A DNA stretch of 64,000 nt, taken from positions 62,001-126,000 of the forward strand of contig PCTW01000061.1 in assembly GCA_002786715.1 (NCBI GenBank), given 5' to 3'. A model generated the notes under the pieces. The model was not told the DNA's origin and did no database searches. It saw only the letters and a list, made by a program, of their open reading frames with translations. The position numbers and the translations under genes were made by a program. Of this stretch, positions 1 to 64,000 are shown piece after piece (position 1 is the first letter of the stretch; every line of letters starts with the position of its first letter). The DNA comes from Bdellovibrio sp. CG22_combo_CG10-13_8_21_14_all_39_27 (GTDB lineage Bacteria; Bdellovibrionota; Bacteriovoracia; Bacteriovoracales; Bacteriovoracaceae).

Positions 1-63
1 AGGCTTTATCCTCGTCAATCAGATACCCTTTTTATTCGTTAAAGGTTCATGTTAGGATAGGGC

Positions 64-561
64 ATGCTTGGATATATCGAAAAAATTTTGATCGTTGATG
101 ACAACAAAGATGTTCGGGAAACTCTCTTTGCTCAGTTTGAACTTGATGAAGAGGTAGAATGTTTTATCGCCTCTGATGGTGTAGAGGCTTTGAAAGTACT
201 TGAAGAGTTTGAAGTTCATATGGTTATTACTGATTTGAATATGCCCAACTTAAATGGACTCGATTTTTGCAAAGAGATACGGGCCCGAAATCAAGAAGTC
301 GGTTTAGTCGTCATATGTGGCGACATTAAAACTAGAGACTGTCTTGAACTTTTGAAGCTTGGCATTTCAAATATCTATTTAAAGCCAATGAACTTAGAAG
401 AAGTTTACGTCGAAATCAAGGCCATGCTTGAAAAACGAATTGTTGCAGAAATGGAAAATGTGTTTTTGGAAAAACTTTTTCAAGAACAGGCCGAAATTGA
501 AAACTATTCTGAACTTAGCATAAGTGATAAGGCCAAGATTTTAATTGATTATATTGAATAA
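64..561 (+). CDS. Stand-alone response regulator receiver protein
   Basis: Single CheY-like receiver domain (about residues 6-122) followed by about 40 mostly helical residues with no output domain. The acidic pair is D12/D13, the phosphoacceptor is D57 in the TDLNMP segment, and the conserved Lys is K107 before Pro. The switch position that is normally Thr/Ser is Cys85. The C-terminal tail (about 123-165) is charged and resembles no DNA-binding domain. It probably relays phosphate by protein contact; the partner is unknown. The ATG is preceded by a purine-rich stretch (AGGATAGGG). It is not adjacent to a kinase gene; the large chemosensory operon lies 27 kb away. Family call is firm, role is open. 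Confidence 0.9.
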   Translation: MLGYIEKILIVDDNKDVRETLFAQFELDEEVECFIASDGVEALKVLEEFEVHMVITDLNMPNLNGLDFCKEIRARNQEVGLVVICGDIKTRDCLELLKLGISNIYLKPMNLEEVYVEIKAMLEKRIVAEMENVFLEKLFQEQAEIENYSELSISDKAKILIDYIE

Positions 562-575
562 AGATAGAATTGAAA

Positions 576-1073
576 CTATAGATGATCTGGGGGACGTTTA
601 GCGTACAAAAACTTCCAACCGAGGCGCCATTTTATAGGTGATACAAAAGGTCGCTTCGCGATGCCTTTGTTATCCAATGTTTGCCAGTGATTAACAGCAA
701 TTCCAACATGGCAATCACCACCGCCCTTGCATTCATCATCAGAAAAGCGTCTTTTCCAGAAAACGACATCCCCAGGTTCAATGCTATCTTTGGCAACAGT
801 TTGCCAATTCTTTGTGAAAAATTGAATATCACGAACAAGATAGACTGGTTTTTGGAATTGAGGAATATCGGCTTGCTTCAAAATAATTTGGGCGACTCTG
901 GCACAAGCGAGTTTTGCGTCCTTAGTAATCGGAGCTCTAAAGATGTCACCATATAAGGTGTATTTTTCTAAATTTTCTTTATACTCGTCAGCTGCTTGCG
1001 CTACTCGATCGCGAATGCTCAATTGAGCGAAAGAAATTGTGGGCAATAAAAAGACAAATAATAGAAATCTCAT
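576..1073 (-). CDS. Secreted NlpC/P60-like (CHAP-type) cell-wall peptidase
   Basis: A 165-residue protein with an N-terminal signal peptide (hydrophobic to about residue 15, cleavage near SFA-Q). The mature part shows the cysteine-peptidase pattern of NlpC/P60 and CHAP enzymes: Cys57 at the start of a helix (LACARV), then a PGDVVFW strand, then His122 in CHVGIAVN, with Asn128/His129 as possible third residue. Such enzymes cut peptide stems of peptidoglycan in the periplasm. The fold assignment rests on these short motifs and is moderate. There is no Shine-Dalgarno sequence; a TAAAAT hexamer ends 6 nt before the ATG, so the mRNA may be leaderless. Confidence 0.6.
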   Translation of the reverse strand: MRFLLFVFLLPTISFAQLSIRDRVAQAADEYKENLEKYTLYGDIFRAPITKDAKLACARVAQIILKQADIPQFQKPVYLVRDIQFFTKNWQTVAKDSIEPGDVVFWKRRFSDDECKGGGDCHVGIAVNHWQTLDNKGIAKRPFVSPIKWRLGWKFLYAKRPPDHL

Positions 1074-1115
1074 TTTTCTATTTTAACCAAGAATAGATAA
1101 GAGTCGAGAGTTGGT

Positions 1116-1140
1116 AAAAAAAAGGCCCTCAGAGAGGGCC
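1116..1140 (-). terminator. Rho-independent terminator of the small lipoprotein gene
   Basis: Perfect 7-bp stem (GGCCCTC / GAGGGCC, 1124-1130 and 1134-1140) with a 3-nt loop, followed on the minus strand by eight T. It lies 14 nt after the stop of the lipoprotein gene and separates it from the peptidase gene downstream. Confidence 0.9.
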
Positions 1141-1154
1141 AATAAAAGATCAAA

Positions 1155-1346
1155 TTACTCTGATTGAGATTCAGTGCTTGAACCTTCTTCATTTGCTGGC
1201 AGTTGCTCAGCCGCTTCATGAGCAGCTTCAGTAGTTTCTTGTTGAACAGAAGTTCCTTCAGTAGGAGCTGGTGCTGTCTCTTGCTTATTACAAGCAACTG
1301 CTAATAAAGTCGTAAGAGCTAAAACATTTAATAGTGATTTTAACAT
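1155..1346 (-). CDS. Small acidic lipoprotein
   Basis: 63 residues from the ATG at 1346, which has a GGAGG ribosome-binding site 5 nt upstream; an ATG 12 nt earlier lies in front of that site and is rejected. The N-terminus is a lipoprotein signal peptide with lipobox LAVAC, so Cys19 would be lipidated. The mature part is only about 45 residues, rich in Glu, Thr, Ala, Pro and Gln and probably disordered. No family is recognised. It has its own terminator and appears to be a single-gene unit, a pattern common for abundant small envelope lipoproteins. Confidence 0.7.
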   Translation of the reverse strand: MLKSLLNVLALTTLLAVACNKQETAPAPTEGTSVQQETTEAAHEAAEQLPANEEGSSTESQSE

Positions 1347-1433
1347 AATAACCTCCAATGTAATTTGAGTTAGTTATATCAATTTAATCAGGTTTTGACT
1401 ACGAGATTTTGAGTATTTATGTACTGGAATCAA

Positions 1434-2303
1434 CTAGCTTTTCATCCACTCTATGCAATTTTGCATTTCGACAATCATTTTTTGAGGAGGTGCATAAAAA
1501 GGAGCCCCGTGACCTGGAAGAATTTGAGAAAAAGAGTAGTTTTGCAATTTCTCCATCGAATTAATTTGAACAGTGAAGTCATACCAGCAGGCATTTTTGA
1601 ATGCGATCAATTGCTTATTCTTATTTGAATAAGCTAGATGATCGCCAGTGAATAAGAAATGATCTTTGTATAGTAAAGTGGTGTGCCCTTTGGTGTGGCC
1701 GGGAACTGGAATGATGATGGCATCTTCATAGAGCTTAAAATTGTCTTGTCCTTTTAAAATAATCTCATAATTTTTAGTTTTAGAATTTGTGTCATCAAGA
1801 TGAATAATTCTCTCTGACTTAAAATGCTCATAATACTTATCGGTGTCGGCGATATCATCTTTGTGTGTTAAATATTGATAACGAATACCACCTAACTTTT
1901 CAAAAGCCTTAACCAAGTGAGGAAAAAAGCGAGGTGAATCAATGAGAATATTTCCACGGGGGTCTTGGATAAAATAAGAAGCAGCTCCATAAGAGCTTTC
2001 CGCATGGAAGCCACAGTGAAAAACATTTTGCTCAATCAGATGAGGAAAAGAGTTTAAAATCTCCTGAGACCAATCGGGGCGTTTCTCGACGCCAATTGAA
2101 CTGGTAGGGCAAGAGAGCAGAGCTTGGTAGCTTCTTTTCTGATCTTCATCACTTTCAGGTTGATGGTAAACAGTGGACTGATCAGTATTTTCTCTAAAGG
2201 TTTGAGGCGCCATCCAATAACAAGTTCCACAATCGATACATGTCGTATCAACAAAGAATTGGCCACTTACGTTTTGAGGATGTTTAAGTTTGGCTTGGGC
2301 CAT
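1434..2303 (-). CDS. Ferredoxin-domain metallo-beta-lactamase-fold hydrolase
   Basis: Two domains. Residues about 10-75 are a small ferredoxin-like module with CIDCGTC and a further Cys in LLSCP, suited to one Fe-S cluster. The remainder is a metallo-beta-lactamase fold with PVPGHTKGH, FTGDH and LPGHG metal-binding strands. The usual HxHxDH loop is replaced by THKDDIAD, a variant I recall from other ferredoxin-MBL proteins, so it need not mean loss of activity. Substrate is unknown; the fused cluster suggests a redox role. It starts 3 nt after the stop of the glycine-zipper lipoprotein gene, so the two are probably co-transcribed. Confidence 0.75.
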   Translation of the reverse strand: MAQAKLKHPQNVSGQFFVDTTCIDCGTCYWMAPQTFRENTDQSTVYHQPESDEDQKRSYQALLSCPTSSIGVEKRPDWSQEILNSFPHLIEQNVFHCGFHAESSYGAASYFIQDPRGNILIDSPRFFPHLVKAFEKLGGIRYQYLTHKDDIADTDKYYEHFKSERIIHLDDTNSKTKNYEIILKGQDNFKLYEDAIIIPVPGHTKGHTTLLYKDHFLFTGDHLAYSNKNKQLIAFKNACWYDFTVQINSMEKLQNYSFSQILPGHGAPFYAPPQKMIVEMQNCIEWMKS

Positions 2304-2306
2304 AGA

Positions 2307-2696
2307 TCAATCCCATCCGATAACCTGATAACCTTGATCTTGTAAACATTTGGTGGTGAAATTTTGTTTTAGTCTATCTGGAGTAATAGCGCCAGCGGTT
2401 GCCCCTGCAGCCGTACCAATGGCACCTCCTCGCACGACACTTTTTATAAAGTCTCCAGTAAAGAGTCCAGTGACAGCTCCAATTACTCCACCCATCGCAG
2501 CTCCTGATCCTGCACTTTTTAAAATTTGCTTACCTTTAGAACTTTTCAAAAATTTATCGGCTTTCTTTTCACAAATTTGCACATCGGTCTTAGCACTTTC
2601 CTCTCCAACGTTTTGATATTTGTCATTAGGGTAAAGAACCGGATGACTAGCACAGCTGAATAAAAAAAGAGGGAGGAGAATGATTATTTTTTTCAT
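2307..2696 (-). CDS. Glycine-zipper outer-membrane lipoprotein
   Basis: 129 residues. Lipoprotein signal peptide with lipobox FLFSC (Cys15). The central region (about 60-105) is a glycine zipper with repeated GxxxG-type spacing and small residues, typical of Omp16/SlyB-like outer-membrane lipoproteins whose zipper inserts in the membrane. A Cys (ICEKK) and a second Cys near the C-terminus (TKCLQDQGY) could form a disulfide. No clear Shine-Dalgarno sequence precedes the ATG. First gene of a two-gene unit with the ferredoxin-MBL hydrolase. Confidence 0.75.
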   Translation of the reverse strand: MKKIIILLPLFLFSCASHPVLYPNDKYQNVGEESAKTDVQICEKKADKFLKSSKGKQILKSAGSGAAMGGVIGAVTGLFTGDFIKSVVRGGAIGTAAGATAGAITPDRLKQNFTTKCLQDQGYQVIGWD

Positions 2697-2728
2697 AACG
2701 TTAGTTTAGCGAAGTTTATTTCTGAGGG

Positions 2729-3376
2729 CTAGTGGCGATAAAGAAGATCAGTAAAAGGCGAAGATTTTTCATCATAAAAATGTTTACTCTCAAGTATTCT
2801 GCTGGAAATGATCGTAAAATGAGGCTTCAAAATCTTTTGATAAAATGTCCGGCTGCGATGAAGGGCATAAGTATCTTTAAATTCAAGTTCTCCGACTTGG
2901 CGTTCAAGCTCGACATCTGTTGGAACAGTTAGATAGAGATATTTAACCGAGCGAGAAAGAATGGGAATAATCGTGACCAGGTCTTTATTGCTAATATATT
3001 GAAAAACCGATGTACAGACACCTAAGTCAAAAACTTGTGATTTTTTGTTTCTGGATTGACACCAATCTTGAAGACCTTGCTCTTTTAATGCAAGTTGAGG
3101 ATGTTTGAAGCGAGCAAGTTTCTTTGTGGCTTTGGCAAAGGCATGAGGTGAAGGTTCAAGAGCTTCAACTGTAATCGGTCCAAAGGCTTTGATAACTTCA
3201 CTTAGAAGATAAGCATAGCCGCAACCAAAATCGATAACTGAATCGACATCAACTCCTTCAAGGTTAAAATAAGCTTTTAGATAACGAGCATGGTCAAGAG
3301 CATTGCCAATGCCGTCCATCGTTTGGGGCTCACTATAATTTTGCTGCCAGTAGCTTTTGTCGAATGGTTTATTCAT
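2729..3376 (-). CDS. Class I SAM-dependent methyltransferase
   Basis: 215 residues with a Rossmann methyltransferase core: motif I DFGCGYAYL (about residues 64-72), an acidic residue at the end of strand 2 (EALEPSP) and a post-motif region DLGVCTSVFQYI. Substrate cannot be told from sequence. No Shine-Dalgarno sequence precedes the ATG; instead a -35 like AAGACA and a -10 TACACT with 17-nt spacing place transcription start at or next to the ATG (leaderless candidate). Divergent from the ArsC-family gene. Confidence 0.8.
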   Translation of the reverse strand: MNKPFDKSYWQQNYSEPQTMDGIGNALDHARYLKAYFNLEGVDVDSVIDFGCGYAYLLSEVIKAFGPITVEALEPSPHAFAKATKKLARFKHPQLALKEQGLQDWCQSRNKKSQVFDLGVCTSVFQYISNKDLVTIIPILSRSVKYLYLTVPTDVELERQVGELEFKDTYALHRSRTFYQKILKPHFTIISSRILESKHFYDEKSSPFTDLLYRH

Positions 3377-3417
3377 GTGCTAAAAGTGTAATCAACTGAA
3401 CAAGAAATGTCTTGAAC

Positions 3418-3432
3418 TTTAGGAGTCCTAAA
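3418..3432. repeat. 15-bp palindrome covering a ribosome-binding site
   Basis: TTTAGGA-G-TCCTAAA, perfect 7-bp arms. It contains the AGGAG ribosome-binding site and the first base of the ATG of the ArsC-family gene. It could be an operator or simply chance. Confidence 0.4.
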
Positions 3433-3770
3433 TGTTTACCATGTATGCCATCCCAAATTGCGACACAGTAAAGAAGGCCCGCACCTATTTAGAAAAGAAG
3501 AAAAAAGATTATGAGTTCGTTGATTTTAAAAAGTGTCAGCCAACGGTAGAAGATATAAAGCGTTGGGCGGCTGCTTTTGGAGAACTTCCTGTTAATAAAA
3601 AAGGACTTACATATAAAAAATATAAGGAAGAATACGAAGCTTTATCAGAAGCCAAGAAAATCAAATTCATTCAAGAACATGCATCTATGATCAAAAGACC
3701 GATTCTTGAAAAAAAAGGAAAGGTTTTAGCTTTTGGATTTGAAGAGGAAGCTTACTCTAAGATAAAATGA
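3432..3770 (+). CDS. ArsC/Spx-family thioredoxin-fold protein (YffB-like)
   Basis: 112 residues matching the ArsC family fold throughout: Cys10 in PNCDTVKKA, a basic helix, and the C-terminal IKRPIL motif that precedes the last strands. The single active-site Cys without a CxxC points to the YffB/ArsC-like branch and not to Spx. Members may be glutathione-dependent reductases; the substrate is not known and genuine arsenate reductase activity should not be assumed. The start has a good AGGAG site 6 nt upstream. Its last 19 nt overlap the end of the convergent rhomboid gene. Confidence 0.8.
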   Translation: MFTMYAIPNCDTVKKARTYLEKKKKDYEFVDFKKCQPTVEDIKRWAAAFGELPVNKKGLTYKKYKEEYEALSEAKKIKFIQEHASMIKRPILEKKGKVLAFGFEEEAYSKIK

Positions 3771-4432
3771 GCGGAGGCAGACTCTTGGAAGTCTTCAGGC
3801 TCATAAATTATTTCCCACTGATCATAAGATCGAAGCTTTTTGTGGTTAAGCGCATATGTCATTAAGCCAAAGAGAAGCCCCAACACATTGCCAACTCCAT
3901 GGGCGAGATAACTTACCTGAGGATTAAATTCACTCGGAATAAGTAGTACAATATAAATCATACTGGCTTTCATGATTCTGCGAATCCATGTCTCTCGTCT
4001 TTCAATCATAAAATACATGGCCAGCCAATAACCCCACATGAAAAAAACAATACCAGAAATGCCTAATAATTTTACCTCATGATGATAATCAGAAATCACA
4101 ATGATATTGGTAAGAACTCCCCCTGTGATCGCACTAAACCAAGTTCTCCAAGCTCCATAATACTTTGTTAAAAAAAAGGAGAGGGGAGCTAACATAAAAA
4201 GATTAGAGAGGAGATGCTCAATATTGGCGTGGGCAAAGAGTGAGGAGAGTCCTCTCCAGTACTGATGATCGGAAAAAAAGCTTTGATGAGAAATAGACCA
4301 ATCAAGCCTTAAAGACATTCCAGTTCCTAGAACGGCAAGCAGTATCCATATCGCTGCGTGAACAGAAGCCCATTGGACTTTGTTCTGAAAGGGAAGTGCG
4401 TTTAAATAAGTTTTTGTCAGCTCTAATCGCAT
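3752..4432 (-). CDS. Rhomboid-family intramembrane serine protease
   Basis: 226 residues with about six membrane segments. The catalytic features of rhomboids are visible: HxxxN-type motif HLLSN (H73-N77) in TM2, GISG with nucleophile S126, and catalytic H178 in AHGVGN in the last segment. The active site looks complete, so this is likely an active intramembrane protease and not an iRhom-like protein. Substrates are unknown. Convergent overlap of 19 nt with the ArsC-family gene; divergent from arfB. Confidence 0.85.
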   Translation of the reverse strand: MRLELTKTYLNALPFQNKVQWASVHAAIWILLAVLGTGMSLRLDWSISHQSFFSDHQYWRGLSSLFAHANIEHLLSNLFMLAPLSFFLTKYYGAWRTWFSAITGGVLTNIIVISDYHHEVKLLGISGIVFFMWGYWLAMYFMIERRETWIRRIMKASMIYIVLLIPSEFNPQVSYLAHGVGNVLGLLFGLMTYALNHKKLRSYDQWEIIYEPEDFQESASAHFILE

Positions 4433-4471
4433 CGAATATCAATTTGGGAGCGTTTAAGTTTTCGTCAAGTG

Positions 4472-4480
4472 TGTTATAAT
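4472..4480 (+). promoter_or_regulatory. Extended -10 promoter for arfB
   Basis: TG-T-TATAAT, a perfect extended -10 element without a convincing -35. Transcription would start about 6-7 nt downstream, at the ATG of the small leader ORF. Confidence 0.55.
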
Positions 4481-4486
4481 GTGAAC

Positions 4487-4513
4487 ATGTATTATTTCAG
4501 GAACTTGAAATGA
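4487..4513 (+). CDS. Eight-codon leader ORF overlapping arfB
   Basis: ATG followed by seven sense codons (peptide MYYFRNLK) and TGA. The stop overlaps the arfB start as ATGA (4510-4513). The ATG lies 6 nt after a TATAAT, so it would be at the very 5' end of the message and translated as a leaderless ORF. arfB also has its own AGGA site (4499-4502), so the leader may modulate rather than enable arfB translation. No codon-level conservation can be judged from one sequence. Confidence 0.3.
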   Translation: MYYFRNLK

Positions 4514-4902
4514 AAATAGACGAAAGTGAATATACATTTCATGTCTCAAGAAGCTCTGGAGCTGGCGGACAAAATGTTAATAAAGTGAATAGCAAAGTCA
4601 CTCTTCGTTGGCATCTGGAGTCTTCGCAGATTCCTGGACCTGTTAAAAGAAGATTCATTGAAAAATTCGGAAATAAAATTAATGATATAGGTGAAGTGGT
4701 GATCACATCTCAAGAAGAGAGAACACAAAAGGCAAATCAAGCCTCTTGTGTAAAAAAATTAGAAGAGATGGTGAAGTCTGTTGCAAAACCACCAAAGAGC
4801 AGAATTAAAACCAAACCAGGGCGTGGGGCGATCGAAGATCGAATAAAGCAAAAGAAAAGACAAGGTGAAAAAAAGCGTATCAGACAAATGAAAGATTACT
4901 AA
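4510..4902 (+). CDS. arfB: Alternative ribosome-rescue factor ArfB (YaeJ) peptidyl-tRNA hydrolase
   Basis: 130 residues. The release-factor catalytic domain is present with the GGQ motif at residues 19-21 in SRSSGAGGQNVNK. There is no codon-recognition domain, and the C-terminus is a Lys/Arg-rich tail (about 95-130), which in ArfB enters the empty mRNA channel of stalled ribosomes. It therefore should release peptides from ribosomes stalled on mRNAs lacking a stop codon. It is followed 10 nt downstream by the CoA-binding protein gene and then GIY-YIG, forming a small operon. A short leader ORF overlaps its start. Confidence 0.9.
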   Translation: MKIDESEYTFHVSRSSGAGGQNVNKVNSKVTLRWHLESSQIPGPVKRRFIEKFGNKINDIGEVVITSQEERTQKANQASCVKKLEEMVKSVAKPPKSRIKTKPGRGAIEDRIKQKKRQGEKKRIRQMKDY

Positions 4903-4912
4903 GGAATAAAAG

Positions 4913-5275
4913 ATGAAAGAACGAGTGGCCATTTTAGGGGCGTCAGATAATCCAGAAAGATATAGCTACAAAGCGATGGAAATGCTTGAAGAGAATGGAC
5001 ATGAAGCGATACTCGTTTCTCCACGCTATCAAGAAATTGAAGGCAAGCCTGTCCATGCTGACTTAACTTCATTAAAAGGTATAGATACCCTTACTCTTTA
5101 CGTGAATGCCGAGATTTCAAGCAAAATGAAAGATCAAATTTTAAATTTAAAGCCGAAGAGAGTGATTTTTAATCCGGGAACAGAGAATCCTAGTCTTGAG
5201 AAGTTATTAACTGATTCGGGGATTGCCTTTGAAGAAGCGTGCACATTAGTGCTTTTAAGGACAAATCAATTTTGA
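4913..5275 (+). CDS. CoA-binding domain protein (YccU-like)
   Basis: 120-residue Rossmann-like CoA-binding domain (CoA_binding_2): N-terminal VAILGASDNPERYSY nucleotide-binding loop, central YVNAE, and IFNPGTENP near the end, all typical for the YccU family. The ligand is predicted to be CoA or a related nucleotide; no reaction is known. A GGAAT purine run precedes the ATG. Its TGA stop overlaps the TTG start of the GIY-YIG gene. Confidence 0.85.
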   Translation: MKERVAILGASDNPERYSYKAMEMLEENGHEAILVSPRYQEIEGKPVHADLTSLKGIDTLTLYVNAEISSKMKDQILNLKPKRVIFNPGTENPSLEKLLTDSGIAFEEACTLVLLRTNQF

Positions 5276-5520
5276 GTTGGTTTGTCTATATGATCGAAAC
5301 AAAATCGGGAAAGCTCTATACTGGAATAACTACTGATATAGATCGACGATTTAATGAACATAAAAAGTTAAAAACGAAAGGGGCCAAATTTTTTAGATCT
5401 GATCCTCCTCAAAAAATAGTTTATCAAGAAAATAGCGAAAACCGTTCTTCAGCACTCAAAAGAGAAGCGCAAATAAAAAAATTATCAAGAAAAGAAAAGC
5501 TTCAGTTAGTCGCTAAATAA
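5272..5520 (+). CDS. GIY-YIG nuclease-fold protein (YhbQ/UPF0213-like)
   Basis: 82 residues from a TTG start that overlaps the preceding stop (TTGA) with an AAGGA site 10 nt upstream; a GTG at 5239 would add 11 residues but lies inside the upstream gene. The domain shows VYMIE at the GIY position and YTGIT at the YIG position, the conserved Arg in DIDRRFNEH, and a downstream Glu in LKREAQIKKL, so the catalytic set of single-domain GIY-YIG proteins appears present. The cellular role of these small proteins is unclear. The end overlaps the convergent oxidoreductase gene by 19 nt. Confidence 0.8.
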   Translation: MSWFVYMIETKSGKLYTGITTDIDRRFNEHKKLKTKGAKFFRSDPPQKIVYQENSENRSSALKREAQIKKLSRKEKLQLVAK

Positions 5521-6143
5521 GTGTGAAATTCCATTGCTGTTTTTGGATCTCTGTTAAGTGCTATTTCTTTCATGGCCTTGGCCACTTCAAGATCAGTAAT
5601 GGGACGATACTTTTTTAAAGGGCCAGGCATTAAGGGAATAAGTAGGGGAGAGATAAATCTTCCAATGGCTTCTCCCGGTCGAGATTCTTTACGATCACCA
5701 AGCAGAAGGGAAGGCCGAACAATTGTTAGCTTGGGAAGTTTAAGAGTGATGAGCTCTCTCTCCATTTCGCCTTTAACTCTATTATAAAAGATTTTTGATT
5801 TTTCATCAGCGCCTTGAGCTGAAATGACAATGAAATGTTGGCCTCCCAAAGACTTAAATTGCTTGGCCAATAAAAGTGGAAGTTGGTAATCAACTGCGCG
5901 AAAGGCTTCTTGGGTTCCTGCTTTTTTAATTGTTGTCCCTAAACAACAAAAAAGAGTTTCAACTTGGAAGACTTCACTTGGGAGTATTTCATTATTCCAA
6001 ACGTATTCCTGAACTTTGGGGTTTGATAAATTCAACGACTTTCTTACGACATTTCGAATGGAAGATATTTGATCTTCATTTTCGAGGAAACTCAAAAGCT
6101 TAGAGCCAACTAATCCTGTACTCCCAAAGAGGCTAACGTTCAT
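5502..6143 (-). CDS. Atypical short-chain dehydrogenase-like protein (TIP30/YbjT type)
   Basis: 213 residues with an N-terminal Rossmann fold nucleotide-binding motif GSTGLVGSKLL and downstream features of atypical SDRs: FCCLGTT..KAG, VISAQGAD, and YNRVKGEME carrying a Tyr-x3-Lys pair. The arrangement matches the TIP30/HTATIP2 and YbjT group of NAD(P)-binding proteins. Substrate is unknown. The ATG overlaps the stop of the MscS gene (ATGA, 6140-6143), indicating translational coupling. Confidence 0.75.
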   Translation of the reverse strand: MNVSLFGSTGLVGSKLLSFLENEDQISSIRNVVRKSLNLSNPKVQEYVWNNEILPSEVFQVETLFCCLGTTIKKAGTQEAFRAVDYQLPLLLAKQFKSLGGQHFIVISAQGADEKSKIFYNRVKGEMERELITLKLPKLTIVRPSLLLGDRKESRPGEAIGRFISPLLIPLMPGPLKKYRPITDLEVAKAMKEIALNRDPKTAMEFHTYLATN

Positions 6144-6976
6144 GATGGCAATTTACCGTTGGTATATATCATTTCAGTTGTTGGGAAAGGAATTTTAATT
6201 CCCTCTTGGTCAAAAGCTTTCTTGGTTAGTTCATTGAGATCAAATTTAAAATCTAAAAAATCTTCTCTTTTGCACCAGACTCTAACCCAAAGATCAACTG
6301 AATAAGCGCCTAGTGCTCCTACTTTGACGAATGGTGGTGGTTCACTTTGGGCCCTTGGATCGCTCTTGATGATTGAGTGAATGATATAACGAGCTTTATC
6401 GATATCTGAGTCGTAGCTAATACCAAAGACCAATTCAATTCTTCTATTTGCTTGCGTCGTAAAGTTAACGATTGGCCCATTGATGAGTTGGCCATTTGGC
6501 AAAATCACTGTTTGATTATCAAAAGTGAGAACGATGGTATTGAGAATTTGAATTTCAGTCACTGTACCAGTGTAAGAAGATGCTTCAATGACATCACCCA
6601 CTTTGAATGGTCTAAAAAAGAGAATGAGCACGCCACCTGCAAAGTTAGAAAGTGAACCTTGAAGGGCCAAACCGATGGCCAAGCCTGCAGCTCCAAGTAA
6701 AGTAATGAATGAAGTTGTCTTTACACCGAGCATACCGGCGACAGAAATGACCAACGTAATTTTTAAAATCGTATTGGTTAGACTTCTTAAAAAGGGAGTC
6801 AGAGTTGGGTCTACTCTTTGACGAATAAGGGCCCTCTCCATTGCCTTCGTTGTGAAATTGACAATTTTCCATCCGATTAACATGAGAATTAATGCGCCTA
6901 TGATGCGCAATGAATACTCACCAACGAGATCAATTGTCTCGCGCCAATGGACGAATTCCAGTACTTTATCTTTCAT
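6140..6976 (-). CDS. Small-conductance mechanosensitive channel, MscS family
   Basis: 278 residues from the ATG at 6976, supported by an AGAGGGA site upstream; an earlier ATG at 7018 has none. Three N-terminal membrane segments lead into the pore helix rich in Gly/Ala (GLAIGLALQGSLSNFAGGVLI) and the beta domain signature FFRPFKVGD. This size and layout match E. coli MscS. It should open under membrane tension to release osmolytes. The stop overlaps the start of the SDR-like gene by 4 nt. Confidence 0.92.
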   Translation of the reverse strand: MKDKVLEFVHWRETIDLVGEYSLRIIGALILMLIGWKIVNFTTKAMERALIRQRVDPTLTPFLRSLTNTILKITLVISVAGMLGVKTTSFITLLGAAGLAIGLALQGSLSNFAGGVLILFFRPFKVGDVIEASSYTGTVTEIQILNTIVLTFDNQTVILPNGQLINGPIVNFTTQANRRIELVFGISYDSDIDKARYIIHSIIKSDPRAQSEPPPFVKVGALGAYSVDLWVRVWCKREDFLDFKFDLNELTKKAFDQEGIKIPFPTTEMIYTNGKLPS

Positions 6977-7064
6977 ATCGGTCCCTCTTTGATTCAAAAC
7001 TATGAAAATACTACCCAATTCTTTAGATATTAACTAGTTTTGCCCTTCATTTTTCTGTCTAGGC

Positions 7065-7092
7065 TTGCCCAATAGCACTTGATTTTGATACT
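7065..7092 (+). promoter_or_regulatory. Promoter of the YgiQ-family gene
   Basis: TTGCCC (7065-7070), 16-nt spacer, GATACT (7087-7092). The ATG at 7102 is only 9 nt beyond the -10, so the mRNA would have almost no leader; no Shine-Dalgarno sequence is present. Confidence 0.4.
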
Positions 7093-7101
7093 ACACGCGT
7101 C

Positions 7102-8937
7102 ATGTTAGAGAGAGAGCAATTACCAATTACAGCGTGGCTACCAACGACTGCGAAAGAAGCGAAAAAACGCGGATGGGAAGAACTAGATATTGTTCTCTTC
7201 ACTGGTGATGCCTATGTTGATCATCCAGCATTTGGTGCAGCTGTCATCGGTCGAAGTCTGGAAGCGATGGGATTGAAAGTTGCCATCGTTCCTCAACCTA
7301 ATTGGCAAGATGATCTTCGCGATTTTAAAAAATTTGGAAAACCTAATCTCTTTTTTGCGGTCACATCCGGAAATATGGATTCAATGGTTAATAAGTACAC
7401 TGCTGGAAAAAGATTGCGCTCGAATGATGCCTACACGGCTGGAGGTTCTCCCCATCATCGACCCGATTATGCGACAACTATTTATTCTAAAATTTTGAAA
7501 GAGATATATCCCGAAGTCCCAGTGATCATTGGCGGAATTGAGGCGAGTCTTCGGAGAGTTACTCATTACGATTTTTGGCAAGATAAGTTAATGCCCAATA
7601 TTTTAACTTCATCTGGAGCAGATCTTCTCATCTATGGAATGGGTGAACAACCTCTCAAAGAAATAACTCAACTCATGATGAAAGGGGTTTCGTTAGAAAA
7701 TTTGCGAACCATTCCTCAAACGGCTTTTTTGATAGATCAAGATGAAGAATTGCCAAAAAATAAAAAATGGAAAACTCGAGAGCTCAATTCTCATGAAGTT
7801 TGTTTGCTAGATAAGAAAAAATATTCACGCAATTTTGTTTTTGTTGAAGTTGAGTCTAATCGACAATTTGCCAATCGCTTGATTCAAAAAGTTGAAGGTA
7901 AAACATTGGTTATTAATCCACCTTATCAAACGATGACGGAGAAAGAGATTGATGCTTCTTTTGATTTGCCTTACACAAGGCAGCCACATCCTCGTTATAA
8001 AGACCGCGGAGCGATTTCTGCTTACGAAATGATCAAACATTCATTGAATACTCATCGAGGCTGTTTTGGAGGCTGTAGTTTTTGTACTATCTCGGCCCAT
8101 CAAGGAAAGATGATCGCTTCTCGCTCAGAAAAATCGATTTTGAAAGAACTGGATGCCATAGCGCAGATGGGAGACTTCAAGGGAGTTCTCTCTGATATTG
8201 GTGGCCCATCGGCCAATATGTATCAGATGAAAGGAATTGACCAAGCCGAATGCGATCGCTGTGCTGCTCCTTCATGCATCTTTCCTAAGATTTGTACTAA
8301 CTTGGACACTAATCCAAAACCAATGACTGAGCTTTATAGAAAAGTTAACAATCATCCCAAAGTTAAAAAAGCCTTTGTCAGTTCTGGGCTTCGTTATGAT
8401 TTAATGTTGGATGAGAATTCACCTCATAAAAAAGAGGATGAAGAGTATGTTGAGCAACTCATCACTCATCATGTTTCGGGAAGACTCAAAGTTGCTCCTG
8501 AGCATACAGAAGATGAGGTATTAACTTTTATGAGAAAGCCAAGTTTTAAGCTTTTTGCTAAGTTTAAAGAAAAATTCGAAGAGATTTCCCATAAGAATGG
8601 ATTGAATCAAGAAATTATTCCCTATTTCATTTCTTCACATCCTGGATGCAAACCAGAAGATATGGCAAAACTCGCAGCAAAGACTAAAAAGCTTGGCTAC
8701 AAATTAGAGCAAGTTCAAGACTTCACTCCAACTCCTATGACCGTTGCAACTGAAGTGTATTACTCAGGTTACCACCCATACACGATGAAAAAAGTTTTCA
8801 CAGCTTTATCCATGGATGACAAAACCAAACAAAGAACATTTTTCTTTTGGTATAAGCCTGAAAACAAGAGCTTTATTCGAAATTATCTTTCAAAACTGAA
8901 TCTTTTTGATCTGCAAAAAGAACTTTTTGGTTCGTAG
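7102..8937 (+). CDS. YgiQ-family radical SAM protein
   Basis: 611 residues. An N-terminal domain opens with TAWLPTTAKEA and FTGDAYVDHPAFG, the hallmark of YgiQ/UPF0313. The radical SAM cluster motif is C321-x3-C325-x2-C328 (HRGCFGGCSFC). A further Cys group (CDRCAAPSC..C) is family-typical. The reaction of YgiQ proteins is not established. The N-terminus aligns with the family up to the first residues, so the ATG at 7102 is right even though no ribosome-binding site is visible. Confidence 0.9.
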   Translation: MLEREQLPITAWLPTTAKEAKKRGWEELDIVLFTGDAYVDHPAFGAAVIGRSLEAMGLKVAIVPQPNWQDDLRDFKKFGKPNLFFAVTSGNMDSMVNKYTAGKRLRSNDAYTAGGSPHHRPDYATTIYSKILKEIYPEVPVIIGGIEASLRRVTHYDFWQDKLMPNILTSSGADLLIYGMGEQPLKEITQLMMKGVSLENLRTIPQTAFLIDQDEELPKNKKWKTRELNSHEVCLLDKKKYSRNFVFVEVESNRQFANRLIQKVEGKTLVINPPYQTMTEKEIDASFDLPYTRQPHPRYKDRGAISAYEMIKHSLNTHRGCFGGCSFCTISAHQGKMIASRSEKSILKELDAIAQMGDFKGVLSDIGGPSANMYQMKGIDQAECDRCAAPSCIFPKICTNLDTNPKPMTELYRKVNNHPKVKKAFVSSGLRYDLMLDENSPHKKEDEEYVEQLITHHVSGRLKVAPEHTEDEVLTFMRKPSFKLFAKFKEKFEEISHKNGLNQEIIPYFISSHPGCKPEDMAKLAAKTKKLGYKLEQVQDFTPTPMTVATEVYYSGYHPYTMKKVFTALSMDDKTKQRTFFFWYKPENKSFIRNYLSKLNLFDLQKELFGS

Positions 8938-9019
8938 AAAACAGAAAAATTTTAATTGCTATCATTATTTTTTGAGAAGGGACTTGTGTAGACCAACCCT
9001 CTTCCTTTATTCTTAGTGG

Positions 9020-9271
9020 ATGGAGAATCAATCAAAGCATTTAAGAGTTGTTGTCGTGAGAGATGGTGAGGAGAAGGCCAATATGACTTTTCCCATTTAT
9101 ACCCTAAATATTATCGACACACTGATGCCAGAGTCTGTCATTGAAAGTTTAAGTCATCGAAATATCCATTTACCTAAAATGATCAATGAAATCAAAGAGG
9201 GCGGGTTTCAACCTCAAACGCTCTTTGAACATTTAGAAGAAAGCAAAAGCTATAAAGTCTGGATTGAATAA
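9020..9271 (+). CDS. Small conserved-looking hypothetical protein
   Basis: 83 residues, no signal peptide or membrane segment. The sequence has strand-helix character (LRVVVVRDGEEKANMTFPI, then a helix, then a C-terminal helix) and ends YKVWIE. The N-terminal strand followed by MTFPIYTLNIID recalls short domains of the SHOCT/DUF2089 type but I cannot name the family. Located 82 nt after ygiQ and convergent with the SrkA-like kinase gene. Probably a real gene because codon use and AT bias match its neighbours. Confidence 0.55.
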   Translation: MENQSKHLRVVVVRDGEEKANMTFPIYTLNIIDTLMPESVIESLSHRNIHLPKMINEIKEGGFQPQTLFEHLEESKSYKVWIE

Positions 9272-9273
9272 TT

Positions 9274-10293
9274 CTAAGATTGAAGATCTTGAAGTATTGA
9301 CCATTGTTCTCTAAGGTCTTGGAGTTGAACCTCCCAATAGCCATCAGTTTCAAATGTTGGATAAAATCTTTTGAAAGATGGGTCTTCATAACGACGAGCA
9401 ATCCAACCATTAAAGTGAATCATTCTTTGAGTTCTAAAAACTTCGACTAAGAATGGACTCAAGTGTGCTTGAGTCTTGCTCATTTCATGGTAGCCCTCTA
9501 AAAACTTTTCTCTTTCATCCAAAGTATACTCGTCTCGACCGGGCAGAAGCAACCACAAGTCTTGTTCTCTAGGGCCAGAGACTGAGTCATCGAAGTCAAC
9601 AACATAGGGACCCTGAGATGTCCAAAGAATATTTCCTCGATGGAGATCGCCATGAATTCGTTGATACTCTAAATTTTCAAAATAAGGAGTGAGCATTTGG
9701 GCCATTTGACGGGCCAGATCAACATAATACTTAACCATGGTACGTGGCAGCTCAGCATTGTTTTCTAAAAAATCAAGATGGGCCAAAATATGGTTTTGGG
9801 GATGAAGTTTGGGACGAGATTTGAAAACTCCCATTGATCCGACATTATGAATTCTAGCGGTTAATCTTCCAATTTGGGGAAGCTCTTCTTTGGTGAGTTC
9901 ATCTTTAAGTCGACCTCTAACTTTGGGAAAGACAGCATAGAAAAGATGGTTCGTTTCATCTAAGAAAAGGGTTTCATCCTTAAAAGAAAAAGGAGCGATC
10001 ACAGGGATTTCGTAACTCGCGAGCTCCGTCAGAAATCTGTGCTCGTCTTGAAGCGCTTCGCGACTCCAGCGACCAGGACGATAGAATTTAACGATGACAG
10101 ATTCTGTGCTCATAGGTCCTTCATATTCAGGAACTTCTGAGACTTCAACTTCGTAAACTCTATTTTCTAAACTATTGAGAGCAAAGGTTCTTCCGCTTGG
10201 TTTTAATCCAATTCGAAGCAAGGCTTGGTCAATGACTTCTGGGGTTAGTTCATAAAAATGCTGTGTCTGATCGCCAAGAATTGAAGTACTCAT
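9274..10293 (-). CDS. srkA: Stress-response kinase A-like protein (SrkA/YihE)
   Basis: 339 residues from the ATG at 10293, whose ATGA overlaps the stop of the ABC-F gene and which is preceded by GAGG. The protein has the aminoglycoside-phosphotransferase/choline-kinase fold with catalytic loop RIHGDLHRGNILW and metal-binding VDFDD, and an N-terminal FYELTPEVIDQAL region as in YihE. In E. coli SrkA is a Ser/Thr protein kinase that protects against stress-induced death. Translational coupling to a Uup-like ABC-F protein is not a context I know for it. Confidence 0.85.
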   Translation of the reverse strand: MSTSILGDQTQHFYELTPEVIDQALLRIGLKPSGRTFALNSLENRVYEVEVSEVPEYEGPMSTESVIVKFYRPGRWSREALQDEHRFLTELASYEIPVIAPFSFKDETLFLDETNHLFYAVFPKVRGRLKDELTKEELPQIGRLTARIHNVGSMGVFKSRPKLHPQNHILAHLDFLENNAELPRTMVKYYVDLARQMAQMLTPYFENLEYQRIHGDLHRGNILWTSQGPYVVDFDDSVSGPREQDLWLLLPGRDEYTLDEREKFLEGYHEMSKTQAHLSPFLVEVFRTQRMIHFNGWIARRYEDPSFKRFYPTFETDGYWEVQLQDLREQWSILQDLQS

Positions 10294-12164
10294 TTCTTCG
10301 CCTCGAGCTCTTCCCATTCGCTTATAAGCTTTTCTAGCTTTGATTCTGCTTGTTTGAGCTTATCTTGTAGAGCATCCATTTTTTGGATGGTCTCTGCATC
10401 TCTTACAGAACTTGCCATTCTTGAAATGAGATCACTTATTTGACTGATGAGTTTTTCTTGATCTTCAATTTCTCTTTGAACTTGATCAAGACGAATTTTA
10501 TCTTTATTTGATAATTGTGATTTCGGTGTTTGTGCAGAAGCTGGAGGCTTCATCGTTTTAAGTTTTTCTTCAAGCTCTAATGCTTCAAGGAAATATTCAG
10601 CCTGTGAAAGACCACCTTCAAACATTTCAAGCTTGCGATCGTGAATCATCCAACAGGTATCAGTCGCATTTTCAATAAAAGTACGATCGTGACCTACAAT
10701 TAAGAGTGTACCTTTATAAAGTTTAAGCTCGTCTTCGAGAATACCAATCGTCTCTAAATCCAAGTCGTTGGTCGGTTCGTCAAAGATCCAAATATCCATG
10801 GCGTCTTTCATAAATTTTGCCAGTTGAAGACGATTTTTCTCTCCACCAGAAAATGTTTTAATAGGACGCTTAATTTCTTCACTACGAAACAAAAAATTTT
10901 CTAAATAGCTGGCGACATGTCGTTTCTCACCAGTATTTGAAAAAATAAAATCAGAGCCTTCACCAATCAAATCCCATGGTGTCATCTCCATATCGAGGGA
11001 TTCTCGTTTCTGAGAAAAATAACCAACGCGAAGTTGGTCAGCTCGCTTGACCGTTCCTGTCGTTGGCTCAAGTTCGCCTAAGATAATTTTAAGGAGAGAA
11101 CTCTTGCCTACGCCATTATCTCCAATCAAGGAGATCTTCTGACCTTGCATCAGCTTAAAATCCATATTCTCAAAGAGTATACGTTCGCCGAATTTAAGAC
11201 CGAGATTTTCAGCATCAAAAAGAAGTTTCGTTTTGCGCCCTGATCCTTTGAGATCCATTGATACTTTTTTATGGGCCAAAGATTTGAGATCTGTGATCTG
11301 TTCATTTAATTTTGAGTAGTCTTCAATACGCTTTTTACTTTTAGTTCGACGAGCTTTTGCTCCTCTTGTAATCCAAGCGGTTTCTCGACGTTGAATATTG
11401 GAGAGTTTTTCAATTTGAAGTTGGCGATTTTTTTGATCCTCTCTCAAGAATTCTAAGTAAGCCTCGTAAGATCCTTGGAAGGATCTGATTTTTCCATGCT
11501 GGATATGAACAATGCGATCCACAACGTTATTGAGCAAAGTTCTATCATGAGAAATAATGAGGAAGGTATTTTGACAATTTTTAAGCTCATCCTCGAAAAT
11601 TTCAATTGTTTTTAAATCGAGATGGTTGGTAGGCTCATCCCATAGAATCACTTGATGAGGAGCTGAAAGACCAATGGCCAAGGCCATTTTCCTTTGCTCG
11701 CCACCTGAAAGTGAACGCACGGATCTCTCATGATCCTCTAACCCAAAAGATTTAAGGTAGCTTATGTATTTATTCTGAATCTCTGCTTCGCCAGCGTTGT
11801 ACAACTCATCGAGGATTGCGCCTTGGCGATCAAGATTAGCAGTTTTGTACTCTTCATAGAGATTTTTAAACTCTGGATAAAAATTCAAAAAATAATCGGC
11901 AATAGATTCTTCACCTATGATTTCTAATTCTTGAGGAATAAGAAGAAGTGAAAAGTTCTGCGACTTATCGTACTTAAATTTTGGAGTCGTGATATCGGGT
12001 TCAACTTGACCAGCAAGAACTTTGAATAGTGAAGATTTGCCATGACCATTGAGTCCTAAAACACCAATTCGATCTTTTTCATTGAGAGTAAAGGATACGT
12101 CTTTAAAAAGAACTTTGAGGGGATAGGATAAAGTCAGGTTTTGGAGAGTACATATTGGTGTCAT
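10290..12164 (-). CDS. uup: ABC-F family ATPase, Uup-like
   Basis: 624 residues with two ABC ATPase domains in one chain (Walker A GLNGHGKSS and GDNGVGKSS; signature LSGGEQRK and FSGGEKNR; Walker B followed by DEPTNHLD and DEPTNDLD), an inter-domain linker with basic helices (about 235-310) and a C-terminal coiled coil (about 555-624). This layout is that of Uup, which acts on ribosomes and prevents excision of transposons; no membrane domain exists. The start ATG lies inside an 11-bp inverted repeat (12157-12188). It follows the secreted EEP gene by 40 nt and overlaps srkA by 4 nt. Confidence 0.88.
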   Translation of the reverse strand: MTPICTLQNLTLSYPLKVLFKDVSFTLNEKDRIGVLGLNGHGKSSLFKVLAGQVEPDITTPKFKYDKSQNFSLLLIPQELEIIGEESIADYFLNFYPEFKNLYEEYKTANLDRQGAILDELYNAGEAEIQNKYISYLKSFGLEDHERSVRSLSGGEQRKMALAIGLSAPHQVILWDEPTNHLDLKTIEIFEDELKNCQNTFLIISHDRTLLNNVVDRIVHIQHGKIRSFQGSYEAYLEFLREDQKNRQLQIEKLSNIQRRETAWITRGAKARRTKSKKRIEDYSKLNEQITDLKSLAHKKVSMDLKGSGRKTKLLFDAENLGLKFGERILFENMDFKLMQGQKISLIGDNGVGKSSLLKIILGELEPTTGTVKRADQLRVGYFSQKRESLDMEMTPWDLIGEGSDFIFSNTGEKRHVASYLENFLFRSEEIKRPIKTFSGGEKNRLQLAKFMKDAMDIWIFDEPTNDLDLETIGILEDELKLYKGTLLIVGHDRTFIENATDTCWMIHDRKLEMFEGGLSQAEYFLEALELEEKLKTMKPPASAQTPKSQLSNKDKIRLDQVQREIEDQEKLISQISDLISRMASSVRDAETIQKMDALQDKLKQAESKLEKLISEWEELEAKK

Positions 12165-12188
12165 TGGCCAACTATAACCAATGACACC
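12157..12188 (-). promoter_or_regulatory. Hairpin enclosing the ABC-F start codon
   Basis: Perfect 11-bp inverted repeat GGTGTCATTGG / CCAATGACACC (12157-12167 and 12178-12188) with a 10-nt loop. On the minus-strand RNA the AUG of the ABC-F gene sits in the 3' arm. There is no T-run after it, so it is a poor terminator; translational control is more likely. Confidence 0.6.
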
Positions 12189-12204
12189 GACTTTTAAAAC
12201 TTAT

Positions 12205-13119
12205 TTAAGGAATTCGAACTTTTAATGAAACTGGGCAGTGATCTGAGATAAATCTCAAATAATCATCAACTGAAAGCGACTTTGGTTGCTTAGTCGCATC
12301 ATTGCAATAGCCAGTCACTTGAACATCTCCTATGGCCTTAAGATCTCGAGACTTCCAGAAGTGATCAAATTTAGAACGAAAGACTCCGCTTCTAAACGTA
12401 TAGTCGCTAGGGTGATTTGCCATTCCAATATCTAAGTTTTGAAGGACAAGCTGGTCAGTTAAAAGCTCAGTGTCTGGCTTACTCAAGCCAGTTTGGTCTG
12501 GATAATAAGTGTTGAAATCACCAGTAATAATTGTTGGAATTCTCTCATCTGCGCTGGCCAATTGTTTCGAAATATATTCCATTTGAAGGGCGCGAACATC
12601 AGAACGAGTAGGAAAGGCCTTGAGGTGGACGCCTACAATTCTTAAAAGAACTTTTCCTTTAGAGTCAGTCAGAAGCGCATGTAGAGCAGGTCTCATGCCA
12701 GATGACCCAAGAGCTACTTCTTCAATGGTGTAGTTGTCATCAGTTGCAGTATCTATTTTCCATTTGTATTGAGAGCGAGCACACATGACTACAAATTGAT
12801 GGTTTGGATTGTCGTTATCATAACTCAAGCAATCCATATTTGAAGGGAGAACATTTTTAAGCTCTTGCTTATCCATGATCTCTTCAAAGACAATTACGTC
12901 TGAAAAGGGCACTTCATTTTGAAGGAAGGATTTGATGTGAGGATTTCTCTCTGCTGGAACAGGAACTTCATCAGGGCGATCAGTCCTTCCATAATAACGA
13001 ATATTGAAACTCGTTACAGTTAGAGTTTTTGCGTAAAGCGCTTTGCTTTCGCTTTGAGTCTCTGCTGCTTGAATCCCTGCAGCAAAAATCAATCCAATGA
13101 TTAAAGACAACGTTTTCAA
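12205..13119 (-). CDS. Secreted endonuclease/exonuclease/phosphatase-fold protein
   Basis: 304 residues from a TTG start at 13119, chosen because a perfect GGGAGG lies 5 nt upstream and the resulting N-terminus is a clean signal peptide (KTLSLIIGLIFAAGIQAA). The mature protein shows EEP fold motifs: SFNIRYYG, VFEEIMD (catalytic Glu), VGVHLKA, ITGDFNTYY (GDFN) and SDHCPV (terminal Asp-His). The active site appears complete, so it may be an exported DNase or phosphodiesterase. The ABC-F gene follows after 40 nt. Confidence 0.85.
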   Translation of the reverse strand: MKTLSLIIGLIFAAGIQAAETQSESKALYAKTLTVTSFNIRYYGRTDRPDEVPVPAERNPHIKSFLQNEVPFSDVIVFEEIMDKQELKNVLPSNMDCLSYDNDNPNHQFVVMCARSQYKWKIDTATDDNYTIEEVALGSSGMRPALHALLTDSKGKVLLRIVGVHLKAFPTRSDVRALQMEYISKQLASADERIPTIITGDFNTYYPDQTGLSKPDTELLTDQLVLQNLDIGMANHPSDYTFRSGVFRSKFDHFWKSRDLKAIGDVQVTGYCNDATKQPKSLSVDDYLRFISDHCPVSLKVRIP

Positions 13120-13461
13120 TTTTTCCTCCCAAATAGTTAGATCTTTACGGGATCTAGTAGAAACGCCGAACCCTATCATCGGCCTATATCTGGTCTCTCG
13201 ATACTAATAGGCTGACCTATTCGAATTCGGGTCGTAAAGAAAAACATGACAACTAACAGAATCTAAATAATGTCATAACCTTACATTCGTGTAAGAGTTC
13301 TTTGAGCATTACTTTATAAGTCTATTAATTGAGTTTTATCGAGACTTTAAGGCGAAAGGGAATAGTCTCGGGGTAAGAGAGTCAAGTACTCCTTCGACTC
13401 GAGGCGCATGGGGAAGAGATTATCTTTCAATTATCATTTGGAAAATTTGCGGAGAGTTTAT
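13120..13461. other. Divergent intergenic region with several inverted repeats
   Basis: 342 bases without a supported gene between the secreted EEP gene and the nitroreductase. It holds AATAGG-ctga-CCTATT (13206-13221), the palindrome CGAATTCG (13222-13229), CTTACA-ttcg-TGTAAG (13280-13295), CGAGACT/AGTCTCG (13340-13346 and 13364-13370) and GAGTC/GACTC (13379-13383 and 13396-13400). The last three could fold as a leader of the nitroreductase mRNA. No known riboswitch consensus was recognised. Confidence 0.5.
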
Positions 13462-14235
13462 ATGGCCAAGACTGATATTTTTAATAGTGTTCCTGATCTC
13501 AAATATAGCGAGGAGAGGCCAAAAACAAATTCAGATGAATTCGAAAAAGTGATTGAAGCGCGAAGATCGATTCGACTTTATACCGCAGAACCAGTTCCCC
13601 CAGAAATTGTCGAAAAATGCTTAGATATTGCTTTGAAAGCACCAAATTCGTCCAATCTGCAACAATGGCAATTTTATTGGATTCAAAATCAAGAGAAGAG
13701 AAAGGCCATTACTGAGGCTTGTTTTAATCAACCCGCTGCTAAAACTGCAGCAGAACTGATCGTGGCCGTGGCCCGAACTGATACCTGGAAAAAACATGCA
13801 GAACAAATGCTCGAGGCTTTTAAAGATCAACCGATTGAAGTTCCTAAGTCAGCGGTGGAGTACTATAAAAAGCTTTGCCCTATCGTTTACAACCAAGGGC
13901 CTCTCGGTCTTTTTGGAGTGCTTAAAAAAATTGGATTTTATATTACCGGATTAACGAGACCGATCGTGCGTGAGCCAACAAATCAGGCTGACATGCGAGT
14001 ATGGGCCCACAAATCCACTGCACTTGCTTGTGAAAACTTGATGCTCGCTTTCAGTGCTTATGGATACGATACTTGCCCAATGGAGGGTTATGATTCCAAA
14101 AGAGTTAAATCAATTTTAGGGCTTCCAAAGAAGGCGGAAATTTGCATGATCGTGAGTGCAGGTAAAAGAGATGTGAAAGGAGTCTACGGACCCAGAGTTA
14201 GATTTCCACGAGAGCAATTTATTTTTAAAGTCTAA
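13462..14235 (+). CDS. Nitroreductase-family flavoprotein
   Basis: 257 residues from the ATG at 13462, which has GGAGAG 5 nt upstream; a longer start at 13408 has none. The nitroreductase fold is shown by EARRSIRLYT, LKAPNSSNLQQWQFYW near the N-terminus and the C-terminal GYDSKRVKSILGLPKKAEI segment. Such enzymes bind FMN and use NAD(P)H; the substrate is not known. A 60-residue insertion between about residues 125 and 185 makes it longer than minimal nitroreductases. The 3' end overlaps the convergent exoD-like gene by 11 nt. Confidence 0.88.
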   Translation: MAKTDIFNSVPDLKYSEERPKTNSDEFEKVIEARRSIRLYTAEPVPPEIVEKCLDIALKAPNSSNLQQWQFYWIQNQEKRKAITEACFNQPAAKTAAELIVAVARTDTWKKHAEQMLEAFKDQPIEVPKSAVEYYKKLCPIVYNQGPLGLFGVLKKIGFYITGLTRPIVREPTNQADMRVWAHKSTALACENLMLAFSAYGYDTCPMEGYDSKRVKSILGLPKKAEICMIVSAGKRDVKGVYGPRVRFPREQFIFKV

Positions 14236-14860
14236 AAAAATCAGCGTATTTTAAAATCAAATTGATGACGTATTGAGAAAGCGATGAAAAAAGAAAAGTC
14301 ATCGTAATAAATCCAATTGTTCCTATGATCGCCAAAAGAAAATCCTTTTCAAGTAGAGCTATTGCGAGAATAAGGCAGACAAAGGCTGGGGGGAAATTCG
14401 TTCCTGGAGGCAACGGTAAGGCTAAAATAAATCCTGAAAAGAAAATGAGAAGGCAAAAAAACGTACGGCCTAAAAAGTGTTGTATTAAATATTCTCCACG
14501 AGGGTGAATCAATTTTTCTACCCGCCACAAGTATTTCGAAATATAGGCAATGGCAGAAGCCATCTTATGAGAAGAAATACTTCTCTTTCCTAAGTAGTGA
14601 GGAACTTTGATGGGAATATTAAAAATCATTGCAAACGAAGAAAACATAATGACTGCGCCAAAGAGGATGCTTAATCCTGGTATCGGAAATGGGGTTAAAA
14701 AAGGAAGTGAGAATACAAAAATCACAATTGCATGGCTTCGCTCGCCTAGATCTTGAAAGAAATCAGACACTGTTAAATTTTCTTTTTTTAAAGAGAGTCC
14801 GATCGTTTCAAAGATAAGTGAGAGTGTTGAGCTAGTTTTATTTTTCATCTGAAATGTCAT
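14225..14860 (-). CDS. ExoD-like membrane protein
   Basis: 211 residues with four or five membrane segments. The sequence after the N-terminal helix (GERSHAIVIFVFSLPFLTPFPIPGLSILFGAVIMF) is the ExoD (exopolysaccharide synthesis) family signature. The biochemical role of ExoD proteins is unknown. An alternative start at 14848 would remove four residues. The start region overlaps the end of the long secreted protein gene by 23 nt, so the two are likely co-translated. Confidence 0.85.
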   Translation of the reverse strand: MTFQMKNKTSSTLSLIFETIGLSLKKENLTVSDFFQDLGERSHAIVIFVFSLPFLTPFPIPGLSILFGAVIMFSSFAMIFNIPIKVPHYLGKRSISSHKMASAIAYISKYLWRVEKLIHPRGEYLIQHFLGRTFFCLLIFFSGFILALPLPPGTNFPPAFVCLILAIALLEKDFLLAIIGTIGFITMTFLFSSLSQYVINLILKYADFFRL

Positions 14861-16763
14861 GCATTTCTAGGTATTCTATCCCTTCGAGGTAGTCGTTGCA
14901 ATCCTCAATTTTTGGAACAAGCGATTGCTGAGTCGAAAAATGCCCTAGATAGATATAGCCATCCATTGCATCCGCTTGAGTAACAAAGAGTCCTTTTGAG
15001 GTATTTGCCTTCTGAATAATATCGCTTAAGAAGCCTGGCGATTCTGGATTATAGCCTGGAATTTTACCATTATAGAGAAGCGGATCTTGATTACTCACAT
15101 GAGTTTTAAATTCTTCAAGCGAATATTTGCTTCCACTTTCGAGTTTATCTCTAAAGTCTGGCCTGTACTCGAAAATTTCACCATTTTTTTCAAGCTTTAG
15201 GGCCGTTCCTCCTTCAATCTTTTCTACTTTTATTCCCATGCGTTTCATTTCGCCTTGGACTGTTGAAATATAGTCTTTCATGACTTCTTTATAAACAGTG
15301 GGATTGAATTTATCTCCTCTTATTTTATAAAGTTGCTTGGCGTGAACTGCAAAATCTTCTGTGATATTTTGCAGATGGAGGGCATAACGTTTACCTAAGT
15401 TAATTGCGTTCTCAGTTCCTTTGAGTGAGTGATTAATCATGCCTTCAGCACTTTTTTTATTCATGAATCCTTTCATCTTTTGATAAGTAATGTGATAGGG
15501 AAGGGTCACTGGGTTAGAAGAAACTATTTTCTTAAAACCTGAACCTAATCCCGAAATGACTTTAATCTCATCTTTGACACTTGAAAGAACATCAACTAGC
15601 GGTGCTGATAATTTAGAGACTTTATAGTTTGCTCTTTGCCCAAATTCTTTAGCTCCTTTCATCGCTTCATCAATTCCCATTTTGACTTTCATTTCTTTAA
15701 TGGCGAGTCCAGGTATTCCGTAACTTTTTGGATTTAAGCTAATGGCCTTTTGAAGTTGAGCAACGTTGGCAATTCCTTTGGCCGTACCAAGCAAGCCTCC
15801 TAAAAACATACCAGTTCCAAGCTGACCGGTTAAGCCGCATGCAAAATTGGTTACAGATTCACACGTTGGACATGACCAATTCGTTTTCTTTAAACACTCT
15901 GACTCATAGGGGGCCCCTTGCCACTCGGTACAACCTAAAAGCTCAGTGTAAAATTTGCGAATATTACCCATTAATTCAAAAAAATTGCTTCTTAATAAGC
16001 TATAAAATTTGGCCAAATCCCAGTCCGCAAGAGCTTGCGCCATATCAGGGGCCATCATACTTGAATAGAGCATGGCAGTTGAAGATTCTTTTTCGCTATC
16101 AAAGAAATGATTCCAAAGAGCGGCACCTACTTCAAAAACCTTTTTGGGTGCATCGTAGAGAAATAATTTTAAAGTTGAATAAAGAGATTCGACTAGGTTG
16201 GAGACCATTGTTGAAAGACAACCCATCTTAGTTGTTTCTCCTTCCGCCTTCTTACTAAAAAAATTGAAAGCATTTTTTAAATCTTGTTCCAACAAGTCTG
16301 CAATTTGCCCCACACAGCTTCGATCTTCTTTTGGGCACGCTCCTCCGAATTTCTGCATGGCCTTCATGGTATCCGTCGCAAAGCGGGCTGGAACATTTGA
16401 ATCAACTTGTGACAAGTCGAGGCAGCTACTTTCATTTTTTATGGCATTATTTGCTGCTGTGACCATCGCTTCGGCCATTGATGCTTGTCCTGTTCCATCT
16501 CTGTAGCATTGTAGAAATGATGGAATGACCATATCTGAGTTTTTATCTTTTAAAAAAATAGCTACCTTCAAACGAGGATCACTTTCGGCTATTTGTTTAC
16601 AATGCCTTTTTGTCATACATTGAAAGTAACGATTGTTTTTGTAAAAAAGTTCTCCTAGACCAGAGTTCTTTCCAATGTAAGAATAATGAATGTCCGCAGG
16701 TTTTACGATAGGCTCAGCTTTGAGGTTTGAAATGAAAATCAAGTTTGTAACAGCAATTATCAT
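14838..16763 (-). CDS. Large cysteine-rich exported protein, unknown function
   Basis: 641 residues from the ATG at 16763; this start gives a short signal peptide (IIAVTNLIFIS, cleavage near LKA-E). Earlier in-frame ATGs reach 16922 but precede it with a non-export-like 53 residues. The mature N-terminal third contains many Cys in pairs (QCMTKRHC, FLQCYRD, CLDLS, ACPKEDRSC, WSCPTCESV), suggesting disulfides. The middle has a small-residue/Gly-rich segment (CGLTGQLGTGMFLGGLLGTAKG) that may insert in a membrane; the C-terminal half is helical and basic, then acidic. I recognise no family. The 5' end overlaps antisense with the 5' end of the divergent gene at 16732. Confidence 0.65.
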   Translation of the reverse strand: MIIAVTNLIFISNLKAEPIVKPADIHYSYIGKNSGLGELFYKNNRYFQCMTKRHCKQIAESDPRLKVAIFLKDKNSDMVIPSFLQCYRDGTGQASMAEAMVTAANNAIKNESSCLDLSQVDSNVPARFATDTMKAMQKFGGACPKEDRSCVGQIADLLEQDLKNAFNFFSKKAEGETTKMGCLSTMVSNLVESLYSTLKLFLYDAPKKVFEVGAALWNHFFDSEKESSTAMLYSSMMAPDMAQALADWDLAKFYSLLRSNFFELMGNIRKFYTELLGCTEWQGAPYESECLKKTNWSCPTCESVTNFACGLTGQLGTGMFLGGLLGTAKGIANVAQLQKAISLNPKSYGIPGLAIKEMKVKMGIDEAMKGAKEFGQRANYKVSKLSAPLVDVLSSVKDEIKVISGLGSGFKKIVSSNPVTLPYHITYQKMKGFMNKKSAEGMINHSLKGTENAINLGKRYALHLQNITEDFAVHAKQLYKIRGDKFNPTVYKEVMKDYISTVQGEMKRMGIKVEKIEGGTALKLEKNGEIFEYRPDFRDKLESGSKYSLEEFKTHVSNQDPLLYNGKIPGYNPESPGFLSDIIQKANTSKGLFVTQADAMDGYIYLGHFSTQQSLVPKIEDCNDYLEGIEYLEMHDISDEK

Positions 16764-17238
16764 CGCAGTCCAAATGATGAATGGAGATGCTTTTGCCTTT
16801 GAATATACGCTAGGCAAGAGAAAGTTTGATTTACCTTTGCCAAAAGAATGGTTGGCCAAAAGCCCAAAGAAAGACTCATTGGTCTTTTTTGATGCAAAAG
16901 AATCGCAACCTCGTCCCATCATTTCAGTTTATTCCTCACCCTTCGAATATCCTAAGGACTTATCGGTATTTGAGGGGAGTTATAAAATGAAAAAAAAAGA
17001 GTGGGTAACTGAGGTCGATGCTAAGGAAAATGGCACTCCAAAGTTCGAATACTTTAAAGAAAAAAAGACTGTTTTAATCAGCTATTTTTTTGAAATAAAT
17101 AAAATCAGCTACGTAGAAGAAGTCAGTTTTCAAGAATGTGACAAAGACTCTGGTATGGCCTTAAAAATTTTAAGGCCCGTCAAAAGTGAGATGTCTCAAT
17201 CCAAAACATTGTTAAAGTCGAAACTGTGCCAACCTTAA
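16732..17238 (+). CDS. Small exported protein, unknown function
   Basis: 168 residues from the ATG at 16732, supported by a TGAGG site 6 nt upstream. Signal peptide (MKIKFVTAIIIAVQ..DAFA) followed by a soluble domain of alternating strands with two Cys (FQECDKDS and KLCQP) likely paired. No family recognised. The first 32 nt of this gene are antisense to the signal-peptide region of the divergent gene. The stop overlaps the convergent metallopeptidase gene by 4 nt. Confidence 0.6.
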   Translation: MKIKFVTAIIIAVQMMNGDAFAFEYTLGKRKFDLPLPKEWLAKSPKKDSLVFFDAKESQPRPIISVYSSPFEYPKDLSVFEGSYKMKKKEWVTEVDAKENGTPKFEYFKEKKTVLISYFFEINKISYVEEVSFQECDKDSGMALKILRPVKSEMSQSKTLLKSKLCQP

Positions 17239-18521
17239 AAACACTTATTACTTAACACTTCGGCCAAGCTTTTTAAATTGGCTTGTCTTTCTCTTTGTAA
17301 AACAACTGGAGCATCTGTACTTCTCAACTCTAATCTTAGTTCGTCAATTTTCGAAAAGAAAAGATCGCTATTGCTATCTAAAGCTGCATAACAAAATTGA
17401 TCTTGGTCAATTGGCGCGAGCTCTCCATTTCCATCAACATTTTCTGCAGATAAATCAATTTCTGTTTCAAGTTCAAACTTAATCTTTTCGACGTAATATT
17501 TAAGTTTTGGATACGCCACTCCAAAGAGATCTGGCATCTCTTCCGAGAAGCGACGATAGCGCTCCATAGTAGATTCTTCACCTTCGGCTAGAACACTATA
17601 GAGACCTTGAAAGACTCTTGAGTGCAATGAATTTTCATCCACAATATTCTTCGCAAGTTGAAGGAGCTCTTGAGTTGACATGGCCTTGATTGATTCCAAA
17701 TCCTGTTCAATTAACTCTTGTCCTTTAGTCAAAACAGGAGAGAGGTAATAGATAATTCCACCATAGACATAGTTTGGATTTCCAAAACCATTTTGAGGAT
17801 GAGTTGCCAAAAATTTTCCGAGTTTCTGACTGTAAATCGTTCTTATCGCGGCCCTTCTCGTTCCAAGATCTGCTTTGCCTTCGCGAGCTAGTGCTAATAA
17901 GGCAAATGTTTCAGCAAAAGATTCACTTTGATGAATCCCGTGAGAATCGTCGTAGTTGGCGAAAGTTTTAGGCATAAACTCTTGATCGAGGCAGTGTCCC
18001 ACTTCATGATACAAAGAAAAGAGAGCAAGGTCCTCATAACTTATTTTGGGTTTGATTTGAGCATAACCAATTTGCCCATAAGCCTCTTCAAGGCCTAGCC
18101 CTAAAATTCGCTCCATTTCTAATCGTTGATTACTATTAGGATCAGCTGGAAAAACTCCGCAGATCTTAGCTGGACCTGAATAGGAGTCATGTAAAGGAAG
18201 GGCCACGGCCGAATCCTTCATAATGGTTAAGTAAGGTTCAAAGTTAGTAGCGTCGTTATCAGTAAGAACGACTTTTGTTTTTTCAAAAACATAAGCTTTA
18301 ATAATTTCACTACGTTTAGCTTCTTGAATCTTATCTTTTCCAAAGGCTTGATTTTTCATAAAGCGCCAATCGAGCTCATCTTTTTCGAAGATGAGAATTG
18401 GGTAAGATGTTTGGCCTTCGGCCAATTTGACTTGCGTTTGTTCAACCAATTGAGCCATTTGAGTTTTGGCAAACAGGGGAGAACTAATTAGTAATATCAA
18501 TGGGATAAGACCTTTTAACAC
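17235..18521 (-). CDS. Exported HEVGH zinc metallopeptidase-like protein
   Basis: 428 residues from a GTG at 18521, chosen because AAGGAGG lies just upstream and the N-terminus becomes a good signal peptide (LKGLIPLILLISSPLFA). Residues about 172-176 form HEVGH, the zincin HExxH motif, followed about 28 residues later by SESFAETFALLAL, where a Glu could be the third zinc ligand (gluzincin style). The C-terminal region is helical and acidic, with Cys near both ends of that region. Likely a periplasmic or secreted metalloprotease; family not identified. Confidence 0.65.
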   Translation of the reverse strand: MLKGLIPLILLISSPLFAKTQMAQLVEQTQVKLAEGQTSYPILIFEKDELDWRFMKNQAFGKDKIQEAKRSEIIKAYVFEKTKVVLTDNDATNFEPYLTIMKDSAVALPLHDSYSGPAKICGVFPADPNSNQRLEMERILGLGLEEAYGQIGYAQIKPKISYEDLALFSLYHEVGHCLDQEFMPKTFANYDDSHGIHQSESFAETFALLALAREGKADLGTRRAAIRTIYSQKLGKFLATHPQNGFGNPNYVYGGIIYYLSPVLTKGQELIEQDLESIKAMSTQELLQLAKNIVDENSLHSRVFQGLYSVLAEGEESTMERYRRFSEEMPDLFGVAYPKLKYYVEKIKFELETEIDLSAENVDGNGELAPIDQDQFCYAALDSNSDLFFSKIDELRLELRSTDAPVVLQRERQANLKSLAEVLSNKCF

Positions 18522-18609
18522 GACGCCTCCTTGAGTTCGCGGCATCATAACTTAAATCTGAAAAATTAAAAGAGCTTTGAAAGAAATACGTAGAATTCAG
18601 ACTCAAAAG

Positions 18610-18638
18610 TTGTCAAAGAGCGCCCAAGTTTCTATGTT
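18610..18638 (+). promoter_or_regulatory. Sigma-70-type promoter
   Basis: TTGTCA (18610-18615), 17-nt spacer, TATGTT (18633-18638). It points at the cysteine-rich secreted protein whose ATG is at 18665 with AGAGAGGGG as ribosome-binding site. Confidence 0.55.
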
Positions 18639-18664
18639 AGGGCATTAATTAGAGAGGGGTGTTT

Positions 18665-19048
18665 ATGAAATTATTAGCAATCATTTTTGCTACGTTGTTG
18701 TCTTTAAATGCGATGGCAAATTATTGTTCTGACTGGACTGAAACTCGAGGGGTTTCCTGTATTTTCAATGGTCGTTCGGCCAATATTTACGAGAGGCAAT
18801 GTGAAAACCCATGCTGGATGGGAACTAATGGTCGTGGCAATTGGGGACCAACTTGTGATCTGGAAAAAATTTGCTCTCCAGTAGCTCCTAGTTCTTTTCA
18901 AGGTCAATGTTCAGACTGGTACCAAGATAGAAGTGTTACTTGTCGCAATCCAAACACAAGTCGTTGGGAATCGAAGTGGACTCGTGCTTGCACTGTTGGA
19001 TTAAAAACTGAATGGTGCTCTAACGATCGTCCAGATTTTCTTCTTTGA
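18665..19048 (+). CDS. Small secreted protein with duplicated CSDW cysteine domain
   Basis: 127 residues. Signal peptide to about residue 19 (LLSLNAMA). The mature protein contains two copies of a short cysteine module: CSDW-x6-7-SC-x13-C early and CSDW-x6-TC-x15-C late, with extra Cys between them; 10 Cys in about 108 residues. Trp and Arg spacing (CSDW...R.V.C) recalls thrombospondin type-1 modules but the match is too weak to name. It should be disulfide-rich and extracytoplasmic. Its TGA overlaps the TTG start of the next gene. Confidence 0.7.
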   Translation: MKLLAIIFATLLSLNAMANYCSDWTETRGVSCIFNGRSANIYERQCENPCWMGTNGRGNWGPTCDLEKICSPVAPSSFQGQCSDWYQDRSVTCRNPNTSRWESKWTRACTVGLKTEWCSNDRPDFLL

Positions 19049-19671
19049 ATTGTCCATTATGCTTTGATCTCATATCAGATGACCATCAAGTCATTGATGG
19101 TCATCTTCTTTTGAGATGTCCTAATTGTTTTCTTCTTTTTAAAGACCCCCAAAATTGGCCAGAATTAACTGAAGAAAAGTTAATTTACGATTATCACCAG
19201 AATGATCCTCATGATTCACGCTACCAACAGTACTTATTAAAAAACCTTAGTCCAATCCTTGATCGAATTTCCCAAGGGGCGATAGGTCTTGATTATGGTT
19301 GTGGACCCAGCAAAGGAGTTGAGACTATTTGTCAGGCAAGAGGGATCAAATGTCTTTCCTATGATCCTCTTTATTTCCCAAATGAAGAAATCTTTAATCT
19401 TCAATTTGATTTTATAATCATTAACGAAGTTGCTGAACATTTTCAAAGACCTGGTGATGAATTTAAAAAAATAACATCGCTTTTAAAAACTCATGCCTAT
19501 GTAGGATTGCGTACCGAAATTCCACCGAATAATTTGGAAGGATGGTGGTACATCAAAGATCCAACTCACATCGTTTTTTATGGACTTAAAACGTTGCTTT
19601 TTATTGCAGAAAAATACTCATATAAAATGATTTCACAGACAGGTCCCATCACACTTTTTGAAAAGAAATGA
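19045..19671 (+). CDS. SAM-dependent methyltransferase with zinc-ribbon N-terminus
   Basis: 208 residues from a TTG that overlaps the preceding TGA (TTGA); there is no ribosome-binding site, so translation is probably coupled. Residues 3-28 contain CPLC and CPNC, a zinc ribbon. The rest is a class I methyltransferase core with GLDYGCGPSKGVE as motif I and NEVAEHF after strand 4, similar to ubiquinone-type methyltransferases. Pairing of a cytosolic methyltransferase with a secreted Cys-rich protein is unexplained. Substrate is unknown. Confidence 0.75.
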   Translation: MNCPLCFDLISDDHQVIDGHLLLRCPNCFLLFKDPQNWPELTEEKLIYDYHQNDPHDSRYQQYLLKNLSPILDRISQGAIGLDYGCGPSKGVETICQARGIKCLSYDPLYFPNEEIFNLQFDFIIINEVAEHFQRPGDEFKKITSLLKTHAYVGLRTEIPPNNLEGWWYIKDPTHIVFYGLKTLLFIAEKYSYKMISQTGPITLFEKK

Positions 19672-19694
19672 GAGGAAGGGTTCAGCTTCCTCTC
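19670..19694. terminator. Hairpin terminator between convergent genes
   Basis: Perfect 9-bp stem GAGAGGAAG / CTTCCTCTC with a 7-nt loop, overlapping the stop of the methyltransferase. T-rich sequence follows on the minus strand, so it may serve both directions. Confidence 0.65.
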
Positions 19695-19704
19695 GTGACA
19701 CAAA

Positions 19705-20190
19705 TTAGCGACAATCTTCGAAGTTTCTTTGATTGAGGGAAGCGCTTTTTATGTGATAGAAAGGGACACCTCGGACATTGGTAAATATCTCTTCTTTCAA
19801 AGTGACGTTACACTTTTTTTCTTGATTATCTTTTGTCAGAACTCGAGTCGCTACAACTTTAACTTCTACGGTTTCAGTTGGTTTTAACAGGTCAATGATT
19901 TCCCCAGGAGTACGGTCGCCAATGGGAGCGCATTCTCCGGCTGCCACGCAAGGAGCTTCTGCTCCAAAGTTGCGATGATCAAGAAAGGTTACGTCTGCCA
20001 ATTGCGGGATTAAGATTTTTAAAAAACTTGCGCTGTAGCCTGCTTGAGAGCAAAGGACAGTGGTGGCATTCAATTCAATGTTAAAATGATGAACACGTTC
20101 ACTGAGAACTTTTTCAAGCGATTCGAAGCGATCTTGGGCCATGAGTGGGCCAGTTGTTAAAAGAATTAAAAGTAATGCTGCTAATTTCAT
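19705..20190 (-). CDS. Exported protein of unknown function
   Basis: 161 residues with a signal peptide (MKLAALLLILLTTGPLMA). The mature domain has five Cys (VLCSQ, APCVAAGEC, KKCNV, EDCR at the end), likely in disulfides. No family is recognised. An AGGAGG site precedes the ATG. It is followed by the bidirectional hairpin terminator, and preceded by the LuxR-type gene on the same strand, so it could be co-transcribed with it. Confidence 0.6.
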   Translation of the reverse strand: MKLAALLLILLTTGPLMAQDRFESLEKVLSERVHHFNIELNATTVLCSQAGYSASFLKILIPQLADVTFLDHRNFGAEAPCVAAGECAPIGDRTPGEIIDLLKPTETVEVKVVATRVLTKDNQEKKCNVTLKEEIFTNVRGVPFYHIKSASLNQRNFEDCR

Positions 20191-20275
20191 AAGACCTCCT
20201 ATGCGGTTTGTGAGGTCAATGTGTCAAAATAATGAAATAAAAGATAATAGATAGATGGAATACTTGTTATAAGTA

Positions 20276-20791
20276 TTATTTATGATTAGGTAAGAGCAAA
20301 TCTTCTAAGAAGAAGGCGGAAAGCTCATAGCGCCCTTGAACCTGTGACTTCTTATAAAGTGAGGTTGCCTGCGCTCGGACTGTTTTCTCACTGGCCTGTC
20401 GTATATCTGCAATCTCTTTTGTCGAGAGTCCTTTGATAAGGAGCAAGGCCACTTCTTTTTCACTAGGAGTAAGATGCCATTTTTCAAACTGTTCATCCAT
20501 GGCCTGAGAAAGGCCTTGGATAAATGATCGAGACTTCTCCTTCCAATTCCCTAAATCGATGCGAGTTTCGTCAAGTTCTGCCATAAGCTTTAAGTTTTCA
20601 GCTCTAAAACCAAGAAACATATAAGCAATGCCAATTAAACAAAATATAACAACGATGATCTCTAGCGTGAGGTGAGCAAGGTCTGATCCCTCTTTATAAT
20701 CGGAAATAATGTCCACTAACATGAGGAAGCTGATAAAGGTCAATAGTAATGAAATCGGCATTTTTGTTTTGGTTAAAATATCATCAGACAT
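20276..20791 (-). CDS. Membrane-anchored LuxR-type transcription regulator
   Basis: 171 residues. Two predicted membrane helices near the N-terminus (about 11-30 and 40-62), a short coiled linker (about 63-100), then a LuxR/NarL helix-turn-helix: LTPSEKEVALLLIKGLSTKEIADIR with the second helix KTVRAQATSLYKK. No receiver domain is present, so signalling probably comes through the membrane part or linker. Divergent from the DUF2231 gene across an inverted repeat. The 19705-20190 exported protein lies directly downstream. Confidence 0.8.
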   Translation of the reverse strand: MSDDILTKTKMPISLLLTFISFLMLVDIISDYKEGSDLAHLTLEIIVVIFCLIGIAYMFLGFRAENLKLMAELDETRIDLGNWKEKSRSFIQGLSQAMDEQFEKWHLTPSEKEVALLLIKGLSTKEIADIRQASEKTVRAQATSLYKKSQVQGRYELSAFFLEDLLLPNHK

Positions 20792-20834
20792 TGAGCTAAA
20801 TCCTTTCTTTAAGATATTTCTCCTATTGTCTCAA

Positions 20835-20862
20835 TTTTCTAAAGAGAGTTTCATTTAGAAAA
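20835..20862. promoter_or_regulatory. Inverted repeat in divergent promoter region
   Basis: TTTTCTAA (20835-20842) and TTAGAAAA (20855-20862), perfect 8-bp arms 12 nt apart, between the LuxR-type regulator and the DUF2231 gene. A possible autoregulatory operator; AT-rich, so chance cannot be excluded. Confidence 0.35.
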
Positions 20863-20888
20863 GTTAATAGCTAACTAAGGAGATATTT

Positions 20889-21398
20889 ATGGATAACTTA
20901 CCTCTACATCCCGCAATCGTCCATTTGCCGCTGGGATTAATTATTTTTGCCCCCATTTTAAGCCTACTCTTTCTTTTTTATTTCAAAGATCTAGTTAATT
21001 TTAAACGCAATTGGTTAATTGTTGTCTTCCTTCATCTCTTTGTCATGGGCGGAGCCCTAGTCGCTAAAAAGACAGGTGAAATTGAAGAGGAGCGAGTTGA
21101 GAAAATTATTGGGCATCATGAAATTCATGAGCATGAAGAAAAGGCTGAGTTCTTTATTGTGCTATCAATCGTCTTCTTTTTAGTTTCGGGCGCTGTCCTT
21201 GCTCCAAACAAAACGGCAGTACGAAAAGGTCTTCAATATACACTTTTGTTAGGACAATTAGGGCTTATCGCTGTAGGGATTAATGTCGGTCATTCTGGAG
21301 GAGAAATGGTCTTTTCCCAAGGCAAGTTGAATGTCGGAGGCGAGATCGCGAAACCTACTGGTCAAGCTGAGGAAGGGCGCGAAGACCATGATGATTAA
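20889..21398 (+). CDS. DUF2231-like membrane protein
   Basis: 169 residues with four membrane segments. It begins LHPAIVHLPLGLII, the DUF2231 signature, and contains the conserved His-rich loop (GHHEIHEHEEKAEF) and a final GHSGGEMVF motif. The conserved His residues suggest metal or heme binding, but no function is proven. The C-terminal tail (about 150-169) is acidic. AAGGAG precedes the ATG. A short GC hairpin with a T6 run follows. Confidence 0.75.
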   Translation: MDNLPLHPAIVHLPLGLIIFAPILSLLFLFYFKDLVNFKRNWLIVVFLHLFVMGGALVAKKTGEIEEERVEKIIGHHEIHEHEEKAEFFIVLSIVFFLVSGAVLAPNKTAVRKGLQYTLLLGQLGLIAVGINVGHSGGEMVFSQGKLNVGGEIAKPTGQAEEGREDHDD

Positions 21399-21474
21399 CA
21401 CTAATCTGTAGGTCTCTGAAATTGTGATGAGTTTTGTGCATGTAGCTATCAAAAATCTAACTTAAATCATTTCC

Positions 21475-21491
21475 GAGACGGTCTCTTTTTT
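21475..21491 (+). terminator. Short hairpin terminator
   Basis: GAGAC-g-GTCTC followed by six T. The stem is short, so it is a weak candidate for ending the DUF2231 transcript before the diiron gene. Confidence 0.4.
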
Positions 21492-21550
21492 GAAATAATG
21501 GGGCGATAATAGTATTAAGTTAAAATTACTTTTTTTAAAGGTTGTCGCTC

Positions 21551-22576
21551 ATGTCTTCAAAAGAAAAATTTGCCAGTAAAATGGAATTCCCACCTCAAAC
21601 AGAGCAACCCAATGTTTATCCTCTGACTTGGATCTCTAAGACCAAAAAGATGGAAGAAATTTGGGAAGCTTCTCAAAGAGAATACTGGGATCCGGCCAAA
21701 CTTCCTTGGGATACCTTTGATGTTGAAAGTTACACTTGGGAAGAACGCGAGTGCATTGCTTATTGGTGGACACTCTTGTCCGTTTTTGATGCTTCAGCTC
21801 CTCCCGTTTTTGCAGCGGCGATGATTAAAACTTATGAAGATCACGAAGAAGATCCGGTTCGTCGTTGTTTCTTCTCCGTTACTCGTGATGAGCAAAACCA
21901 TGAACAAGTGTGTGGAATGTTTATTACCAAGCTTTTAGGACATCCTGACCCTCTGACATACGAACCCAAAACAGAAATCGGTAAGAAAGCTCAAAAAAAT
22001 ACCAAATGGCTTTATTTCAATGGTGGTCGTTACTGGGATGGTTATAAAAAAGCTGTTCCTCGTTATAGTCTTGCTGTTTTATTCAGTTCATTTCTCATGG
22101 GCGAAATTGCTTCGTCGACCATCTTTCATCAAATGGCGAATGGAAATAAAGAGCTTGTTTTCAAAGAAGCTTTTAAAAACATCGGAAGAGATGAAGGTCG
22201 CCACATGGCGATTTGTATGTCTCTGATGGAGCGTGATTATCCAAAACTTCAAATGGATGATCGCAAAACAATCACAAAGCAAATCAGAGCGGGATACCTC
22301 TTTTTATCGGCAGTGCTTTTTGAGCCACCAACAGACTTTTGGGATCTCCCGAGTGACTTTATTGAAGTGCAAAGAGAAATTGAAGCCAACTGTCGTAATG
22401 CGGGATTTTTTATTCCTGAGTATGAGCAGAAAAAAGAGAACTGGAGAAATGCAATTCTTAATTTAAAAGGCGTCCTCGACAAATACGATATTCCTTTCCC
22501 TGCCATTCCTGAAGTTGGAATTACGGGTGAAGAAATTAGAGATGTCGATATGGACGATATCATTCCGGTTTTTTAA
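21551..22576 (+). CDS. R2-like ferritin-fold diiron oxygenase-type protein
   Basis: 341 residues from the ATG at 21551 (AAAGG upstream). The protein is helical and carries two ExxH pairs, E114-x2-H117 (TRDEQNH) and E215-x2-H218 (GRDEGRH), plus E185 (MGEIASS) and D80 or a Glu at 65-68. This is a complete carboxylate-bridged diiron ligand set in R2-like order and spacing, so an O2-activating diiron enzyme is likely. It is not a standard ribonucleotide reductase R2: the sequence around the ligands differs and no large subunit is near. The adjacent ferredoxin reductase (3 nt downstream) would supply electrons. Substrate is unknown. Confidence 0.75.
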   Translation: MSSKEKFASKMEFPPQTEQPNVYPLTWISKTKKMEEIWEASQREYWDPAKLPWDTFDVESYTWEERECIAYWWTLLSVFDASAPPVFAAAMIKTYEDHEEDPVRRCFFSVTRDEQNHEQVCGMFITKLLGHPDPLTYEPKTEIGKKAQKNTKWLYFNGGRYWDGYKKAVPRYSLAVLFSSFLMGEIASSTIFHQMANGNKELVFKEAFKNIGRDEGRHMAICMSLMERDYPKLQMDDRKTITKQIRAGYLFLSAVLFEPPTDFWDLPSDFIEVQREIEANCRNAGFFIPEYEQKKENWRNAILNLKGVLDKYDIPFPAIPEVGITGEEIRDVDMDDIIPVF

Positions 22577-22579
22577 TTC

Positions 22580-23599
22580 ATGAAAAAAATTCGCTTATCA
22601 CCTTCGGGTAAAACAGTTACTTGTGACGACGGTCAAACAGTCCTTTCTGCTCTCGAGAAGGGAGGATTGTTTATTCCTAATAATTGTCGAGCTGGCGCTT
22701 GTGGAGAGTGCAAGATTAAAGTTCTCAAAGGTCAATATGACCAGGGCTTCATTCTTGATATGGCCCTGTCTCAACAAGATCGTGAGCAAGGCTATGGGCT
22801 TATGTGCATGGCCAAGGTGACCAGTGATGAGCTGGAAATTGAATACGCCACCGAAGATGCCAAACCCAAACTTTTCCCGCCTGAAGAAAATAGAACTTTC
22901 ATGGTCACTGAAAAAGTGATGGTCACTCCAAAAATTGCAAGACTGAAAATGCGATCTCTTGGTAAGCCAATGCGCTTTTGGCCTGGACAGTATATTACCC
23001 TTGGAAACACTTCGGAGGGAGTTCCTCATAAGAGTTATTCAATTGCTAATATTCCAAATCAAGACGGAGAACTCGTTCTCTATGTCACTAAGGTTGAGAA
23101 TGGAAAAACTAGTCAATGGGTGCATGATTCATTGAAGTCGGGAGACATGGTTAGAATCAATGGGCCGTATGGAACATTTATTGGTGATCCACAAGCAGAT
23201 ACTCCCGTTTTATGTTTAGCTTCAGGTTCAGGGCTCGCTCCCATTATGTCTTTGGCAAGTGCTGCCTTGATGAGAGGTGGTTATCGCAAACCTGCGACAG
23301 TTCTTTTCTCGGCTTCTCATGAAAGTGACTTAATAGAACCGGGCTATTTTAAGTATATGGAAGCCAAGTATCGCAACTTCACTTATCAAGCGACTTTGAC
23401 CAAAGAGAAGAAGGACGGATATGAATCGGGGAGAATTCCTACTATTTTAGGAAAGCTACATCCTGATCTTTCGAAGACTTCACTTTATATTGCGGGTTCA
23501 CCAGAATTTGTAAAAGATTGCAAAGAAGCAGCTGTAAAACTTGGGGCGAAAGAAGAACTTATTCATGAAGAAGGGTTTTTTAATCAGACGACTGTTTGA
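22580..23599 (+). CDS. Three-domain ferredoxin reductase (2Fe-2S/FAD/NAD)
   Basis: 339 residues. Residues 1-95 are a plant-type 2Fe-2S ferredoxin with C36-x4-C41-x2-C44 and C76. Next comes a ferredoxin-NADP reductase FAD domain (FWPGQYITLG, KSYSIAN at the RxYS position with Lys for Arg) and an NAD(P) domain (LASGSGLAPI). This is the layout of oxygenase reductases such as phenol or benzoate oxygenase reductases. It begins 3 nt after the diiron gene and probably forms an electron chain NAD(P)H-FAD-2Fe2S-diiron with it. Confidence 0.88.
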   Translation: MKKIRLSPSGKTVTCDDGQTVLSALEKGGLFIPNNCRAGACGECKIKVLKGQYDQGFILDMALSQQDREQGYGLMCMAKVTSDELEIEYATEDAKPKLFPPEENRTFMVTEKVMVTPKIARLKMRSLGKPMRFWPGQYITLGNTSEGVPHKSYSIANIPNQDGELVLYVTKVENGKTSQWVHDSLKSGDMVRINGPYGTFIGDPQADTPVLCLASGSGLAPIMSLASAALMRGGYRKPATVLFSASHESDLIEPGYFKYMEAKYRNFTYQATLTKEKKDGYESGRIPTILGKLHPDLSKTSLYIAGSPEFVKDCKEAAVKLGAKEELIHEEGFFNQTTV

Positions 23600-23849
23600 T
23601 TTTTAAAATAATTTTATTTTCCAAATCGTTAACTTTCTCTTTTTCATCTTGTGACAATTCGCGCTTGAGATTTTTTTTAATTTGAATTTTGAGCTCATTC
23701 ATTTGAGCTTGAAAGTTTTTACATAGTGGACAGATCATCACATGCATTTTGAGTTTTGCTGTTCCAAACCAATTGAGTTGAGCTTCCTCGGCCATCAGTC
23801 GAGTGGCCTCTCTACAGGAATACATTAAAAAGTTATTTCTGTTGCTCAT
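23580..23849 (-). CDS. Anti-sigma factor-like zinc-finger protein
   Basis: 89 residues from the ATG at 23849 (ATGA overlap with the sigma gene). It has SCREATRLMAEE followed by HVMICPLC, i.e. the C-x(n)-H-x3-C-x2-C zinc motif of ZAS-type anti-sigma factors, then a charged helical tail. There is no membrane segment, so it is a soluble anti-sigma factor candidate. It is coupled to the ECF sigma gene; the last 20 nt overlap the convergent reductase gene. Confidence 0.75.
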   Translation of the reverse strand: MSNRNNFLMYSCREATRLMAEEAQLNWFGTAKLKMHVMICPLCKNFQAQMNELKIQIKKNLKRELSQDEKEKVNDLENKIILKIKQSSD

Positions 23850-24439
23850 TCTTTTATACCCAACTTCAAAGACAAACAATTCCGAAGCTTATTTTTACTT
23901 CTTGAAAAAACTTGTCTTAAATTAGTGTCGCTTATCTGCAATATGTGACAAATCTCACTTGATTCGAGCTGTTCGACTTCTTTCAGACGGAAAACCTCTC
24001 TCATTAAGTCATTGAGATTATTCATGCACTCTTTGAAGAAACGATTAAACTCTAGATTTTCCGAATGAGCAAAAGGATCGTGCGGCTGGCCTTTCCAGTG
24101 CCCGTTTTCAAGAAATTGGGAGTCGACGATTTGATCAATTGAATCGCTACTTTCAAATTTCCACTCGGTTCGTCTCCATTCTTTGCATTTATTATAAAAG
24201 ATTCCAAAAAGATAAGTCCTGATATGACTTCTTCCTTCAAACTTTTCGACGACATCAAAAAAAGTCATCCAGGTCGTGCCGCATATATCTTCAGCTTCTT
24301 GGTCGCTGAATCTCATGCCTTTGGCAGCATTGTAAAGATGAGAGCTGTATTGTCTGACTAGCGCTTCAAGCGTTTGAGAATCTTTTGACTTAAGTTTAGT
24401 CACGGTCTCAGTAGCAGACCAATTGAGGATATTGTGCAT
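23846..24439 (-). CDS. ECF-type RNA polymerase sigma factor
   Basis: 197 residues. Region 2 is seen as LVRQYSSHLYNAAKGMRFSDQEAEDICGTTWMTFF with the following RTYLFGIFYNKCKEW, and region 4 as LNDLMREVFRLKEVEQLESSEICHILQISDTNLRQVFSRSKNKL. This is a standard ECF two-domain layout with a long (about 50 residue) inter-domain linker. It is transcribed before its putative zinc-finger anti-sigma partner, with a 4-nt overlap. Signal and regulon are unknown. Confidence 0.88.
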   Translation of the reverse strand: MHNILNWSATETVTKLKSKDSQTLEALVRQYSSHLYNAAKGMRFSDQEAEDICGTTWMTFFDVVEKFEGRSHIRTYLFGIFYNKCKEWRRTEWKFESSDSIDQIVDSQFLENGHWKGQPHDPFAHSENLEFNRFFKECMNNLNDLMREVFRLKEVEQLESSEICHILQISDTNLRQVFSRSKNKLRNCLSLKLGIKE

Positions 24440-24581
24440 GAATTCAGGTTACAGAGGCCGCTCTGGTTTTGTCTATTTTTAGAAGAGTTTTTTTTGATAA
24501 AATAGTGACTTTGGAGTTTTATGTTGTTTGTCTAAGAATTCTTGTTGTTACTTCGTAGAACCAAACAGATCGAATAAAGAA

Positions 24582-24606
24582 GCACTGGGGGCAATGCCCT
24601 TAGTGC
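24582..24606 (+). promoter_or_regulatory. 11-bp hairpin in structured leader
   Basis: GCACTGGGGGC / GCCCTTAGTGC with a 3-nt loop; 11 base pairs including two G-U. It lies in the 293-bp gap before the gene at 24733, on the same transcript as the ribosome-site hairpin below. No T-run follows. Confidence 0.5.
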
Positions 24607-24697
24607 GCTTACATTACTATTTCAATCAGAATATGGTCGTGAATAGTCCATGTGACACAATCTCTTTGAAAAACGATCGTCATTTGAATAAATCAAG

Positions 24698-24733
24698 AAT
24701 CAGCCTTATCCTATTATAGGGAGGAGGCTGATT
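24698..24733 (+). promoter_or_regulatory. Hairpin sequestering a ribosome-binding site
   Basis: AATCAGCCT (24698-24706) pairs perfectly with AGGCTGATT (24725-24733); inner CCT/AGG adds pairs around a 5-nt loop. The strong ribosome-binding site GGGAGGAGG (24719-24727) and the first base of the TTG start lie in the 3' half, so folding should block initiation at the next gene. Confidence 0.65.
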
Positions 24734-25419
24734 TGGAACTTGGTCTTGAAAAACTTCGTTACTGGTCAGAGACAATGTCTTCTCGTGAAATCGATGTTTT
24801 GATCGGATTCGATATTCGCCAAATCGAAAGAAATCTTTTAGATGCCGCTTTGAAAATTAGTCCTGATGCCAATATTTCGGGACTCGGTCGCGCTCTTCAT
24901 GATGGAAATCAAACCTGGATTGGACTAGATGAAAGAACATTGTGCACAGGGTACGATGAGCTTTTTAAAATGTTTGATATTGTAGGTTTGGAAAATGAAT
25001 CTTGTATTATCGATTTAGGAGCTGCCTACGGAAGAATGGGGTTGGTCATGCAATCATTGCAACCGAGCGCCCATTATTTAGGATACGAATATGTCCCCGA
25101 GAGGGTTGAGGAAGGTAATAGAATCTTAAAACAATTTCATTGTGATAATGCTCTCCTTGTTACTCAGGATCTATTTGCAGATTCTTTTCAAATGCCTGAA
25201 GCCGACATTTACTTTATTTATGAATATGGAAGAATTGATCATATCAAGCACACCCTAGAGCAGGTTCAAGAAGCTTCCTTTGGACGCAAAGTGAAATTGA
25301 TCGTGAGAGGAGATAGTACTAATAGTATGATTTACTATCATCATCCATGGATTGCCTCGGTTTATAAGCCGAGGCATGAAGAAAATTTCTCTGTTTATTC
25401 AAATTACTGCAATATCTAA
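24733..25419 (+). CDS. Methyltransferase-fold protein
   Basis: 228 residues from a TTG start with GGGAGGAGG 5 nt upstream. The second half has a class I methyltransferase core: IIDLGAAYGRMGLVM as motif I, YLGYEYVPERVEEGNRI as motif II with an acidic residue, and ADIYFIYEYGRIDHI after strand 4. The first 90 residues are helical with no recognised domain. It resembles Dot1-like or ribosomal-protein methyltransferase-type folds; substrate unknown. It is preceded by an unusual structured leader and is convergent with the AmpG-like gene, the stops adjoining. Confidence 0.65.
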   Translation: MELGLEKLRYWSETMSSREIDVLIGFDIRQIERNLLDAALKISPDANISGLGRALHDGNQTWIGLDERTLCTGYDELFKMFDIVGLENESCIIDLGAAYGRMGLVMQSLQPSAHYLGYEYVPERVEEGNRILKQFHCDNALLVTQDLFADSFQMPEADIYFIYEYGRIDHIKHTLEQVQEASFGRKVKLIVRGDSTNSMIYYHHPWIASVYKPRHEENFSVYSNYCNI

Positions 25420-27000
25420 TTAATCTTCTTCGAATATTTCATTTGTCTGAATTTGATCTCTGAGTTCAAACTTTTTACCGCAAAGATGAACAATATAAAG
25501 TACTGGAACTCCAATCAAAGTCGTAAAAACAAAAAAGTTGTGATAGCCAATCGAATCTACCATTCCTCCTGAGTAACCTCCAAGAACTTTTGGAAGAAGA
25601 GTCATGAGTGATGTGAAAATAGCATATTGAACAGCGGTGAAAGAAACATCTGTTAAACTTGATAAGAAGGCAACAAATGCGGCACTTGCTAAACCTGCTG
25701 CAAGATTATCAGCAGCTATGACAGAATAGAGCATAAAATTGTTTTTTCCAGCTGCAGATAAAAGCATGAAAAGAAGATTTGTCCCTGCAGCGAGAATGGC
25801 TCCCCACCACAACATTCTCATGACCCCAAATCTTTTAGTCATGACGCCACCGAGAAATCCACCCAAGAGAGACATGAATACTCCAAACGTTTTAACAGCA
25901 GATGCGATCTCGGTTTTGGAGAAACCTAAGTCTTGATAGAAGACATTAGATATCACCCCAAGAACAATATCAGAGATGCGGTAGAGACCGACGAGGGCCA
26001 GTAAAAGAAAGGAAAGTGAAGTTCCATATCTTTGGAAAAAGTTACGAACAGGCTCAACGTAACCTTCTTCCACCATATCCGTGTTTACAATACCAGATTT
26101 ACCTAGCCCATAAGCAAAAAGAGTTGCAACGATAACAGCGAGACCTAAGCGTAGCGAACCTACAACAAAATCTGCTAATGAATCGTTGTGAAAGAGCACG
26201 GTAAGTTTTTCATTAAGATTCTTGGCAAGTTCATCGCTAAAAAAGAAGCAAGCAACGAAACATGCGGCAACAATGAGAAAGAGAAAGAAAAAGCGAATAT
26301 AATCTTTAGTTGAATGAGTGGCTTTGGACTCTTTAACGACAGGTTCAGGTCTGATAAAGGTGGTAAAAACACCGATAAGCATTAAAGCGGCCATGATGAG
26401 ATAAGTATTTCTCCAGGCTGCATGAGAGTAAGCCCCCATCTGAGAACCAAAAAAATCGGCCAAGAATAGAGAGCCGGCACCCGCCACAATCATGCCGATT
26501 CTGTAGCCAGCTATGTAAGTAGCGGCCAAAATCGCTTGAAGCTCAGTTTCTGCAGATTCGATTCTAAAGGCATCGACTGCAATATCTTGAGTCGCCGACG
26601 AAAAACCAAGAAGAACTGCAGCGAGCGCCATATAGGTGAGACTATTCTGTGATTGAGATGGATCCACAAAGGCCATCCAAGAAATTGAAATAATAATAAA
26701 AAATTGAGATAAAAGAAGCCAACTTCTTCTTTTTCCGAACATCTTCGTAAGAAAAGGAATGGGAAGTTTATCAACAAGGGGCGACCAAATAAATTTAAAG
26801 GAATAGCCAAGTGCTGCCCAGCTAAAGTAAGTCACTGCAGATCTCTCTATCCCTGCTTCTCTAAGCCATAAGGAAAGAGAAGAGAAAATGAGAAGAATAG
26901 GGAGTCCTGAAGAAAAACCAAGAAAGAGCATTGTTATAGAGCGAATATCAAAAAAAACTTTTAGGCTTTCAATCCATGATTGCTTGGCAACATTCTCCAC
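25420..27000 (-). CDS. ampG: AmpG-type MFS permease
   Basis: 526 residues and about 12-14 membrane segments. The start region (MLFLGFSSGLPILLIFSSLSLWLREAGI) and KFIWSPLVDKLPIP are diagnostic for AmpG, the inner-membrane importer of GlcNAc-anhydro-muropeptides. The FGKRRSWLL loop and the central cytosolic loop are as expected. It would serve peptidoglycan recycling or, in a predatory bacterium, uptake of prey wall fragments (inference). Transcribed alone. Confidence 0.88.
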   Translation of the reverse strand: MENVAKQSWIESLKVFFDIRSITMLFLGFSSGLPILLIFSSLSLWLREAGIERSAVTYFSWAALGYSFKFIWSPLVDKLPIPFLTKMFGKRRSWLLLSQFFIIISISWMAFVDPSQSQNSLTYMALAAVLLGFSSATQDIAVDAFRIESAETELQAILAATYIAGYRIGMIVAGAGSLFLADFFGSQMGAYSHAAWRNTYLIMAALMLIGVFTTFIRPEPVVKESKATHSTKDYIRFFFLFLIVAACFVACFFFSDELAKNLNEKLTVLFHNDSLADFVVGSLRLGLAVIVATLFAYGLGKSGIVNTDMVEEGYVEPVRNFFQRYGTSLSFLLLALVGLYRISDIVLGVISNVFYQDLGFSKTEIASAVKTFGVFMSLLGGFLGGVMTKRFGVMRMLWWGAILAAGTNLLFMLLSAAGKNNFMLYSVIAADNLAAGLASAAFVAFLSSLTDVSFTAVQYAIFTSLMTLLPKVLGGYSGGMVDSIGYHNFFVFTTLIGVPVLYIVHLCGKKFELRDQIQTNEIFEED

Positions 27001-27172
27001 AATTCCATCCTTGGTCTATATTAAATCTTTATTAATTATAGAAGGCCTTGTCACCATAAAGCAACTTGCAAGTTCGGTCTGCGAGAAGAAGAGAGAACTT
27101 TTAAATTTGAAAATCTTTATTTTGAAATATCGCGGACTATTTAGCGAAGTGATCTCTCTGAATCGTGTTGAG

Positions 27173-27209
27173 TATGGCTTTGATACTTTACAAGAAAGTC
27201 AAAGCCATA
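27173..27209. other. Long stem-loop downstream of hemerythrin gene
   Basis: TATGGCTTTGA (27173-27183) and TCAAAGCCATA (27199-27209), perfect 11-bp arms; four further pairs (CTTT/AAAG) can form inside after a 2-nt bulge. It begins 24 nt beyond the hemerythrin stop. No T-run follows on either strand, so it may protect the 3' end of the mRNA instead of terminating it. Confidence 0.5.
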
Positions 27210-27232
27210 TTCATTATCCTAAAATGCGAGTT

Positions 27233-27649
27233 TTAAGCCGCACCTTTTTTTCCGTTAATATGCTCAGAGTATTTTTTATCAATTCCCATAATGTGAGATT
27301 TAAGCCACATCGTTAAAAAAGACATAAGTCCATTTTTGTCCAAATTTCCATTTTCTATGGATGAAGCAAATGTTCCGACTTTTTCGAGAAGTTGCTTATG
27401 AATTACTTTGTGAGTTTCGATTCCTGGAAAACCTTCTGATTGCATCAAGTTCTCTTCATCCGAAAAATGCTTAACGACAAATTGGCAAAGGGTATCAAAC
27501 TGTTTTTTAATGTTTGATGGTTCTCCTTTGTTAAGTTCATCTACTAATTTGTTAATGAGGTCAACGAGCTGATGGTGTTGTTGGTCCATTGATGATACGC
27601 CAAGAGTTAAGCTTTCAGTCCATTCAAATGGTTTTAGATTATCACTCAT
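27233..27649 (-). CDS. Bacteriohemerythrin
   Basis: 138 residues, a single hemerythrin domain. All seven usual diiron ligands are identifiable: His25 or His26 (QQHHQLVDL), His61 and Glu65 (HFSDEENLM), His80 and His84 (HKVIH), His119 and Asp124 (HIMGID). It should bind O2 reversibly as a single-domain cytosolic protein. Its position upstream of, and divergent from, the chemosensory operon suggests an O2-linked role in motility; in other bacteria such proteins deliver oxygen or act in aerotaxis. A palindrome with an FNR-type core lies about 78 nt upstream. Confidence 0.92.
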   Translation of the reverse strand: MSDNLKPFEWTESLTLGVSSMDQQHHQLVDLINKLVDELNKGEPSNIKKQFDTLCQFVVKHFSDEENLMQSEGFPGIETHKVIHKQLLEKVGTFASSIENGNLDKNGLMSFLTMWLKSHIMGIDKKYSEHINGKKGAA

Positions 27650-27717
27650 AAAAATCTCCCCTGCTGTATTGTTTCATGATCTATTCGGTACAATTTTATT
27701 ACCAATCACTATTGGTT

Positions 27718-27737
27718 TTAATGATATTTATCATTAA
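27718..27737. promoter_or_regulatory. 20-bp palindrome with FNR/CRP-type core
   Basis: TTAATGATA-tt-TATCATTAA, perfect 9-bp arms, containing TGAT-N4-ATCA, the core of FNR-family sites. For the hemerythrin gene (minus strand) a TAAAAT hexamer at 27693-27698 places the palindrome centre about 41 bp upstream of the predicted start, the usual class II activator position. A second repeat, ACCAAT-cact-ATTGGT, lies at 27701-27716. Confidence 0.5.
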
Positions 27738-27764
27738 TAAAGTATTAAAAAATAAGGTCGGCAA
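27738..27764 (+). promoter_or_regulatory. Sigma-28 (FliA)-like promoter for the chemosensory operon
   Basis: TAAAGTAT (27738-27745; 7 of 8 to TAAAGTTT), 11-nt spacer, GTCGGCAA (27757-27764; 5 of 8 to GCCGATAA). It is the only exact-spacing candidate upstream of cheX (ATG 27827) and directly abuts the palindrome. Confidence 0.4.
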
Positions 27765-27826
27765 AAATTAAGCCATCGCTTAAATCAGCAAAATCTATAG
27801 AATATTTATCAACATGGAGAATTTAA

Positions 27827-28345
27827 ATGACTGATTTTAAACAACGCTATTTGGAGTTTTGTAAGCCTTTTGTGGAATCTTTGAAAGATGTCTACAAAAC
27901 AATGTTGAGATGTGAATTAACCCATGAAGCACCAAAGCTTAAGTCTAATAACATTGCTTCTGGTGATTATTCTGCGCTCATGGGAATAAATGGAAGGTAT
28001 GAATTTGGTGATGTTAAGAGGAACTTTAAAGGCTCTCTGGTTATTTCATGGCCAAAGGATTGTTACATTAAATCAGCATCGGCAATGCTAATGGAAGATT
28101 ATACAGATTATAATCAAGAGATATCTGATGTCGGATTAGAAATTTGTAATATTACGATGGGAAATGCCAAGAATATTCTTAATCAGCTAGGCTATTTTAT
28201 CGAAATGTCGATTCCCAATAGTATCTACGGAGCAAATCACGAAATTAATGCCCAGAAGGGTGTTGTTACGATTGTAACGCCATTTACTTCTCCTCTGGGA
28301 AATGTTTTTGTTGAACTCAATTATGAGGATTTTGACTTAAAATGA
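27827..28345 (+). CDS. cheX: CheX-like CheY-phosphatase domain protein
   Basis: 172 residues. The C-terminal two thirds fit the CheC/CheX/FliY fold, with the phosphatase signature E105-x2-N108 in LEICNITMGNAKN. The strand after it (KGVVTIVTPFTSP) matches CheX. It should hydrolyse phospho-CheY in the cytoplasm. First gene of the chemosensory operon; its stop overlaps the next start as ATGA. The N-terminal 40 residues are helical and not conserved in minimal CheX. Confidence 0.75.
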   Translation: MTDFKQRYLEFCKPFVESLKDVYKTMLRCELTHEAPKLKSNNIASGDYSALMGINGRYEFGDVKRNFKGSLVISWPKDCYIKSASAMLMEDYTDYNQEISDVGLEICNITMGNAKNILNQLGYFIEMSIPNSIYGANHEINAQKGVVTIVTPFTSPLGNVFVELNYEDFDLK

Positions 28346-30036
28346 AGGTCCTATACGCAGATCATGATCCTAAAATTCGAAACTACGTTTCGATGCTTTT
28401 GGAAAGTGGTCTCGACTTTGAAGTTTTAGAATGCAGTAGTGGAAATGAAGCTCTTGCAGTATGTGAAATGGAGGAGGGGATTGATTTTATTATTACCGAA
28501 GTGCAAATGCCTAATGGCAATGGTGATAAAATCTTAGAATATTTTGATAATAAAAAAATGAAATTACCTTTTATTTGGCTCTCTGCTCCGGAGAATGAAA
28601 AGGTGATGTTTGTGCAAGAATCTCTAAGCCGGGGAGGAGCTAATGCCTTTGTTCCAAAACCCTTTAAAGATGCAGATTTCTTTCCTCATGTTGAAAAGAT
28701 TATACAATTTGTTGAAGAAGGCGAAACCGTTGAGTTTGAAGATGGAGAGCTAGATGACAATCTCCTCGAGAAAGATACTCAAAAGAATTCTGCAAATTCA
28801 GACGAATTGCACAAAGATGAGTGGGAAAGGGCCAAGGATCCAGAAGCCGCTGATTGGAGCTTAAAAAAAGAACATAAGCACCAAGGCACTGTCGCGGCTG
28901 ATTGGAGCCTAAAGAAAGAACAAGATGACGGTTGGGGTAACCTTAAGAAGAAGGGCTCATCCGGAACGACAGATTCATCAAAACAAAAAAACAAGGAAAG
29001 TGATGAGATCGTTTTCTCTGAAAAAACAAAAGAAATATTAAAAAAACGATTTGAATCTAAAACGAGCGAAGAAGAATACGATTTTTCAAAATATAAGAAA
29101 GTAAAACTTAAAAGATTCTATCAATTCAATTCTGTTCCTTGCGAAGTCTATGTTAAATTATCAAAGACAAAGTATATAAAGATTATTCCAGAGAATGAGC
29201 TCTATGATCATGAGCTTTTAGAGAGATATGAAGGGAAAAAAATAAAATACCTGTTTGTTCCGGTAGAACAACACCCCTATTTAATCGATTTAGTGGGACA
29301 GGAAATCTTTAGCCAGGCAGAAAAGATATTTAATTCTAATTCATCTGTTGAAATGAAATCGGTCGCTGAGTTGGGTATCTTCAATCATGTTAACGAATCG
29401 GTTAAATTGCTCGGGATTTCTGATGCCAATGCTAAAAAAGTTACTCGGGCGGTAGAATATAATTTAAAAACGTTGGCCCAAAATCCAAGCATCTATGATC
29501 TCATAAGCAAAATGATGAAAGGCGATCACTTTGTTTCAGAGCATAGTCTCTTGCTTTCTTATATCTGTGGACAGATATGCTTGAGTACCAGCTGGTCAAG
29601 TAATCAAACTTTAGAAAAACTAAGTATGGCTGCGATGATGCACGATATTGGTTTTGACAATATAGAGCTTGCAGAAGCTCATGATATGCAAAAAAATGAG
29701 TTTGAATTTGATGATGATCAATTAGAAATTATTCATGACCACCCTGGAGTTGCTGCCAAATTAATTACTTCGGGTAAGAGTGTCTTTCCCGACGTTGATA
29801 CTATAATAATGCAGCATCATGAATCTCCAGATGGGCAAGGTTATCCTCGCAAGCTTGGGCCATTGAGTATTTCACCTCTTTCTTGCATCATGATTATAGC
29901 AGAAGATTTTGTAACAAAGATTTATGGAAAATCTAAAGAACAGATCGATATTAAAAAAATAAAAGAAGAATTCTCAGAAAAATATAATAGAGGAAATTTT
30001 AAAAAACCCTTGCAAGGTTTCTTAACTGCCTTTTAA
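28342..30036 (+). CDS. Pseudo-receiver HD-GYP domain protein
   Basis: 564 residues. Residues 1-125 are a receiver domain in which the phosphoacceptor position is Glu53 (TEVQMP; codon GAA at 28498), with the other features kept (D7/D9, S81, K106). A disordered acidic linker (about 126-240) contains the repeat AADWSLKKE twice. A second region (about 250-350) recalls a PilZ-like or DUF3391-like strand domain. The C-terminal HD-GYP domain has MHDIG and HHESPDGQGYP, as in c-di-GMP phosphodiesterases. Glu may mimic a phosphorylated state. Overlaps cheX by 4 nt; cheY follows 12 nt later. Confidence 0.8.
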   Translation: MKVLYADHDPKIRNYVSMLLESGLDFEVLECSSGNEALAVCEMEEGIDFIITEVQMPNGNGDKILEYFDNKKMKLPFIWLSAPENEKVMFVQESLSRGGANAFVPKPFKDADFFPHVEKIIQFVEEGETVEFEDGELDDNLLEKDTQKNSANSDELHKDEWERAKDPEAADWSLKKEHKHQGTVAADWSLKKEQDDGWGNLKKKGSSGTTDSSKQKNKESDEIVFSEKTKEILKKRFESKTSEEEYDFSKYKKVKLKRFYQFNSVPCEVYVKLSKTKYIKIIPENELYDHELLERYEGKKIKYLFVPVEQHPYLIDLVGQEIFSQAEKIFNSNSSVEMKSVAELGIFNHVNESVKLLGISDANAKKVTRAVEYNLKTLAQNPSIYDLISKMMKGDHFVSEHSLLLSYICGQICLSTSWSSNQTLEKLSMAAMMHDIGFDNIELAEAHDMQKNEFEFDDDQLEIIHDHPGVAAKLITSGKSVFPDVDTIIMQHHESPDGQGYPRKLGPLSISPLSCIMIIAEDFVTKIYGKSKEQIDIKKIKEEFSEKYNRGNFKKPLQGFLTAF

Positions 30037-30048
30037 AAGGAGTATGCA

Positions 30049-30444
30049 ATGCCACTTAATCCTAAAATGAAGACGATCGTCATTGATGACATGCTAACAA
30101 TGCGAAAAATTATCACAAAAATGCTTAAGCAAATTGGCTTTACAGATATTCATGAAGCAGATGATGGTGCAACAGCATGGCCAATGATTGAGGAAGCGCT
30201 TAATAATGGTCAACCTTTTGAGTTCATTGTTTCAGATTGGAACATGCCGAAAATGAGTGGGTTAGAGTTGTTAGAAAGAATTCGAAAAGATGAAAGAACT
30301 AAAAAACTACCTTTTTTGATGATTACCGCAGAAGCTGAACAATCAAATGTATTAAAAGTAGTAAAAGCTGGAGTTAGTAATTTTGTTGTTAAACCATTCA
30401 CTCCGGAGACTCTCAAAGGAAAAATCGATAAGATTTTCCCGTAA
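30049..30444 (+). CDS. cheY: CheY chemotaxis response regulator
   Basis: 131 residues, one canonical receiver domain: D13/D14, phosphoacceptor D63 in SDWNMPKMSG, T93 and K115. The DWNMPxMSG segment is typical of CheY that binds the flagellar switch or CheA. AAAGGAG precedes the ATG. It is followed by the only sizeable gap in the operon (219 bp). Confidence 0.93.
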   Translation: MPLNPKMKTIVIDDMLTMRKIITKMLKQIGFTDIHEADDGATAWPMIEEALNNGQPFEFIVSDWNMPKMSGLELLERIRKDERTKKLPFLMITAEAEQSNVLKVVKAGVSNFVVKPFTPETLKGKIDKIFP

Positions 30445-30450
30445 AAGATT

Positions 30451-30570
30451 ATGGAAATAGAAGACGAATTTGTACAAGATGGCATGCTTCTTGATGAGGA
30501 CTTGGTCCGTTTCAAGAGTGATAACTCAAGCAAAGTACTCCGATATTTGAAAAGAAAATTGCTCAGATGA
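30451..30570 (+). CDS. Possible 39-residue small protein
   Basis: ATG to TGA ORF of 39 codons, acidic N-terminal half (MEIEDEFVQDG..LDEDL) and basic C-terminal end (LKRKLLR). A weak purine run precedes it. It is followed by a 14-codon ORF starting MKKIALLIVFF (30585), which looks like the beginning of a signal peptide. The stretch could be a decayed gene, a small peptide gene or non-coding. No other feature was seen between cheY and cheA. Confidence 0.25.
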   Translation: MEIEDEFVQDGMLLDEDLVRFKSDNSSKVLRYLKRKLLR

Positions 30571-30663
30571 TAATTTAAATAAAGATGAAAAAGATAGCAT
30601 TGCTCATTGTTTTTTTTGAAAAACAGTAGATCATGATTACTTGTAAATTTATTTAGGACAAAT

Positions 30664-32703
30664 ATGAACAACCCAGCCAATGCTATCATTCAAGAGTTTC
30701 TTTTAGAAAGTTTTGAGAATTTGTCAAATATAAATGAAGAATTAACTCGATATGAAAAAAATATTGAAGACAAAGAATTACTCAATGCTATTTACAGAAA
30801 GGTGCACACTCTCAAGGGTTCAGCGAGCTTTTTAGGATTTAAAAAATTGGAAAGTATTACTCATATCGTTGAGAATACACTTGATCAAGTTCGTGATAAT
30901 GTCATTCAAATACAAGCTTCCATGATGGATGTTATTCTTGAAGCCTTTGATGCATGTTACGACCTCCTCAAATCAGTAGAAGAGCATGGTGCAGAATCGG
31001 ATGAAGATTTTTCTGCTCTATTAGATAAGCTAAAATTTACAGATGAAAATGAGAGCTCAGCTCTTAAAGAAATGAAGCCCAGTTTGGGAGATGTAGCAGT
31101 ACCTCGAGTTCAAGAAAAGTTGTCTGCTAAAAAGAGCGAAGCTTTAAAACCTGTCATCATTGAAAAAGAAGTCATTGTGCCAGCAGTTGCGCTTGAAGCT
31201 CCGCCAGTTCAAATGCAGCAACAAGATGATGAACATCATGAAGAAAAAACACAAAAGGCATCAGCCCATATTAATGACTCTACTGTTCGAGTCAATGTGA
31301 AACTCCTCGATAAAATTATGAACGTCGTCGGTGAGTTAGTGATCAATAGAAACCAAATCCTTCAATTTTCAAAGAAAAATGAAGATGCCGAACTTAATCG
31401 ATTTGCGCAAGAATTAAACGTCATCACTACTGAATTGCAAACGGATATCATGACGACAAGAATGCAGCCTGTGGGCCTTGTCTTTACCAAGTTTGAAAGG
31501 ATTGTAAGAGACTTAAGCCGTGCTCAATCCAAAAAAATTAAAATGGATATTCAGGGGCAAGATACTGAATTAGATAAAACTTTGATTGAAGTTATTAAAG
31601 ATCCAATGACCCACTTGGTGAGAAATAGTATTGACCATGGAATTGAAAGCCCCGAAGAGAGAAAGAAACGCGGGAAAAACGAAACCGGAATTTTGGCGAT
31701 CAAAGCCTATCATGAAGGTGGCCAAGTTATCATTGAGATTGCTGATGATGGCAATGGCATAAATACGAAAAGGGTACTTGAAAAGGCCATTGCTAAAGGT
31801 CTTGTTACAGAAGAAGAGTCTTTAAAGTTGTCTCATCAAAAAATTATTAATTTTATATTTCATCCAGGATTTTCAACTGCTGATAAAGTGACCAACATTT
31901 CCGGTCGCGGAGTAGGCATGGATGTTGTGAAGAGCAATATTGAAAAGATTGGAGGAGAAGTCGAGGTCTTTTCCAAAGAAGGTGGTGGCTCAACATTTAA
32001 ACTAAAAATTCCACTGACTTTGGCCATTGTTCCGGCCCTCGTGATTGTCAGTGGAAATGAAACCTTTGCAATTCACCAGAAAAATCTTGTAGAGCTGGTC
32101 ATGTTTGAAGATCAGGATTTGGATAAAATCGAAAGGATACATGGTAATGAGTTTTTTAGATTGCGTGGAGAGCTCATCCCTATTTTTAGGTTGAACAACG
32201 TTTTGAAAATGCCAATCTCTGAATCTACTAATCATGTTACTAATATCGTCGTTTTAAGAGCAGAAGGATTTGATTACGGATTGATAGTGGACCATGTTCT
32301 AGACACTCAGGAAATTGTTGTGAAGCCATTGTCTCGTAAGCTTAAGAATCAATCGCTTTATGCTGGCGCGACCATTATGGGAGATGGAAGAGTTGCACTA
32401 ATCATTGATGCTTACGGTTTCTACAATGTTGTTGAACATGCACAATCTACCCAAGAAGTTGTAAAAGAGCATAATGCTGAAAATGCAGATGCATTAAATT
32501 CGGATCTCCAAGAGTATTTACTTTGTTCTTTAGGCGACAAAGCTCGATACGCCATTCCTTTATGTTTGATCAACAGATTAGAAGAATTTAAACCTTCATC
32601 GATAGAGTGGTCTGGTAAGCAAGCCATTGTGAGGTATAGAGATGAGGCAATGCCTTTAGTTAATATTGAAAAACTACTTGGAACTGATCAAAAATCAGCT
32701 TAG
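30664..32703 (+). CDS. cheA: CheA histidine kinase, C-terminus split by frameshift
   Basis: 679 residues. Hpt domain with H48 in VHTLKGSASFLG, a Glu/Lys/Ala linker (about 130-215) with no recognisable P2 CheY-binding domain, P3 dimerisation helices (VNVKLLDKIMNVVGELVINRN), P4 ATPase (N box LVRNSIDHGIE, DDGNGI, SGRGVGMDV), a P5 CheW-like domain (about 455-590) and the first half of a second CheW-like domain (about 615-679). The reading frame then ends at TAG 32701, and the rest of that domain plus a receiver continues in the -1 frame as the next entry. The protein may be truncated, frameshifted on purpose, or intact if the sequence lacks one A. Confidence 0.9.
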   Translation: MNNPANAIIQEFLLESFENLSNINEELTRYEKNIEDKELLNAIYRKVHTLKGSASFLGFKKLESITHIVENTLDQVRDNVIQIQASMMDVILEAFDACYDLLKSVEEHGAESDEDFSALLDKLKFTDENESSALKEMKPSLGDVAVPRVQEKLSAKKSEALKPVIIEKEVIVPAVALEAPPVQMQQQDDEHHEEKTQKASAHINDSTVRVNVKLLDKIMNVVGELVINRNQILQFSKKNEDAELNRFAQELNVITTELQTDIMTTRMQPVGLVFTKFERIVRDLSRAQSKKIKMDIQGQDTELDKTLIEVIKDPMTHLVRNSIDHGIESPEERKKRGKNETGILAIKAYHEGGQVIIEIADDGNGINTKRVLEKAIAKGLVTEEESLKLSHQKIINFIFHPGFSTADKVTNISGRGVGMDVVKSNIEKIGGEVEVFSKEGGGSTFKLKIPLTLAIVPALVIVSGNETFAIHQKNLVELVMFEDQDLDKIERIHGNEFFRLRGELIPIFRLNNVLKMPISESTNHVTNIVVLRAEGFDYGLIVDHVLDTQEIVVKPLSRKLKNQSLYAGATIMGDGRVALIIDAYGFYNVVEHAQSTQEVVKEHNAENADALNSDLQEYLLCSLGDKARYAIPLCLINRLEEFKPSSIEWSGKQAIVRYRDEAMPLVNIEKLLGTDQKSA

Positions 32704-32711
32704 AGAGCTTG
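32689..32711 (+). other. Apparent -1 frameshift site within cheA
   Basis: The run ATCAAAAATCAG (five A at 32690-32694) sits where the cheA frame must shift by -1 to enter the downstream frame, which is open from 32688. One extra A would fuse the two frames into 888 residues. The joined sequence reads TDQKISLESLKDYD and aligns with TDPKNLRSLVDVNA of the intact paralogue at 39027. Confidence 0.7.
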
Positions 32712-33329
32712 AAAGATTATGATTCCATCTCATGTATTGTTGTTCAGTTTCAAAATCAACTTTTTGGATTAATTGTTCATGAAATTCTTGATATTGGCTT
32801 AACAGATGAAGAGATTGATTCCAAAGCCGTAGACAAGGAAGGCCTGCTTGGAGTCGTTTATATCAATGAGAAATTGACGACTGTTCTTGATATTCACAAA
32901 TTACTAGAAGTAGGGAAATACACAAAAAAAATAAAAGCCCTTAATCCTGTCAATCTCAAAGGGAAAAATAAAGTATTAGTTGTTGAAGACTCACCACTTT
33001 ATAGAAAAATTCAACTCGATTTTTTAACTGAAATTGGAATTGATGTAACCCTTGCAAAAAATGGGCAAGAGGGAATTGATTATTTGAAAGATGGTCATAG
33101 CGTTGATTTGGTCATTACTGATATTGAAATGCCTGTCATGGATGGATGGCAATTGGCCAAAGAAATCCGGAATAGCAATCGACCATTCTCACAAGTCCCA
33201 ATCGTCGCCGTTTCCACCAGAGCTTCTGAAAAGGATTTGCTCAAAGGGAAAGAATGTGGATTCTCACATCATTTAGAAAAGTTAAATAGAGATGAAGTTG
33301 TGCAAGTCGTCTCAAAGTATTTAAAGTAG
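32709..33329 (+). CDS. CheA remainder: half CheW domain plus receiver
   Basis: 206 residues from a TTG 5 nt after the cheA stop; there is no convincing ribosome-binding site. Residues 1-75 are the second half of a CheW domain (LFGLIVHEILDIG, LGVVYINEKLTTVLDI), useless on its own. Residues 87-206 are a full receiver domain with E93/D94, phosphoacceptor D138 (TDIEMPVMDG) and a Lys in EKLNRDE. The reading strongly suggests the C-terminal part of a hybrid CheA, separated by a -1 frameshift. It could still be made as a separate receiver protein. Confidence 0.75.
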   Translation: MKDYDSISCIVVQFQNQLFGLIVHEILDIGLTDEEIDSKAVDKEGLLGVVYINEKLTTVLDIHKLLEVGKYTKKIKALNPVNLKGKNKVLVVEDSPLYRKIQLDFLTEIGIDVTLAKNGQEGIDYLKDGHSVDLVITDIEMPVMDGWQLAKEIRNSNRPFSQVPIVAVSTRASEKDLLKGKECGFSHHLEKLNRDEVVQVVSKYLK

Positions 33330-33334
33330 GTTTT

Positions 33335-33802
33335 ATGGATCAAAAATTAAATGAAGACAATCTTGGATCGATGTTGGAAAAGGAAGAAGTGCAGCTTTGC
33401 GGCTTCAAAATAGGAAATGGGCATTACGCCGTTCCTGTATTGGATGTTCAAGAAGTTATTCGACCACAGAAGTTAACTCCAATTCCCCTTGCTCCTGATT
33501 ATATTGATGGCCTCATCAACCTAAGAGGTCAAATTGTAACAGCGATCAATATGAGAAAGCTTTTTAAGTTAGAAGACACACCTAAAGAAACATACATGAA
33601 TATTATTGTACGGAGTGACGACAATTTGTATTCATTAGTGGTGGATGAAATTTTGGATGTTATGGAAGTTCCGACAAAAAGTTTTGAAAATACACCCGAT
33701 ACATTAGATTTGCATATAAGAGGTTTCATTTCAGGCGTTTTTAAATTGAAGAAGCAATTGTTAGTACTATTGAACTTAGAAAAAATAATCAATATAGAAT
33801 AA
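33335..33802 (+). CDS. cheW: CheW coupling protein
   Basis: 155 residues, a single CheW domain spanning nearly the whole protein: FKIGNGHYAVPVLDVQEVIRP, the IDGLINLRGQIVTAINMRK motif that contacts receptors, and the VVDEILDVMEV strand. It should bridge the soluble receptor and the CheA kinases. It starts 5 nt after the split cheA remainder and 13 nt before the receptor gene. Confidence 0.93.
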   Translation: MDQKLNEDNLGSMLEKEEVQLCGFKIGNGHYAVPVLDVQEVIRPQKLTPIPLAPDYIDGLINLRGQIVTAINMRKLFKLEDTPKETYMNIIVRSDDNLYSLVVDEILDVMEVPTKSFENTPDTLDLHIRGFISGVFKLKKQLLVLLNLEKIINIE

Positions 33803-33815
33803 TTAAGGAGTATTT

Positions 33816-35345
33816 ATGACCGAAAAAAATGATGTGAAATTGGCCTTTGACAAAATGATAGAGTTTTCTCCCATAAATACTATGTTTGCGAGCAAAGATG
33901 GTGAATTAATCTATATGAATGAAAACTCTAAAAAGACTTTAAAAACACTAGAACAATATTTGCCAGATAAAGTGGATAAGTTAGTGGGAAAATCAATTGA
34001 TTTGTTCCACAAAAATCCAGAGCTCCAAAGAAGAATTATTTCTGATCCAAAGAATTTACCCCATCGAGCAATTATTTCAGTTGGACCAGAGAAACTAGAT
34101 CTTCTTGTATCTCCCATTCATGACGATACAGGGAAATATATTGGACCAATGGTTACCTGGGAAGTAATTACAGCTAAACTAACTCTAGAAAGTAATATGG
34201 CCAGAGCTCAGCAAATGGTGGACAAATCACCAATTAACACCATGATGTGTACTCCTGACGGGGAACTCTTGTATATGAACGAGCAATCAAAATCAACGTT
34301 AAAGAAATTGTCACAGTACTTACCTGTTCCTGTAGATACCATGATTGGTAAATCAATTGATATATTTCATAAGAATCCTGAGCATCAAAGAAAAATTATT
34401 AAAAACCCAGACAACATGCCTCACCGTGCAATGATCTCACTTGGGCCAGAAAAATTGGATCTCAATATTTCAGCGGTTAGAGATAATAACGGAAAGTATT
34501 TAGGAGCGATGGTTAACTGGGAAGTTGTAACTGATAAAGTTCATCTCGTAACAGATCTTAAGAAAAGTTCAGATGAGCTCACTCAAGCCGCTGCTGATTT
34601 AATGACAATTTCTGGATCGTTATCAGCTGGAGCAGAAGAAACAGCTGCTCAGGCCAATACTGCTTCTGCTGCGTCTGAAGAGGTTAATGCTGGCGTTCAA
34701 ACAGTAGCTTCTAATATGGAAGAAATGGTTGCTGCCATTCGAGAAATCACAAAGACTACCAATGAGTCATCGACTATTTCAAATGATGCAATGAAGATGG
34801 CTTCAAATACAAATCAAATCATTTCACAACTTGGTGAAAGTAGTATGGATATTGGTAACGTTATCAAAGTGATTTCTTCAATCGCGCAACAAACCAATTT
34901 ACTTGCATTGAATGCGACAATCGAAGCTGCGAGGGCTGGAGAAGCCGGTAAGGGCTTTGCTGTTGTTGCCAATGAAGTGAAAGAACTTGCAAAGCAAACT
35001 GCAAAAGCGACTGAAGATATTACTCGTAAGATTGAAACGATCCAATCTGATTCTAAGAATGCAGTTAATGCTATCAGTGAAATTAGTAAGGCCATCGAAA
35101 AAATTAATGGCTATGCCGGAAATATTGCAGCGAGTGTTGAAGAGCAAGCGGCGACAACGAATGAAGTGACAAGAATTGTTACAGAGTCTGCGGAAGGTGT
35201 TCGTCAGATTAATGAAAACATTTCTCAGGTTTCTGAAGCTGCAGCAAATACTGGTAAAGATGCTTCGAGCGCGCAAAAATCAGCGAAGATGCTCGGAGAG
35301 CTTTCAACCAAGTTGAGAGAACATGTGAGTCGTGTAGAGGTCTAA
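33816..35345 (+). CDS. Soluble methyl-accepting chemoreceptor with tandem PAS domains
   Basis: 509 residues, no membrane segment. Two PAS domains (about 18-119 and 138-239) are repeated with an exact 120-residue period and about 67% identity. The signalling domain (about 250-509) has the conserved hairpin tip [37 protein letters not shown] and Glu/Gln/Ala-rich methylation helices. The PAS segment [11 protein letters not shown] is of the kind seen in other bacterial soluble receptors. Ligand unknown; a cytoplasmic metabolite, redox or oxygen signal is likely. AAGGAG precedes the ATG. Confidence 0.92.
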
Positions 35346-35346
35346 T

Positions 35347-36393
35347 TTGAAAGTACTCGTTGTTGATGATTCTGTAGTTTTTAGAATGGCAATTTCCCAG
35401 GCGCTCTCTGAAGTGCCTGGGATTTCCAATCCTAAGACCGTTAGCAATGGGCAATTGGCCATTCAACATTTGAAAAATTTTCCTGATACAGATCTGATTA
35501 CTTTAGATCTGGAAATGCCAGTTATGGATGGCATTCAAACTATTAAAGAAATTCGCAAGTTTAATCGTAAAGTGATCATTATTGTTTTTTCTTCTCTTAG
35601 CGTTAAGGGAGCGGAGAAAACGCTAGAAGCTCTAACCAGTGGTGCCAATGATTTTGTTACAAAGCAAGAAGCAGGTGGGGCTACAAGTATCGATGCAAGT
35701 CTGGGAATGATTCGAGAGCTCTTATTGCCTAAAGTCTCGGCTTTTTCTAAAAGACAAAACTCTGAACCGATAGCTCAAGAAACGCTCAAAACTAAAACAG
35801 AAGATTTGATTAGCATGACAATAAAACCTCGTTTGATTGTTATTGGTTCTTCAACAGGAGGACCTGAAGCTCTATCAACTATTTTCAAAGGTCTTAATGT
35901 AAGAGCAAATATTCCTATTTTAATTGTTCAGCATATGCCTCCCATCTTTACTGATAAGTTAGCCCAAATGCTTAACAATCTAACTCCGTACGCGGAAGTT
36001 CGTGAGGCCAAGGTTGGAGATGAACTCGCACCGGGTGTTGCTTATATCGCACCGGGAGACTTTCATATGACATTGGAGCAAGGGGGAATGATTAAATTAA
36101 ATCAAGATCCCAAAGTTTGTTTTGTTCGTCCATCGGTTAATGTTTTGCTTGAATCAGTCGCTAAGAATTTTAAAGAGCAACTTGCTTGCTTTATCCTGAC
36201 AGGAATGGGTGATGACGGTGCTGAAGGTTGTAAAAAACTTCCAGCAGCCAAAACATATCAGTTTGTTCAGAGCAAAGACACTTCTGTGGTTTGGGGAATG
36301 CCTGGCGCAACTCTGCAAGCAATTCCTTCAGCGAAGATTCTTCATTTGAATGATGTTTCTTCAATCTTAAATAATATTTTCAATAGGATTTAA
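35347..36393 (+). CDS. cheB: CheB receptor methylesterase/deamidase
   Basis: 348 residues from a TTG start with AGAGG 6 nt upstream, 1 nt after the receptor stop. Receiver domain with D54 (LDLEMPVMDG), a linker, then the methylesterase domain with the catalytic triad visible as GSSTGGPEAL (Ser), QHMPP (His) and TGMGDDG (Asp). It removes methyl groups from receptor glutamates and deamidates glutamines. All catalytic positions are intact. Confidence 0.93.
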   Translation: MKVLVVDDSVVFRMAISQALSEVPGISNPKTVSNGQLAIQHLKNFPDTDLITLDLEMPVMDGIQTIKEIRKFNRKVIIIVFSSLSVKGAEKTLEALTSGANDFVTKQEAGGATSIDASLGMIRELLLPKVSAFSKRQNSEPIAQETLKTKTEDLISMTIKPRLIVIGSSTGGPEALSTIFKGLNVRANIPILIVQHMPPIFTDKLAQMLNNLTPYAEVREAKVGDELAPGVAYIAPGDFHMTLEQGGMIKLNQDPKVCFVRPSVNVLLESVAKNFKEQLACFILTGMGDDGAEGCKKLPAAKTYQFVQSKDTSVVWGMPGATLQAIPSAKILHLNDVSSILNNIFNRI

Positions 36394-36395
36394 TT

Positions 36396-37364
36396 ATGTA
36401 CTTAGGGCAATATTTAATTGAGAAAAAACTAGTTAACGAGAAAGACGTTCTGAGTTCTGTTCTTGAACAAGTGGAGAGTTCCCCTTCTGTGTTAAGGATC
36501 ATCTCTGATCTTAATTTGGTTCCTCCTGCTGTTCTTATCGGTATTGTTGATGCATCAATTAAAGCTCAGAAGAGCGTGAGTCAGATTCTTCTTGAGAAAA
36601 AGCTAATTTCAACTCAAGACTTTGAAAAAGTTTTAAGCGAGCAAGCTCGTCAAACAAGAACTCTTTCTGAAATAATCGTAGAGAAAAAACTTTTAAATCA
36701 CGAAGATTGCCAAGCTGCAATTGAAGAATCTCAGGTTTTAGATTCGAGTTCTGCTTCAAGCGAATCGGAAGGTGATGTAAAGACAGATGTAAGCTCTGCT
36801 GAGGATGGAGATGATGAAGAAATTTCCTGGGCAGCTCTTGAAACTTTAAAAGAAACTGGTGCGGTACCTGAAGAAGAAATAAAGCGACTTGAGGCCAAGC
36901 TAAAAAAAAAAAGTGAAGTAGAACAACCTCCAGCTATCGAAGAAAAATCTAGTGAAATGACTTTGGATTTGTTTACTACTGAGTTCGTCACTCTTCTGAA
37001 TGAGAATAGAGTTCAAGAATTGAAGGAAAAGCTCAATCTACTTGAGGTAGATGGCCTGGATTCCATAGATCAAATTTTTAATGAGCTACACTTACTGACG
37101 GGGGCCGCTAAAATGGCCGGATTGCAACTCTTCGCAAAACTCTTTGAAAGTTGGGAAAAAGTAATAGAGTCGATGAAGAAAACTCAACGGCTAGATCATT
37201 CTTTGATTTCGGAAGGACATTTTATGCTTGATCTCGCATTCAGCTTGAGAAATGGCTTAATAGATTTTGGTAAAGAATCAGTTCTACTTAACAAATTACA
37301 ACTTAAAGAAAAATATTTAGATAATATGAAGAAAGCAATTCTTATTGTAAAAAAGGCAGGATAA
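36396..37364 (+). CDS. Three MshEN-like repeats plus Hpt-like domain
   Basis: 322 residues. The N-terminal 110 residues contain three units of the form LGQYLIEKKLVNEKDVLSSVLEQ, VSQILLEKKLISTQDFEKVLSEQ and LSEIIVEKKLLNHEDCQAAIEES, resembling the N-terminal domain of type II secretion/MSHA ATPases, some of which bind c-di-GMP, though the usual Arg-Leu-Gly start is degenerate. An acidic linker (about 113-195) leads to a helical domain with ELHLLTGAAKMAG, an H box like that of Hpt domains but with Thr for Lys. Possibly a phosphotransfer or CheA-like scaffold protein. Function is not known. Confidence 0.6.
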   Translation: MYLGQYLIEKKLVNEKDVLSSVLEQVESSPSVLRIISDLNLVPPAVLIGIVDASIKAQKSVSQILLEKKLISTQDFEKVLSEQARQTRTLSEIIVEKKLLNHEDCQAAIEESQVLDSSSASSESEGDVKTDVSSAEDGDDEEISWAALETLKETGAVPEEEIKRLEAKLKKKSEVEQPPAIEEKSSEMTLDLFTTEFVTLLNENRVQELKEKLNLLEVDGLDSIDQIFNELHLLTGAAKMAGLQLFAKLFESWEKVIESMKKTQRLDHSLISEGHFMLDLAFSLRNGLIDFGKESVLLNKLQLKEKYLDNMKKAILIVKKAG

Positions 37365-37368
37365 TAGA

Positions 37369-37734
37369 ATGAAAATTTTAATTGTCGATGATTCAAAGCC
37401 AATCTTTATGATGGTTTCTCAGATGCTTAAAGAGCTGGGCCATGATCCCATTTGGGCCGAAGAAGGGCAAAAAGCGATTCAAGTGTTGTCTGAACATCCA
37501 GATGTCTCTCTCATTTTATTAGATTGGAATATGCCAGTTATGAATGGTTTGGAATTTCTTCAATTGAACAAAGAAGATAAATTTTTCGATCACCCCATTG
37601 TTATGATGACAACTGAAAATTCTCCTGAAAAAATCCAAGCTGCTCTTGAATGTGGTGCTGCAGATTATATTATGAAACCGTTCACATCTGACATTCTTCA
37701 AAGCAAGATCGAAATGGTCATAGACATGATGTAG
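37369..37734 (+). CDS. CheY-like response regulator 2
   Basis: 121 residues, single receiver: D7/D8, phosphoacceptor D52 (LDWNMPVMNG), T80/T81 and K104. Four nt after the MshEN-Hpt gene and 8 nt before cheR. A second DWNMP-type CheY in the operon; which kinase it serves is unknown. Confidence 0.9.
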   Translation: MKILIVDDSKPIFMMVSQMLKELGHDPIWAEEGQKAIQVLSEHPDVSLILLDWNMPVMNGLEFLQLNKEDKFFDHPIVMMTTENSPEKIQAALECGAADYIMKPFTSDILQSKIEMVIDMM

Positions 37735-37742
37735 GGGTTTAA

Positions 37743-38564
37743 ATGAAAGATGAAATTTATAAATTTTTTGCGGATTACGTTTTTAAACACTCAGGTATTT
37801 CCTATAAGCCAGGAGACTATTATCGGCTCGATTCAAGAATAATGACACTCATGAGAGCTTTCTCAGTTGATACGCCTGAGGCGCTATACCAGCTTTACGT
37901 TCAAAATATTTCTAAGGAAATGCACACACTGCTCATCGACCTATTTACCAATAATGAAACATATTTCATGCGTGACGTGAAACCTTTTAAGGCCTTGGCA
38001 AAAGGCATTCTGCCTGCTTTAGTAGAGAAAATGACACTTCCTACGCCAATTCAGATTTGGTCATGCGCTTGTAGTACTGGACAAGAGATTTACAGCATCA
38101 TGATGGCGACTGAGACGTTTGGATCATCTGAGCTTTTAAGCAAAATTCGAATTGAAGCTACAGATTTATCTACAGAAGCTTTAGCAAAGGCCCAAAAAGC
38201 TGAATATAATGGCCTTGAAGTGCAAAGGGGTTTACCTGCCAACCTATTGATAAAATATTTCGAAAAAAAAGAAGATCAAGAGCTTTGGAGTGTTAAACCC
38301 GAACTTAAAAGTAGGGTAACATTTGCTCAATTTAATCTATTAAAGGATAAGTATCCTATAAATAAATACCATATAGTTTTTTGTCGGAATGTTCTCATTT
38401 ATCAAGAGATTGAAAACAAAAGATACATTCTGGAGAAAATCCATGATGCTTTAAAACCTGGTGGTTATCTCATCTTTGGAGCAGGTGAGAGTTTGATTGG
38501 AGTAACATTGCCTTTTACTCAAGTTGAGTTTGAAGGTGCTTATGTTTATCAAAAAAAGTCTTAA
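37743..38564 (+). CDS. cheR: CheR receptor methyltransferase
   Basis: 273 residues. N-terminal helical domain (YKFFADYVFKHSGISY, FTNNETYFMRD) and a SAM-binding domain (WSCACSTGQEIYSI as motif I, IRIEATDLSTEAL, VFCRNVLIYQ near the end). It methylates glutamates of the chemoreceptor using SAM. The TNNETYFMR segment is the standard CheR signature (usually TTNET.FFR). Part of the che operon. Confidence 0.92.
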   Translation: MKDEIYKFFADYVFKHSGISYKPGDYYRLDSRIMTLMRAFSVDTPEALYQLYVQNISKEMHTLLIDLFTNNETYFMRDVKPFKALAKGILPALVEKMTLPTPIQIWSCACSTGQEIYSIMMATETFGSSELLSKIRIEATDLSTEALAKAQKAEYNGLEVQRGLPANLLIKYFEKKEDQELWSVKPELKSRVTFAQFNLLKDKYPINKYHIVFCRNVLIYQEIENKRYILEKIHDALKPGGYLIFGAGESLIGVTLPFTQVEFEGAYVYQKKS

Positions 38565-38595
38565 TTAATCAAAATAAAAAGTCCGATGAGTGTGT

Positions 38596-38970
38596 ATGGT
38601 AGATGTAATTTTAGTCGATGATGACAAAATAATTTTAAAAATCTTGAGCAAAAAGCTAGAGAAGCTCGGTTTATCTGTTCTCACTTATCAAGATAGCAAA
38701 CTGGGACTTGAGTCGATCGTTGCTAACAAGCCTAAGGTCGCGATTTTAGATTTGGTAATGCCAGGATATAGTGGCTCAGATCTAGCAATTAAGTTAAGTG
38801 AAAATCTCATCTTTCAAACAACTACGATTTATCTTTTAACAGCAAGTGAACTTAATGAAAATGATCGGATCAGGCTTCACACTCTAGGTTTTGATCAGAT
38901 TTTAAAAAAGCCATTTTCAGAAGCTGATCTCATTCGTATCAAATCAGAACATTTTCAGAAAGCAGCGTAA
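38596..38970 (+). CDS. Stand-alone receiver protein 3
   Basis: 124 residues from an ATG at 38596; a GTG 6 nt upstream is an alternative. Single receiver with the D/D/D acidic group near residue 10, phosphoacceptor in LDLVMPGYSG, T in LLTAS and K in KKPF. The MPGYSG segment lacks the classical MPxMDG. It ends before the second CheA gene, which has its own sigma-28-like promoter overlapping its end. Confidence 0.85.
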   Translation: MVDVILVDDDKIILKILSKKLEKLGLSVLTYQDSKLGLESIVANKPKVAILDLVMPGYSGSDLAIKLSENLIFQTTTIYLLTASELNENDRIRLHTLGFDQILKKPFSEADLIRIKSEHFQKAA

Positions 38971-38994
38971 ACTAATCTCCTTTTTTTCCGATAG
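38968..38994 (+). promoter_or_regulatory. Second sigma-28-like promoter candidate
   Basis: TAAACTAA (38968-38975; 5 of 8), 11-nt spacer, TCCGATAG (38987-38994; 6 of 8 to GCCGATAA). The element overlaps the stop of the preceding receiver gene and points at the ATG at 39027, which has AGGAG upstream. Confidence 0.35.
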
Positions 38995-39026
38995 GATAAA
39001 GAGACTTAACTTTCGTAGGAGCCACT

Positions 39027-41600
39027 ATGAGTCGCTGGCAAGTAATATGTATTGATGACGAGAAAGAGATCTTAGATATTCACCGAGAATATCTGAAGAC
39101 TTCTGGGCATGAGATTATCATTTTTGAAAATCCTGAAAAGGCGCTAAAGCACATACAAGCCCATCATAAAAAAATTATCATGATTTTTTCAGATTTTAAG
39201 ATGCCAGAAGTCAACGGCTTTGAATTGCGACAAAAAATCTTAGATAACGCTATTGATATTCCTTATGCAGTTATTACAGGTTTTTTTGATAAGAAAATGG
39301 CAGTTGAGGCTATGGCCTTAAGAATTTGCCAATTCGTCGCCAAGCCAGTTTCTGAAGAAATTCTAATCGAAATATTGCAAAAAGAATCTGCTCCTCGTAT
39401 CTTACAGCTTTTAGAAGAAGAGCAAATGGTGAAAGAGTTTCTTCAGGAAACTTCACCGATGTTAGAAGAAATTGAAGATCTGATTTTGGCCCTAGAAGAG
39501 AATCCGAATAGCGAACAAACTCTTAATACTTATTTTAGATTACTCCATACGATTAAGGGGACTTCTTCTTGTTTAGGTCTCCTTGATATCTCGTCATATG
39601 CACATCATTATGAAGATTTAATCGGAAAAATTAAAGATCATAAGCAAGCATTAAATCAAAAGGTTGCAAACACACTTTTAGCTGGTCTCGACCAGTTGAA
39701 GAGAATGTACGCGCTTGCTCAAGAAGGCAAGGTTGAAGATAGACCTCTTGAAGAGCTCTTTAAAATATTTGAGCAAGATTTTAATAGCGAAATAGAAGTC
39801 ATTGTTGAAGGCCAAGATGGGAAAACCATCGTTGCACAAGAAGAAAAACAGCAAAAAAAGGCTGAAGATAAAATTAGTGTTAGCGTTGAGCTTCTCTCTC
39901 AATTCTTAGAGATGTCAGGAGAATTGACGGTTATTCGGAATACTATTTTTAAAAACCTGTTCAAGCTCCATCAAAAGTATTTCGGAGATCGCGATATTGA
40001 GTTGCTTACTGATTCAATGTCTGAAATGCAAAAAGTAAGTTCTCAATTACAACAACATATTGGGGATATGAAAAAAGTAAATATTGAACAAATTATGCGT
40101 CCAATGAAAAGAGTTTTGCGTGATTCTGCAAAGGCCACTCATAAAGAAGTTGAAATGGAGATTGTGGGTGAGAACCTGAGAATTGATTCCGGTTTGGGCA
40201 AGCTCTTTTCAAATATTCTTGTTCACATGATTCGAAATGCCGTTGATCACGGAGTTGAAGATAAAGTATCTCGTAAGAATGCTGGTAAAAGTGAAGTCGG
40301 TAATCTTAAAATTGAATTTAAAGAATTTGGGGAATTTATCCATGTTGAAATTAATGATGATGGTAAGGGGATAGATCCTGAAGTCATTCGTAAAAAAGCC
40401 TTAGAAAAAGGACTTTATACAAAAGAGCAATTGGCTGCAATGTCAGAACAAAAAGTTTTTGCAATCATTTTTGAATCAGGTTTTTCAACTGCTCAAACGG
40501 TTTCAAGCATCTCAGGCCGTGGGGTTGGAATGGACATGGTGAAAAGCTCCTTAGAAGAGTTTGGAGGTAAGTTTTATATCGACTCAAAGCTTGGTCAGGG
40601 AACAAAATTTTTAATGGTTATTCCTATTCCTCGTTCTATTTTAATTATAAAGTCTCTCATGGTTCAATCAAATGGAATTCGGTATTGTGTTCCTCTCGAT
40701 GAAGTCGCAGAAGTTGTCCTCTTTGAGAAAAATGATAGTGAGGACATCTTACATGAAATCGAGGGCAAACAAATTCTTAGCCATCATGGAGAGCTTGTCC
40801 CCATTCTTTATCTCTCAGAACTTCTCAATGGCAAAACAGTTAAAAAAGATGATGATTTGAGCATTGTCATTGTAAAGGATGAAGGGTTTAAGTTTGGTCT
40901 CGTTGTCGATTTAATCGAAGATATAGAAGAAGTTGTGGTTAAGCCAATGAGTAAAATGATTAAGCAAGTCGATACATATTTAGGGGCAACATTTATTGGG
41001 GAAGGCGAGCTCGCAATGATCCTCAATGTAAAAGGTATTGCTAAAAAATACAATATTGAAACCAGTGATGAAAGTGAATACGATATGGAACGCAACCAAG
41101 CAGTTGATACAAGTCTTGAATCAGAATTTCTTCATTTCTCATTAAATGAAAGAGCAAATTTTGTGATCCCTCTTCAAGATGTGTTTCGATTAGAAGAAGT
41201 GCATGGGAATGAAATTGAGTTTAGCGGCAATAAAGCGTTGATTAAATATCGTGGAAAGGCCATGCCATTGTGTTTTATGGAGCAGTTGATTGATGAAAGT
41301 GGGCAGACTGATCCAAAAAATCTACGTTCCTTAGTCGATGTCAATGCGACCTATAGTGTGATTGTTGCTAATCGTAGTGATCGTTCAATTGGGCTTATTG
41401 TAACTGATATACTTGAGATTTCAAAAACAGCTCAGGTGATTAGTAGTGAAAACTATAATAATCCTTATTTTTTAGGGACCATTTATATCAACGATCATCT
41501 CATGAATATAGTAAACCTTACGACAATTATGAATCTCGTTATTAAGAGGAAAATGTTAGAAGTTGAAGTAGAGCAAGCTGAGATTAAGCAAGCGGCTTAA
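39027..41600 (+). CDS. Receiver-CheA hybrid kinase with two CheW domains
   Basis: 857 residues. A receiver sits at the N-terminus (D10/D11, D56 in SDFKMPEVNG, T84, K106). Next an Hpt domain with H174 in LHTIKGTSSCLG, a linker without a recognised P2 domain, dimerisation helices (VSVELLSQFLEMSGELTVIRN), an ATPase domain (MIRNAVDHGVE, NDDGKGI, SGRGVGMDM) and two CheW-type domains (about 535-680 and 695-857). Placing the receiver before Hpt is unusual for CheA, where it is normally at the C-terminus. It is an intact paralogue of the split CheA. Its last 4 nt overlap the convergent photolyase gene. Confidence 0.92.
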   Translation: MSRWQVICIDDEKEILDIHREYLKTSGHEIIIFENPEKALKHIQAHHKKIIMIFSDFKMPEVNGFELRQKILDNAIDIPYAVITGFFDKKMAVEAMALRICQFVAKPVSEEILIEILQKESAPRILQLLEEEQMVKEFLQETSPMLEEIEDLILALEENPNSEQTLNTYFRLLHTIKGTSSCLGLLDISSYAHHYEDLIGKIKDHKQALNQKVANTLLAGLDQLKRMYALAQEGKVEDRPLEELFKIFEQDFNSEIEVIVEGQDGKTIVAQEEKQQKKAEDKISVSVELLSQFLEMSGELTVIRNTIFKNLFKLHQKYFGDRDIELLTDSMSEMQKVSSQLQQHIGDMKKVNIEQIMRPMKRVLRDSAKATHKEVEMEIVGENLRIDSGLGKLFSNILVHMIRNAVDHGVEDKVSRKNAGKSEVGNLKIEFKEFGEFIHVEINDDGKGIDPEVIRKKALEKGLYTKEQLAAMSEQKVFAIIFESGFSTAQTVSSISGRGVGMDMVKSSLEEFGGKFYIDSKLGQGTKFLMVIPIPRSILIIKSLMVQSNGIRYCVPLDEVAEVVLFEKNDSEDILHEIEGKQILSHHGELVPILYLSELLNGKTVKKDDDLSIVIVKDEGFKFGLVVDLIEDIEEVVVKPMSKMIKQVDTYLGATFIGEGELAMILNVKGIAKKYNIETSDESEYDMERNQAVDTSLESEFLHFSLNERANFVIPLQDVFRLEEVHGNEIEFSGNKALIKYRGKAMPLCFMEQLIDESGQTDPKNLRSLVDVNATYSVIVANRSDRSIGLIVTDILEISKTAQVISSENYNNPYFLGTIYINDHLMNIVNLTTIMNLVIKRKMLEVEVEQAEIKQAA

Positions 41601-43066
41601 TTTTTGGCGTTATAAAGTTTAAGAGCTTTAAGTCTTTGCATCGAATGATCTACAATCGGTCTGGGATAATTTTTAACAGTAAGCGGTTCATGAAGATTTT
41701 TTGCAGGTACATCTTTCAATTCAGGAATATATTTTTTGATATAACTACCCTCGGGATCAAATTTTAAGCTTTGAGACCAAGGATTAAAAATTCTGAAATA
41801 GGGTTGTGGATCACACCCTGTTGAAGCAGCCCATTGCCAGCCGCCATTGTTAGGGGCGAGGTCACCGTCAAGTAAAGTTTCCATAAAATAGGCTTCTCCC
41901 CACTTCCAATCAATGAGCAGGTCTTTGGTTAGAAAAGAGGCCACAATCATTCTTACGCGATTGTGCATCCAGCCCGTTTGTTTGAGTTCTCTCATCCCCG
42001 CATCAACAATGGGAAAACCAGTCATCCCATTTTTCCAAGCTTCAAAAAGGAAAGTGTCATTTTCCCATTTGATATCTCTGTACTTAGTATTAAATGACTC
42101 GTTTTCAATCCTCGGATGCCTAAAAAGGATATGATAATAAAATTCTCTCCATATGATCTCACTTAAAAACTTTTGAGAAGATGTTATGGCCTTTTCATAT
42201 GGGCTCAAATTGAGGAATTGAATAATTTGAGAGGTCGTAAGACTTCCATTCTTTAAATAAAGTGAAAAACGAGAAGTTCCTAATAAGCTGGGAATATCTC
42301 TGGCATGTCGATAATCTTCAATTTTATTTTTAAAAGATTCTAACGAACGATATAAACTTTTTGCAGAGACATCGGGAATTTCTATTGAAACTTTTTGATG
42401 ATTTTTTAAGATATAGGTTTCGAGGCTGTCTTCAGGTAGCGTTTTTTTGTCTTTGAAAAGGTTCTTCCAAGTTAAGTTAAATAATGGGCGAAAATTATTC
42501 TGACTTTGTTCCTTGAGAAGTGTGAGCCCTTGTTTTTGAAGTCTAATTCTTTGAGCAAAATCCTTGAGCTCCATCAATCTATTCCACTTTCGGGAAAAGG
42601 GAGTAAAGACTTGGTAGCCTTCATCATTTTTGCCATCTTTGCTGAGTTCATGGGGCTCAATGATGAGGTGATCTCTATATGTTTTAACTTCGATGCCAAA
42701 TTGTTGAAAGAGCACTGTCAGATTCTGATCGCGTTCTCGAGCAAATGGTTCATAATCGCGATTAAAAGTAATGAGTTTAGGTAAATGATCTAAAGATTTA
42801 AAGAGCTCTTGAAAAGCTTCTTCAGGGTCGACGTCCAAGACAAGAAGATCTCCTCCTGACGCTTGTAATTCGAGCTTGAGTTCTTTTAGTCGATTGAGAA
42901 AAAGTTGAAAACGATTAATTGAAAAATCGCTACGGGATAAAAATTTTTTATCGAAACAAAAAAATCCTAATACCTTACCATCAAAATCCTTCCAAGATTG
43001 GGCGAGCGCCATGTTGCCGCTAATTCGAAGATCTCGACGAAACCAGTGTATTGCATAGTTTTCCAT
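41597..43066 (-). CDS. phrB: Deoxyribodipyrimidine photolyase (class I)
   Basis: 489 residues from the ATG at 43066, with GGGAG 8 nt upstream; the ORF is open to 43150 but starts there would overlap the upstream gene. N-terminal photolyase domain (IHWFRRDLR) binds the antenna cofactor and the C-terminal FAD domain shows GTSRFSLYLKNGSLT, WREFYYHILFRHP, GWMHNRVRMIVASFLTKDLLIDW and NNGGWQWAASTGCDPQPYFRIFNP. It repairs cyclobutane pyrimidine dimers with blue light. All FAD-binding motifs appear intact. Confidence 0.93.
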   Translation of the reverse strand: MENYAIHWFRRDLRISGNMALAQSWKDFDGKVLGFFCFDKKFLSRSDFSINRFQLFLNRLKELKLELQASGGDLLVLDVDPEEAFQELFKSLDHLPKLITFNRDYEPFARERDQNLTVLFQQFGIEVKTYRDHLIIEPHELSKDGKNDEGYQVFTPFSRKWNRLMELKDFAQRIRLQKQGLTLLKEQSQNNFRPLFNLTWKNLFKDKKTLPEDSLETYILKNHQKVSIEIPDVSAKSLYRSLESFKNKIEDYRHARDIPSLLGTSRFSLYLKNGSLTTSQIIQFLNLSPYEKAITSSQKFLSEIIWREFYYHILFRHPRIENESFNTKYRDIKWENDTFLFEAWKNGMTGFPIVDAGMRELKQTGWMHNRVRMIVASFLTKDLLIDWKWGEAYFMETLLDGDLAPNNGGWQWAASTGCDPQPYFRIFNPWSQSLKFDPEGSYIKKYIPELKDVPAKNLHEPLTVKNYPRPIVDHSMQRLKALKLYNAKN

Positions 43067-43116
43067 AGCAAAGTCTCCCAAGGAATCCGAGTATTGGTCA
43101 ACTCTATAGAAAATTG

Positions 43117-44022
43117 TCAAACATTTCGCAAACCAAACTGCTGCAAGCAATGAGCAAAATCAGTAGGAGGGGGAGCTGTGATGGACATCAGTTCATGTGA
43201 TATGGGGTGAGTAAATTCTAATTGAAAGGCGTGAAGCATGGTTCTTTGGGGATTAATTGGGATTCCTCCATAAAGGATATCACCCACAATTGGGCAACCA
43301 TACTCAGATAGATGAACCCTGATTTGATGAGTCCTCCCAGTAAGGGGACTGGCCTTAATGAGACCTGCCTGTTGATTGCTTTGCAAAAACTCAAACTCCG
43401 TTTTGGCGTGGTCTCCGCCACTCTTTACGGAATGTATTTTGAGTATTTTTTGATTCATTTTAGCAAGGTTGTTTTCGACCACAAACTGAGTCGTTTTTTC
43501 TCGTGGCATTGGCGCAACAATCGCCATATATGTCTTTTGAATTGTTTTGTATTGAAACATATCCCCAATATCTTTGTTGAGAGAGCGCTTCTTTGAAAAG
43601 AGAACAAGTCCCGAAGTTTCGAAATCAAGTCGATGATGTAAAAAAGCTTCTTTCTTTACCCATCTCTGTACGGCAGCATAAAGATGATCTCTGGTGGGAT
43701 CAAGTGTTGCTTGAGATGGAAGTCCACTTGGCTTATTGACCACAATAATACCATCGTCTTCGTACAACACGGTTTCGGAAGATAACTCAAAGTTGATTTT
43801 GGTAATAATTGCTTTCCGCTTGAGAATATCGACCGGAACATCAACATGAATTTGTCCGTTCTTCATTACATACTTTAATTGCATGCAATCTTTTTCTGAA
43901 ATTTGAATATGTCGTTGAGTCGTCAAAAAGTTGAAAATCAGCTTTAGAATATCTTCATCTAGAGAAGGGAGGTCGATAAAAAAGGTTTTAATCTTGTTGT
44001 TTTTGAGATTGTTTTTTTTCAT
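43117..44022 (-). CDS. RluA-family pseudouridine synthase
   Basis: 301 residues from an ATG at 44022 (a longer frame reaches 44067). The RluA domain shows VLYEDDGIIVVNKPSGLPS, HHRLDFETSGLVLFS with the catalytic Asp, and LTGRTHQIRVHL. A short N-terminal S4-like region is suggested by the segment before the core. It converts a uridine in rRNA or tRNA to pseudouridine; target unknown. It overlaps the upstream PQ-loop gene by 35 nt. Confidence 0.85.
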   Translation of the reverse strand: MKKNNLKNNKIKTFFIDLPSLDEDILKLIFNFLTTQRHIQISEKDCMQLKYVMKNGQIHVDVPVDILKRKAIITKINFELSSETVLYEDDGIIVVNKPSGLPSQATLDPTRDHLYAAVQRWVKKEAFLHHRLDFETSGLVLFSKKRSLNKDIGDMFQYKTIQKTYMAIVAPMPREKTTQFVVENNLAKMNQKILKIHSVKSGGDHAKTEFEFLQSNQQAGLIKASPLTGRTHQIRVHLSEYGCPIVGDILYGGIPINPQRTMLHAFQLEFTHPISHELMSITAPPPTDFAHCLQQFGLRNV

Positions 44023-44416
44023 CAAGTGTTTTTTGGAATTCAGGAAGAAGAACAAATTCTGGGGCATCTGTTCCGCAATAAGGACAGATTTTCCAAGTCA
44101 TTTCGAGTTCTTCTTTGCAAGAGAGGCACTCAGGGTTATGACTATCATGCCATTTGTCTTTTCTGTGAATAATGATTTGAAAAATAATGATGGTAACCGG
44201 TACAAATACTGCTATTTGCTTAGCGATAAAAATGGTCGATTCATCCTTTACTGCTTGAAAAAAAAGAATGGCGAAACCGATACTCATGAGCACATAACTG
44301 GGCAAGGCCAAATCTCGAACTTCTTTGTGAAGGTGAATTCGATAGACTTGCGTCCAATATCCTAAAGATAAAGAAATCACTGCAACCCAAGACATGTATT
44401 TTAATATCCATTCCAT
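43988..44416 (-). CDS. PQ-loop-like membrane protein with zinc ribbon
   Basis: 142 residues. Three membrane segments (about 5-25, 40-58, 62-85 of the form SLSLGYWTQVYRIHLHKEV with Gln at the PQ-loop position) resemble a SemiSWEET/PQ-loop unit of one repeat. The C-terminal region carries CLSCKEE and CPYCG, a zinc ribbon. I know of no assigned function for this combination. There is no ribosome-binding site; TGCTAAAAT lies 7 nt from the ATG, suggesting a leaderless mRNA. Confidence 0.6.
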   Translation of the reverse strand: MEWILKYMSWVAVISLSLGYWTQVYRIHLHKEVRDLALPSYVLMSIGFAILFFQAVKDESTIFIAKQIAVFVPVTIIIFQIIIHRKDKWHDSHNPECLSCKEELEMTWKICPYCGTDAPEFVLLPEFQKTLDEKKQSQKQQD

Positions 44417-44543
44417 CGGCGAAATTTTAGCAGAAAAATTCAAGAAATAATATCTTTGAAGAGAGCTGTAGTGCTAGATTAGGGGGTAATTTGTTATGAA
44501 TATTCACTAATTTAGGAATTAAAAGCTTAATAAGGATCATTTT

Positions 44544-45110
44544 ATGTCTAAACGTTTTCAACAGGCCCTCGAGTTAGCACTAGAAACGCACTCTTCTCAA
44601 ACCAGAAAAGGGTCAGAAATTCCCTACATTTCCCATGTGATGGCAGTATCTGCTTTAGCGATGGAGCTTGGTGGGGATGAAGATACGGCAATAGTGGCTT
44701 TACTCCATGACGTTATTGAAGACAGCAATGGTGTGATCACGCATCAAATTTTAAGGGATAAGTTTGGAGCAGCTATCGCGGACAGAGTTCTATGTTTAAG
44801 TGATGCTACCACTTTTCCAAAGCCTGCTTGGAAGAAAAGAAAATTGGCCTATTTGGAAAATCTTTCTAAAGCAGATGAACAAACACTACTGGTTAGTGCT
44901 TGTGATAAATGGCATAACCTCACTTCGTTATTGCGCGATTTAGACGATATTGGTGACGAGGTCTGGGAGCGTTTTAGTGCTCCGCCAGAAGAACAATTTT
45001 GGTACTATCAACAAGTTTATAATGCCGTTTGTGAAAGCGTTCCCTTGTGGTTAGCGGAGAGATTAGAAGAGGGGTTGGATGAGTTGGAAGCCATTCTTTT
45101 TGATGACTGA
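44544..45110 (+). CDS. HD-domain phosphohydrolase (SpoT/MESH1-like)
   Basis: 188 residues with an HD metal-dependent hydrolase domain: ISHVMAV, LLHDVIED and ACDKWHNL, matching the H..HD..D order in the (p)ppGpp hydrolase domain of SpoT and MESH1. Small alarmone hydrolases of this size exist. It could hydrolyse (p)ppGpp; no synthetase domain is present. AAGGA precedes the ATG. A 12-bp inverted repeat follows its stop. Confidence 0.75.
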   Translation: MSKRFQQALELALETHSSQTRKGSEIPYISHVMAVSALAMELGGDEDTAIVALLHDVIEDSNGVITHQILRDKFGAAIADRVLCLSDATTFPKPAWKKRKLAYLENLSKADEQTLLVSACDKWHNLTSLLRDLDDIGDEVWERFSAPPEEQFWYYQQVYNAVCESVPLWLAERLEEGLDELEAILFDD

Positions 45111-45121
45111 CCAAAATCCAG

Positions 45122-45157
45122 TGACTTAAATCATTAAATGAAAGGTGATTTAAGTCA
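45122..45157 (+). other. 12-bp inverted repeat after the HD-hydrolase gene
   Basis: TGACTTAAATCA (45122-45133) and TGATTTAAGTCA (45146-45157), perfect arms with a 12-nt loop. The following sequence (GTTCTTTGAGG) is only weakly T-rich. It could be a terminator of the HD gene or an operator of the small membrane protein gene. Confidence 0.55.
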
Positions 45158-45200
45158 GTTCTTTGAGGATCTGTGATAAAATCTAAGAGTGGAGGGACTT

Positions 45201-45365
45201 ATGTCTAAACTGACAAAATCTCAAGCTCTAATTGCTACGGCAACAACAAATAGCGAAGAAAATGATTCAATGCTGAGCTATGCTCTTCTACTGTTAGTTA
45301 CTTTCTCGCTAATGACTTATCTTTTTGCTGAAGTCATCAATCCTTGGCTGACCAAAGTTCTTTAA
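45201..45365 (+). CDS. 54-residue single-pass membrane protein
   Basis: ATG with GGAGGG 4-5 nt upstream; 54 codons then TAA. Residues 1-24 are polar, with SQALIATATTNSEEN; residues 25-45 form one membrane helix (MLSYALLLLVTFSLMTYLFA), then VINPWLTKVL. Small single-pass proteins of this kind often regulate larger membrane partners, or are Flp-like pilins, but no family is recognised. Its end is convergent with the DUF2237 gene (4-nt overlap). Confidence 0.6.
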   Translation: MSKLTKSQALIATATTNSEENDSMLSYALLLLVTFSLMTYLFAEVINPWLTKVL

Positions 45366-45733
45366 AGATCTAAAGCATATTTTTTTAAAACATCAATTGT
45401 GACAAATTGAAGAATCTTTCGATGAGTTCTTTTCAAGAATATTTTTGGGGCTTTATTTTGTTCTAATGCCTCAACCCATCTCAGAGCGCATAAGCACCAA
45501 TGATCTCCTGGTAAGAGACCTGGAAATTGGTACATTGGCATTGGTGTTGATAAATCATTTCCTGCCGCTTTTGAGAAGGCCAAAAATTCTTCAGTCATTT
45601 CACAGCAAACAATGTGACGTCCTTGATCTTCTGTATCGGTTCGACAAAGTCCATCTCGGTAAAAGCCAGTGAGTGGGCTTTCACAACAGACATCCATCGG
45701 AAGTCCTAAAACATTGAGTGCTACGCTTTCCAT
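45362..45733 (-). CDS. DUF2237 family protein
   Basis: 123 residues matching DUF2237 over the whole length: NVLGLPMDVCCESPLTGFYRDGLCRT, HIVCCEMTEEFLAFSKAAGNDLSTP and FPGLLPGDHWCLCALRWVEA. Conserved Cys and His could bind metal. Function is unknown; the family is widespread in bacteria. The start overlaps the end of rarD by 13 nt, so both belong to one transcript. Confidence 0.85.
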   Translation of the reverse strand: MESVALNVLGLPMDVCCESPLTGFYRDGLCRTDTEDQGRHIVCCEMTEEFLAFSKAAGNDLSTPMPMYQFPGLLPGDHWCLCALRWVEALEQNKAPKIFLKRTHRKILQFVTIDVLKKYALDL

Positions 45734-46617
45734 AAAAGAGCTTTTCCTTTCTTGTTTTTTTGATAATAAATTTCGTCACTAAGGTAGAGGGCGACAGCTG
45801 GCCAAATGAGAGCGAAGGCTGCAAGTCTTTGGGGATCGAGCTGTTCTTTGTAAAGCCAATAGCCTAAAGCAAAATGAAGTGTGGGCGTTATATATTGAAT
45901 AATTCCCATGGTAGAAAGTTTAAGTTTGGCGATGGCAAAAGAAAAAAGTACGAGCGGAAAGATGGTGATGGGACCCGCTAGGGCCAAATTAAATTGAGTT
46001 CCTAATTGGGCATGAGAAAAGGTGAGCATTTGATTTTGATTTAAATAAATCAACCCTAAAACTGAAGGAATAAACAAAATTCCAAGTTCAAAAGTGACAC
46101 CAACTTGAGAGGGAATTTGGGCTTTTTTGCGGCAGAAGCCGTAAAGGGCAAAGGTCATGGCCAGGGTGAAAGCGATGAGAGAGCGGTGCCATTCTCCAAA
46201 ACCTAAAACCACAACACCGATGGTTGCCATAAAGACAGAAGTCCACTGCGGTTTGCGCAGTTTTTCTTGAAGAAAAACTGTGCCGAGCAAAACATTAAAG
46301 AGGGGATTGATATAATAACCCAGGGCCGATTCGAGTAAGTGATTATTAAAAACGGCCCAGACAAAGGTAAACCAGTTGATGGCAATCAACGTGGTTGAGG
46401 CCAACAACCATTTGAGTGTATGAAATTCCTTAAAGACTTTTTTGAGTTGGGTAGATTGGCCGCTTAAAAGCATCCAAGCTGCAACAATGGGGAGCCCCCA
46501 GATTATTCTCATCACCAGCATTTCCCAAGGTGAAGCTACTGGAAGTTGTTTCCAATAGAGTGGGATCAGACCCCAGAAAATATAGGCACTGGCTGCGAGC
46601 AATAAACCTTGATTCAT
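45721..46617 (-). CDS. rarD: RarD-like EamA transporter
   Basis: 298 residues, about ten membrane segments in two EamA repeats. The N-terminal AYIFWGLIPLYWKQL and the NWFTFVWAVFNNHLLESALGYYINPLFNVLLG segments match RarD (chloramphenicol-sensitive permease). It exports or imports an unknown small metabolite. It is followed by DUF2237 with overlap. Confidence 0.85.
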   Translation of the reverse strand: MNQGLLLAASAYIFWGLIPLYWKQLPVASPWEMLVMRIIWGLPIVAAWMLLSGQSTQLKKVFKEFHTLKWLLASTTLIAINWFTFVWAVFNNHLLESALGYYINPLFNVLLGTVFLQEKLRKPQWTSVFMATIGVVVLGFGEWHRSLIAFTLAMTFALYGFCRKKAQIPSQVGVTFELGILFIPSVLGLIYLNQNQMLTFSHAQLGTQFNLALAGPITIFPLVLFSFAIAKLKLSTMGIIQYITPTLHFALGYWLYKEQLDPQRLAAFALIWPAVALYLSDEIYYQKNKKGKALLWKA

Positions 46618-46732
46618 GAGGCGATGCTATCAGTTTTACTTAATTATGACACAATGTTGCGACGCGTTTTATTGCCATTTGCCTTAGCAAAGTCTAGTCT
46701 TTTCGTAAGTTAATTTTATGGAGGGGTCTATT

Positions 46733-47122
46733 ATGAAAAGAGTTTTATTTTCACTCATTGGTTTAATGTTAAGTTTCAACGCTCATGCGGTGTTTCTTCA
46801 ATATTGTTCAAACTACAGTATGCCAAATAATCCGGTAAGCTTTTCATTTTCTTCATGTGTAAACAGCAATTTCAATTCTATTGATCGTGAATTAGAAGCT
46901 CCAACATTCTTTAGTTACTGTTCAAACTTTGGCTCGCAAGTGGATTATTTCTTTGTTAGCTGTATCAACAGCAACTTTAGAACAGCGGAGCAAGCTTTAA
47001 GAGAGCAAAATATCTTTTTACAACACTGTTCAAACTTTCGTAATGACGAACTCGATTTCTTTTTTGTTTCATGTGTAAATAATAATTTCCGTGAAGTTGA
47101 AAGAGCACTCTCTCGTCCATAG
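46733..47122 (+). CDS. Secreted protein with three CSNF cysteine repeats
   Basis: 129 residues from the ATG at 46733, which has GGAGGGG 6 nt upstream. Signal peptide (MKRVLFSLIGLMLSFNAHA) then three tandem units of about 32-37 residues: YCSNY..FSFSSCVNSNFN, YCSNF..YFFVSCINSNFR, HCSNF..DFFFVSCVNNNFR. Each unit has two Cys about 16 residues apart that probably pair, giving a repeated disulfide-closed helix or loop unit. I do not recognise the family. It is followed by an 8-bp hairpin and the diheme cytochrome gene. Confidence 0.7.
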   Translation: MKRVLFSLIGLMLSFNAHAVFLQYCSNYSMPNNPVSFSFSSCVNSNFNSIDRELEAPTFFSYCSNFGSQVDYFFVSCINSNFRTAEQALREQNIFLQHCSNFRNDELDFFFVSCVNNNFREVERALSRP

Positions 47123-47143
47123 TCTTAAAAAGTCTGATGAATG

Positions 47144-47174
47144 TCATGGCCAAGGCTTTGTTGTCTGGCCATGA
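47144..47174 (+). other. 8-bp inverted repeat between secreted protein and cytochrome genes
   Basis: TCATGGCC (47144-47151) and GGCCATGA (47167-47174), perfect arms with a 15-nt loop. No T-run follows. It may limit read-through or stabilise the upstream mRNA. Confidence 0.5.
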
Positions 47175-47200
47175 TTCAAAAATATACGTGTAGGGAGAAA

Positions 47201-48217
47201 ATGATGATGAAACTTCTGGCGATCATATCTATATTGGTATCATTCAATGCTTTCTCTTATGATCGTTTGTCGGATACAGGGCTTTATTCTGATATTCAAA
47301 CTTATACAGTTGCTAGCGAAAATCGCCATTATTCACCTCAGTATCCTTTGTGGACAGATGGAGCTGTCAAAAATCGCTGGATCTCATTACCTCCTGGGAC
47401 AAAAATAGATACGAGTAATATGGATCGTTGGGTTTTTCCCAATGGAACAAAGCTGTGGAAAGAGTTTGCCTTTGCGCAAGCAGACGGAAGTGTTTTCAAA
47501 GTTGAAACTCGATTAATTGAAAAAAATCCACAAGGCCAATGGCAATATTATAGTTTCCATTGGAACCAAGATCAGACTGATGCTGATCTCGTCCCTGACA
47601 GTGGATTGGGTGACGTTTATCAAATTAATCCAACAACTACTTATGACATTCCTAGTAAAAGACAATGTATCGGTTGCCATGGATTTGATAATCGCCCTGT
47701 TCAAAGTTTTCAAGCCTTGCAACTATCTCCAATTAGAGACCCACAAGCTCCTCATCAAGATATTCTCAAGAAAGATATGATTACATTAGCGGATATGGTT
47801 CAAGAAAAGATGATGACTCATAATCCAAGCGTTTGGCCTGAAATGCCAGACGATGCCGCTAATCCCTTACAAAAAACAGTATTTGGATACATGGTAGGGA
47901 ATTGTTCGAGCTGTCACCGTCCTGGGGGTTTAAGCGAAAGAACTGGTTTTCTGATGAATTTCAAAAGCCAGCAGACTGATGTTAAAAAGCAGCCTGTTTT
48001 TATGACAGGTATTAATCAACACACGACTTTTTATCAAATTCCAAATCAAGATCCTATGAATAGCTTTCGATTTAAACCGAATCGACCTGACCTCTCAGCA
48101 GCTCTGATTCGATTGGGAGATCGTACACACCGTCCAATGCCTCCCTTTGGTTATAAGATGGCCGATATGGAAGCGGTTAAGCTGATGGAAGCTTATATTA
48201 ATAATTATCAAGAGTAA
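47201..48217 (+). CDS. Diheme c-type cytochrome, SO2930-like
   Basis: 338 residues from one of three consecutive ATGs (47201-47209) after AGGGAG. Signal peptide (LLAIISILVSFNAFS), then a domain with two heme-binding motifs, CIGCH (about residue 152) and CSSCH (about 240). The N-terminal YPLWTDGAVKNRWISLPPGTKID segment is typical of the SO2930 family of diheme cytochromes. Periplasmic electron transfer role; partner unknown. The Tag gene follows after 5 nt, probably by chance of packing. Confidence 0.8.
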   Translation: MMMKLLAIISILVSFNAFSYDRLSDTGLYSDIQTYTVASENRHYSPQYPLWTDGAVKNRWISLPPGTKIDTSNMDRWVFPNGTKLWKEFAFAQADGSVFKVETRLIEKNPQGQWQYYSFHWNQDQTDADLVPDSGLGDVYQINPTTTYDIPSKRQCIGCHGFDNRPVQSFQALQLSPIRDPQAPHQDILKKDMITLADMVQEKMMTHNPSVWPEMPDDAANPLQKTVFGYMVGNCSSCHRPGGLSERTGFLMNFKSQQTDVKKQPVFMTGINQHTTFYQIPNQDPMNSFRFKPNRPDLSAALIRLGDRTHRPMPPFGYKMADMEAVKLMEAYINNYQE

Positions 48218-48222
48218 GAGAT

Positions 48223-48792
48223 ATGAGTGAGCGCTGTCCTTGGGCCAAGCCGAGTAATCCCCTTTATATAAAGTACCACGATGAGGAATGGGGAAAACCA
48301 TCCTTTGATGAAACTCATTTGTTTGAAATGCTCTGTTTAGAAGGAGCTCAAGCGGGACTGTCGTGGGAGACGATTCTCAATAAGAGAGAAGATTATCGAA
48401 AATTGTTTCATCATTTTGATTTCAAAAAAATGGCAAAGATGACAGACGCCCAACTTGAAAAAATTTTACTGAATCCCAAAATTGTCCGCAACCGATTAAA
48501 GGTTTATGGCTTTAGAAAAAATGCTCTGGCTTATTGTGAAATGAAAAAACAGGGAGAGGATTTAGTTTCTTTTTTATGGGATAGAATTGATCATAAACCG
48601 ATTCAAAATAAGATTAAGACCCTAAAGCAGATAACAATTAAAAATGAATTATCAGATCAAATCAGCAAAGAGCTAAAGAAGAAAGGTTTCACTTTTGTTG
48701 GTTCGACTATCATCTATGCCTATATGCAAGCTGTTGGAATGGTTAACGACCACTTAACAACTTGCCCACAGTATAAAACAATTAAATCGTAA
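48223..48792 (+). CDS. tag: DNA-3-methyladenine glycosylase I
   Basis: 189 residues matching Tag: RCPWAKPSNPLYIKYHDEEWG at the N-terminus, LEGAQAGLSWETILNKRE, and a C-terminal STIIYAYMQAVGMVNDHLTTC. The Zn ligands of Tag (Cys and His near the N-terminus, His and Cys near the C-terminus) are all present. It removes 3-methyladenine from alkylated DNA. The 3' end overlaps the convergent exported protein gene by 11 nt. Confidence 0.93.
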   Translation: MSERCPWAKPSNPLYIKYHDEEWGKPSFDETHLFEMLCLEGAQAGLSWETILNKREDYRKLFHHFDFKKMAKMTDAQLEKILLNPKIVRNRLKVYGFRKNALAYCEMKKQGEDLVSFLWDRIDHKPIQNKIKTLKQITIKNELSDQISKELKKKGFTFVGSTIIYAYMQAVGMVNDHLTTCPQYKTIKS

Positions 48793-50074
48793 TATAGATT
48801 TTGTCGCCGTCGATTCTAATTGCAGTGCCAGAAATAAACTTCTTAATTAAGTTCAGGGCAAGATCTTTGGCATTCATTCCAGCTACTCGAGTATTCTTTA
48901 AGTAAAAAAGGATTTCTCCTTTTTGCTCATCAAGTGAAACTTCCGCTTCAAGTTTAAAATTGAGTCTAAACCAAACTTTGATTTTACCTGTCAGACTCAT
49001 TTGTCCGTTTCGAACTTGAACATTAATGTCGCTAATTTTAGAAACATTAACCTTCTCACCATTTTGGATGATAATGCTTTGAACAGTAGGAACAATTTCT
49101 TTGACAGTAGAATCGAGTCTGACTAAGCAACCTTTGATAAGGTGATAGTGATTGATTTGTGTCCAATCAACCGGAAGCTTGAAACAGTTCAAATCAAGTT
49201 CTTCTACATTTGAAGTCTCTTCTTCTGTTTTAAAGCTTAAATGATCTGAGTTCACTTGATACTCGTCGCTGGTTAAAACAAATTTTGGCCTATCTATTTG
49301 AGTATTGATACCGCTGACGTTGGCATGAAATTGATTAACTTCAATTTCAGAAGCCACTAAACAATTCTGCAGAAAGGCTTCGAGATCAAAGGGAGTCAGC
49401 ATCTCAAGAGCACGATGGCATTTGAACATGGCTCCTTGAAGGTTATAAACCCCATCCTTATATTGCCCAATAATCGAAGAAAGGTCAGCGAGAAGAACTT
49501 CTTCACTTAATCCCATTTCATTCATCTTAATTTTTACAGAGCTTATGGCATCTTGATATTCCATATTAACCGTAGGAGAGCGATCTTTGTCTCTCGATTG
49601 AATGCGGGCCTTTTTAAAACAAACGTCATCAATGGCAGTACTGAATCGTCCTTCAGGGTCACATTCTAAGCGAGCATGTAGCATTGAAACTTTCTTTTGG
49701 TTTTGTTCCACTGCGAGATGAGCTGAGTCGATAGTGATGAGATCTTGATCGATATTTACTGTCGCATCAGTTAAAGAAATTGAATCTAATCCTTTAAGTG
49801 GATTTCCTTGATCGAGCGGAACGGCAAATTTAATGGCATTGTTTTTAAACATAAGCTTGTTATCAATCAAGCGTACATCGGCAATAAAAGGAGTTCCCAG
49901 TTCTGGATCTATTTGAACTTCAAAATCATCTTGTATGACTTCAATTTTGCGAGCATTGGCAGTTCCTTGAAGAACAAGATCCTGCTTAGTCATATTTAGT
50001 TCATTGACTGACAAATGAACGAGCTCATTGGACCAGACTTGTGACATGAGTCCGATAAAAAGACTTAAAAGCAT
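48782..50074 (-). CDS. Exported protein, possibly AsmA/LptC-like beta-rich, unknown
   Basis: 430 residues with a short signal peptide (MLLSLFIGLMSQVWS). The mature chain is dominated by short alternating strands (VNIDQDLITIDSAHL, KIKMNEMGL, MSLTGKIKVWF) resembling the long beta-solenoid of periplasmic lipid-transport proteins of the AsmA or LptC type, but no motif settles this. Five Cys spread through the middle. No family is assigned. Transcribed alone; convergent with tag. Confidence 0.5.
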   Translation of the reverse strand: MLLSLFIGLMSQVWSNELVHLSVNELNMTKQDLVLQGTANARKIEVIQDDFEVQIDPELGTPFIADVRLIDNKLMFKNNAIKFAVPLDQGNPLKGLDSISLTDATVNIDQDLITIDSAHLAVEQNQKKVSMLHARLECDPEGRFSTAIDDVCFKKARIQSRDKDRSPTVNMEYQDAISSVKIKMNEMGLSEEVLLADLSSIIGQYKDGVYNLQGAMFKCHRALEMLTPFDLEAFLQNCLVASEIEVNQFHANVSGINTQIDRPKFVLTSDEYQVNSDHLSFKTEEETSNVEELDLNCFKLPVDWTQINHYHLIKGCLVRLDSTVKEIVPTVQSIIIQNGEKVNVSKISDINVQVRNGQMSLTGKIKVWFRLNFKLEAEVSLDEQKGEILFYLKNTRVAGMNAKDLALNLIKKFISGTAIRIDGDKIYITI

Positions 50075-50151
50075 GAAGCAGCTCCCTTAAGGTTTTTTCT
50101 CAATAAAAAACTGTTAAGAAAGCCTAGCTTTATGAATTTAAACGGTCAAAT

Positions 50152-51309
50152 TTAGAATGAGCCTGGTGCGTCAAATGCTTGAAGATAAAGTGCATACTCT
50201 CTTAATAAAGTCTCATTTCCAGCATCTTTACCAATGAATTCTCTGCGCGTTCCGCGAATCGTAATCTTCTTGCGAACTTCAAAGGTGCATCCTTTAAGAT
50301 CACAAAGGAGCTGATTACCCAGGAAGTAAGAAGCATTTGGTGTCTCACCTGATAAGATTTTTGTGCAATTGCTGTTGGCATTTGAATTAGGAAGGCGAGG
50401 ACAAAGGAGGTCAGTCACGATGGCTTGAAAGACTTCTCTTGAAGGTGTGCTATTTGAGTAAATTTCTGTTGGGTAACTCAGCAAGGCCTTTACAGTTCCT
50501 AAAGAGCAATTTCCCTTTTGATTAGAAAAGTTGCAAAAAACTTTCATGAAGGGAAGTCCAATTTCATAACTACCCCAGTGCCCAGTATAACTGTGGTTGT
50601 TTGGCTTCATTCTGTAGCAGCTCATGTTTTGGCATGATTTCGAGTTTTCAAAAGACAGGCCATTAGAGTTTGACCAACCACCATGAGGGTATTGTCCTTC
50701 ATTGTTATGATACCAATGCCCATCGTTATGGACTCTTTGAAAATCAGTGCTGGTTAAAGAACCAAGAACGGGAATTTCCCATATTTCAGATATTTTAGGG
50801 GCTGAGAAAAATCCTGTATTGCATCCGTGAAAAATAGCATAAGCGTCTTCAGTGAAGAGCTCTTTCATAAAAGAGATTTTGCTAGAAGAATCATCAAAGC
50901 GGCTGCCTTCTTGCAACCCAAGTCCAAACCAGGCACTTGAATGTCCAAAGAAATGAAATGAGCTGATACTTGTAAGTTGCTTTAGAATTGGAACAAGTTT
51001 AGTCATTGTGAGTTTATTTGAATTTGAATCAATGATCGTAAAATTTTGTCTTTGTAAAACCGCCAAATCTTTTTCAGCACCATTATCCAAGGCCCAGACA
51101 ATCAATTGTTGTCTCTCTGGAAATAATTCATTTTGTCTTTTGGCATTTGTTACTGCCGCTTGAAGAAAAAGAGTCGCCATTTCTGGCCCATATCCGACAA
51201 CGTAGACATCAGTCGTTTTACTCGAGTCGAGTTGACTATTAAGAGTAAAAACATTGAAGGCCATAACGGATTGGCAAACAAAAAGCAGAGAAAGAACGAA
51301 CCATTTCAT
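50152..51309 (-). CDS. Exported protein with clan CD-like His-Cys pair
   Basis: 385 residues. Signal peptide (MKWFVLSLLFVCQSVMA). An alpha/beta N-terminal domain (about 25-185) contains SFHFFGHSSAWFG (H123) and YAIFHGCNTGFFS (C163), each after a hydrophobic strand, which is how the catalytic His and Cys are placed in caspase-, CHAT- and gingipain-type peptidases. The C-terminal half has eight or more Cys and probably disulfides (SCQNMSCYR, FCNFSNQKGNC, LLCPRLP, LLCDLKGCTF). Peptidase activity is inferred only from these motifs. Confidence 0.55.
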   Translation of the reverse strand: MKWFVLSLLFVCQSVMAFNVFTLNSQLDSSKTTDVYVVGYGPEMATLFLQAAVTNAKRQNELFPERQQLIVWALDNGAEKDLAVLQRQNFTIIDSNSNKLTMTKLVPILKQLTSISSFHFFGHSSAWFGLGLQEGSRFDDSSSKISFMKELFTEDAYAIFHGCNTGFFSAPKISEIWEIPVLGSLTSTDFQRVHNDGHWYHNNEGQYPHGGWSNSNGLSFENSKSCQNMSCYRMKPNNHSYTGHWGSYEIGLPFMKVFCNFSNQKGNCSLGTVKALLSYPTEIYSNSTPSREVFQAIVTDLLCPRLPNSNANSNCTKILSGETPNASYFLGNQLLCDLKGCTFEVRKKITIRGTRREFIGKDAGNETLLREYALYLQAFDAPGSF

Positions 51310-51393
51310 AATGTGTACTCCAAAAATAAACCTCTCGAATCACTGCATACAATATATTCATGATGCAGGCCAGAGATGAATATGTATTTTTAT

Positions 51394-53865
51394 CTAGACG
51401 AGTTCTTTTTTTCTATCGATATACTGGTCTTGACCAAACAATTGTCCTGAACCGATTCCATATTTTTCGTGAACACCAATATTTCTAGTGAGTTCATCCG
51501 ATTCAAGTTCTTGGGCCAAAAACTGCAAATAGTTTCTAACTTTAAAAACCAATTCTTGATCGCTCTCTCCAAGGGCTTCGTAGCGGAAGAGCGAGACTCC
51601 AAGGTCAACCATTTGATCAACCAACTGAGAAGAAGATTGAGGGCGAGCATTGAACATCGTATTTCGGCACTCTTGATCGGCAGTTATAAAATGGGCATTG
51701 CCAAATTGATCCTTCAATTCAAGCTTATGCTTTTCACAAGGTTTACCACAATCTTTAAAGCTCGATCCTTTTGACAAGAAAGCGGCAAACACACAGTGTT
51801 CCATATGAAAGCTTGGCATGTAGTGATGGAGGATCAATTCAAAATCTGATTGCGAGGAATTTCGGATAAGATCCATCACTTGCTGTCCGTTCAAATCTAA
51901 GCCTGGAGTTAATCTCTGTAGAGACTTTCCAAATAAGTATTCTGATGTCAAAGAGTTTGAAACATTGAGTGAGTAATCACCAATAAGACTTTTCTCTGGC
52001 GCATGCTCTTTTAAGTATTGAAGCGCTCCTAAATTTCGAACTAAAAAACCGTCAGGATTCAAACGAATGAGATGATTGAGATTATGGTATTCACCAGGTT
52101 TGAGGATTCGCGTAGTCGCTAAAGCAACTTGACACGGATAATCCTCCAGCAATTCTAAGGCTTCTTTATAATCGCGACCAAATTCAAAATCGAGGTAGAC
52201 CCAAGCCATTTGATCCCATTCATCAGGGGAGAGTTCTTTGGTGAGTGTATCTACTTGATCTTTATTTCTCAAAAGAATGGTTAACCTTGGACTGCCTATT
52301 TCAGAATCTTGAGGCTTATGTTTTAATTCACTTGCTCTCAAATCATTAATGATCAACGGAATTCTCTGCGTTCGAGAGAGATTTAATTCCTCAATCATCC
52401 TCTGGCGAAGACCTTTTAGCTCTTTTTGGGAAATAAAGCATTGATCATCATTCTTAATAACTAATTCTTGAATGGAATAGGCAGATTGAGAAAGAGAATT
52501 AATTTCTTTTTCTATGACTGTAATATCAATTGTTTTTTGGGCCTTCTCAAGCTTTGAATCTGCCTTAAGTTCTCTCCATTGGAGATGATCGTCCCTATAC
52601 TTTAATGTTAAGGGATGCCCAAGTTTCGCAACGATTTCAATTTGGAGAGGAATTCTCTTCTTTAAATTCCTGTCAGTAATTGTCTTATGCCATTTTTTAG
52701 ATAATTGAGGGTCGCTATTCAAGTAGAGTGAATCACCTTTACAAATATTTTGAACAGGAAAAGATTTTTCGAGTCCTATAATATAGTTTTGGGGTCCAAT
52801 CTTTTGAACTTGATATAGTGAAGATCCATCCTGAACTTTTTCACCATCAATATATATCCCCATTCCAGGTTCAAGATTTTGATCACTTTCAATTTCTAAG
52901 TTTCTATTTTTAATTTGAATGATCTTACCCACTTTGATTCCGCGGTGAGAGCTATATCGACCATTGACCAATCGTTGATGATCAACTCCATTGAGCCAGC
53001 CACTATAAAAACCTCTCGAGTAACTTAAGGCCATATCACTTACGCCTTTCTTGTAATCAAACGAGATTTGATCGACAGCTTTGCGATAATAGTGAGCAGT
53101 TGAAGCCACGTAGTCGGGACCTTTGAGTCGACCTTCTACTTTTAATGAGTGGACACCAATATTCGCGAGTTCTGGAATCTGTTCAATCCCAGCGAGATCT
53201 TGAGGACTCACAATATGTTTGCGATCTTTCAGATCAAACTTTTCTCCATCAACCAGCATCTCATACTCAAAACGGCAACTTTGTGCACATTGCCCGCGAT
53301 TGGCCGAGCGTCCGCCAATGCTTTCAGAAGTAAAACATTGTCCTGAGTAAGCTACACAGAGAGCTCCGTGGACGAAAACTTCTAATTCTTTATCTGTCTT
53401 TGCCTTTATTTTTTTTATTTCTTCTAAAGAGTTTTCTCTACCTAAGACAAAACGCTTAATTCCCAAATCCTCGAGAAGTTCAATGGCATCATGATTGGTC
53501 ACTGTCATTTGAGTAGAAGCATGAATTTCTTGCTCTGGGCAAATTGATTGAATGAGTTTTACTAAACCAAGATCCTGAACAATAAAAGCATCGGGAGAAA
53601 GAGGAATAAGATTCTTAATAAGTTCAGCAGCCCTCTCAAGCTCTTCTTCAAAAATAAGAACATTAAAAGCCAGGTGAACTTTGACATTATAAAGATGGCA
53701 AAGATCGATCATTTCTTTCAGCTCTGAAAAGCTATGATCTTTAGTTCTTCCTCTTGCGTTGAAATGAGGAACGCCAATATAGATCGCATCGGCCCCGTTA
53801 TGGATCGCCGCTAAACAACTTTCATAGTCGCCCACTGGGAGAAGAAGTTCTGGTTTTTGAATCAT
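51394..53865 (-). CDS. U32 peptidase-family protein, RlhA-like
   Basis: 823 residues. N-terminal U32 TIM-barrel: PELLLPVGDYESCLAAIHNGADAIYIGVPHFNAR and the four-Cys iron-sulfur cluster in VAYSGQC and NRGQCAQSCRFEY. The C-terminal part contains a second U32-like segment with HCVFAAF and DCGKPCEKHK, as in DUF3656-bearing RlhA. E. coli RlhA is about 650 residues and hydroxylates C2501 of 23S rRNA; this one is longer. It most likely modifies rRNA or tRNA. No membrane segment. Transcribed alone. Confidence 0.8.
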   Translation of the reverse strand: MIQKPELLLPVGDYESCLAAIHNGADAIYIGVPHFNARGRTKDHSFSELKEMIDLCHLYNVKVHLAFNVLIFEEELERAAELIKNLIPLSPDAFIVQDLGLVKLIQSICPEQEIHASTQMTVTNHDAIELLEDLGIKRFVLGRENSLEEIKKIKAKTDKELEVFVHGALCVAYSGQCFTSESIGGRSANRGQCAQSCRFEYEMLVDGEKFDLKDRKHIVSPQDLAGIEQIPELANIGVHSLKVEGRLKGPDYVASTAHYYRKAVDQISFDYKKGVSDMALSYSRGFYSGWLNGVDHQRLVNGRYSSHRGIKVGKIIQIKNRNLEIESDQNLEPGMGIYIDGEKVQDGSSLYQVQKIGPQNYIIGLEKSFPVQNICKGDSLYLNSDPQLSKKWHKTITDRNLKKRIPLQIEIVAKLGHPLTLKYRDDHLQWRELKADSKLEKAQKTIDITVIEKEINSLSQSAYSIQELVIKNDDQCFISQKELKGLRQRMIEELNLSRTQRIPLIINDLRASELKHKPQDSEIGSPRLTILLRNKDQVDTLTKELSPDEWDQMAWVYLDFEFGRDYKEALELLEDYPCQVALATTRILKPGEYHNLNHLIRLNPDGFLVRNLGALQYLKEHAPEKSLIGDYSLNVSNSLTSEYLFGKSLQRLTPGLDLNGQQVMDLIRNSSQSDFELILHHYMPSFHMEHCVFAAFLSKGSSFKDCGKPCEKHKLELKDQFGNAHFITADQECRNTMFNARPQSSSQLVDQMVDLGVSLFRYEALGESDQELVFKVRNYLQFLAQELESDELTRNIGVHEKYGIGSGQLFGQDQYIDRKKELV

Positions 53866-53886
53866 GGCCCAACATAGCCTTTAGGG

Positions 53887-53940
53887 AACTTATTGAAAAT
53901 AGGTCATACTTTTTTACAATGTAGGCTAACTTATTGAAAA
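53887..53940. repeat. Two 13-bp direct repeats upstream of the desaturase gene
   Basis: AACTTATTGAAAA at 53887-53899 and again at 53928-53940, 41 bp apart (about four helical turns), each preceded by TAGG. They fit a regulator-binding pair in the 183-bp gap between the divergent U32 and desaturase genes. Confidence 0.45.
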
Positions 53941-54048
53941 GATGGAGACTTTTACGCTTCTTTTACAAACAAATGATGAGTTGCACCCTACAATATTATC
54001 AGAAGACAGGTTCGTGCAATCGAGCCTCAAAGATAAAAGGGGACTTTT

Positions 54049-55086
54049 ATGCAATCAGATACTAAAGCGACAAAGGCTTCATGGCAAAAAATAGTAAAGC
54101 CTTATACTGAAATCGATAACAAGAAAAGTATGTTTCAACTTTTCAACACTCTCATACCGCTTGTTGTCATGTGGTACGTGACTTACAAATCACTCTCGTA
54201 TTCTTATTTTGTGACTGTAGGATTAGCTCTTGTTACGAGTTTCTTTTTTATACGAGTTTTTATTATCATGCATGATCTTGGGCATGGGACGTTTTTTAAA
54301 ACGAGAAAAGTAAGAGATATTGTCGGAACACTTCTCGGGGTTTTAACATGTACTCCTTATGCTCAATGGACTAAAGAGCATGCCACTCATCACAATACTT
54401 CTGGAAATTTAGATAAAAGAGGTCACGGAGACGTTTGGACTGTTACTGCTGAAGAATTTCAAAATATGACGGCCTGGGAGAGATTCTCTTATCGCGTTTA
54501 TCGAAATCCGTTTATTACTTTTTTTATTGGACCAATATATATCTTTCAAATTCGCCATCGCTTTTCATTAAGCTCGGACGGACCAGTAGAGAGACAAGGA
54601 ATTAAGATTACCAATGTTCTCATTGTTGTCGCCATCATTGGTATGTCGGCACTGGTTGGATTTAAGAATTTTCTTCTGATTCAGGCTCCGATCTTGATCT
54701 TTGCTCAAAGTCTAGGATGTTGGTTGTTTTATGTTCAACATCAGTATGAAGAGGTTTATTGGGGAAAGGGAGCTCAATGGAGTTATGTTGATGCAGCTTT
54801 AGAGGGTTGCTCATATTACAAGCTTCCAAAGGTTTTTCAGTGGTGCACAGGGAATATCGGATTTCACCATATTCACCATTTAAGTCACCAAATCCCTAAT
54901 TACAATCTTCAAAGATGCTATGAAGAAAACGAGCTCTTTCAAAATGCGAAAGTGCTAACATTCTGGGAAAGTCTTTCGTGTGCATTCTTGAAAATCTATG
55001 ACGAAGAATCAGGAGAGTTGATTACTTTTAGAGAGTTTTCAAGAAGATATAAGAAAAGTAAAAAAGCAGTATTGGCAGCAGCTTAA
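54049..55086 (+). CDS. Membrane fatty acid desaturase
   Basis: 345 residues with four membrane segments and the three His boxes of acyl-lipid desaturases: HDLGH (75-79), HATHH (111-115) and HHIHH (about 272-276). It introduces a double bond into membrane lipids using O2, probably to control fluidity. An AAAAGGGGAC purine run precedes the ATG. Convergent with the SelD fusion gene (4-nt overlap). Direct repeats lie upstream. Confidence 0.9.
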   Translation: MQSDTKATKASWQKIVKPYTEIDNKKSMFQLFNTLIPLVVMWYVTYKSLSYSYFVTVGLALVTSFFFIRVFIIMHDLGHGTFFKTRKVRDIVGTLLGVLTCTPYAQWTKEHATHHNTSGNLDKRGHGDVWTVTAEEFQNMTAWERFSYRVYRNPFITFFIGPIYIFQIRHRFSLSSDGPVERQGIKITNVLIVVAIIGMSALVGFKNFLLIQAPILIFAQSLGCWLFYVQHQYEEVYWGKGAQWSYVDAALEGCSYYKLPKVFQWCTGNIGFHHIHHLSHQIPNYNLQRCYEENELFQNAKVLTFWESLSCAFLKIYDEESGELITFREFSRRYKKSKKAVLAAA

Positions 55087-57212
55087 GATATCTGAATCCA
55101 TCGGGACTGTGATCGGGAAGTAATTGTTCCAATCACAGTCCATCCTTCTTCTAATAATTCTTTTTTATCCGCAGGTAAAATCGCAAGGATAGGACCATTG
55201 GTTTGGGGATCGTAGTACACGTCTGCAATATCATCACTAACATATGGGGAAAAGCTTTTTTTATTTTCATCAATTAGAAAGCTTCTGTGATCGCGATCAA
55301 TCAAATCTTGAGTTTTTTCTAAAATATTAACCTGCTTCAAATCAATTTGGGCAGATGTACCACTCGCTTCAAGAAGTTCGTAAAGATGCCCAATGAATCC
55401 AAATCCTGTCACGTCTGTCGCTGAATGGAGTTTTTCCAAAAGTGCATCAGGTATAAAATTAGGAGTGGTCATCTGAGAGATGAGATCATGGGCTTGATGA
55501 GAACCTAAGTCTCCTTTCATAAGCGCCTGGAGGGCGATACCAGAGCCGAGCTTCTTATTCATGATAATAAGGTCTCCAGGCTTCGCTCCATCCTTTCTTA
55601 AGACTAAGCTTTGTTTCTCGCCGACGACAGTCACAGAGAGATGATCTTCAGCATTTTCAAAGGTGTGAGCATTGCTCATTTGAATGTTGTTGTCTTTGCA
55701 GACTTTGAGAATGCCTGACATGACTTGAAGGAGAAAATTTCGCTGTTGAGCTTCTCGCCGATGAGCTAGACCTACAGAGACTGTCAATGCAACAGGTTTA
55801 ATACCGCTGACCCATAAGTCAGAAAGAGCGTGAAGAGTCGATATTTGTCCAAACAACATAGGGTCTGGAAGAAAGGCTCTTAGACCATCGACGCTAATAT
55901 AGTTATCGTTCTTTTTTACAGGTAGAGGATAGCAATCTTCACGAGTTAACGGCATAACATCGGAAAAAGATAATTGAAGAAGACTAATGACTTCACTTAA
56001 AAGAGATTGGGAAATCTTGGCTCCACATCCTCCACAGGTATTAACTACCATGGAATGATCCCGCTCTGATTCGGACATCTCAAAGGGAAGTGATCCAAAT
56101 CGTTTCATAAAACGAACATCGATAAACTTTTTCCAAATCCAAAAAAGTGAAGAAGCGATGGCCCAATTTCCTCTTGATGCCAAGATACGAGTCGAAGAAA
56201 GGTGAATAAGTTTTAAAAAGTTTTTTTGCGGAATATAATCAAGAATCGTCGACTGAGATTTTTTTGTGACAAATTTTCTTATATTGTTTGAAAGTACCAT
56301 TCCTTCTCTGACAGCAAAAACTCCGGCTTTGGGAAGCGGAGAGGGCGAAAAATGGATACAATCTCCAGCTCCAAATATATTTGGAAATTCATCGACTTGT
56401 AGTTTCGCATTAACTTTTAGAAATCCTGTTTCATTGGTGGGAAGCTTTGAAAGTTTGAAGATTTCTGGAGCTTCCGCATCTGTTGCCAAAAAAATAAAAT
56501 CGTATTCTCCAACAAATTCTTCATGAGAATAAATTTTCTGATGATCAATTTTAGTGACTGGGGTTTTTGTTAATACTTTAACCCCTTTTTGAAGCATCTC
56601 CTGAATGACAATGGCTTGAGCTTTTTGAGGGAAGTCAGTGAGAAGATTTTCATTACTATGGATGAGTGAGACTTGATCATTTCGATTGAAAGAATTTATT
56701 TTTGAAATAATGGCAGAGGTCGTTTCAATACCGGCTGGCCCTCCTCCAATAATCGCAATTCTTTGAGGTGGAAGTGAAGGTAATTTCTCAAGAACACTAT
56801 TCCATTTCGGCAGCAATTTTGAAATGGGCTTTAATTTAATGACATGCTCTGATTCAATAATCTGATTGACACTCTTTGGGGTGATTCCAATATTCAGGGA
56901 TAGGACATCGTAAAGTATAGGAGCCCTATCACTTGCGAATCGAACCATACAGTTTTCAGAATCTATTTGGGTAATACGATCACGAACAAAAACAACACCA
57001 GCTTGAGAAGCTAATTTCCAAAGATTGAAATGAATTTCTTCTTCAGTGTATAGCCCCATCATATATCCGGGAAGCATGCCCGAATAAGGAGCGACATCTC
57101 CGTCCGAAATGAGAATGACAGATACGCCCTCAAGGGGTTTCATCGCCATCATCTTCAGGCATTGTATATTAGCGTGGCCCGCTCCCGCGAGCACGATTAC
57201 TGATGAACTCAT
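55083..57212 (-). CDS. selD: SelD fused to a pyridine nucleotide-disulfide oxidoreductase
   Basis: 709 residues from an ATG at 57212 (AGGAG upstream). Residues 1-365 form an FAD/NAD(P) oxidoreductase (VIVLAGAGHANIQCL, AIIGGGPAGIETTSA, NIFGAGDCIHF). Residues about 385-709 are selenide, water dikinase with the nucleophile in CGGCGAKIS (Cys, not a UGA codon), DDYxL-type Lys/His residues and ATDVTGFGFIGH. It makes selenophosphate from selenide and ATP. The start overlaps the end of selU by 44 nt in another frame, so the two are coupled. Confidence 0.9.
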   Translation of the reverse strand: MSSSVIVLAGAGHANIQCLKMMAMKPLEGVSVILISDGDVAPYSGMLPGYMMGLYTEEEIHFNLWKLASQAGVVFVRDRITQIDSENCMVRFASDRAPILYDVLSLNIGITPKSVNQIIESEHVIKLKPISKLLPKWNSVLEKLPSLPPQRIAIIGGGPAGIETTSAIISKINSFNRNDQVSLIHSNENLLTDFPQKAQAIVIQEMLQKGVKVLTKTPVTKIDHQKIYSHEEFVGEYDFIFLATDAEAPEIFKLSKLPTNETGFLKVNAKLQVDEFPNIFGAGDCIHFSPSPLPKAGVFAVREGMVLSNNIRKFVTKKSQSTILDYIPQKNFLKLIHLSSTRILASRGNWAIASSLFWIWKKFIDVRFMKRFGSLPFEMSESERDHSMVVNTCGGCGAKISQSLLSEVISLLQLSFSDVMPLTREDCYPLPVKKNDNYISVDGLRAFLPDPMLFGQISTLHALSDLWVSGIKPVALTVSVGLAHRREAQQRNFLLQVMSGILKVCKDNNIQMSNAHTFENAEDHLSVTVVGEKQSLVLRKDGAKPGDLIIMNKKLGSGIALQALMKGDLGSHQAHDLISQMTTPNFIPDALLEKLHSATDVTGFGFIGHLYELLEASGTSAQIDLKQVNILEKTQDLIDRDHRSFLIDENKKSFSPYVSDDIADVYYDPQTNGPILAILPADKKELLEEGWTVIGTITSRSQSRWIQIS

Positions 57213-58218
57213 GTAGCTCCTGTCTCTTTCCACGATAAACGATACGATCATTGATCTTCTCGATTCGTTTTGAGTATGATGGATCGTAATAGTTTTCTAA
57301 AAGAACTTTTATCCATTCCATGTGAAGACTTTTGTCACTGTATGAAAAGGCCCTTTTCATAACATCTTCTAGAACTTTAAAACGAGCACCTCCTAAACGA
57401 ACTTTTATGCGGTTAAGACTATGGAGCATTTGCTGTTCAAGAGATTCTGGCCCTAGTTGACTCTTTTCTATGTAATCTAAGTAAATTGATTCCATTCTCT
57501 CTTCTAAAGTTGAATCGAGAACTAAATAAGATGCACTTTGCATTTGAATAAAAAAAGGATCAGGAATTTTCAATCCCCCAATCATTCGAGATTCATCTTC
57601 CAGTAAAAAAAATCCTTCTTGATGAAAAAGTTGGAAAGCAAGTTCATTCTCAAAAGTTTGCTGCATGGGACGTTCACCAGGAATTACCCCAAAGGCCGAT
57701 CCACGATGGTGAGCAATCGCTTCTAAATCAATATAAAGATTTTCTTCAAGTGAATGAAGGAAATGAGTTTTTCCACAGCCTGTGAGCCCGGTGACAACCA
57801 TGAAAGGGTACTGCTTTTCAAATTGTTGAGCGAGTCTATTTCTTACAGCTTTATAACCACCTTCAATGGTAATTACTTCGCGATTATTTTCTCTGATCCA
57901 CTGGGAAGCCAATTGAGAGCGCAAGCCACCTCTCCAGCAATGAGCAAACATTTTTTTTGAGCTTTCTAAGTCACACCAGCTTTTTACTAGTTTATTCTTT
58001 ATTGAATCTACCAATTGATGACCAAGCTTAATAGCATTCTCTTGACCATTTTCTTTGTAACAAAGTCCCACCTGATGACGATGTTCATTATTCAAAATCG
58101 GTATATTAACAGCGTGAGAAAGATGACCGTCATAAAATTCGCCCTCGCTTCTGACATCGAGAAGAACATGTTCTTGAGGATCAAATTGAGAGACAAAATC
58201 TAGAGCGGTAATATTCAT
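57169..58218 (-). CDS. selU: tRNA 2-selenouridine synthase SelU (MnmH)
   Basis: 349 residues. N-terminal rhodanese domain with catalytic Cys94 in AHCWRGGLRSQ and a P-loop domain with Walker A GLTGCGKT (144-151). This two-domain layout is specific to SelU/YbbB, which converts 2-thiouridine at wobble position 34 of Lys, Glu and Gln tRNA to 2-selenouridine using the selenophosphate made by SelD. The upstream position and overlap with selD support the pair. Confidence 0.93.
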   Translation of the reverse strand: MNITALDFVSQFDPQEHVLLDVRSEGEFYDGHLSHAVNIPILNNEHRHQVGLCYKENGQENAIKLGHQLVDSIKNKLVKSWCDLESSKKMFAHCWRGGLRSQLASQWIRENNREVITIEGGYKAVRNRLAQQFEKQYPFMVVTGLTGCGKTHFLHSLEENLYIDLEAIAHHRGSAFGVIPGERPMQQTFENELAFQLFHQEGFFLLEDESRMIGGLKIPDPFFIQMQSASYLVLDSTLEERMESIYLDYIEKSQLGPESLEQQMLHSLNRIKVRLGGARFKVLEDVMKRAFSYSDKSLHMEWIKVLLENYYDPSYSKRIEKINDRIVYRGKRQELHEFISNRARGSGPR

Positions 58219-58324
58219 TTGTTCACTTTAACAGAGAGGATGACCTCTGAATAGGGCGATGCTGTGGGATCATTAAAATAAGTGTCAAGGGCCCGAAAAT
58301 TAAAGATTTTTTGCATTGTCGGAC

Positions 58325-58352
58325 CTTGACGAATTTTTTGAAGCTACCATTT
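58325..58352 (+). promoter_or_regulatory. Heat-shock (sigma-32-like) promoter of hsp20
   Basis: CTTGACG (58325-58331), 14-nt spacer, ACCATTT (58346-58352). Compared with the sigma-32 consensus CTTGAAA/CCCATnT this matches 5 of 7 and 6 of 7. It lies about 35 bp before the hsp20 leader. Confidence 0.5.
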
Positions 58353-58394
58353 TAAGTGTGTAGCCAGTTATAGAAGTTAACAAAGGAGATATAT

Positions 58395-58904
58395 ATGAGA
58401 AGAGAAATGATTAGACGTAATGCTTATAACCCATTTCAACTTTTTGCAGAATTTGACCGAGATTTCGATCGTATTTTGAGAAATGGTGCTCCTGAAATTC
58501 CAAAGGAAAAAGCTTGGGATTTCTTGCCAGCAGCTGACCTTGATGAAAATGAAAAAGCTTACTTCGTTAGTGTCGACCTTCCGGGTGTTAAGAAAGAAGA
58601 CATAAAAGTCGAAGTTCACGACGGGCGTTTGAGTGTCAGTGGTGAAAGAAAAAGCGAAAGAAGTGATAATGGTCATTTCGAGCGCAAGTATGGCAAATTC
58701 GAAAGATTAGTCACTTTACCGGAGGAAGTAGATGTAGAAGCAATTGAAGCTCACTTTGAGAATGGGGTGTTACAATTAGCGATTCCAAAAAAGGAGTTAG
58801 CGAAACCTAAAAAAGTGGAAATTGGAATAGGTGAAAAGAAAACGGGTCTCTGGGATCGGTTATTGGGCTCACATGTTACTCAATCTGACCGCGCGAGTAA
58901 CTAA
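58395..58904 (+). CDS. hsp20: Small heat shock protein Hsp20/IbpA family
   Basis: 169 residues. The alpha-crystallin domain (about 45-140) is clear: FLPAADLDENEKAYFVSVDLPGVKKEDIKVEVHDGRLSVSGERK and the FERLVTLPEEVD strand. It is an ATP-independent chaperone that holds unfolded proteins. AAAGGAGA precedes the ATG and a sigma-32-like promoter lies upstream. A bidirectional terminator follows. Confidence 0.92.
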   Translation: MRREMIRRNAYNPFQLFAEFDRDFDRILRNGAPEIPKEKAWDFLPAADLDENEKAYFVSVDLPGVKKEDIKVEVHDGRLSVSGERKSERSDNGHFERKYGKFERLVTLPEEVDVEAIEAHFENGVLQLAIPKKELAKPKKVEIGIGEKKTGLWDRLLGSHVTQSDRASN

Positions 58905-58940
58905 GAGTTCAGTGTGATGTCCTTGATTTCTTATCCTCAT

Positions 58941-58980
58941 AAAGAGCGAAGGCATGATGCCTTCGCTCTTTACTCTTTTT
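58941..58980. terminator. Strong terminator after hsp20
   Basis: Perfect 15-bp inverted repeat AAAGAGCGAAGGCAT / ATGCCTTCGCTCTTT (58941-58955 and 58957-58971), followed on the plus strand by ACTCTTTTT. It overlaps the stop of the convergent pseudouridine synthase gene and can act in both directions. Confidence 0.85.
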
Positions 58981-59635
58981 GCTCTAGTCCAAGCTTCTGT
59001 AAGACGTTTGTTAATTCTTCTGGCAGTGGGCAATCAATGTTTATGATTTCCTGAGTGAAAGGATGTTGAAAACTGAAGAAGTGGCAGTGGAGAAATATTC
59101 TATTGAGTTGATAATGATCGCGAAAGAATTGGTTTATTTTTCCTTTGCCATGGGCAGTATCACCAATAACTCCGTGGCAGCGTCTAGCAAAATGTCTTCT
59201 AATCTGGTGTTTTCGGCCAGTATCTATTCTTACTTTACATAAGGTCAATTCATTTACAGAAGCCAATGGCCAGTAATTGGTAACAGCTTCTCTTTTTATT
59301 CCACTGTCATCAGTAAGAGCGAAATCAAATCGGCCAGGGCTATCAAGCACACCTCTAACCAGTGTTATATATTCTTTAATTGTTGTGGGATCTGTCCAAT
59401 GTTCTTGTAATGCTCTTGCCGCTTCTGAACTCAAAGCAAAAATAACGATGCCAGAGACAGGGCGATCGAGACGGTGCATGGGATATAAATAGAGACCTGT
59501 CTGTTCCTTCAGTCGTCGCATTAAAGTATCGCGTTCTTGACTTTCAGCTTTATACGGATGAACGAAGAGTCCAGAGGGTTTGTCGACAGCAAGATAGTGC
59601 TCATCTCTCCAAAGTATGTTGATTAGAGAATTCAG
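58970..59635 (-). CDS. TruC/RluA-type pseudouridine synthase with CTG start
   Basis: 221 residues. Homology extends well before the first ATG (59521): codons upstream encode WRDEHYLAVDKPSGLFVHP, the conserved opening of TruC-type synthases. No ATG, GTG or TTG exists in that stretch. A CTG at 59635 overlaps the TGA of the preceding ATP-grasp gene (CTGA), with GGGG about 8 nt upstream, so it is the best start. The core has MHRLDRPVSGIVIF with the catalytic Asp and DTGRKHQIRRH. It probably modifies a tRNA or rRNA uridine. Start choice is inferred. Confidence 0.8.
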   Translation of the reverse strand: MNSLINILWRDEHYLAVDKPSGLFVHPYKAESQERDTLMRRLKEQTGLYLYPMHRLDRPVSGIVIFALSSEAARALQEHWTDPTTIKEYITLVRGVLDSPGRFDFALTDDSGIKREAVTNYWPLASVNELTLCKVRIDTGRKHQIRRHFARRCHGVIGDTAHGKGKINQFFRDHYQLNRIFLHCHFFSFQHPFTQEIINIDCPLPEELTNVLQKLGLEQKE

Positions 59636-60639
59636 TTGTTGGCCCCAATGGAGAGGATTTTATTAAGTAAATCCTCATATGAAATTTTGAGATGTTTCGC
59701 TGATAATGCAAACTCATCATCCCAAGCAATATTAGGATTAGGGTTTGCCTCTAGAAAATAAATAGTACCGTCAGGAGAAATTCTAAGATCAATTCGAGCA
59801 TATCCATTAAGTCCTAAAGCTCGGTATATTCTTTTGCACAGTTCTTGAATCTCATGCTCTTTTTCTGGAGAAAGCTCCGCTTTTTTTGTACCGATACCTT
59901 TGCGCTCTCGATATCGTTTATTCCATTTTGCATTTCGAGAATATATTTCTTTCTCAGGCTTTTGGGCATTATCATAGACGATTTCCCATACTGGAAGTGC
60001 TTGAAGGCGATTATTTCCTAAAATGCCAACATAGAGCTCCCGGCCTTCGACAAATTCTTCAATAATGGCATCAACGCCGATTTTTTGATTGATATAATCT
60101 AATCTTTCAATGAGTTTTTCTTCGTTGTGAACAACGGAAGCTTGAGAAATGGCCAAGGAGGCTTCTTCAGTATTGCATTTAACAATTAATGGAAAATCTA
60201 AATGCTTGGGTCTTTTTACTCTTTTTGATTTTGCTCCGACATAGAATTTTGGATTTTTAACTCGATGATAAGTGATAATTTTTTTTGAAAGGGCCTTGTC
60301 ACGACAAAGCATGAGCCCTCTTGGATTGCATCCAGTGTAGGGTACTCTTAAAAGCTGTAAATAGCTCACGACATTTTGATCAAAAAGTACTTCACCATCA
60401 AATTCTTCAAGCAGATTAAAAACTACATGGGGTTTAAAATCATCAACAGCTTTTTTGATTTCGATAAGATCCGAAAAAACACCAAGAACTTTAACTTCGT
60501 GGCCAATTTTGCTAAGGGTATAAATAACATCAAATTCAGTGAGCCATTCAGTAGAATCTCTATCAACTTCTTGAGGTTTTACGTTGTCTGGTGGAACTAA
60601 GTCTCTATGGACGAGAACTAAAACACGGGATTGCTTCAC
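59632..60639 (-). CDS. ATP-grasp ligase (D-Ala-D-Ala ligase-like)
   Basis: 335 residues from a GTG that overlaps the upstream TGA (GTGA, 60636-60639). ATP-grasp fold: FNLLEEFDGEVLFD, VPYTGCNP, LIVKCNTEEASLAISQ, and a C-terminal RIDLRISPDGTIYFLEANPNPNI where Asp, Glu and Asn bind Mg. It is closest in pattern to D-Ala-D-Ala ligase-like peptide ligases, but the substrate is unknown. Coupled with a zinc metallopeptidase gene upstream and pseudouridine synthase downstream. Confidence 0.8.
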   Translation of the reverse strand: MKQSRVLVLVHRDLVPPDNVKPQEVDRDSTEWLTEFDVIYTLSKIGHEVKVLGVFSDLIEIKKAVDDFKPHVVFNLLEEFDGEVLFDQNVVSYLQLLRVPYTGCNPRGLMLCRDKALSKKIITYHRVKNPKFYVGAKSKRVKRPKHLDFPLIVKCNTEEASLAISQASVVHNEEKLIERLDYINQKIGVDAIIEEFVEGRELYVGILGNNRLQALPVWEIVYDNAQKPEKEIYSRNAKWNKRYRERKGIGTKKAELSPEKEHEIQELCKRIYRALGLNGYARIDLRISPDGTIYFLEANPNPNIAWDDEFALSAKHLKISYEDLLNKILSIGANN

Positions 60640-61667
60640 ATGACTATCCTATGATGACCTTTTTCAAAATAGGTTTTAGCATTTCGAACAAGTTCTTTTT
60701 CGAGCTTCACTTTTGCCTCGCTTGCACGCACTTTAAGATGAAGCTTGTTTTGCTTACAATCTTTAACTAAATGATTAAACATGCGCTCAATATTATAGTG
60801 ATACTGATTTGTCTTTTGCGCAACTGCTTCAATGAGTTCTTTTTTATGACGTCGCAAAATATTGTGGGCTTCAAGACTACGAGGATGCTCTTTGACTGGA
60901 GTAAATAGTTTATTCAAATTGAATTTAGAACTAAGTAACGATTTCGCTAAAAGTCGCTTCTTTTTTGCCATAAAATATTCGCGAAGAGTTCTCTTGTCTT
61001 TTTCAATCGGTTCAAGGCGGCGTTGATTTGTTAGTATTGGCCGTTGCAATTGAATTTCTTTCATTAAAGAATCCATGCCAAGCAATTTATCAAGTGCTTT
61101 AGTTCCGGCATATTGATCTTTCCAATTTGAACCGGGAGCTAACCAAACTGCAAAAGTTTCGGCAAAGTCTTCATCTGGATGTGATTGGGCGTAATTTTCT
61201 TCTAAGTGTTTAACATAGTTTTTAGAGTATTTCTTAGCAGTATATTTTGAGGGATAGGGAATATCGCTTCGACCAAAGAGCTCGATCCGGAGCGGATGTT
61301 TTCGAGTGTGGTAGGCACTTTCAATTGCGTGACCTGTTTCGTGTCTCAATAATTTTATAAAGTGCTCAGGCTTAAGTCCTTCGATATTTCCCATATAGCT
61401 TTTCTCTAATCGAATAAGCTTGGGATGAAGAAGGTAAAATGGAATTGCAATTCCGGGCATGCTGTCCGGTGAGAACCATTCATCGCTAATCCAAGCATAG
61501 GGCCGGAAGGAAATTTTCTTATGTTCTAGCTCTCGATTTAATCTATTGAGTGCCATTAACACATGAGGAGCTTTATCAATTGAAAGCTCAAGATCACATA
61601 AGCGAACGCTAAGGAGTTCGCTGTCAGAAAGGTTTTCCCACCAAAAGGTGTCATCGGTTTTGACCAT
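60636..61667 (-). CDS. Putative zinc-binding metallopeptidase (Peptidase_Mx type)
   Basis: 343 residues, no signal peptide, so cytosolic. HExxH motif HETGH at 109-113 with a following DEDFAETFAVWLAP segment that may provide the third ligand and an invariant Glu, as in the Peptidase_Mx family. The C-terminal 130 residues are helical and basic. It is translationally coupled to the ATP-grasp gene. Pairing of these two families is known from other genomes; the pathway is not. Confidence 0.75.
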   Translation of the reverse strand: MVKTDDTFWWENLSDSELLSVRLCDLELSIDKAPHVLMALNRLNRELEHKKISFRPYAWISDEWFSPDSMPGIAIPFYLLHPKLIRLEKSYMGNIEGLKPEHFIKLLRHETGHAIESAYHTRKHPLRIELFGRSDIPYPSKYTAKKYSKNYVKHLEENYAQSHPDEDFAETFAVWLAPGSNWKDQYAGTKALDKLLGMDSLMKEIQLQRPILTNQRRLEPIEKDKRTLREYFMAKKKRLLAKSLLSSKFNLNKLFTPVKEHPRSLEAHNILRRHKKELIEAVAQKTNQYHYNIERMFNHLVKDCKQNKLHLKVRASEAKVKLEKELVRNAKTYFEKGHHRIVM

Positions 61668-61693
61668 GGCCTAGCTTATGACGGAATGCCCCA

Positions 61694-61718
61694 AAATGAC
61701 AAGAGATTTGCGTCATTT
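61694..61718. promoter_or_regulatory. Inverted repeat in divergent promoter region
   Basis: AAATGAC (61694-61700) and GTCATTT (61712-61718), perfect 7-bp arms 11 nt apart, between the metallopeptidase and the secreted protein gene. Possible operator. Confidence 0.35.
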
Positions 61719-61771
61719 ACGAAGACTTATTAAGGGTGGTAAGAAGCTGCAATTATATTGGAGAACTTACT

Positions 61772-62143
61772 ATGAAAGCGTTAATTGTGAGCTTTATTGC
61801 GGTCTTGAATTTGTCAGTTTTTGGCCAAGATTTACCTTTTGCCATGACGAGTATTAAGGCCAATTATTTTTGCCTCAATGATGGATCGGGAATTGCTATT
61901 TCACTTCCACAAGCGGCGACCGCGGCAAAAGTTTGGCAAACAGATGCTGACAGCAAGCTTGGTGTTGAACTTCAGTTGAGCAATTTCAAAAAGGGCCAAT
62001 GTGAAGGTTGCTTTTCATTTGAAGGTAAATTGAGTGACCAGGTTTTAGTCTTTGCTGAAATTGTAAATCACCGCCTCACTTATAAAATTCAGGACCTGGA
62101 AACAGGGAGTGAATTTGTAGCTCTTGAAGCAAACTGTAAATAA
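61772..62143 (+). CDS. Small exported protein, unknown function
   Basis: 123 residues from the ATG at 61772 (GGAGA 7 nt upstream); an in-frame start 36 nt earlier is less likely. Signal peptide (MKALIVSFIAVLNLSVFG). The mature domain has four Cys (YFCLND, GQCEGCFSF, ANCK) and an all-beta look. No family recognised. Followed by a strong bidirectional terminator. Confidence 0.6.
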   Translation: MKALIVSFIAVLNLSVFGQDLPFAMTSIKANYFCLNDGSGIAISLPQAATAAKVWQTDADSKLGVELQLSNFKKGQCEGCFSFEGKLSDQVLVFAEIVNHRLTYKIQDLETGSEFVALEANCK

Positions 62144-62152
62144 AGTTTAAAT

Positions 62153-62182
62153 AAAAAGGCCGCTTAAAGCGGCCTTTTTTTT
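62153..62182. terminator. Bidirectional rho-independent terminator
   Basis: GGCCGC-TTAAA-GCGGCC flanked by five A and eight T. It separates the convergent exported-protein gene and the serine protease gene and ends both transcripts. Confidence 0.92.
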
Positions 62183-62197
62183 AGTGCATTAAAGATT

Positions 62198-63085
62198 TTA
62201 GAGATTTTTCAAAAACTGAATATTTGTGATTCTTGTCACATCTTCTCCACGACAGCCTGTGTTTGGGCATACGTTAGATACTCTACATCCATTTCTAGAA
62301 ACAAAATCATTTTCACCACGAACGAGGATACCTTCGACTGTTCCATTGTCAGCATCGAAAACAGCTGAGCCTGAATTACCGCCATAAGTATCGAGGTTGG
62401 CAACAAAGTAATATTTGTCATTGTTGTTGCGTACATTAGCACCATCAGCAATTTTAGTTGGAAGACCAGATGGATGGCCAATGACAACAAGTGGAGCGGC
62501 ATCTGCAATCGTGTCATTCTTTCTGTAAGTTAGAGGCGAGCGGTCAGTAACAGCACGATCGAGTCTGATAAGTGCAAAATCATCTTGTGTCGAACGATCA
62601 AGTTTGCGCTCAATCACTTCTTTACAAGAATAAACACTGGTTGCTGGAACTTTCATATTGATAGCTTCTGGAGCAGTAGGATCAATTTTGTAGTCAAAAA
62701 CCCAAGCATACTGATCACAGTCATTTTGAGAGCGAATACAATGTCCGGCCGTTACAAGAAGATCTGGTCCAACTAAAAAACCAGAACACATAGCAGTTGC
62801 AATTTGAGTTGCATAAGGTTCGCTTGCACAAACTCCAAATGAGTTTTGAAGAGAATCTCCCTTAATTTTATATTTGTTTTCTGAGCGAATGAGATTGAGC
62901 TCTGAGTGATCAATCATTGCTGCTGTCGAACGAGAGAGCTCTACAAACATTGGATTGGTTGATTCAAAAACGTCTACTCGATTGTCGTCACCGTAAATGA
63001 CTTTTTCGCCAGAAGCGAAAGCATAACGAGCTCCCATTAAGAGAGTGAGAACTATGGCCAAAGATTTGATCATCTGCATATTCAA
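62198..63085 (-). CDS. Secreted trypsin-like serine protease
   Basis: 295 residues, signal peptide to about residue 24. S1 fold with the full triad: H115 in VTAGHC, D169 in DDFALIRLD and S238 in GGNSGSAVF. Cys115-type neighbours (AMCSGFLVG and AGHC) form the usual disulfide, and further Cys pairs occur near the C-terminus (GCRVSNVCPNTGC). A pre-region of about 60 residues may be a propeptide. It resembles V8/glutamyl endopeptidase-like proteases. Likely exported to the periplasm or medium. Confidence 0.88.
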   Translation of the reverse strand: MNMQMIKSLAIVLTLLMGARYAFASGEKVIYGDDNRVDVFESTNPMFVELSRSTAAMIDHSELNLIRSENKYKIKGDSLQNSFGVCASEPYATQIATAMCSGFLVGPDLLVTAGHCIRSQNDCDQYAWVFDYKIDPTAPEAINMKVPATSVYSCKEVIERKLDRSTQDDFALIRLDRAVTDRSPLTYRKNDTIADAAPLVVIGHPSGLPTKIADGANVRNNNDKYYFVANLDTYGGNSGSAVFDADNGTVEGILVRGENDFVSRNGCRVSNVCPNTGCRGEDVTRITNIQFLKNL

Positions 63086-63164
63086 TTCCTTTTGAAGGTG
63101 TTAGCGATGAGAAAAGTATGACTAAAATTGTTTGACTTCGACAACCTGTTTTAAATTTTATTTC

Positions 63165-63173
63165 TGTTATAAT
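63165..63173 (+). promoter_or_regulatory. Extended -10 promoter of the GNAT-nitrilase gene
   Basis: TGT-TATAAT (63165-63173); transcription would begin near 63180 and give a leader of about 75 nt before the ATG at 63256. No -35 at the right spacing was seen. Confidence 0.45.
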
Positions 63174-63255
63174 TTCCGACAGGATTAATAGGTTTTTAAC
63201 TTAAGACTAAAAGTGATATGGTCTATTGAATTTAAAGTTTGAGGAGATACTAACG

Positions 63256-64000
63256 ATGGTTGTTACTACAACAAAGAGACGCCCAAATACAAAACTTATT
63301 ATTCGCTCAGCTACGGTTGAGGATCTCGAAGGAATTTATAAGCTCGTTGAAAAAGTATATCCAGTTATGCCGCCATACCCCATAGATATGCTGCGTGGTC
63401 AAATTAATTCATATCCTGAAGGACATATGGTGGCCGTGTTTAATAATACGATTGTTGGTTACTCTGCATCAGTCAGGATATCAGGCAAAAAATGTTTAAA
63501 GCCTCATACCTGGCGAGAAATTACAGGGGGAGGTTATGGGTCAACCCATGATCCTGAAGGTGATTATCTCTACGGATATGAAGTGTGTGTCGATCCTGAA
63601 ATTCGAGGTTATAAAATTGGGCAACGTTTTTATAATGAAAGAAAAAAGATTGCCGCCTATCTTCGTTTGAAAGGAATCGCTTTTGCCGGAAGAATTCCTA
63701 ACCTCCATAAAAAAATGAAAGAAGTGGGGACCGTTGATAAATATTTAGAAATGGTTCAACAAAAGAAAATAAAAGATCCTGTATTGGGATTTCAGCTCAG
63801 AAATGGTTTCGAAATTTTAGGGTATTTCCAAAACTATCTTCCTTATGACAAAGAGTCGATGGGTTATGCTGTTCATTTGCTTTGGAAGAATCCTGCATAT
63901 ATCGATGAAAAAAGTATGGTGAAATCATCTCGTCAGCTTTATGTCGACAAAGTTCGAGTTGCAACAGTTCAATATGCTCAACGAAAAATCGAATCATTCG
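63256..64000 (+). CDS. GNAT acetyltransferase-nitrilase fusion (5' part)
   Basis: The ATG has GAGGAG upstream and the frame stays open to the end of the window (248 codons), so the gene is cut. Residues about 15-215 form a GNAT acetyltransferase domain (IIRSATVEDLEGIYKLVEKVYP, VCVDPEIRGYKIGQRFYNERKKIAAYLR). The last codons begin VRVATVQYAQRKIESF, the start of a carbon-nitrogen hydrolase (nitrilase) domain. This matches the known family of bifunctional GNAT/nitrilase proteins of about 500 residues. Substrate unknown. Confidence 0.85.
   Translation, partial: MVVTTTKRRPNTKLIIRSATVEDLEGIYKLVEKVYPVMPPYPIDMLRGQINSYPEGHMVAVFNNTIVGYSASVRISGKKCLKPHTWREITGGGYGSTHDPEGDYLYGYEVCVDPEIRGYKIGQRFYNERKKIAAYLRLKGIAFAGRIPNLHKKMKEVGTVDKYLEMVQQKKIKDPVLGFQLRNGFEILGYFQNYLPYDKESMGYAVHLLWKNPAYIDEKSMVKSSRQLYVDKVRVATVQYAQRKIESF

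Follow-up and report, generated by a model that had tools for sequence, protein, structure and literature searches.

What does a protein that joins MshEN-like repeats to a CheA-like phosphotransfer bundle do in the middle of a chemotaxis operon? The gene in question (36396..37364, + strand; 322 aa) lies in the window, by which we mean the whole 64,000-nucleotide stretch of DNA analysed, and encodes an MshEN-like module, a disordered linker carrying a motif of CheA type, and a CheA-P1-like bundle. The answer that we favor, at roughly even probability, is that it imitates the N-terminal part of CheA in soluble form and serves mainly to dock partners, as an adaptor or decoy, without being a phosphorelay step.

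A fixed slot in the che operon

The first-pass annotation had placed this open reading frame within a che operon, and both the reading frame and its setting in a run of same-strand che genes are confirmed. Thirteen tightly packed genes, among them the gene under study, follow in the order cheX, REC-HD-GYP, cheY_a, cheA1, cheW-REC, cheW, a soluble double-PAS MCP, cheB, the gene under study, cheY_b, cheR, a receiver, and REC-cheA2. Only 2 bases separate the gene from cheB (35347..36393, +) and 4 bases from cheY_b (37369..37734, +), which is followed in the same operon by cheR (37743..38564, +). The cheB gene is found immediately 5' in nearly all homologous loci and cheY_b immediately 3' in most of them, and in genome G019 (L030, 8735-9913) the protein and CheY_b are naturally fused. 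The kinase encoded by cheA1 (30664..32703, +) has a P1 domain with an intact H-K-G-H-E set, no P2 domain that we could see, and no copy of the linker motif described below. The operon also encodes a REC-HD-GYP protein (28342..30036, +), a probable c-di-GMP phosphodiesterase.

Two features of neighboring genes deserve mention. The linker of the REC-HD-GYP protein contains a repeated short motif, ADWSLKK, with two clear copies here and more in relatives (L021, L029, L062), which makes this a second protein of the operon that uses repeated linear motifs. In the window, cheA1 and cheW-REC (32709-33329) are separate open reading frames in different frames, and relatives possess a single gene of approximately 885 residues; the split goes back either to fission of the gene or to a single-base indel near position 32700. 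Pfam matches to FumaraseC_C and DUF4388 are weak, lie below cut-off, and were disregarded.

A single-sequence scan of the genome contigs found no relatives of the protein; they were found by whole-genome search and synteny. Named relatives place the window among the Bacteriovoracia, and the nearest isolate found is Bacteriovorax sp. BSW11_IV. The gene is present directly after cheB throughout the Bacteriovoracia, and several further families of the Bdellovibrionota have it in this position too. Identity to the window protein is mostly below 30%, and the slot cheB-X-cheY-cheR is retained. The full protein is kept without a neighboring cheY in some loci (L065, L082, L092, L290, L292), and versions consisting of the MshEN part only are encoded at L170 (12597-12971), L174 (2536-2904), and L089 (5796-6299, with the linker motif), all three without an adjacent cheY.

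The MshEN-like module and c-di-GMP

Three repeats resembling the T2SS/MshE N-terminal unit had originally been proposed for the first half of the protein. The resemblance holds: the NCBIfam profile NF053729 ("c-di-GMP_motif, MshE-related") matches the window protein with E=2.5e-9 and 36.8 bits, just below the cut-off of 38, and Foldseek matches of the N-terminal half include PilB N-terminal domains (7lkm_B and 7lkn_A, with probabilities of 0.95-0.99 across some 55 residues). It is the count that needs correction, since an AlphaFold model contains four helix-pair units (residues 3-9/15-28, 32-38/44-57, 61-67/73-86, and 90-96/102-121) at a spacing of approximately 29 residues. The model was made with 26 sequences and has a mean pLDDT of 88.6; with a pTM of 0.47, its interdomain arrangement was not relied on.

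We scored the units at the 11 key MshEN positions of the c-di-GMP motif, using the extended consensus of PMC11731258. Unit 1 (36399..36470, +; residues 2-25, YLGQYLIEKKLVNEKDVLSSVLEQ) keeps 7 of the 11 and unit 3 (36573..36644, +; residues 60-83) keeps 6. Unit 2 (36486..36557, +; residues 31-54), the one missing from the earlier count, is degenerate with 4, and unit 4 (36660..36731, +; residues 89-112) keeps 5 and is better preserved in homologues (PLG.ILV..G). Family means for units 1-4 are 7.0, 4.5, 3.4, and 6.4 of 11, and the low values of units 2 and 3 leave no well-preserved adjacent pair: by this scoring, neither the window protein nor the family contains two adjacent well-kept 24-residue motifs. 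The MshE precedent (Wang et al. 2016, PMC5013675) is that two adjacent motifs together hold c-di-GMP, and the GSPII-A domain of PilF, in which one motif is good and the other about 45% conserved, is a published case of a domain that fails to bind it (PMC11731258). Given the poorly kept motifs and these precedents, c-di-GMP binding by the module is possible but is not predicted from its sequence.

The first-pass annotation had suggested that the protein could link c-di-GMP to kinase control. One form of that idea is that the module is a true receptor, in which c-di-GMP binding would switch docking and the REC-HD-GYP protein would lower the c-di-GMP level. The presence of a REC-HD-GYP gene in the same operon is consistent with this, as is the match of the MshE-related profile to 25 of 26 homologues, and a Bdellovibrio c-di-GMP screen caught MshEN proteins with imperfect sites (PMC5013675). 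Against it stand the degeneracy of the site in every adjacent pair of units, the replacement of the first Arg of the motif by Y, F, P, or T and of the last Gln of unit 4 by F/Y or S, and the nonbinding PilF domain with its one good and one poor motif. We therefore retain the MshEN-type repeats from the earlier proposal, and consider a c-di-GMP receptor function unlikely.

A P1-like bundle with a decayed phosphorylation site

The C-terminal half forms a four-helix bundle (37002..37358, +; residues 203-321) in the AlphaFold model, as expected of the Hpt-like domain originally proposed. The best PDB matches of the modeled bundle in Foldseek are CheA P1 domains (1i5n_B, TM 0.83; 1tqg, TM 0.81; normalized by target). 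Pfam Hpt matches the window protein with E=1.4e-4 and 22.5 bits, just below its curated cut-off of 24.6, and the family HMM matches the P1 domains of neighboring CheA1 proteins, with a best E value of 3.8e-8 and 8.2e-7 for the CheA1 of the window itself. When the family bundle was aligned by hhalign, the same-operon CheA1 P1 scored a probability of 97.7% (E=2e-12) and the CheA2 P1 93.8%, and five unrelated helical or receiver alignments used as controls scored at most 0.3%. Judged by profile and model alike, the bundle is a homologue of CheA P1.

The phosphorylation site is a different matter. The H box (ELHLLTGAAK) is present, and His232 (37089..37091, +) aligns with the His that becomes phosphorylated in CheA P1. 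Relative to the reference set H48/K51/H67/E70 (E. coli numbering), Glu+22 is kept but Lys+3, the lysine of HxxKG, is Thr and His+19 is Glu, giving H-T-G-E-E. In contrast, all four residues are found in 38/38 neighboring CheA P1 matches, a comparison set selected by HMM. Among the first 28 homologues tabulated, the His is present in 12, the Lys in 7, the second His in 1, and the Glu in 17, and none has the complete set. A tree of 36 relatives requires at least 10 changes in the state of the His, and the linker motif changes twice on it. The absence of the partner Lys and second His, together with the repeated changes of the His, argues that phosphorelay is not a conserved role of this family.

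Phosphotransfer was probably the ancestral activity, mostly lost since. Two distant homologues outside the family of the window protein, L291 (7512-8555) and L294 (7410-8390), possess a complete H-K-G-H-E site, and on the unrooted tree an active Hpt ancestor is plausible; the MshEN half of L294 is barely recognizable. L023, L028, L236, and L298 keep HKG and the Glu, and such members might still be phosphorylated. These intact or nearly intact sites, with the retained H box, Glu+22, and P1 fold, are what can be said for a working phosphorelay, in which, with the MshEN module in control, phosphate would move from CheA1 or CheA2 to His232 and on to a receiver, CheY_b or a different one. With Lys+3 and His+19 missing from the window protein itself, and the His lost repeatedly and from more than half of the tabulated homologues, we regard that reading as quite improbable. 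The H box of the first-pass annotation thus stands, and the phosphorelay drawn from it is weakened.

The linker motif and a docking model

The part of the protein that the first-pass annotation did not mention is its strongest tie to CheA and its most informative part. A linker motif (ISWAALETLKETG; 36822..36860, +; residues 143-155), modeled as a helix at residues 145-154, is common to the family and to CheA linkers between P1 and P3. Its consensus is [ILV][SN].AALESLKELG, and one to four copies are found between the two halves of the protein. The strict pattern occurs in 38 of the 5,035 open reading frames of the collected loci, all of them members of this family or CheA1 linkers. A motif HMM gave significant matches in more than 30 of 129 genomes of the family, and those among the matches listed are confined to this protein family or CheA linkers; they include 12 CheA proteins with the motif between P1 and P3, which is the P2 position. 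The same HMM revealed two new members, L236 and L258, both encoded between cheB and cheY.

In classical CheA, CheY and CheB dock on the P2 domain, which lies between P1 and P3. The CheA1 proteins of these operons have no visible P2, and Pfam scans of the protein and its homologues detected no P2 or CheY-binding domain, the linker being modeled as a short helix only. In five loci (G111, G113, G036, G039, G054), the motif is found in the CheA1 of the operon, and this occurs only where the stand-alone protein is missing; it is found in CheA1 in none of the 15 loci that have a motif-bearing protein, a comparison between loci that are related rather than independent. In some genomes, for example G010, this protein has the motif and so does another CheA.

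The motif loosely resembles in pattern the FliM peptide VLSQDEVDALL of this genome, and hhalign against the same-genome FliM N-terminal peptide gave a probability of 0.1%, which does not support kinship. Besides the normal FliM, a further protein with the FliM middle domain (212 aa) that lacks the N-terminal CheY-binding peptide is encoded at L133 (2144-2782, - strand; contig C58 of G000).

One large clade of the family lacks the motif. Of all comparisons, CheY_b identity separates the loci most sharply, with 51-70% for motif-bearing loci versus 33-47% for motif-less ones, but the same split is found in all che genes, so that common descent explains it equally well. The CheY_b residues that discriminate motif-bearing from motif-less loci were computed as well, but descent confounds them and some of the aligned rows are probably the paralogous CheY_a, so we claim no contact surface.

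The occurrence of the motif in some of the bacteria's own kinases, together with decay of the phosphate-carrying end, makes docking of chemotaxis partners a probable function, rather than phosphate transfer. An alternative use of the motif would be as a polar-tethering or array-anchoring signal, analogous to the ParP-bound LID of Vibrio CheA, with the protein anchoring or sorting chemosensory arrays. The motif does lie in CheA linkers outside the known catalytic domains, ParP does bind Vibrio CheA at a region dedicated to it (PMC5706961), and the PilB N-domain that the N-terminal half resembles was solved with the adaptor PilZ (7lkm, 7lkn). Since adjacency to cheY and the fusion with CheY are better suited to docking, we think an array-localization role doubtful.

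We propose a hypothetical model for the CheA mimic, with which the MshEN-fold module, the flexible motif-bearing linker, the P1-derived bundle, and the fixed slot between cheB and cheY/cheR are all consistent. The linker motif would bind one partner common to this protein and to motif-bearing CheA; the likeliest candidates are the receiver proteins CheY_b and/or CheB. If the motif binds the same partner as the CheA linkers, the protein would recruit or titrate that partner near the P2-less CheA1. The pseudo-P1 bundle may provide a second contact, with the receiver domain or with the P4 kinase domain of CheA. Least certain is the contribution of the MshEN module, which might set the place or time of docking by contacting another protein or by binding c-di-GMP weakly. 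A more tentative extension, which we consider possible but less probable than the mimic itself, is that a folded P2 has been replaced by a transplantable motif that was then moved into an MshEN-controlled mimic, so that a messenger or localization cue would compete with the kinase for response regulators without phosphotransfer.

The protein is a defined and conserved component of the chemosensory operons of predatory-type bacteria that is apparently undescribed. It supplies a concrete candidate for a P2 substitute in CheA proteins that lack P2, and the recurrent loss of the phosphosite represents conversion of a P1 domain into a noncatalytic module.

The first-pass annotation knew of no described protein with this architecture, and our literature search likewise found no account of it. 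Nor did it find one of the shared motif, or of a stand-alone protein in which the P1 His is lost recurrently, and papers dealing with chemotaxis in Bacteriovorax or with degenerate Hpt domains contained nothing matching the family. Combinations of MshEN with REC, CheA, CheX, or HD-GYP in chemosensory proteins have been noted previously, and the excerpts of that study do not mention a stand-alone P1-like bundle with a CheA-linker motif (Wang et al. 2016, PMC5013675). The module shares with the MshEN/GSPII domains of MshE, PilB, PilF, and NfrB the helix-pair repeat, its spacing, the profile match, and the PilB fold match. Unlike those proteins, it has no attached ATPase or glycosyltransferase, and its conserved residues are divided between units 1 and 4 of four, the middle units being degenerate. 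The bundle resembles CheA P1 in fold, sequence profile, and position of the His and Glu, with the P1 of the same-operon CheA1 as nearest relative, but the window protein and nearly all its relatives lack part of the catalytic set, the kinase is not attached, and the bundle is C-terminal to the docking motif, whereas P1 in CheA is N-terminal to it. The Cle proteins of Caulobacter likewise link c-di-GMP to chemotaxis through nonclassical parts; they are CheY-like receivers without MshEN or Hpt (PMC5677366). CheA proteins without P2 are common (PMC10782961), and the motif occupies the place in CheA linkers of the P2, or CheY-binding, domain (PMC10782961) and so may perform its job, but unlike P2 it is a short linear motif, not folded as a domain, that occurs outside CheA too.
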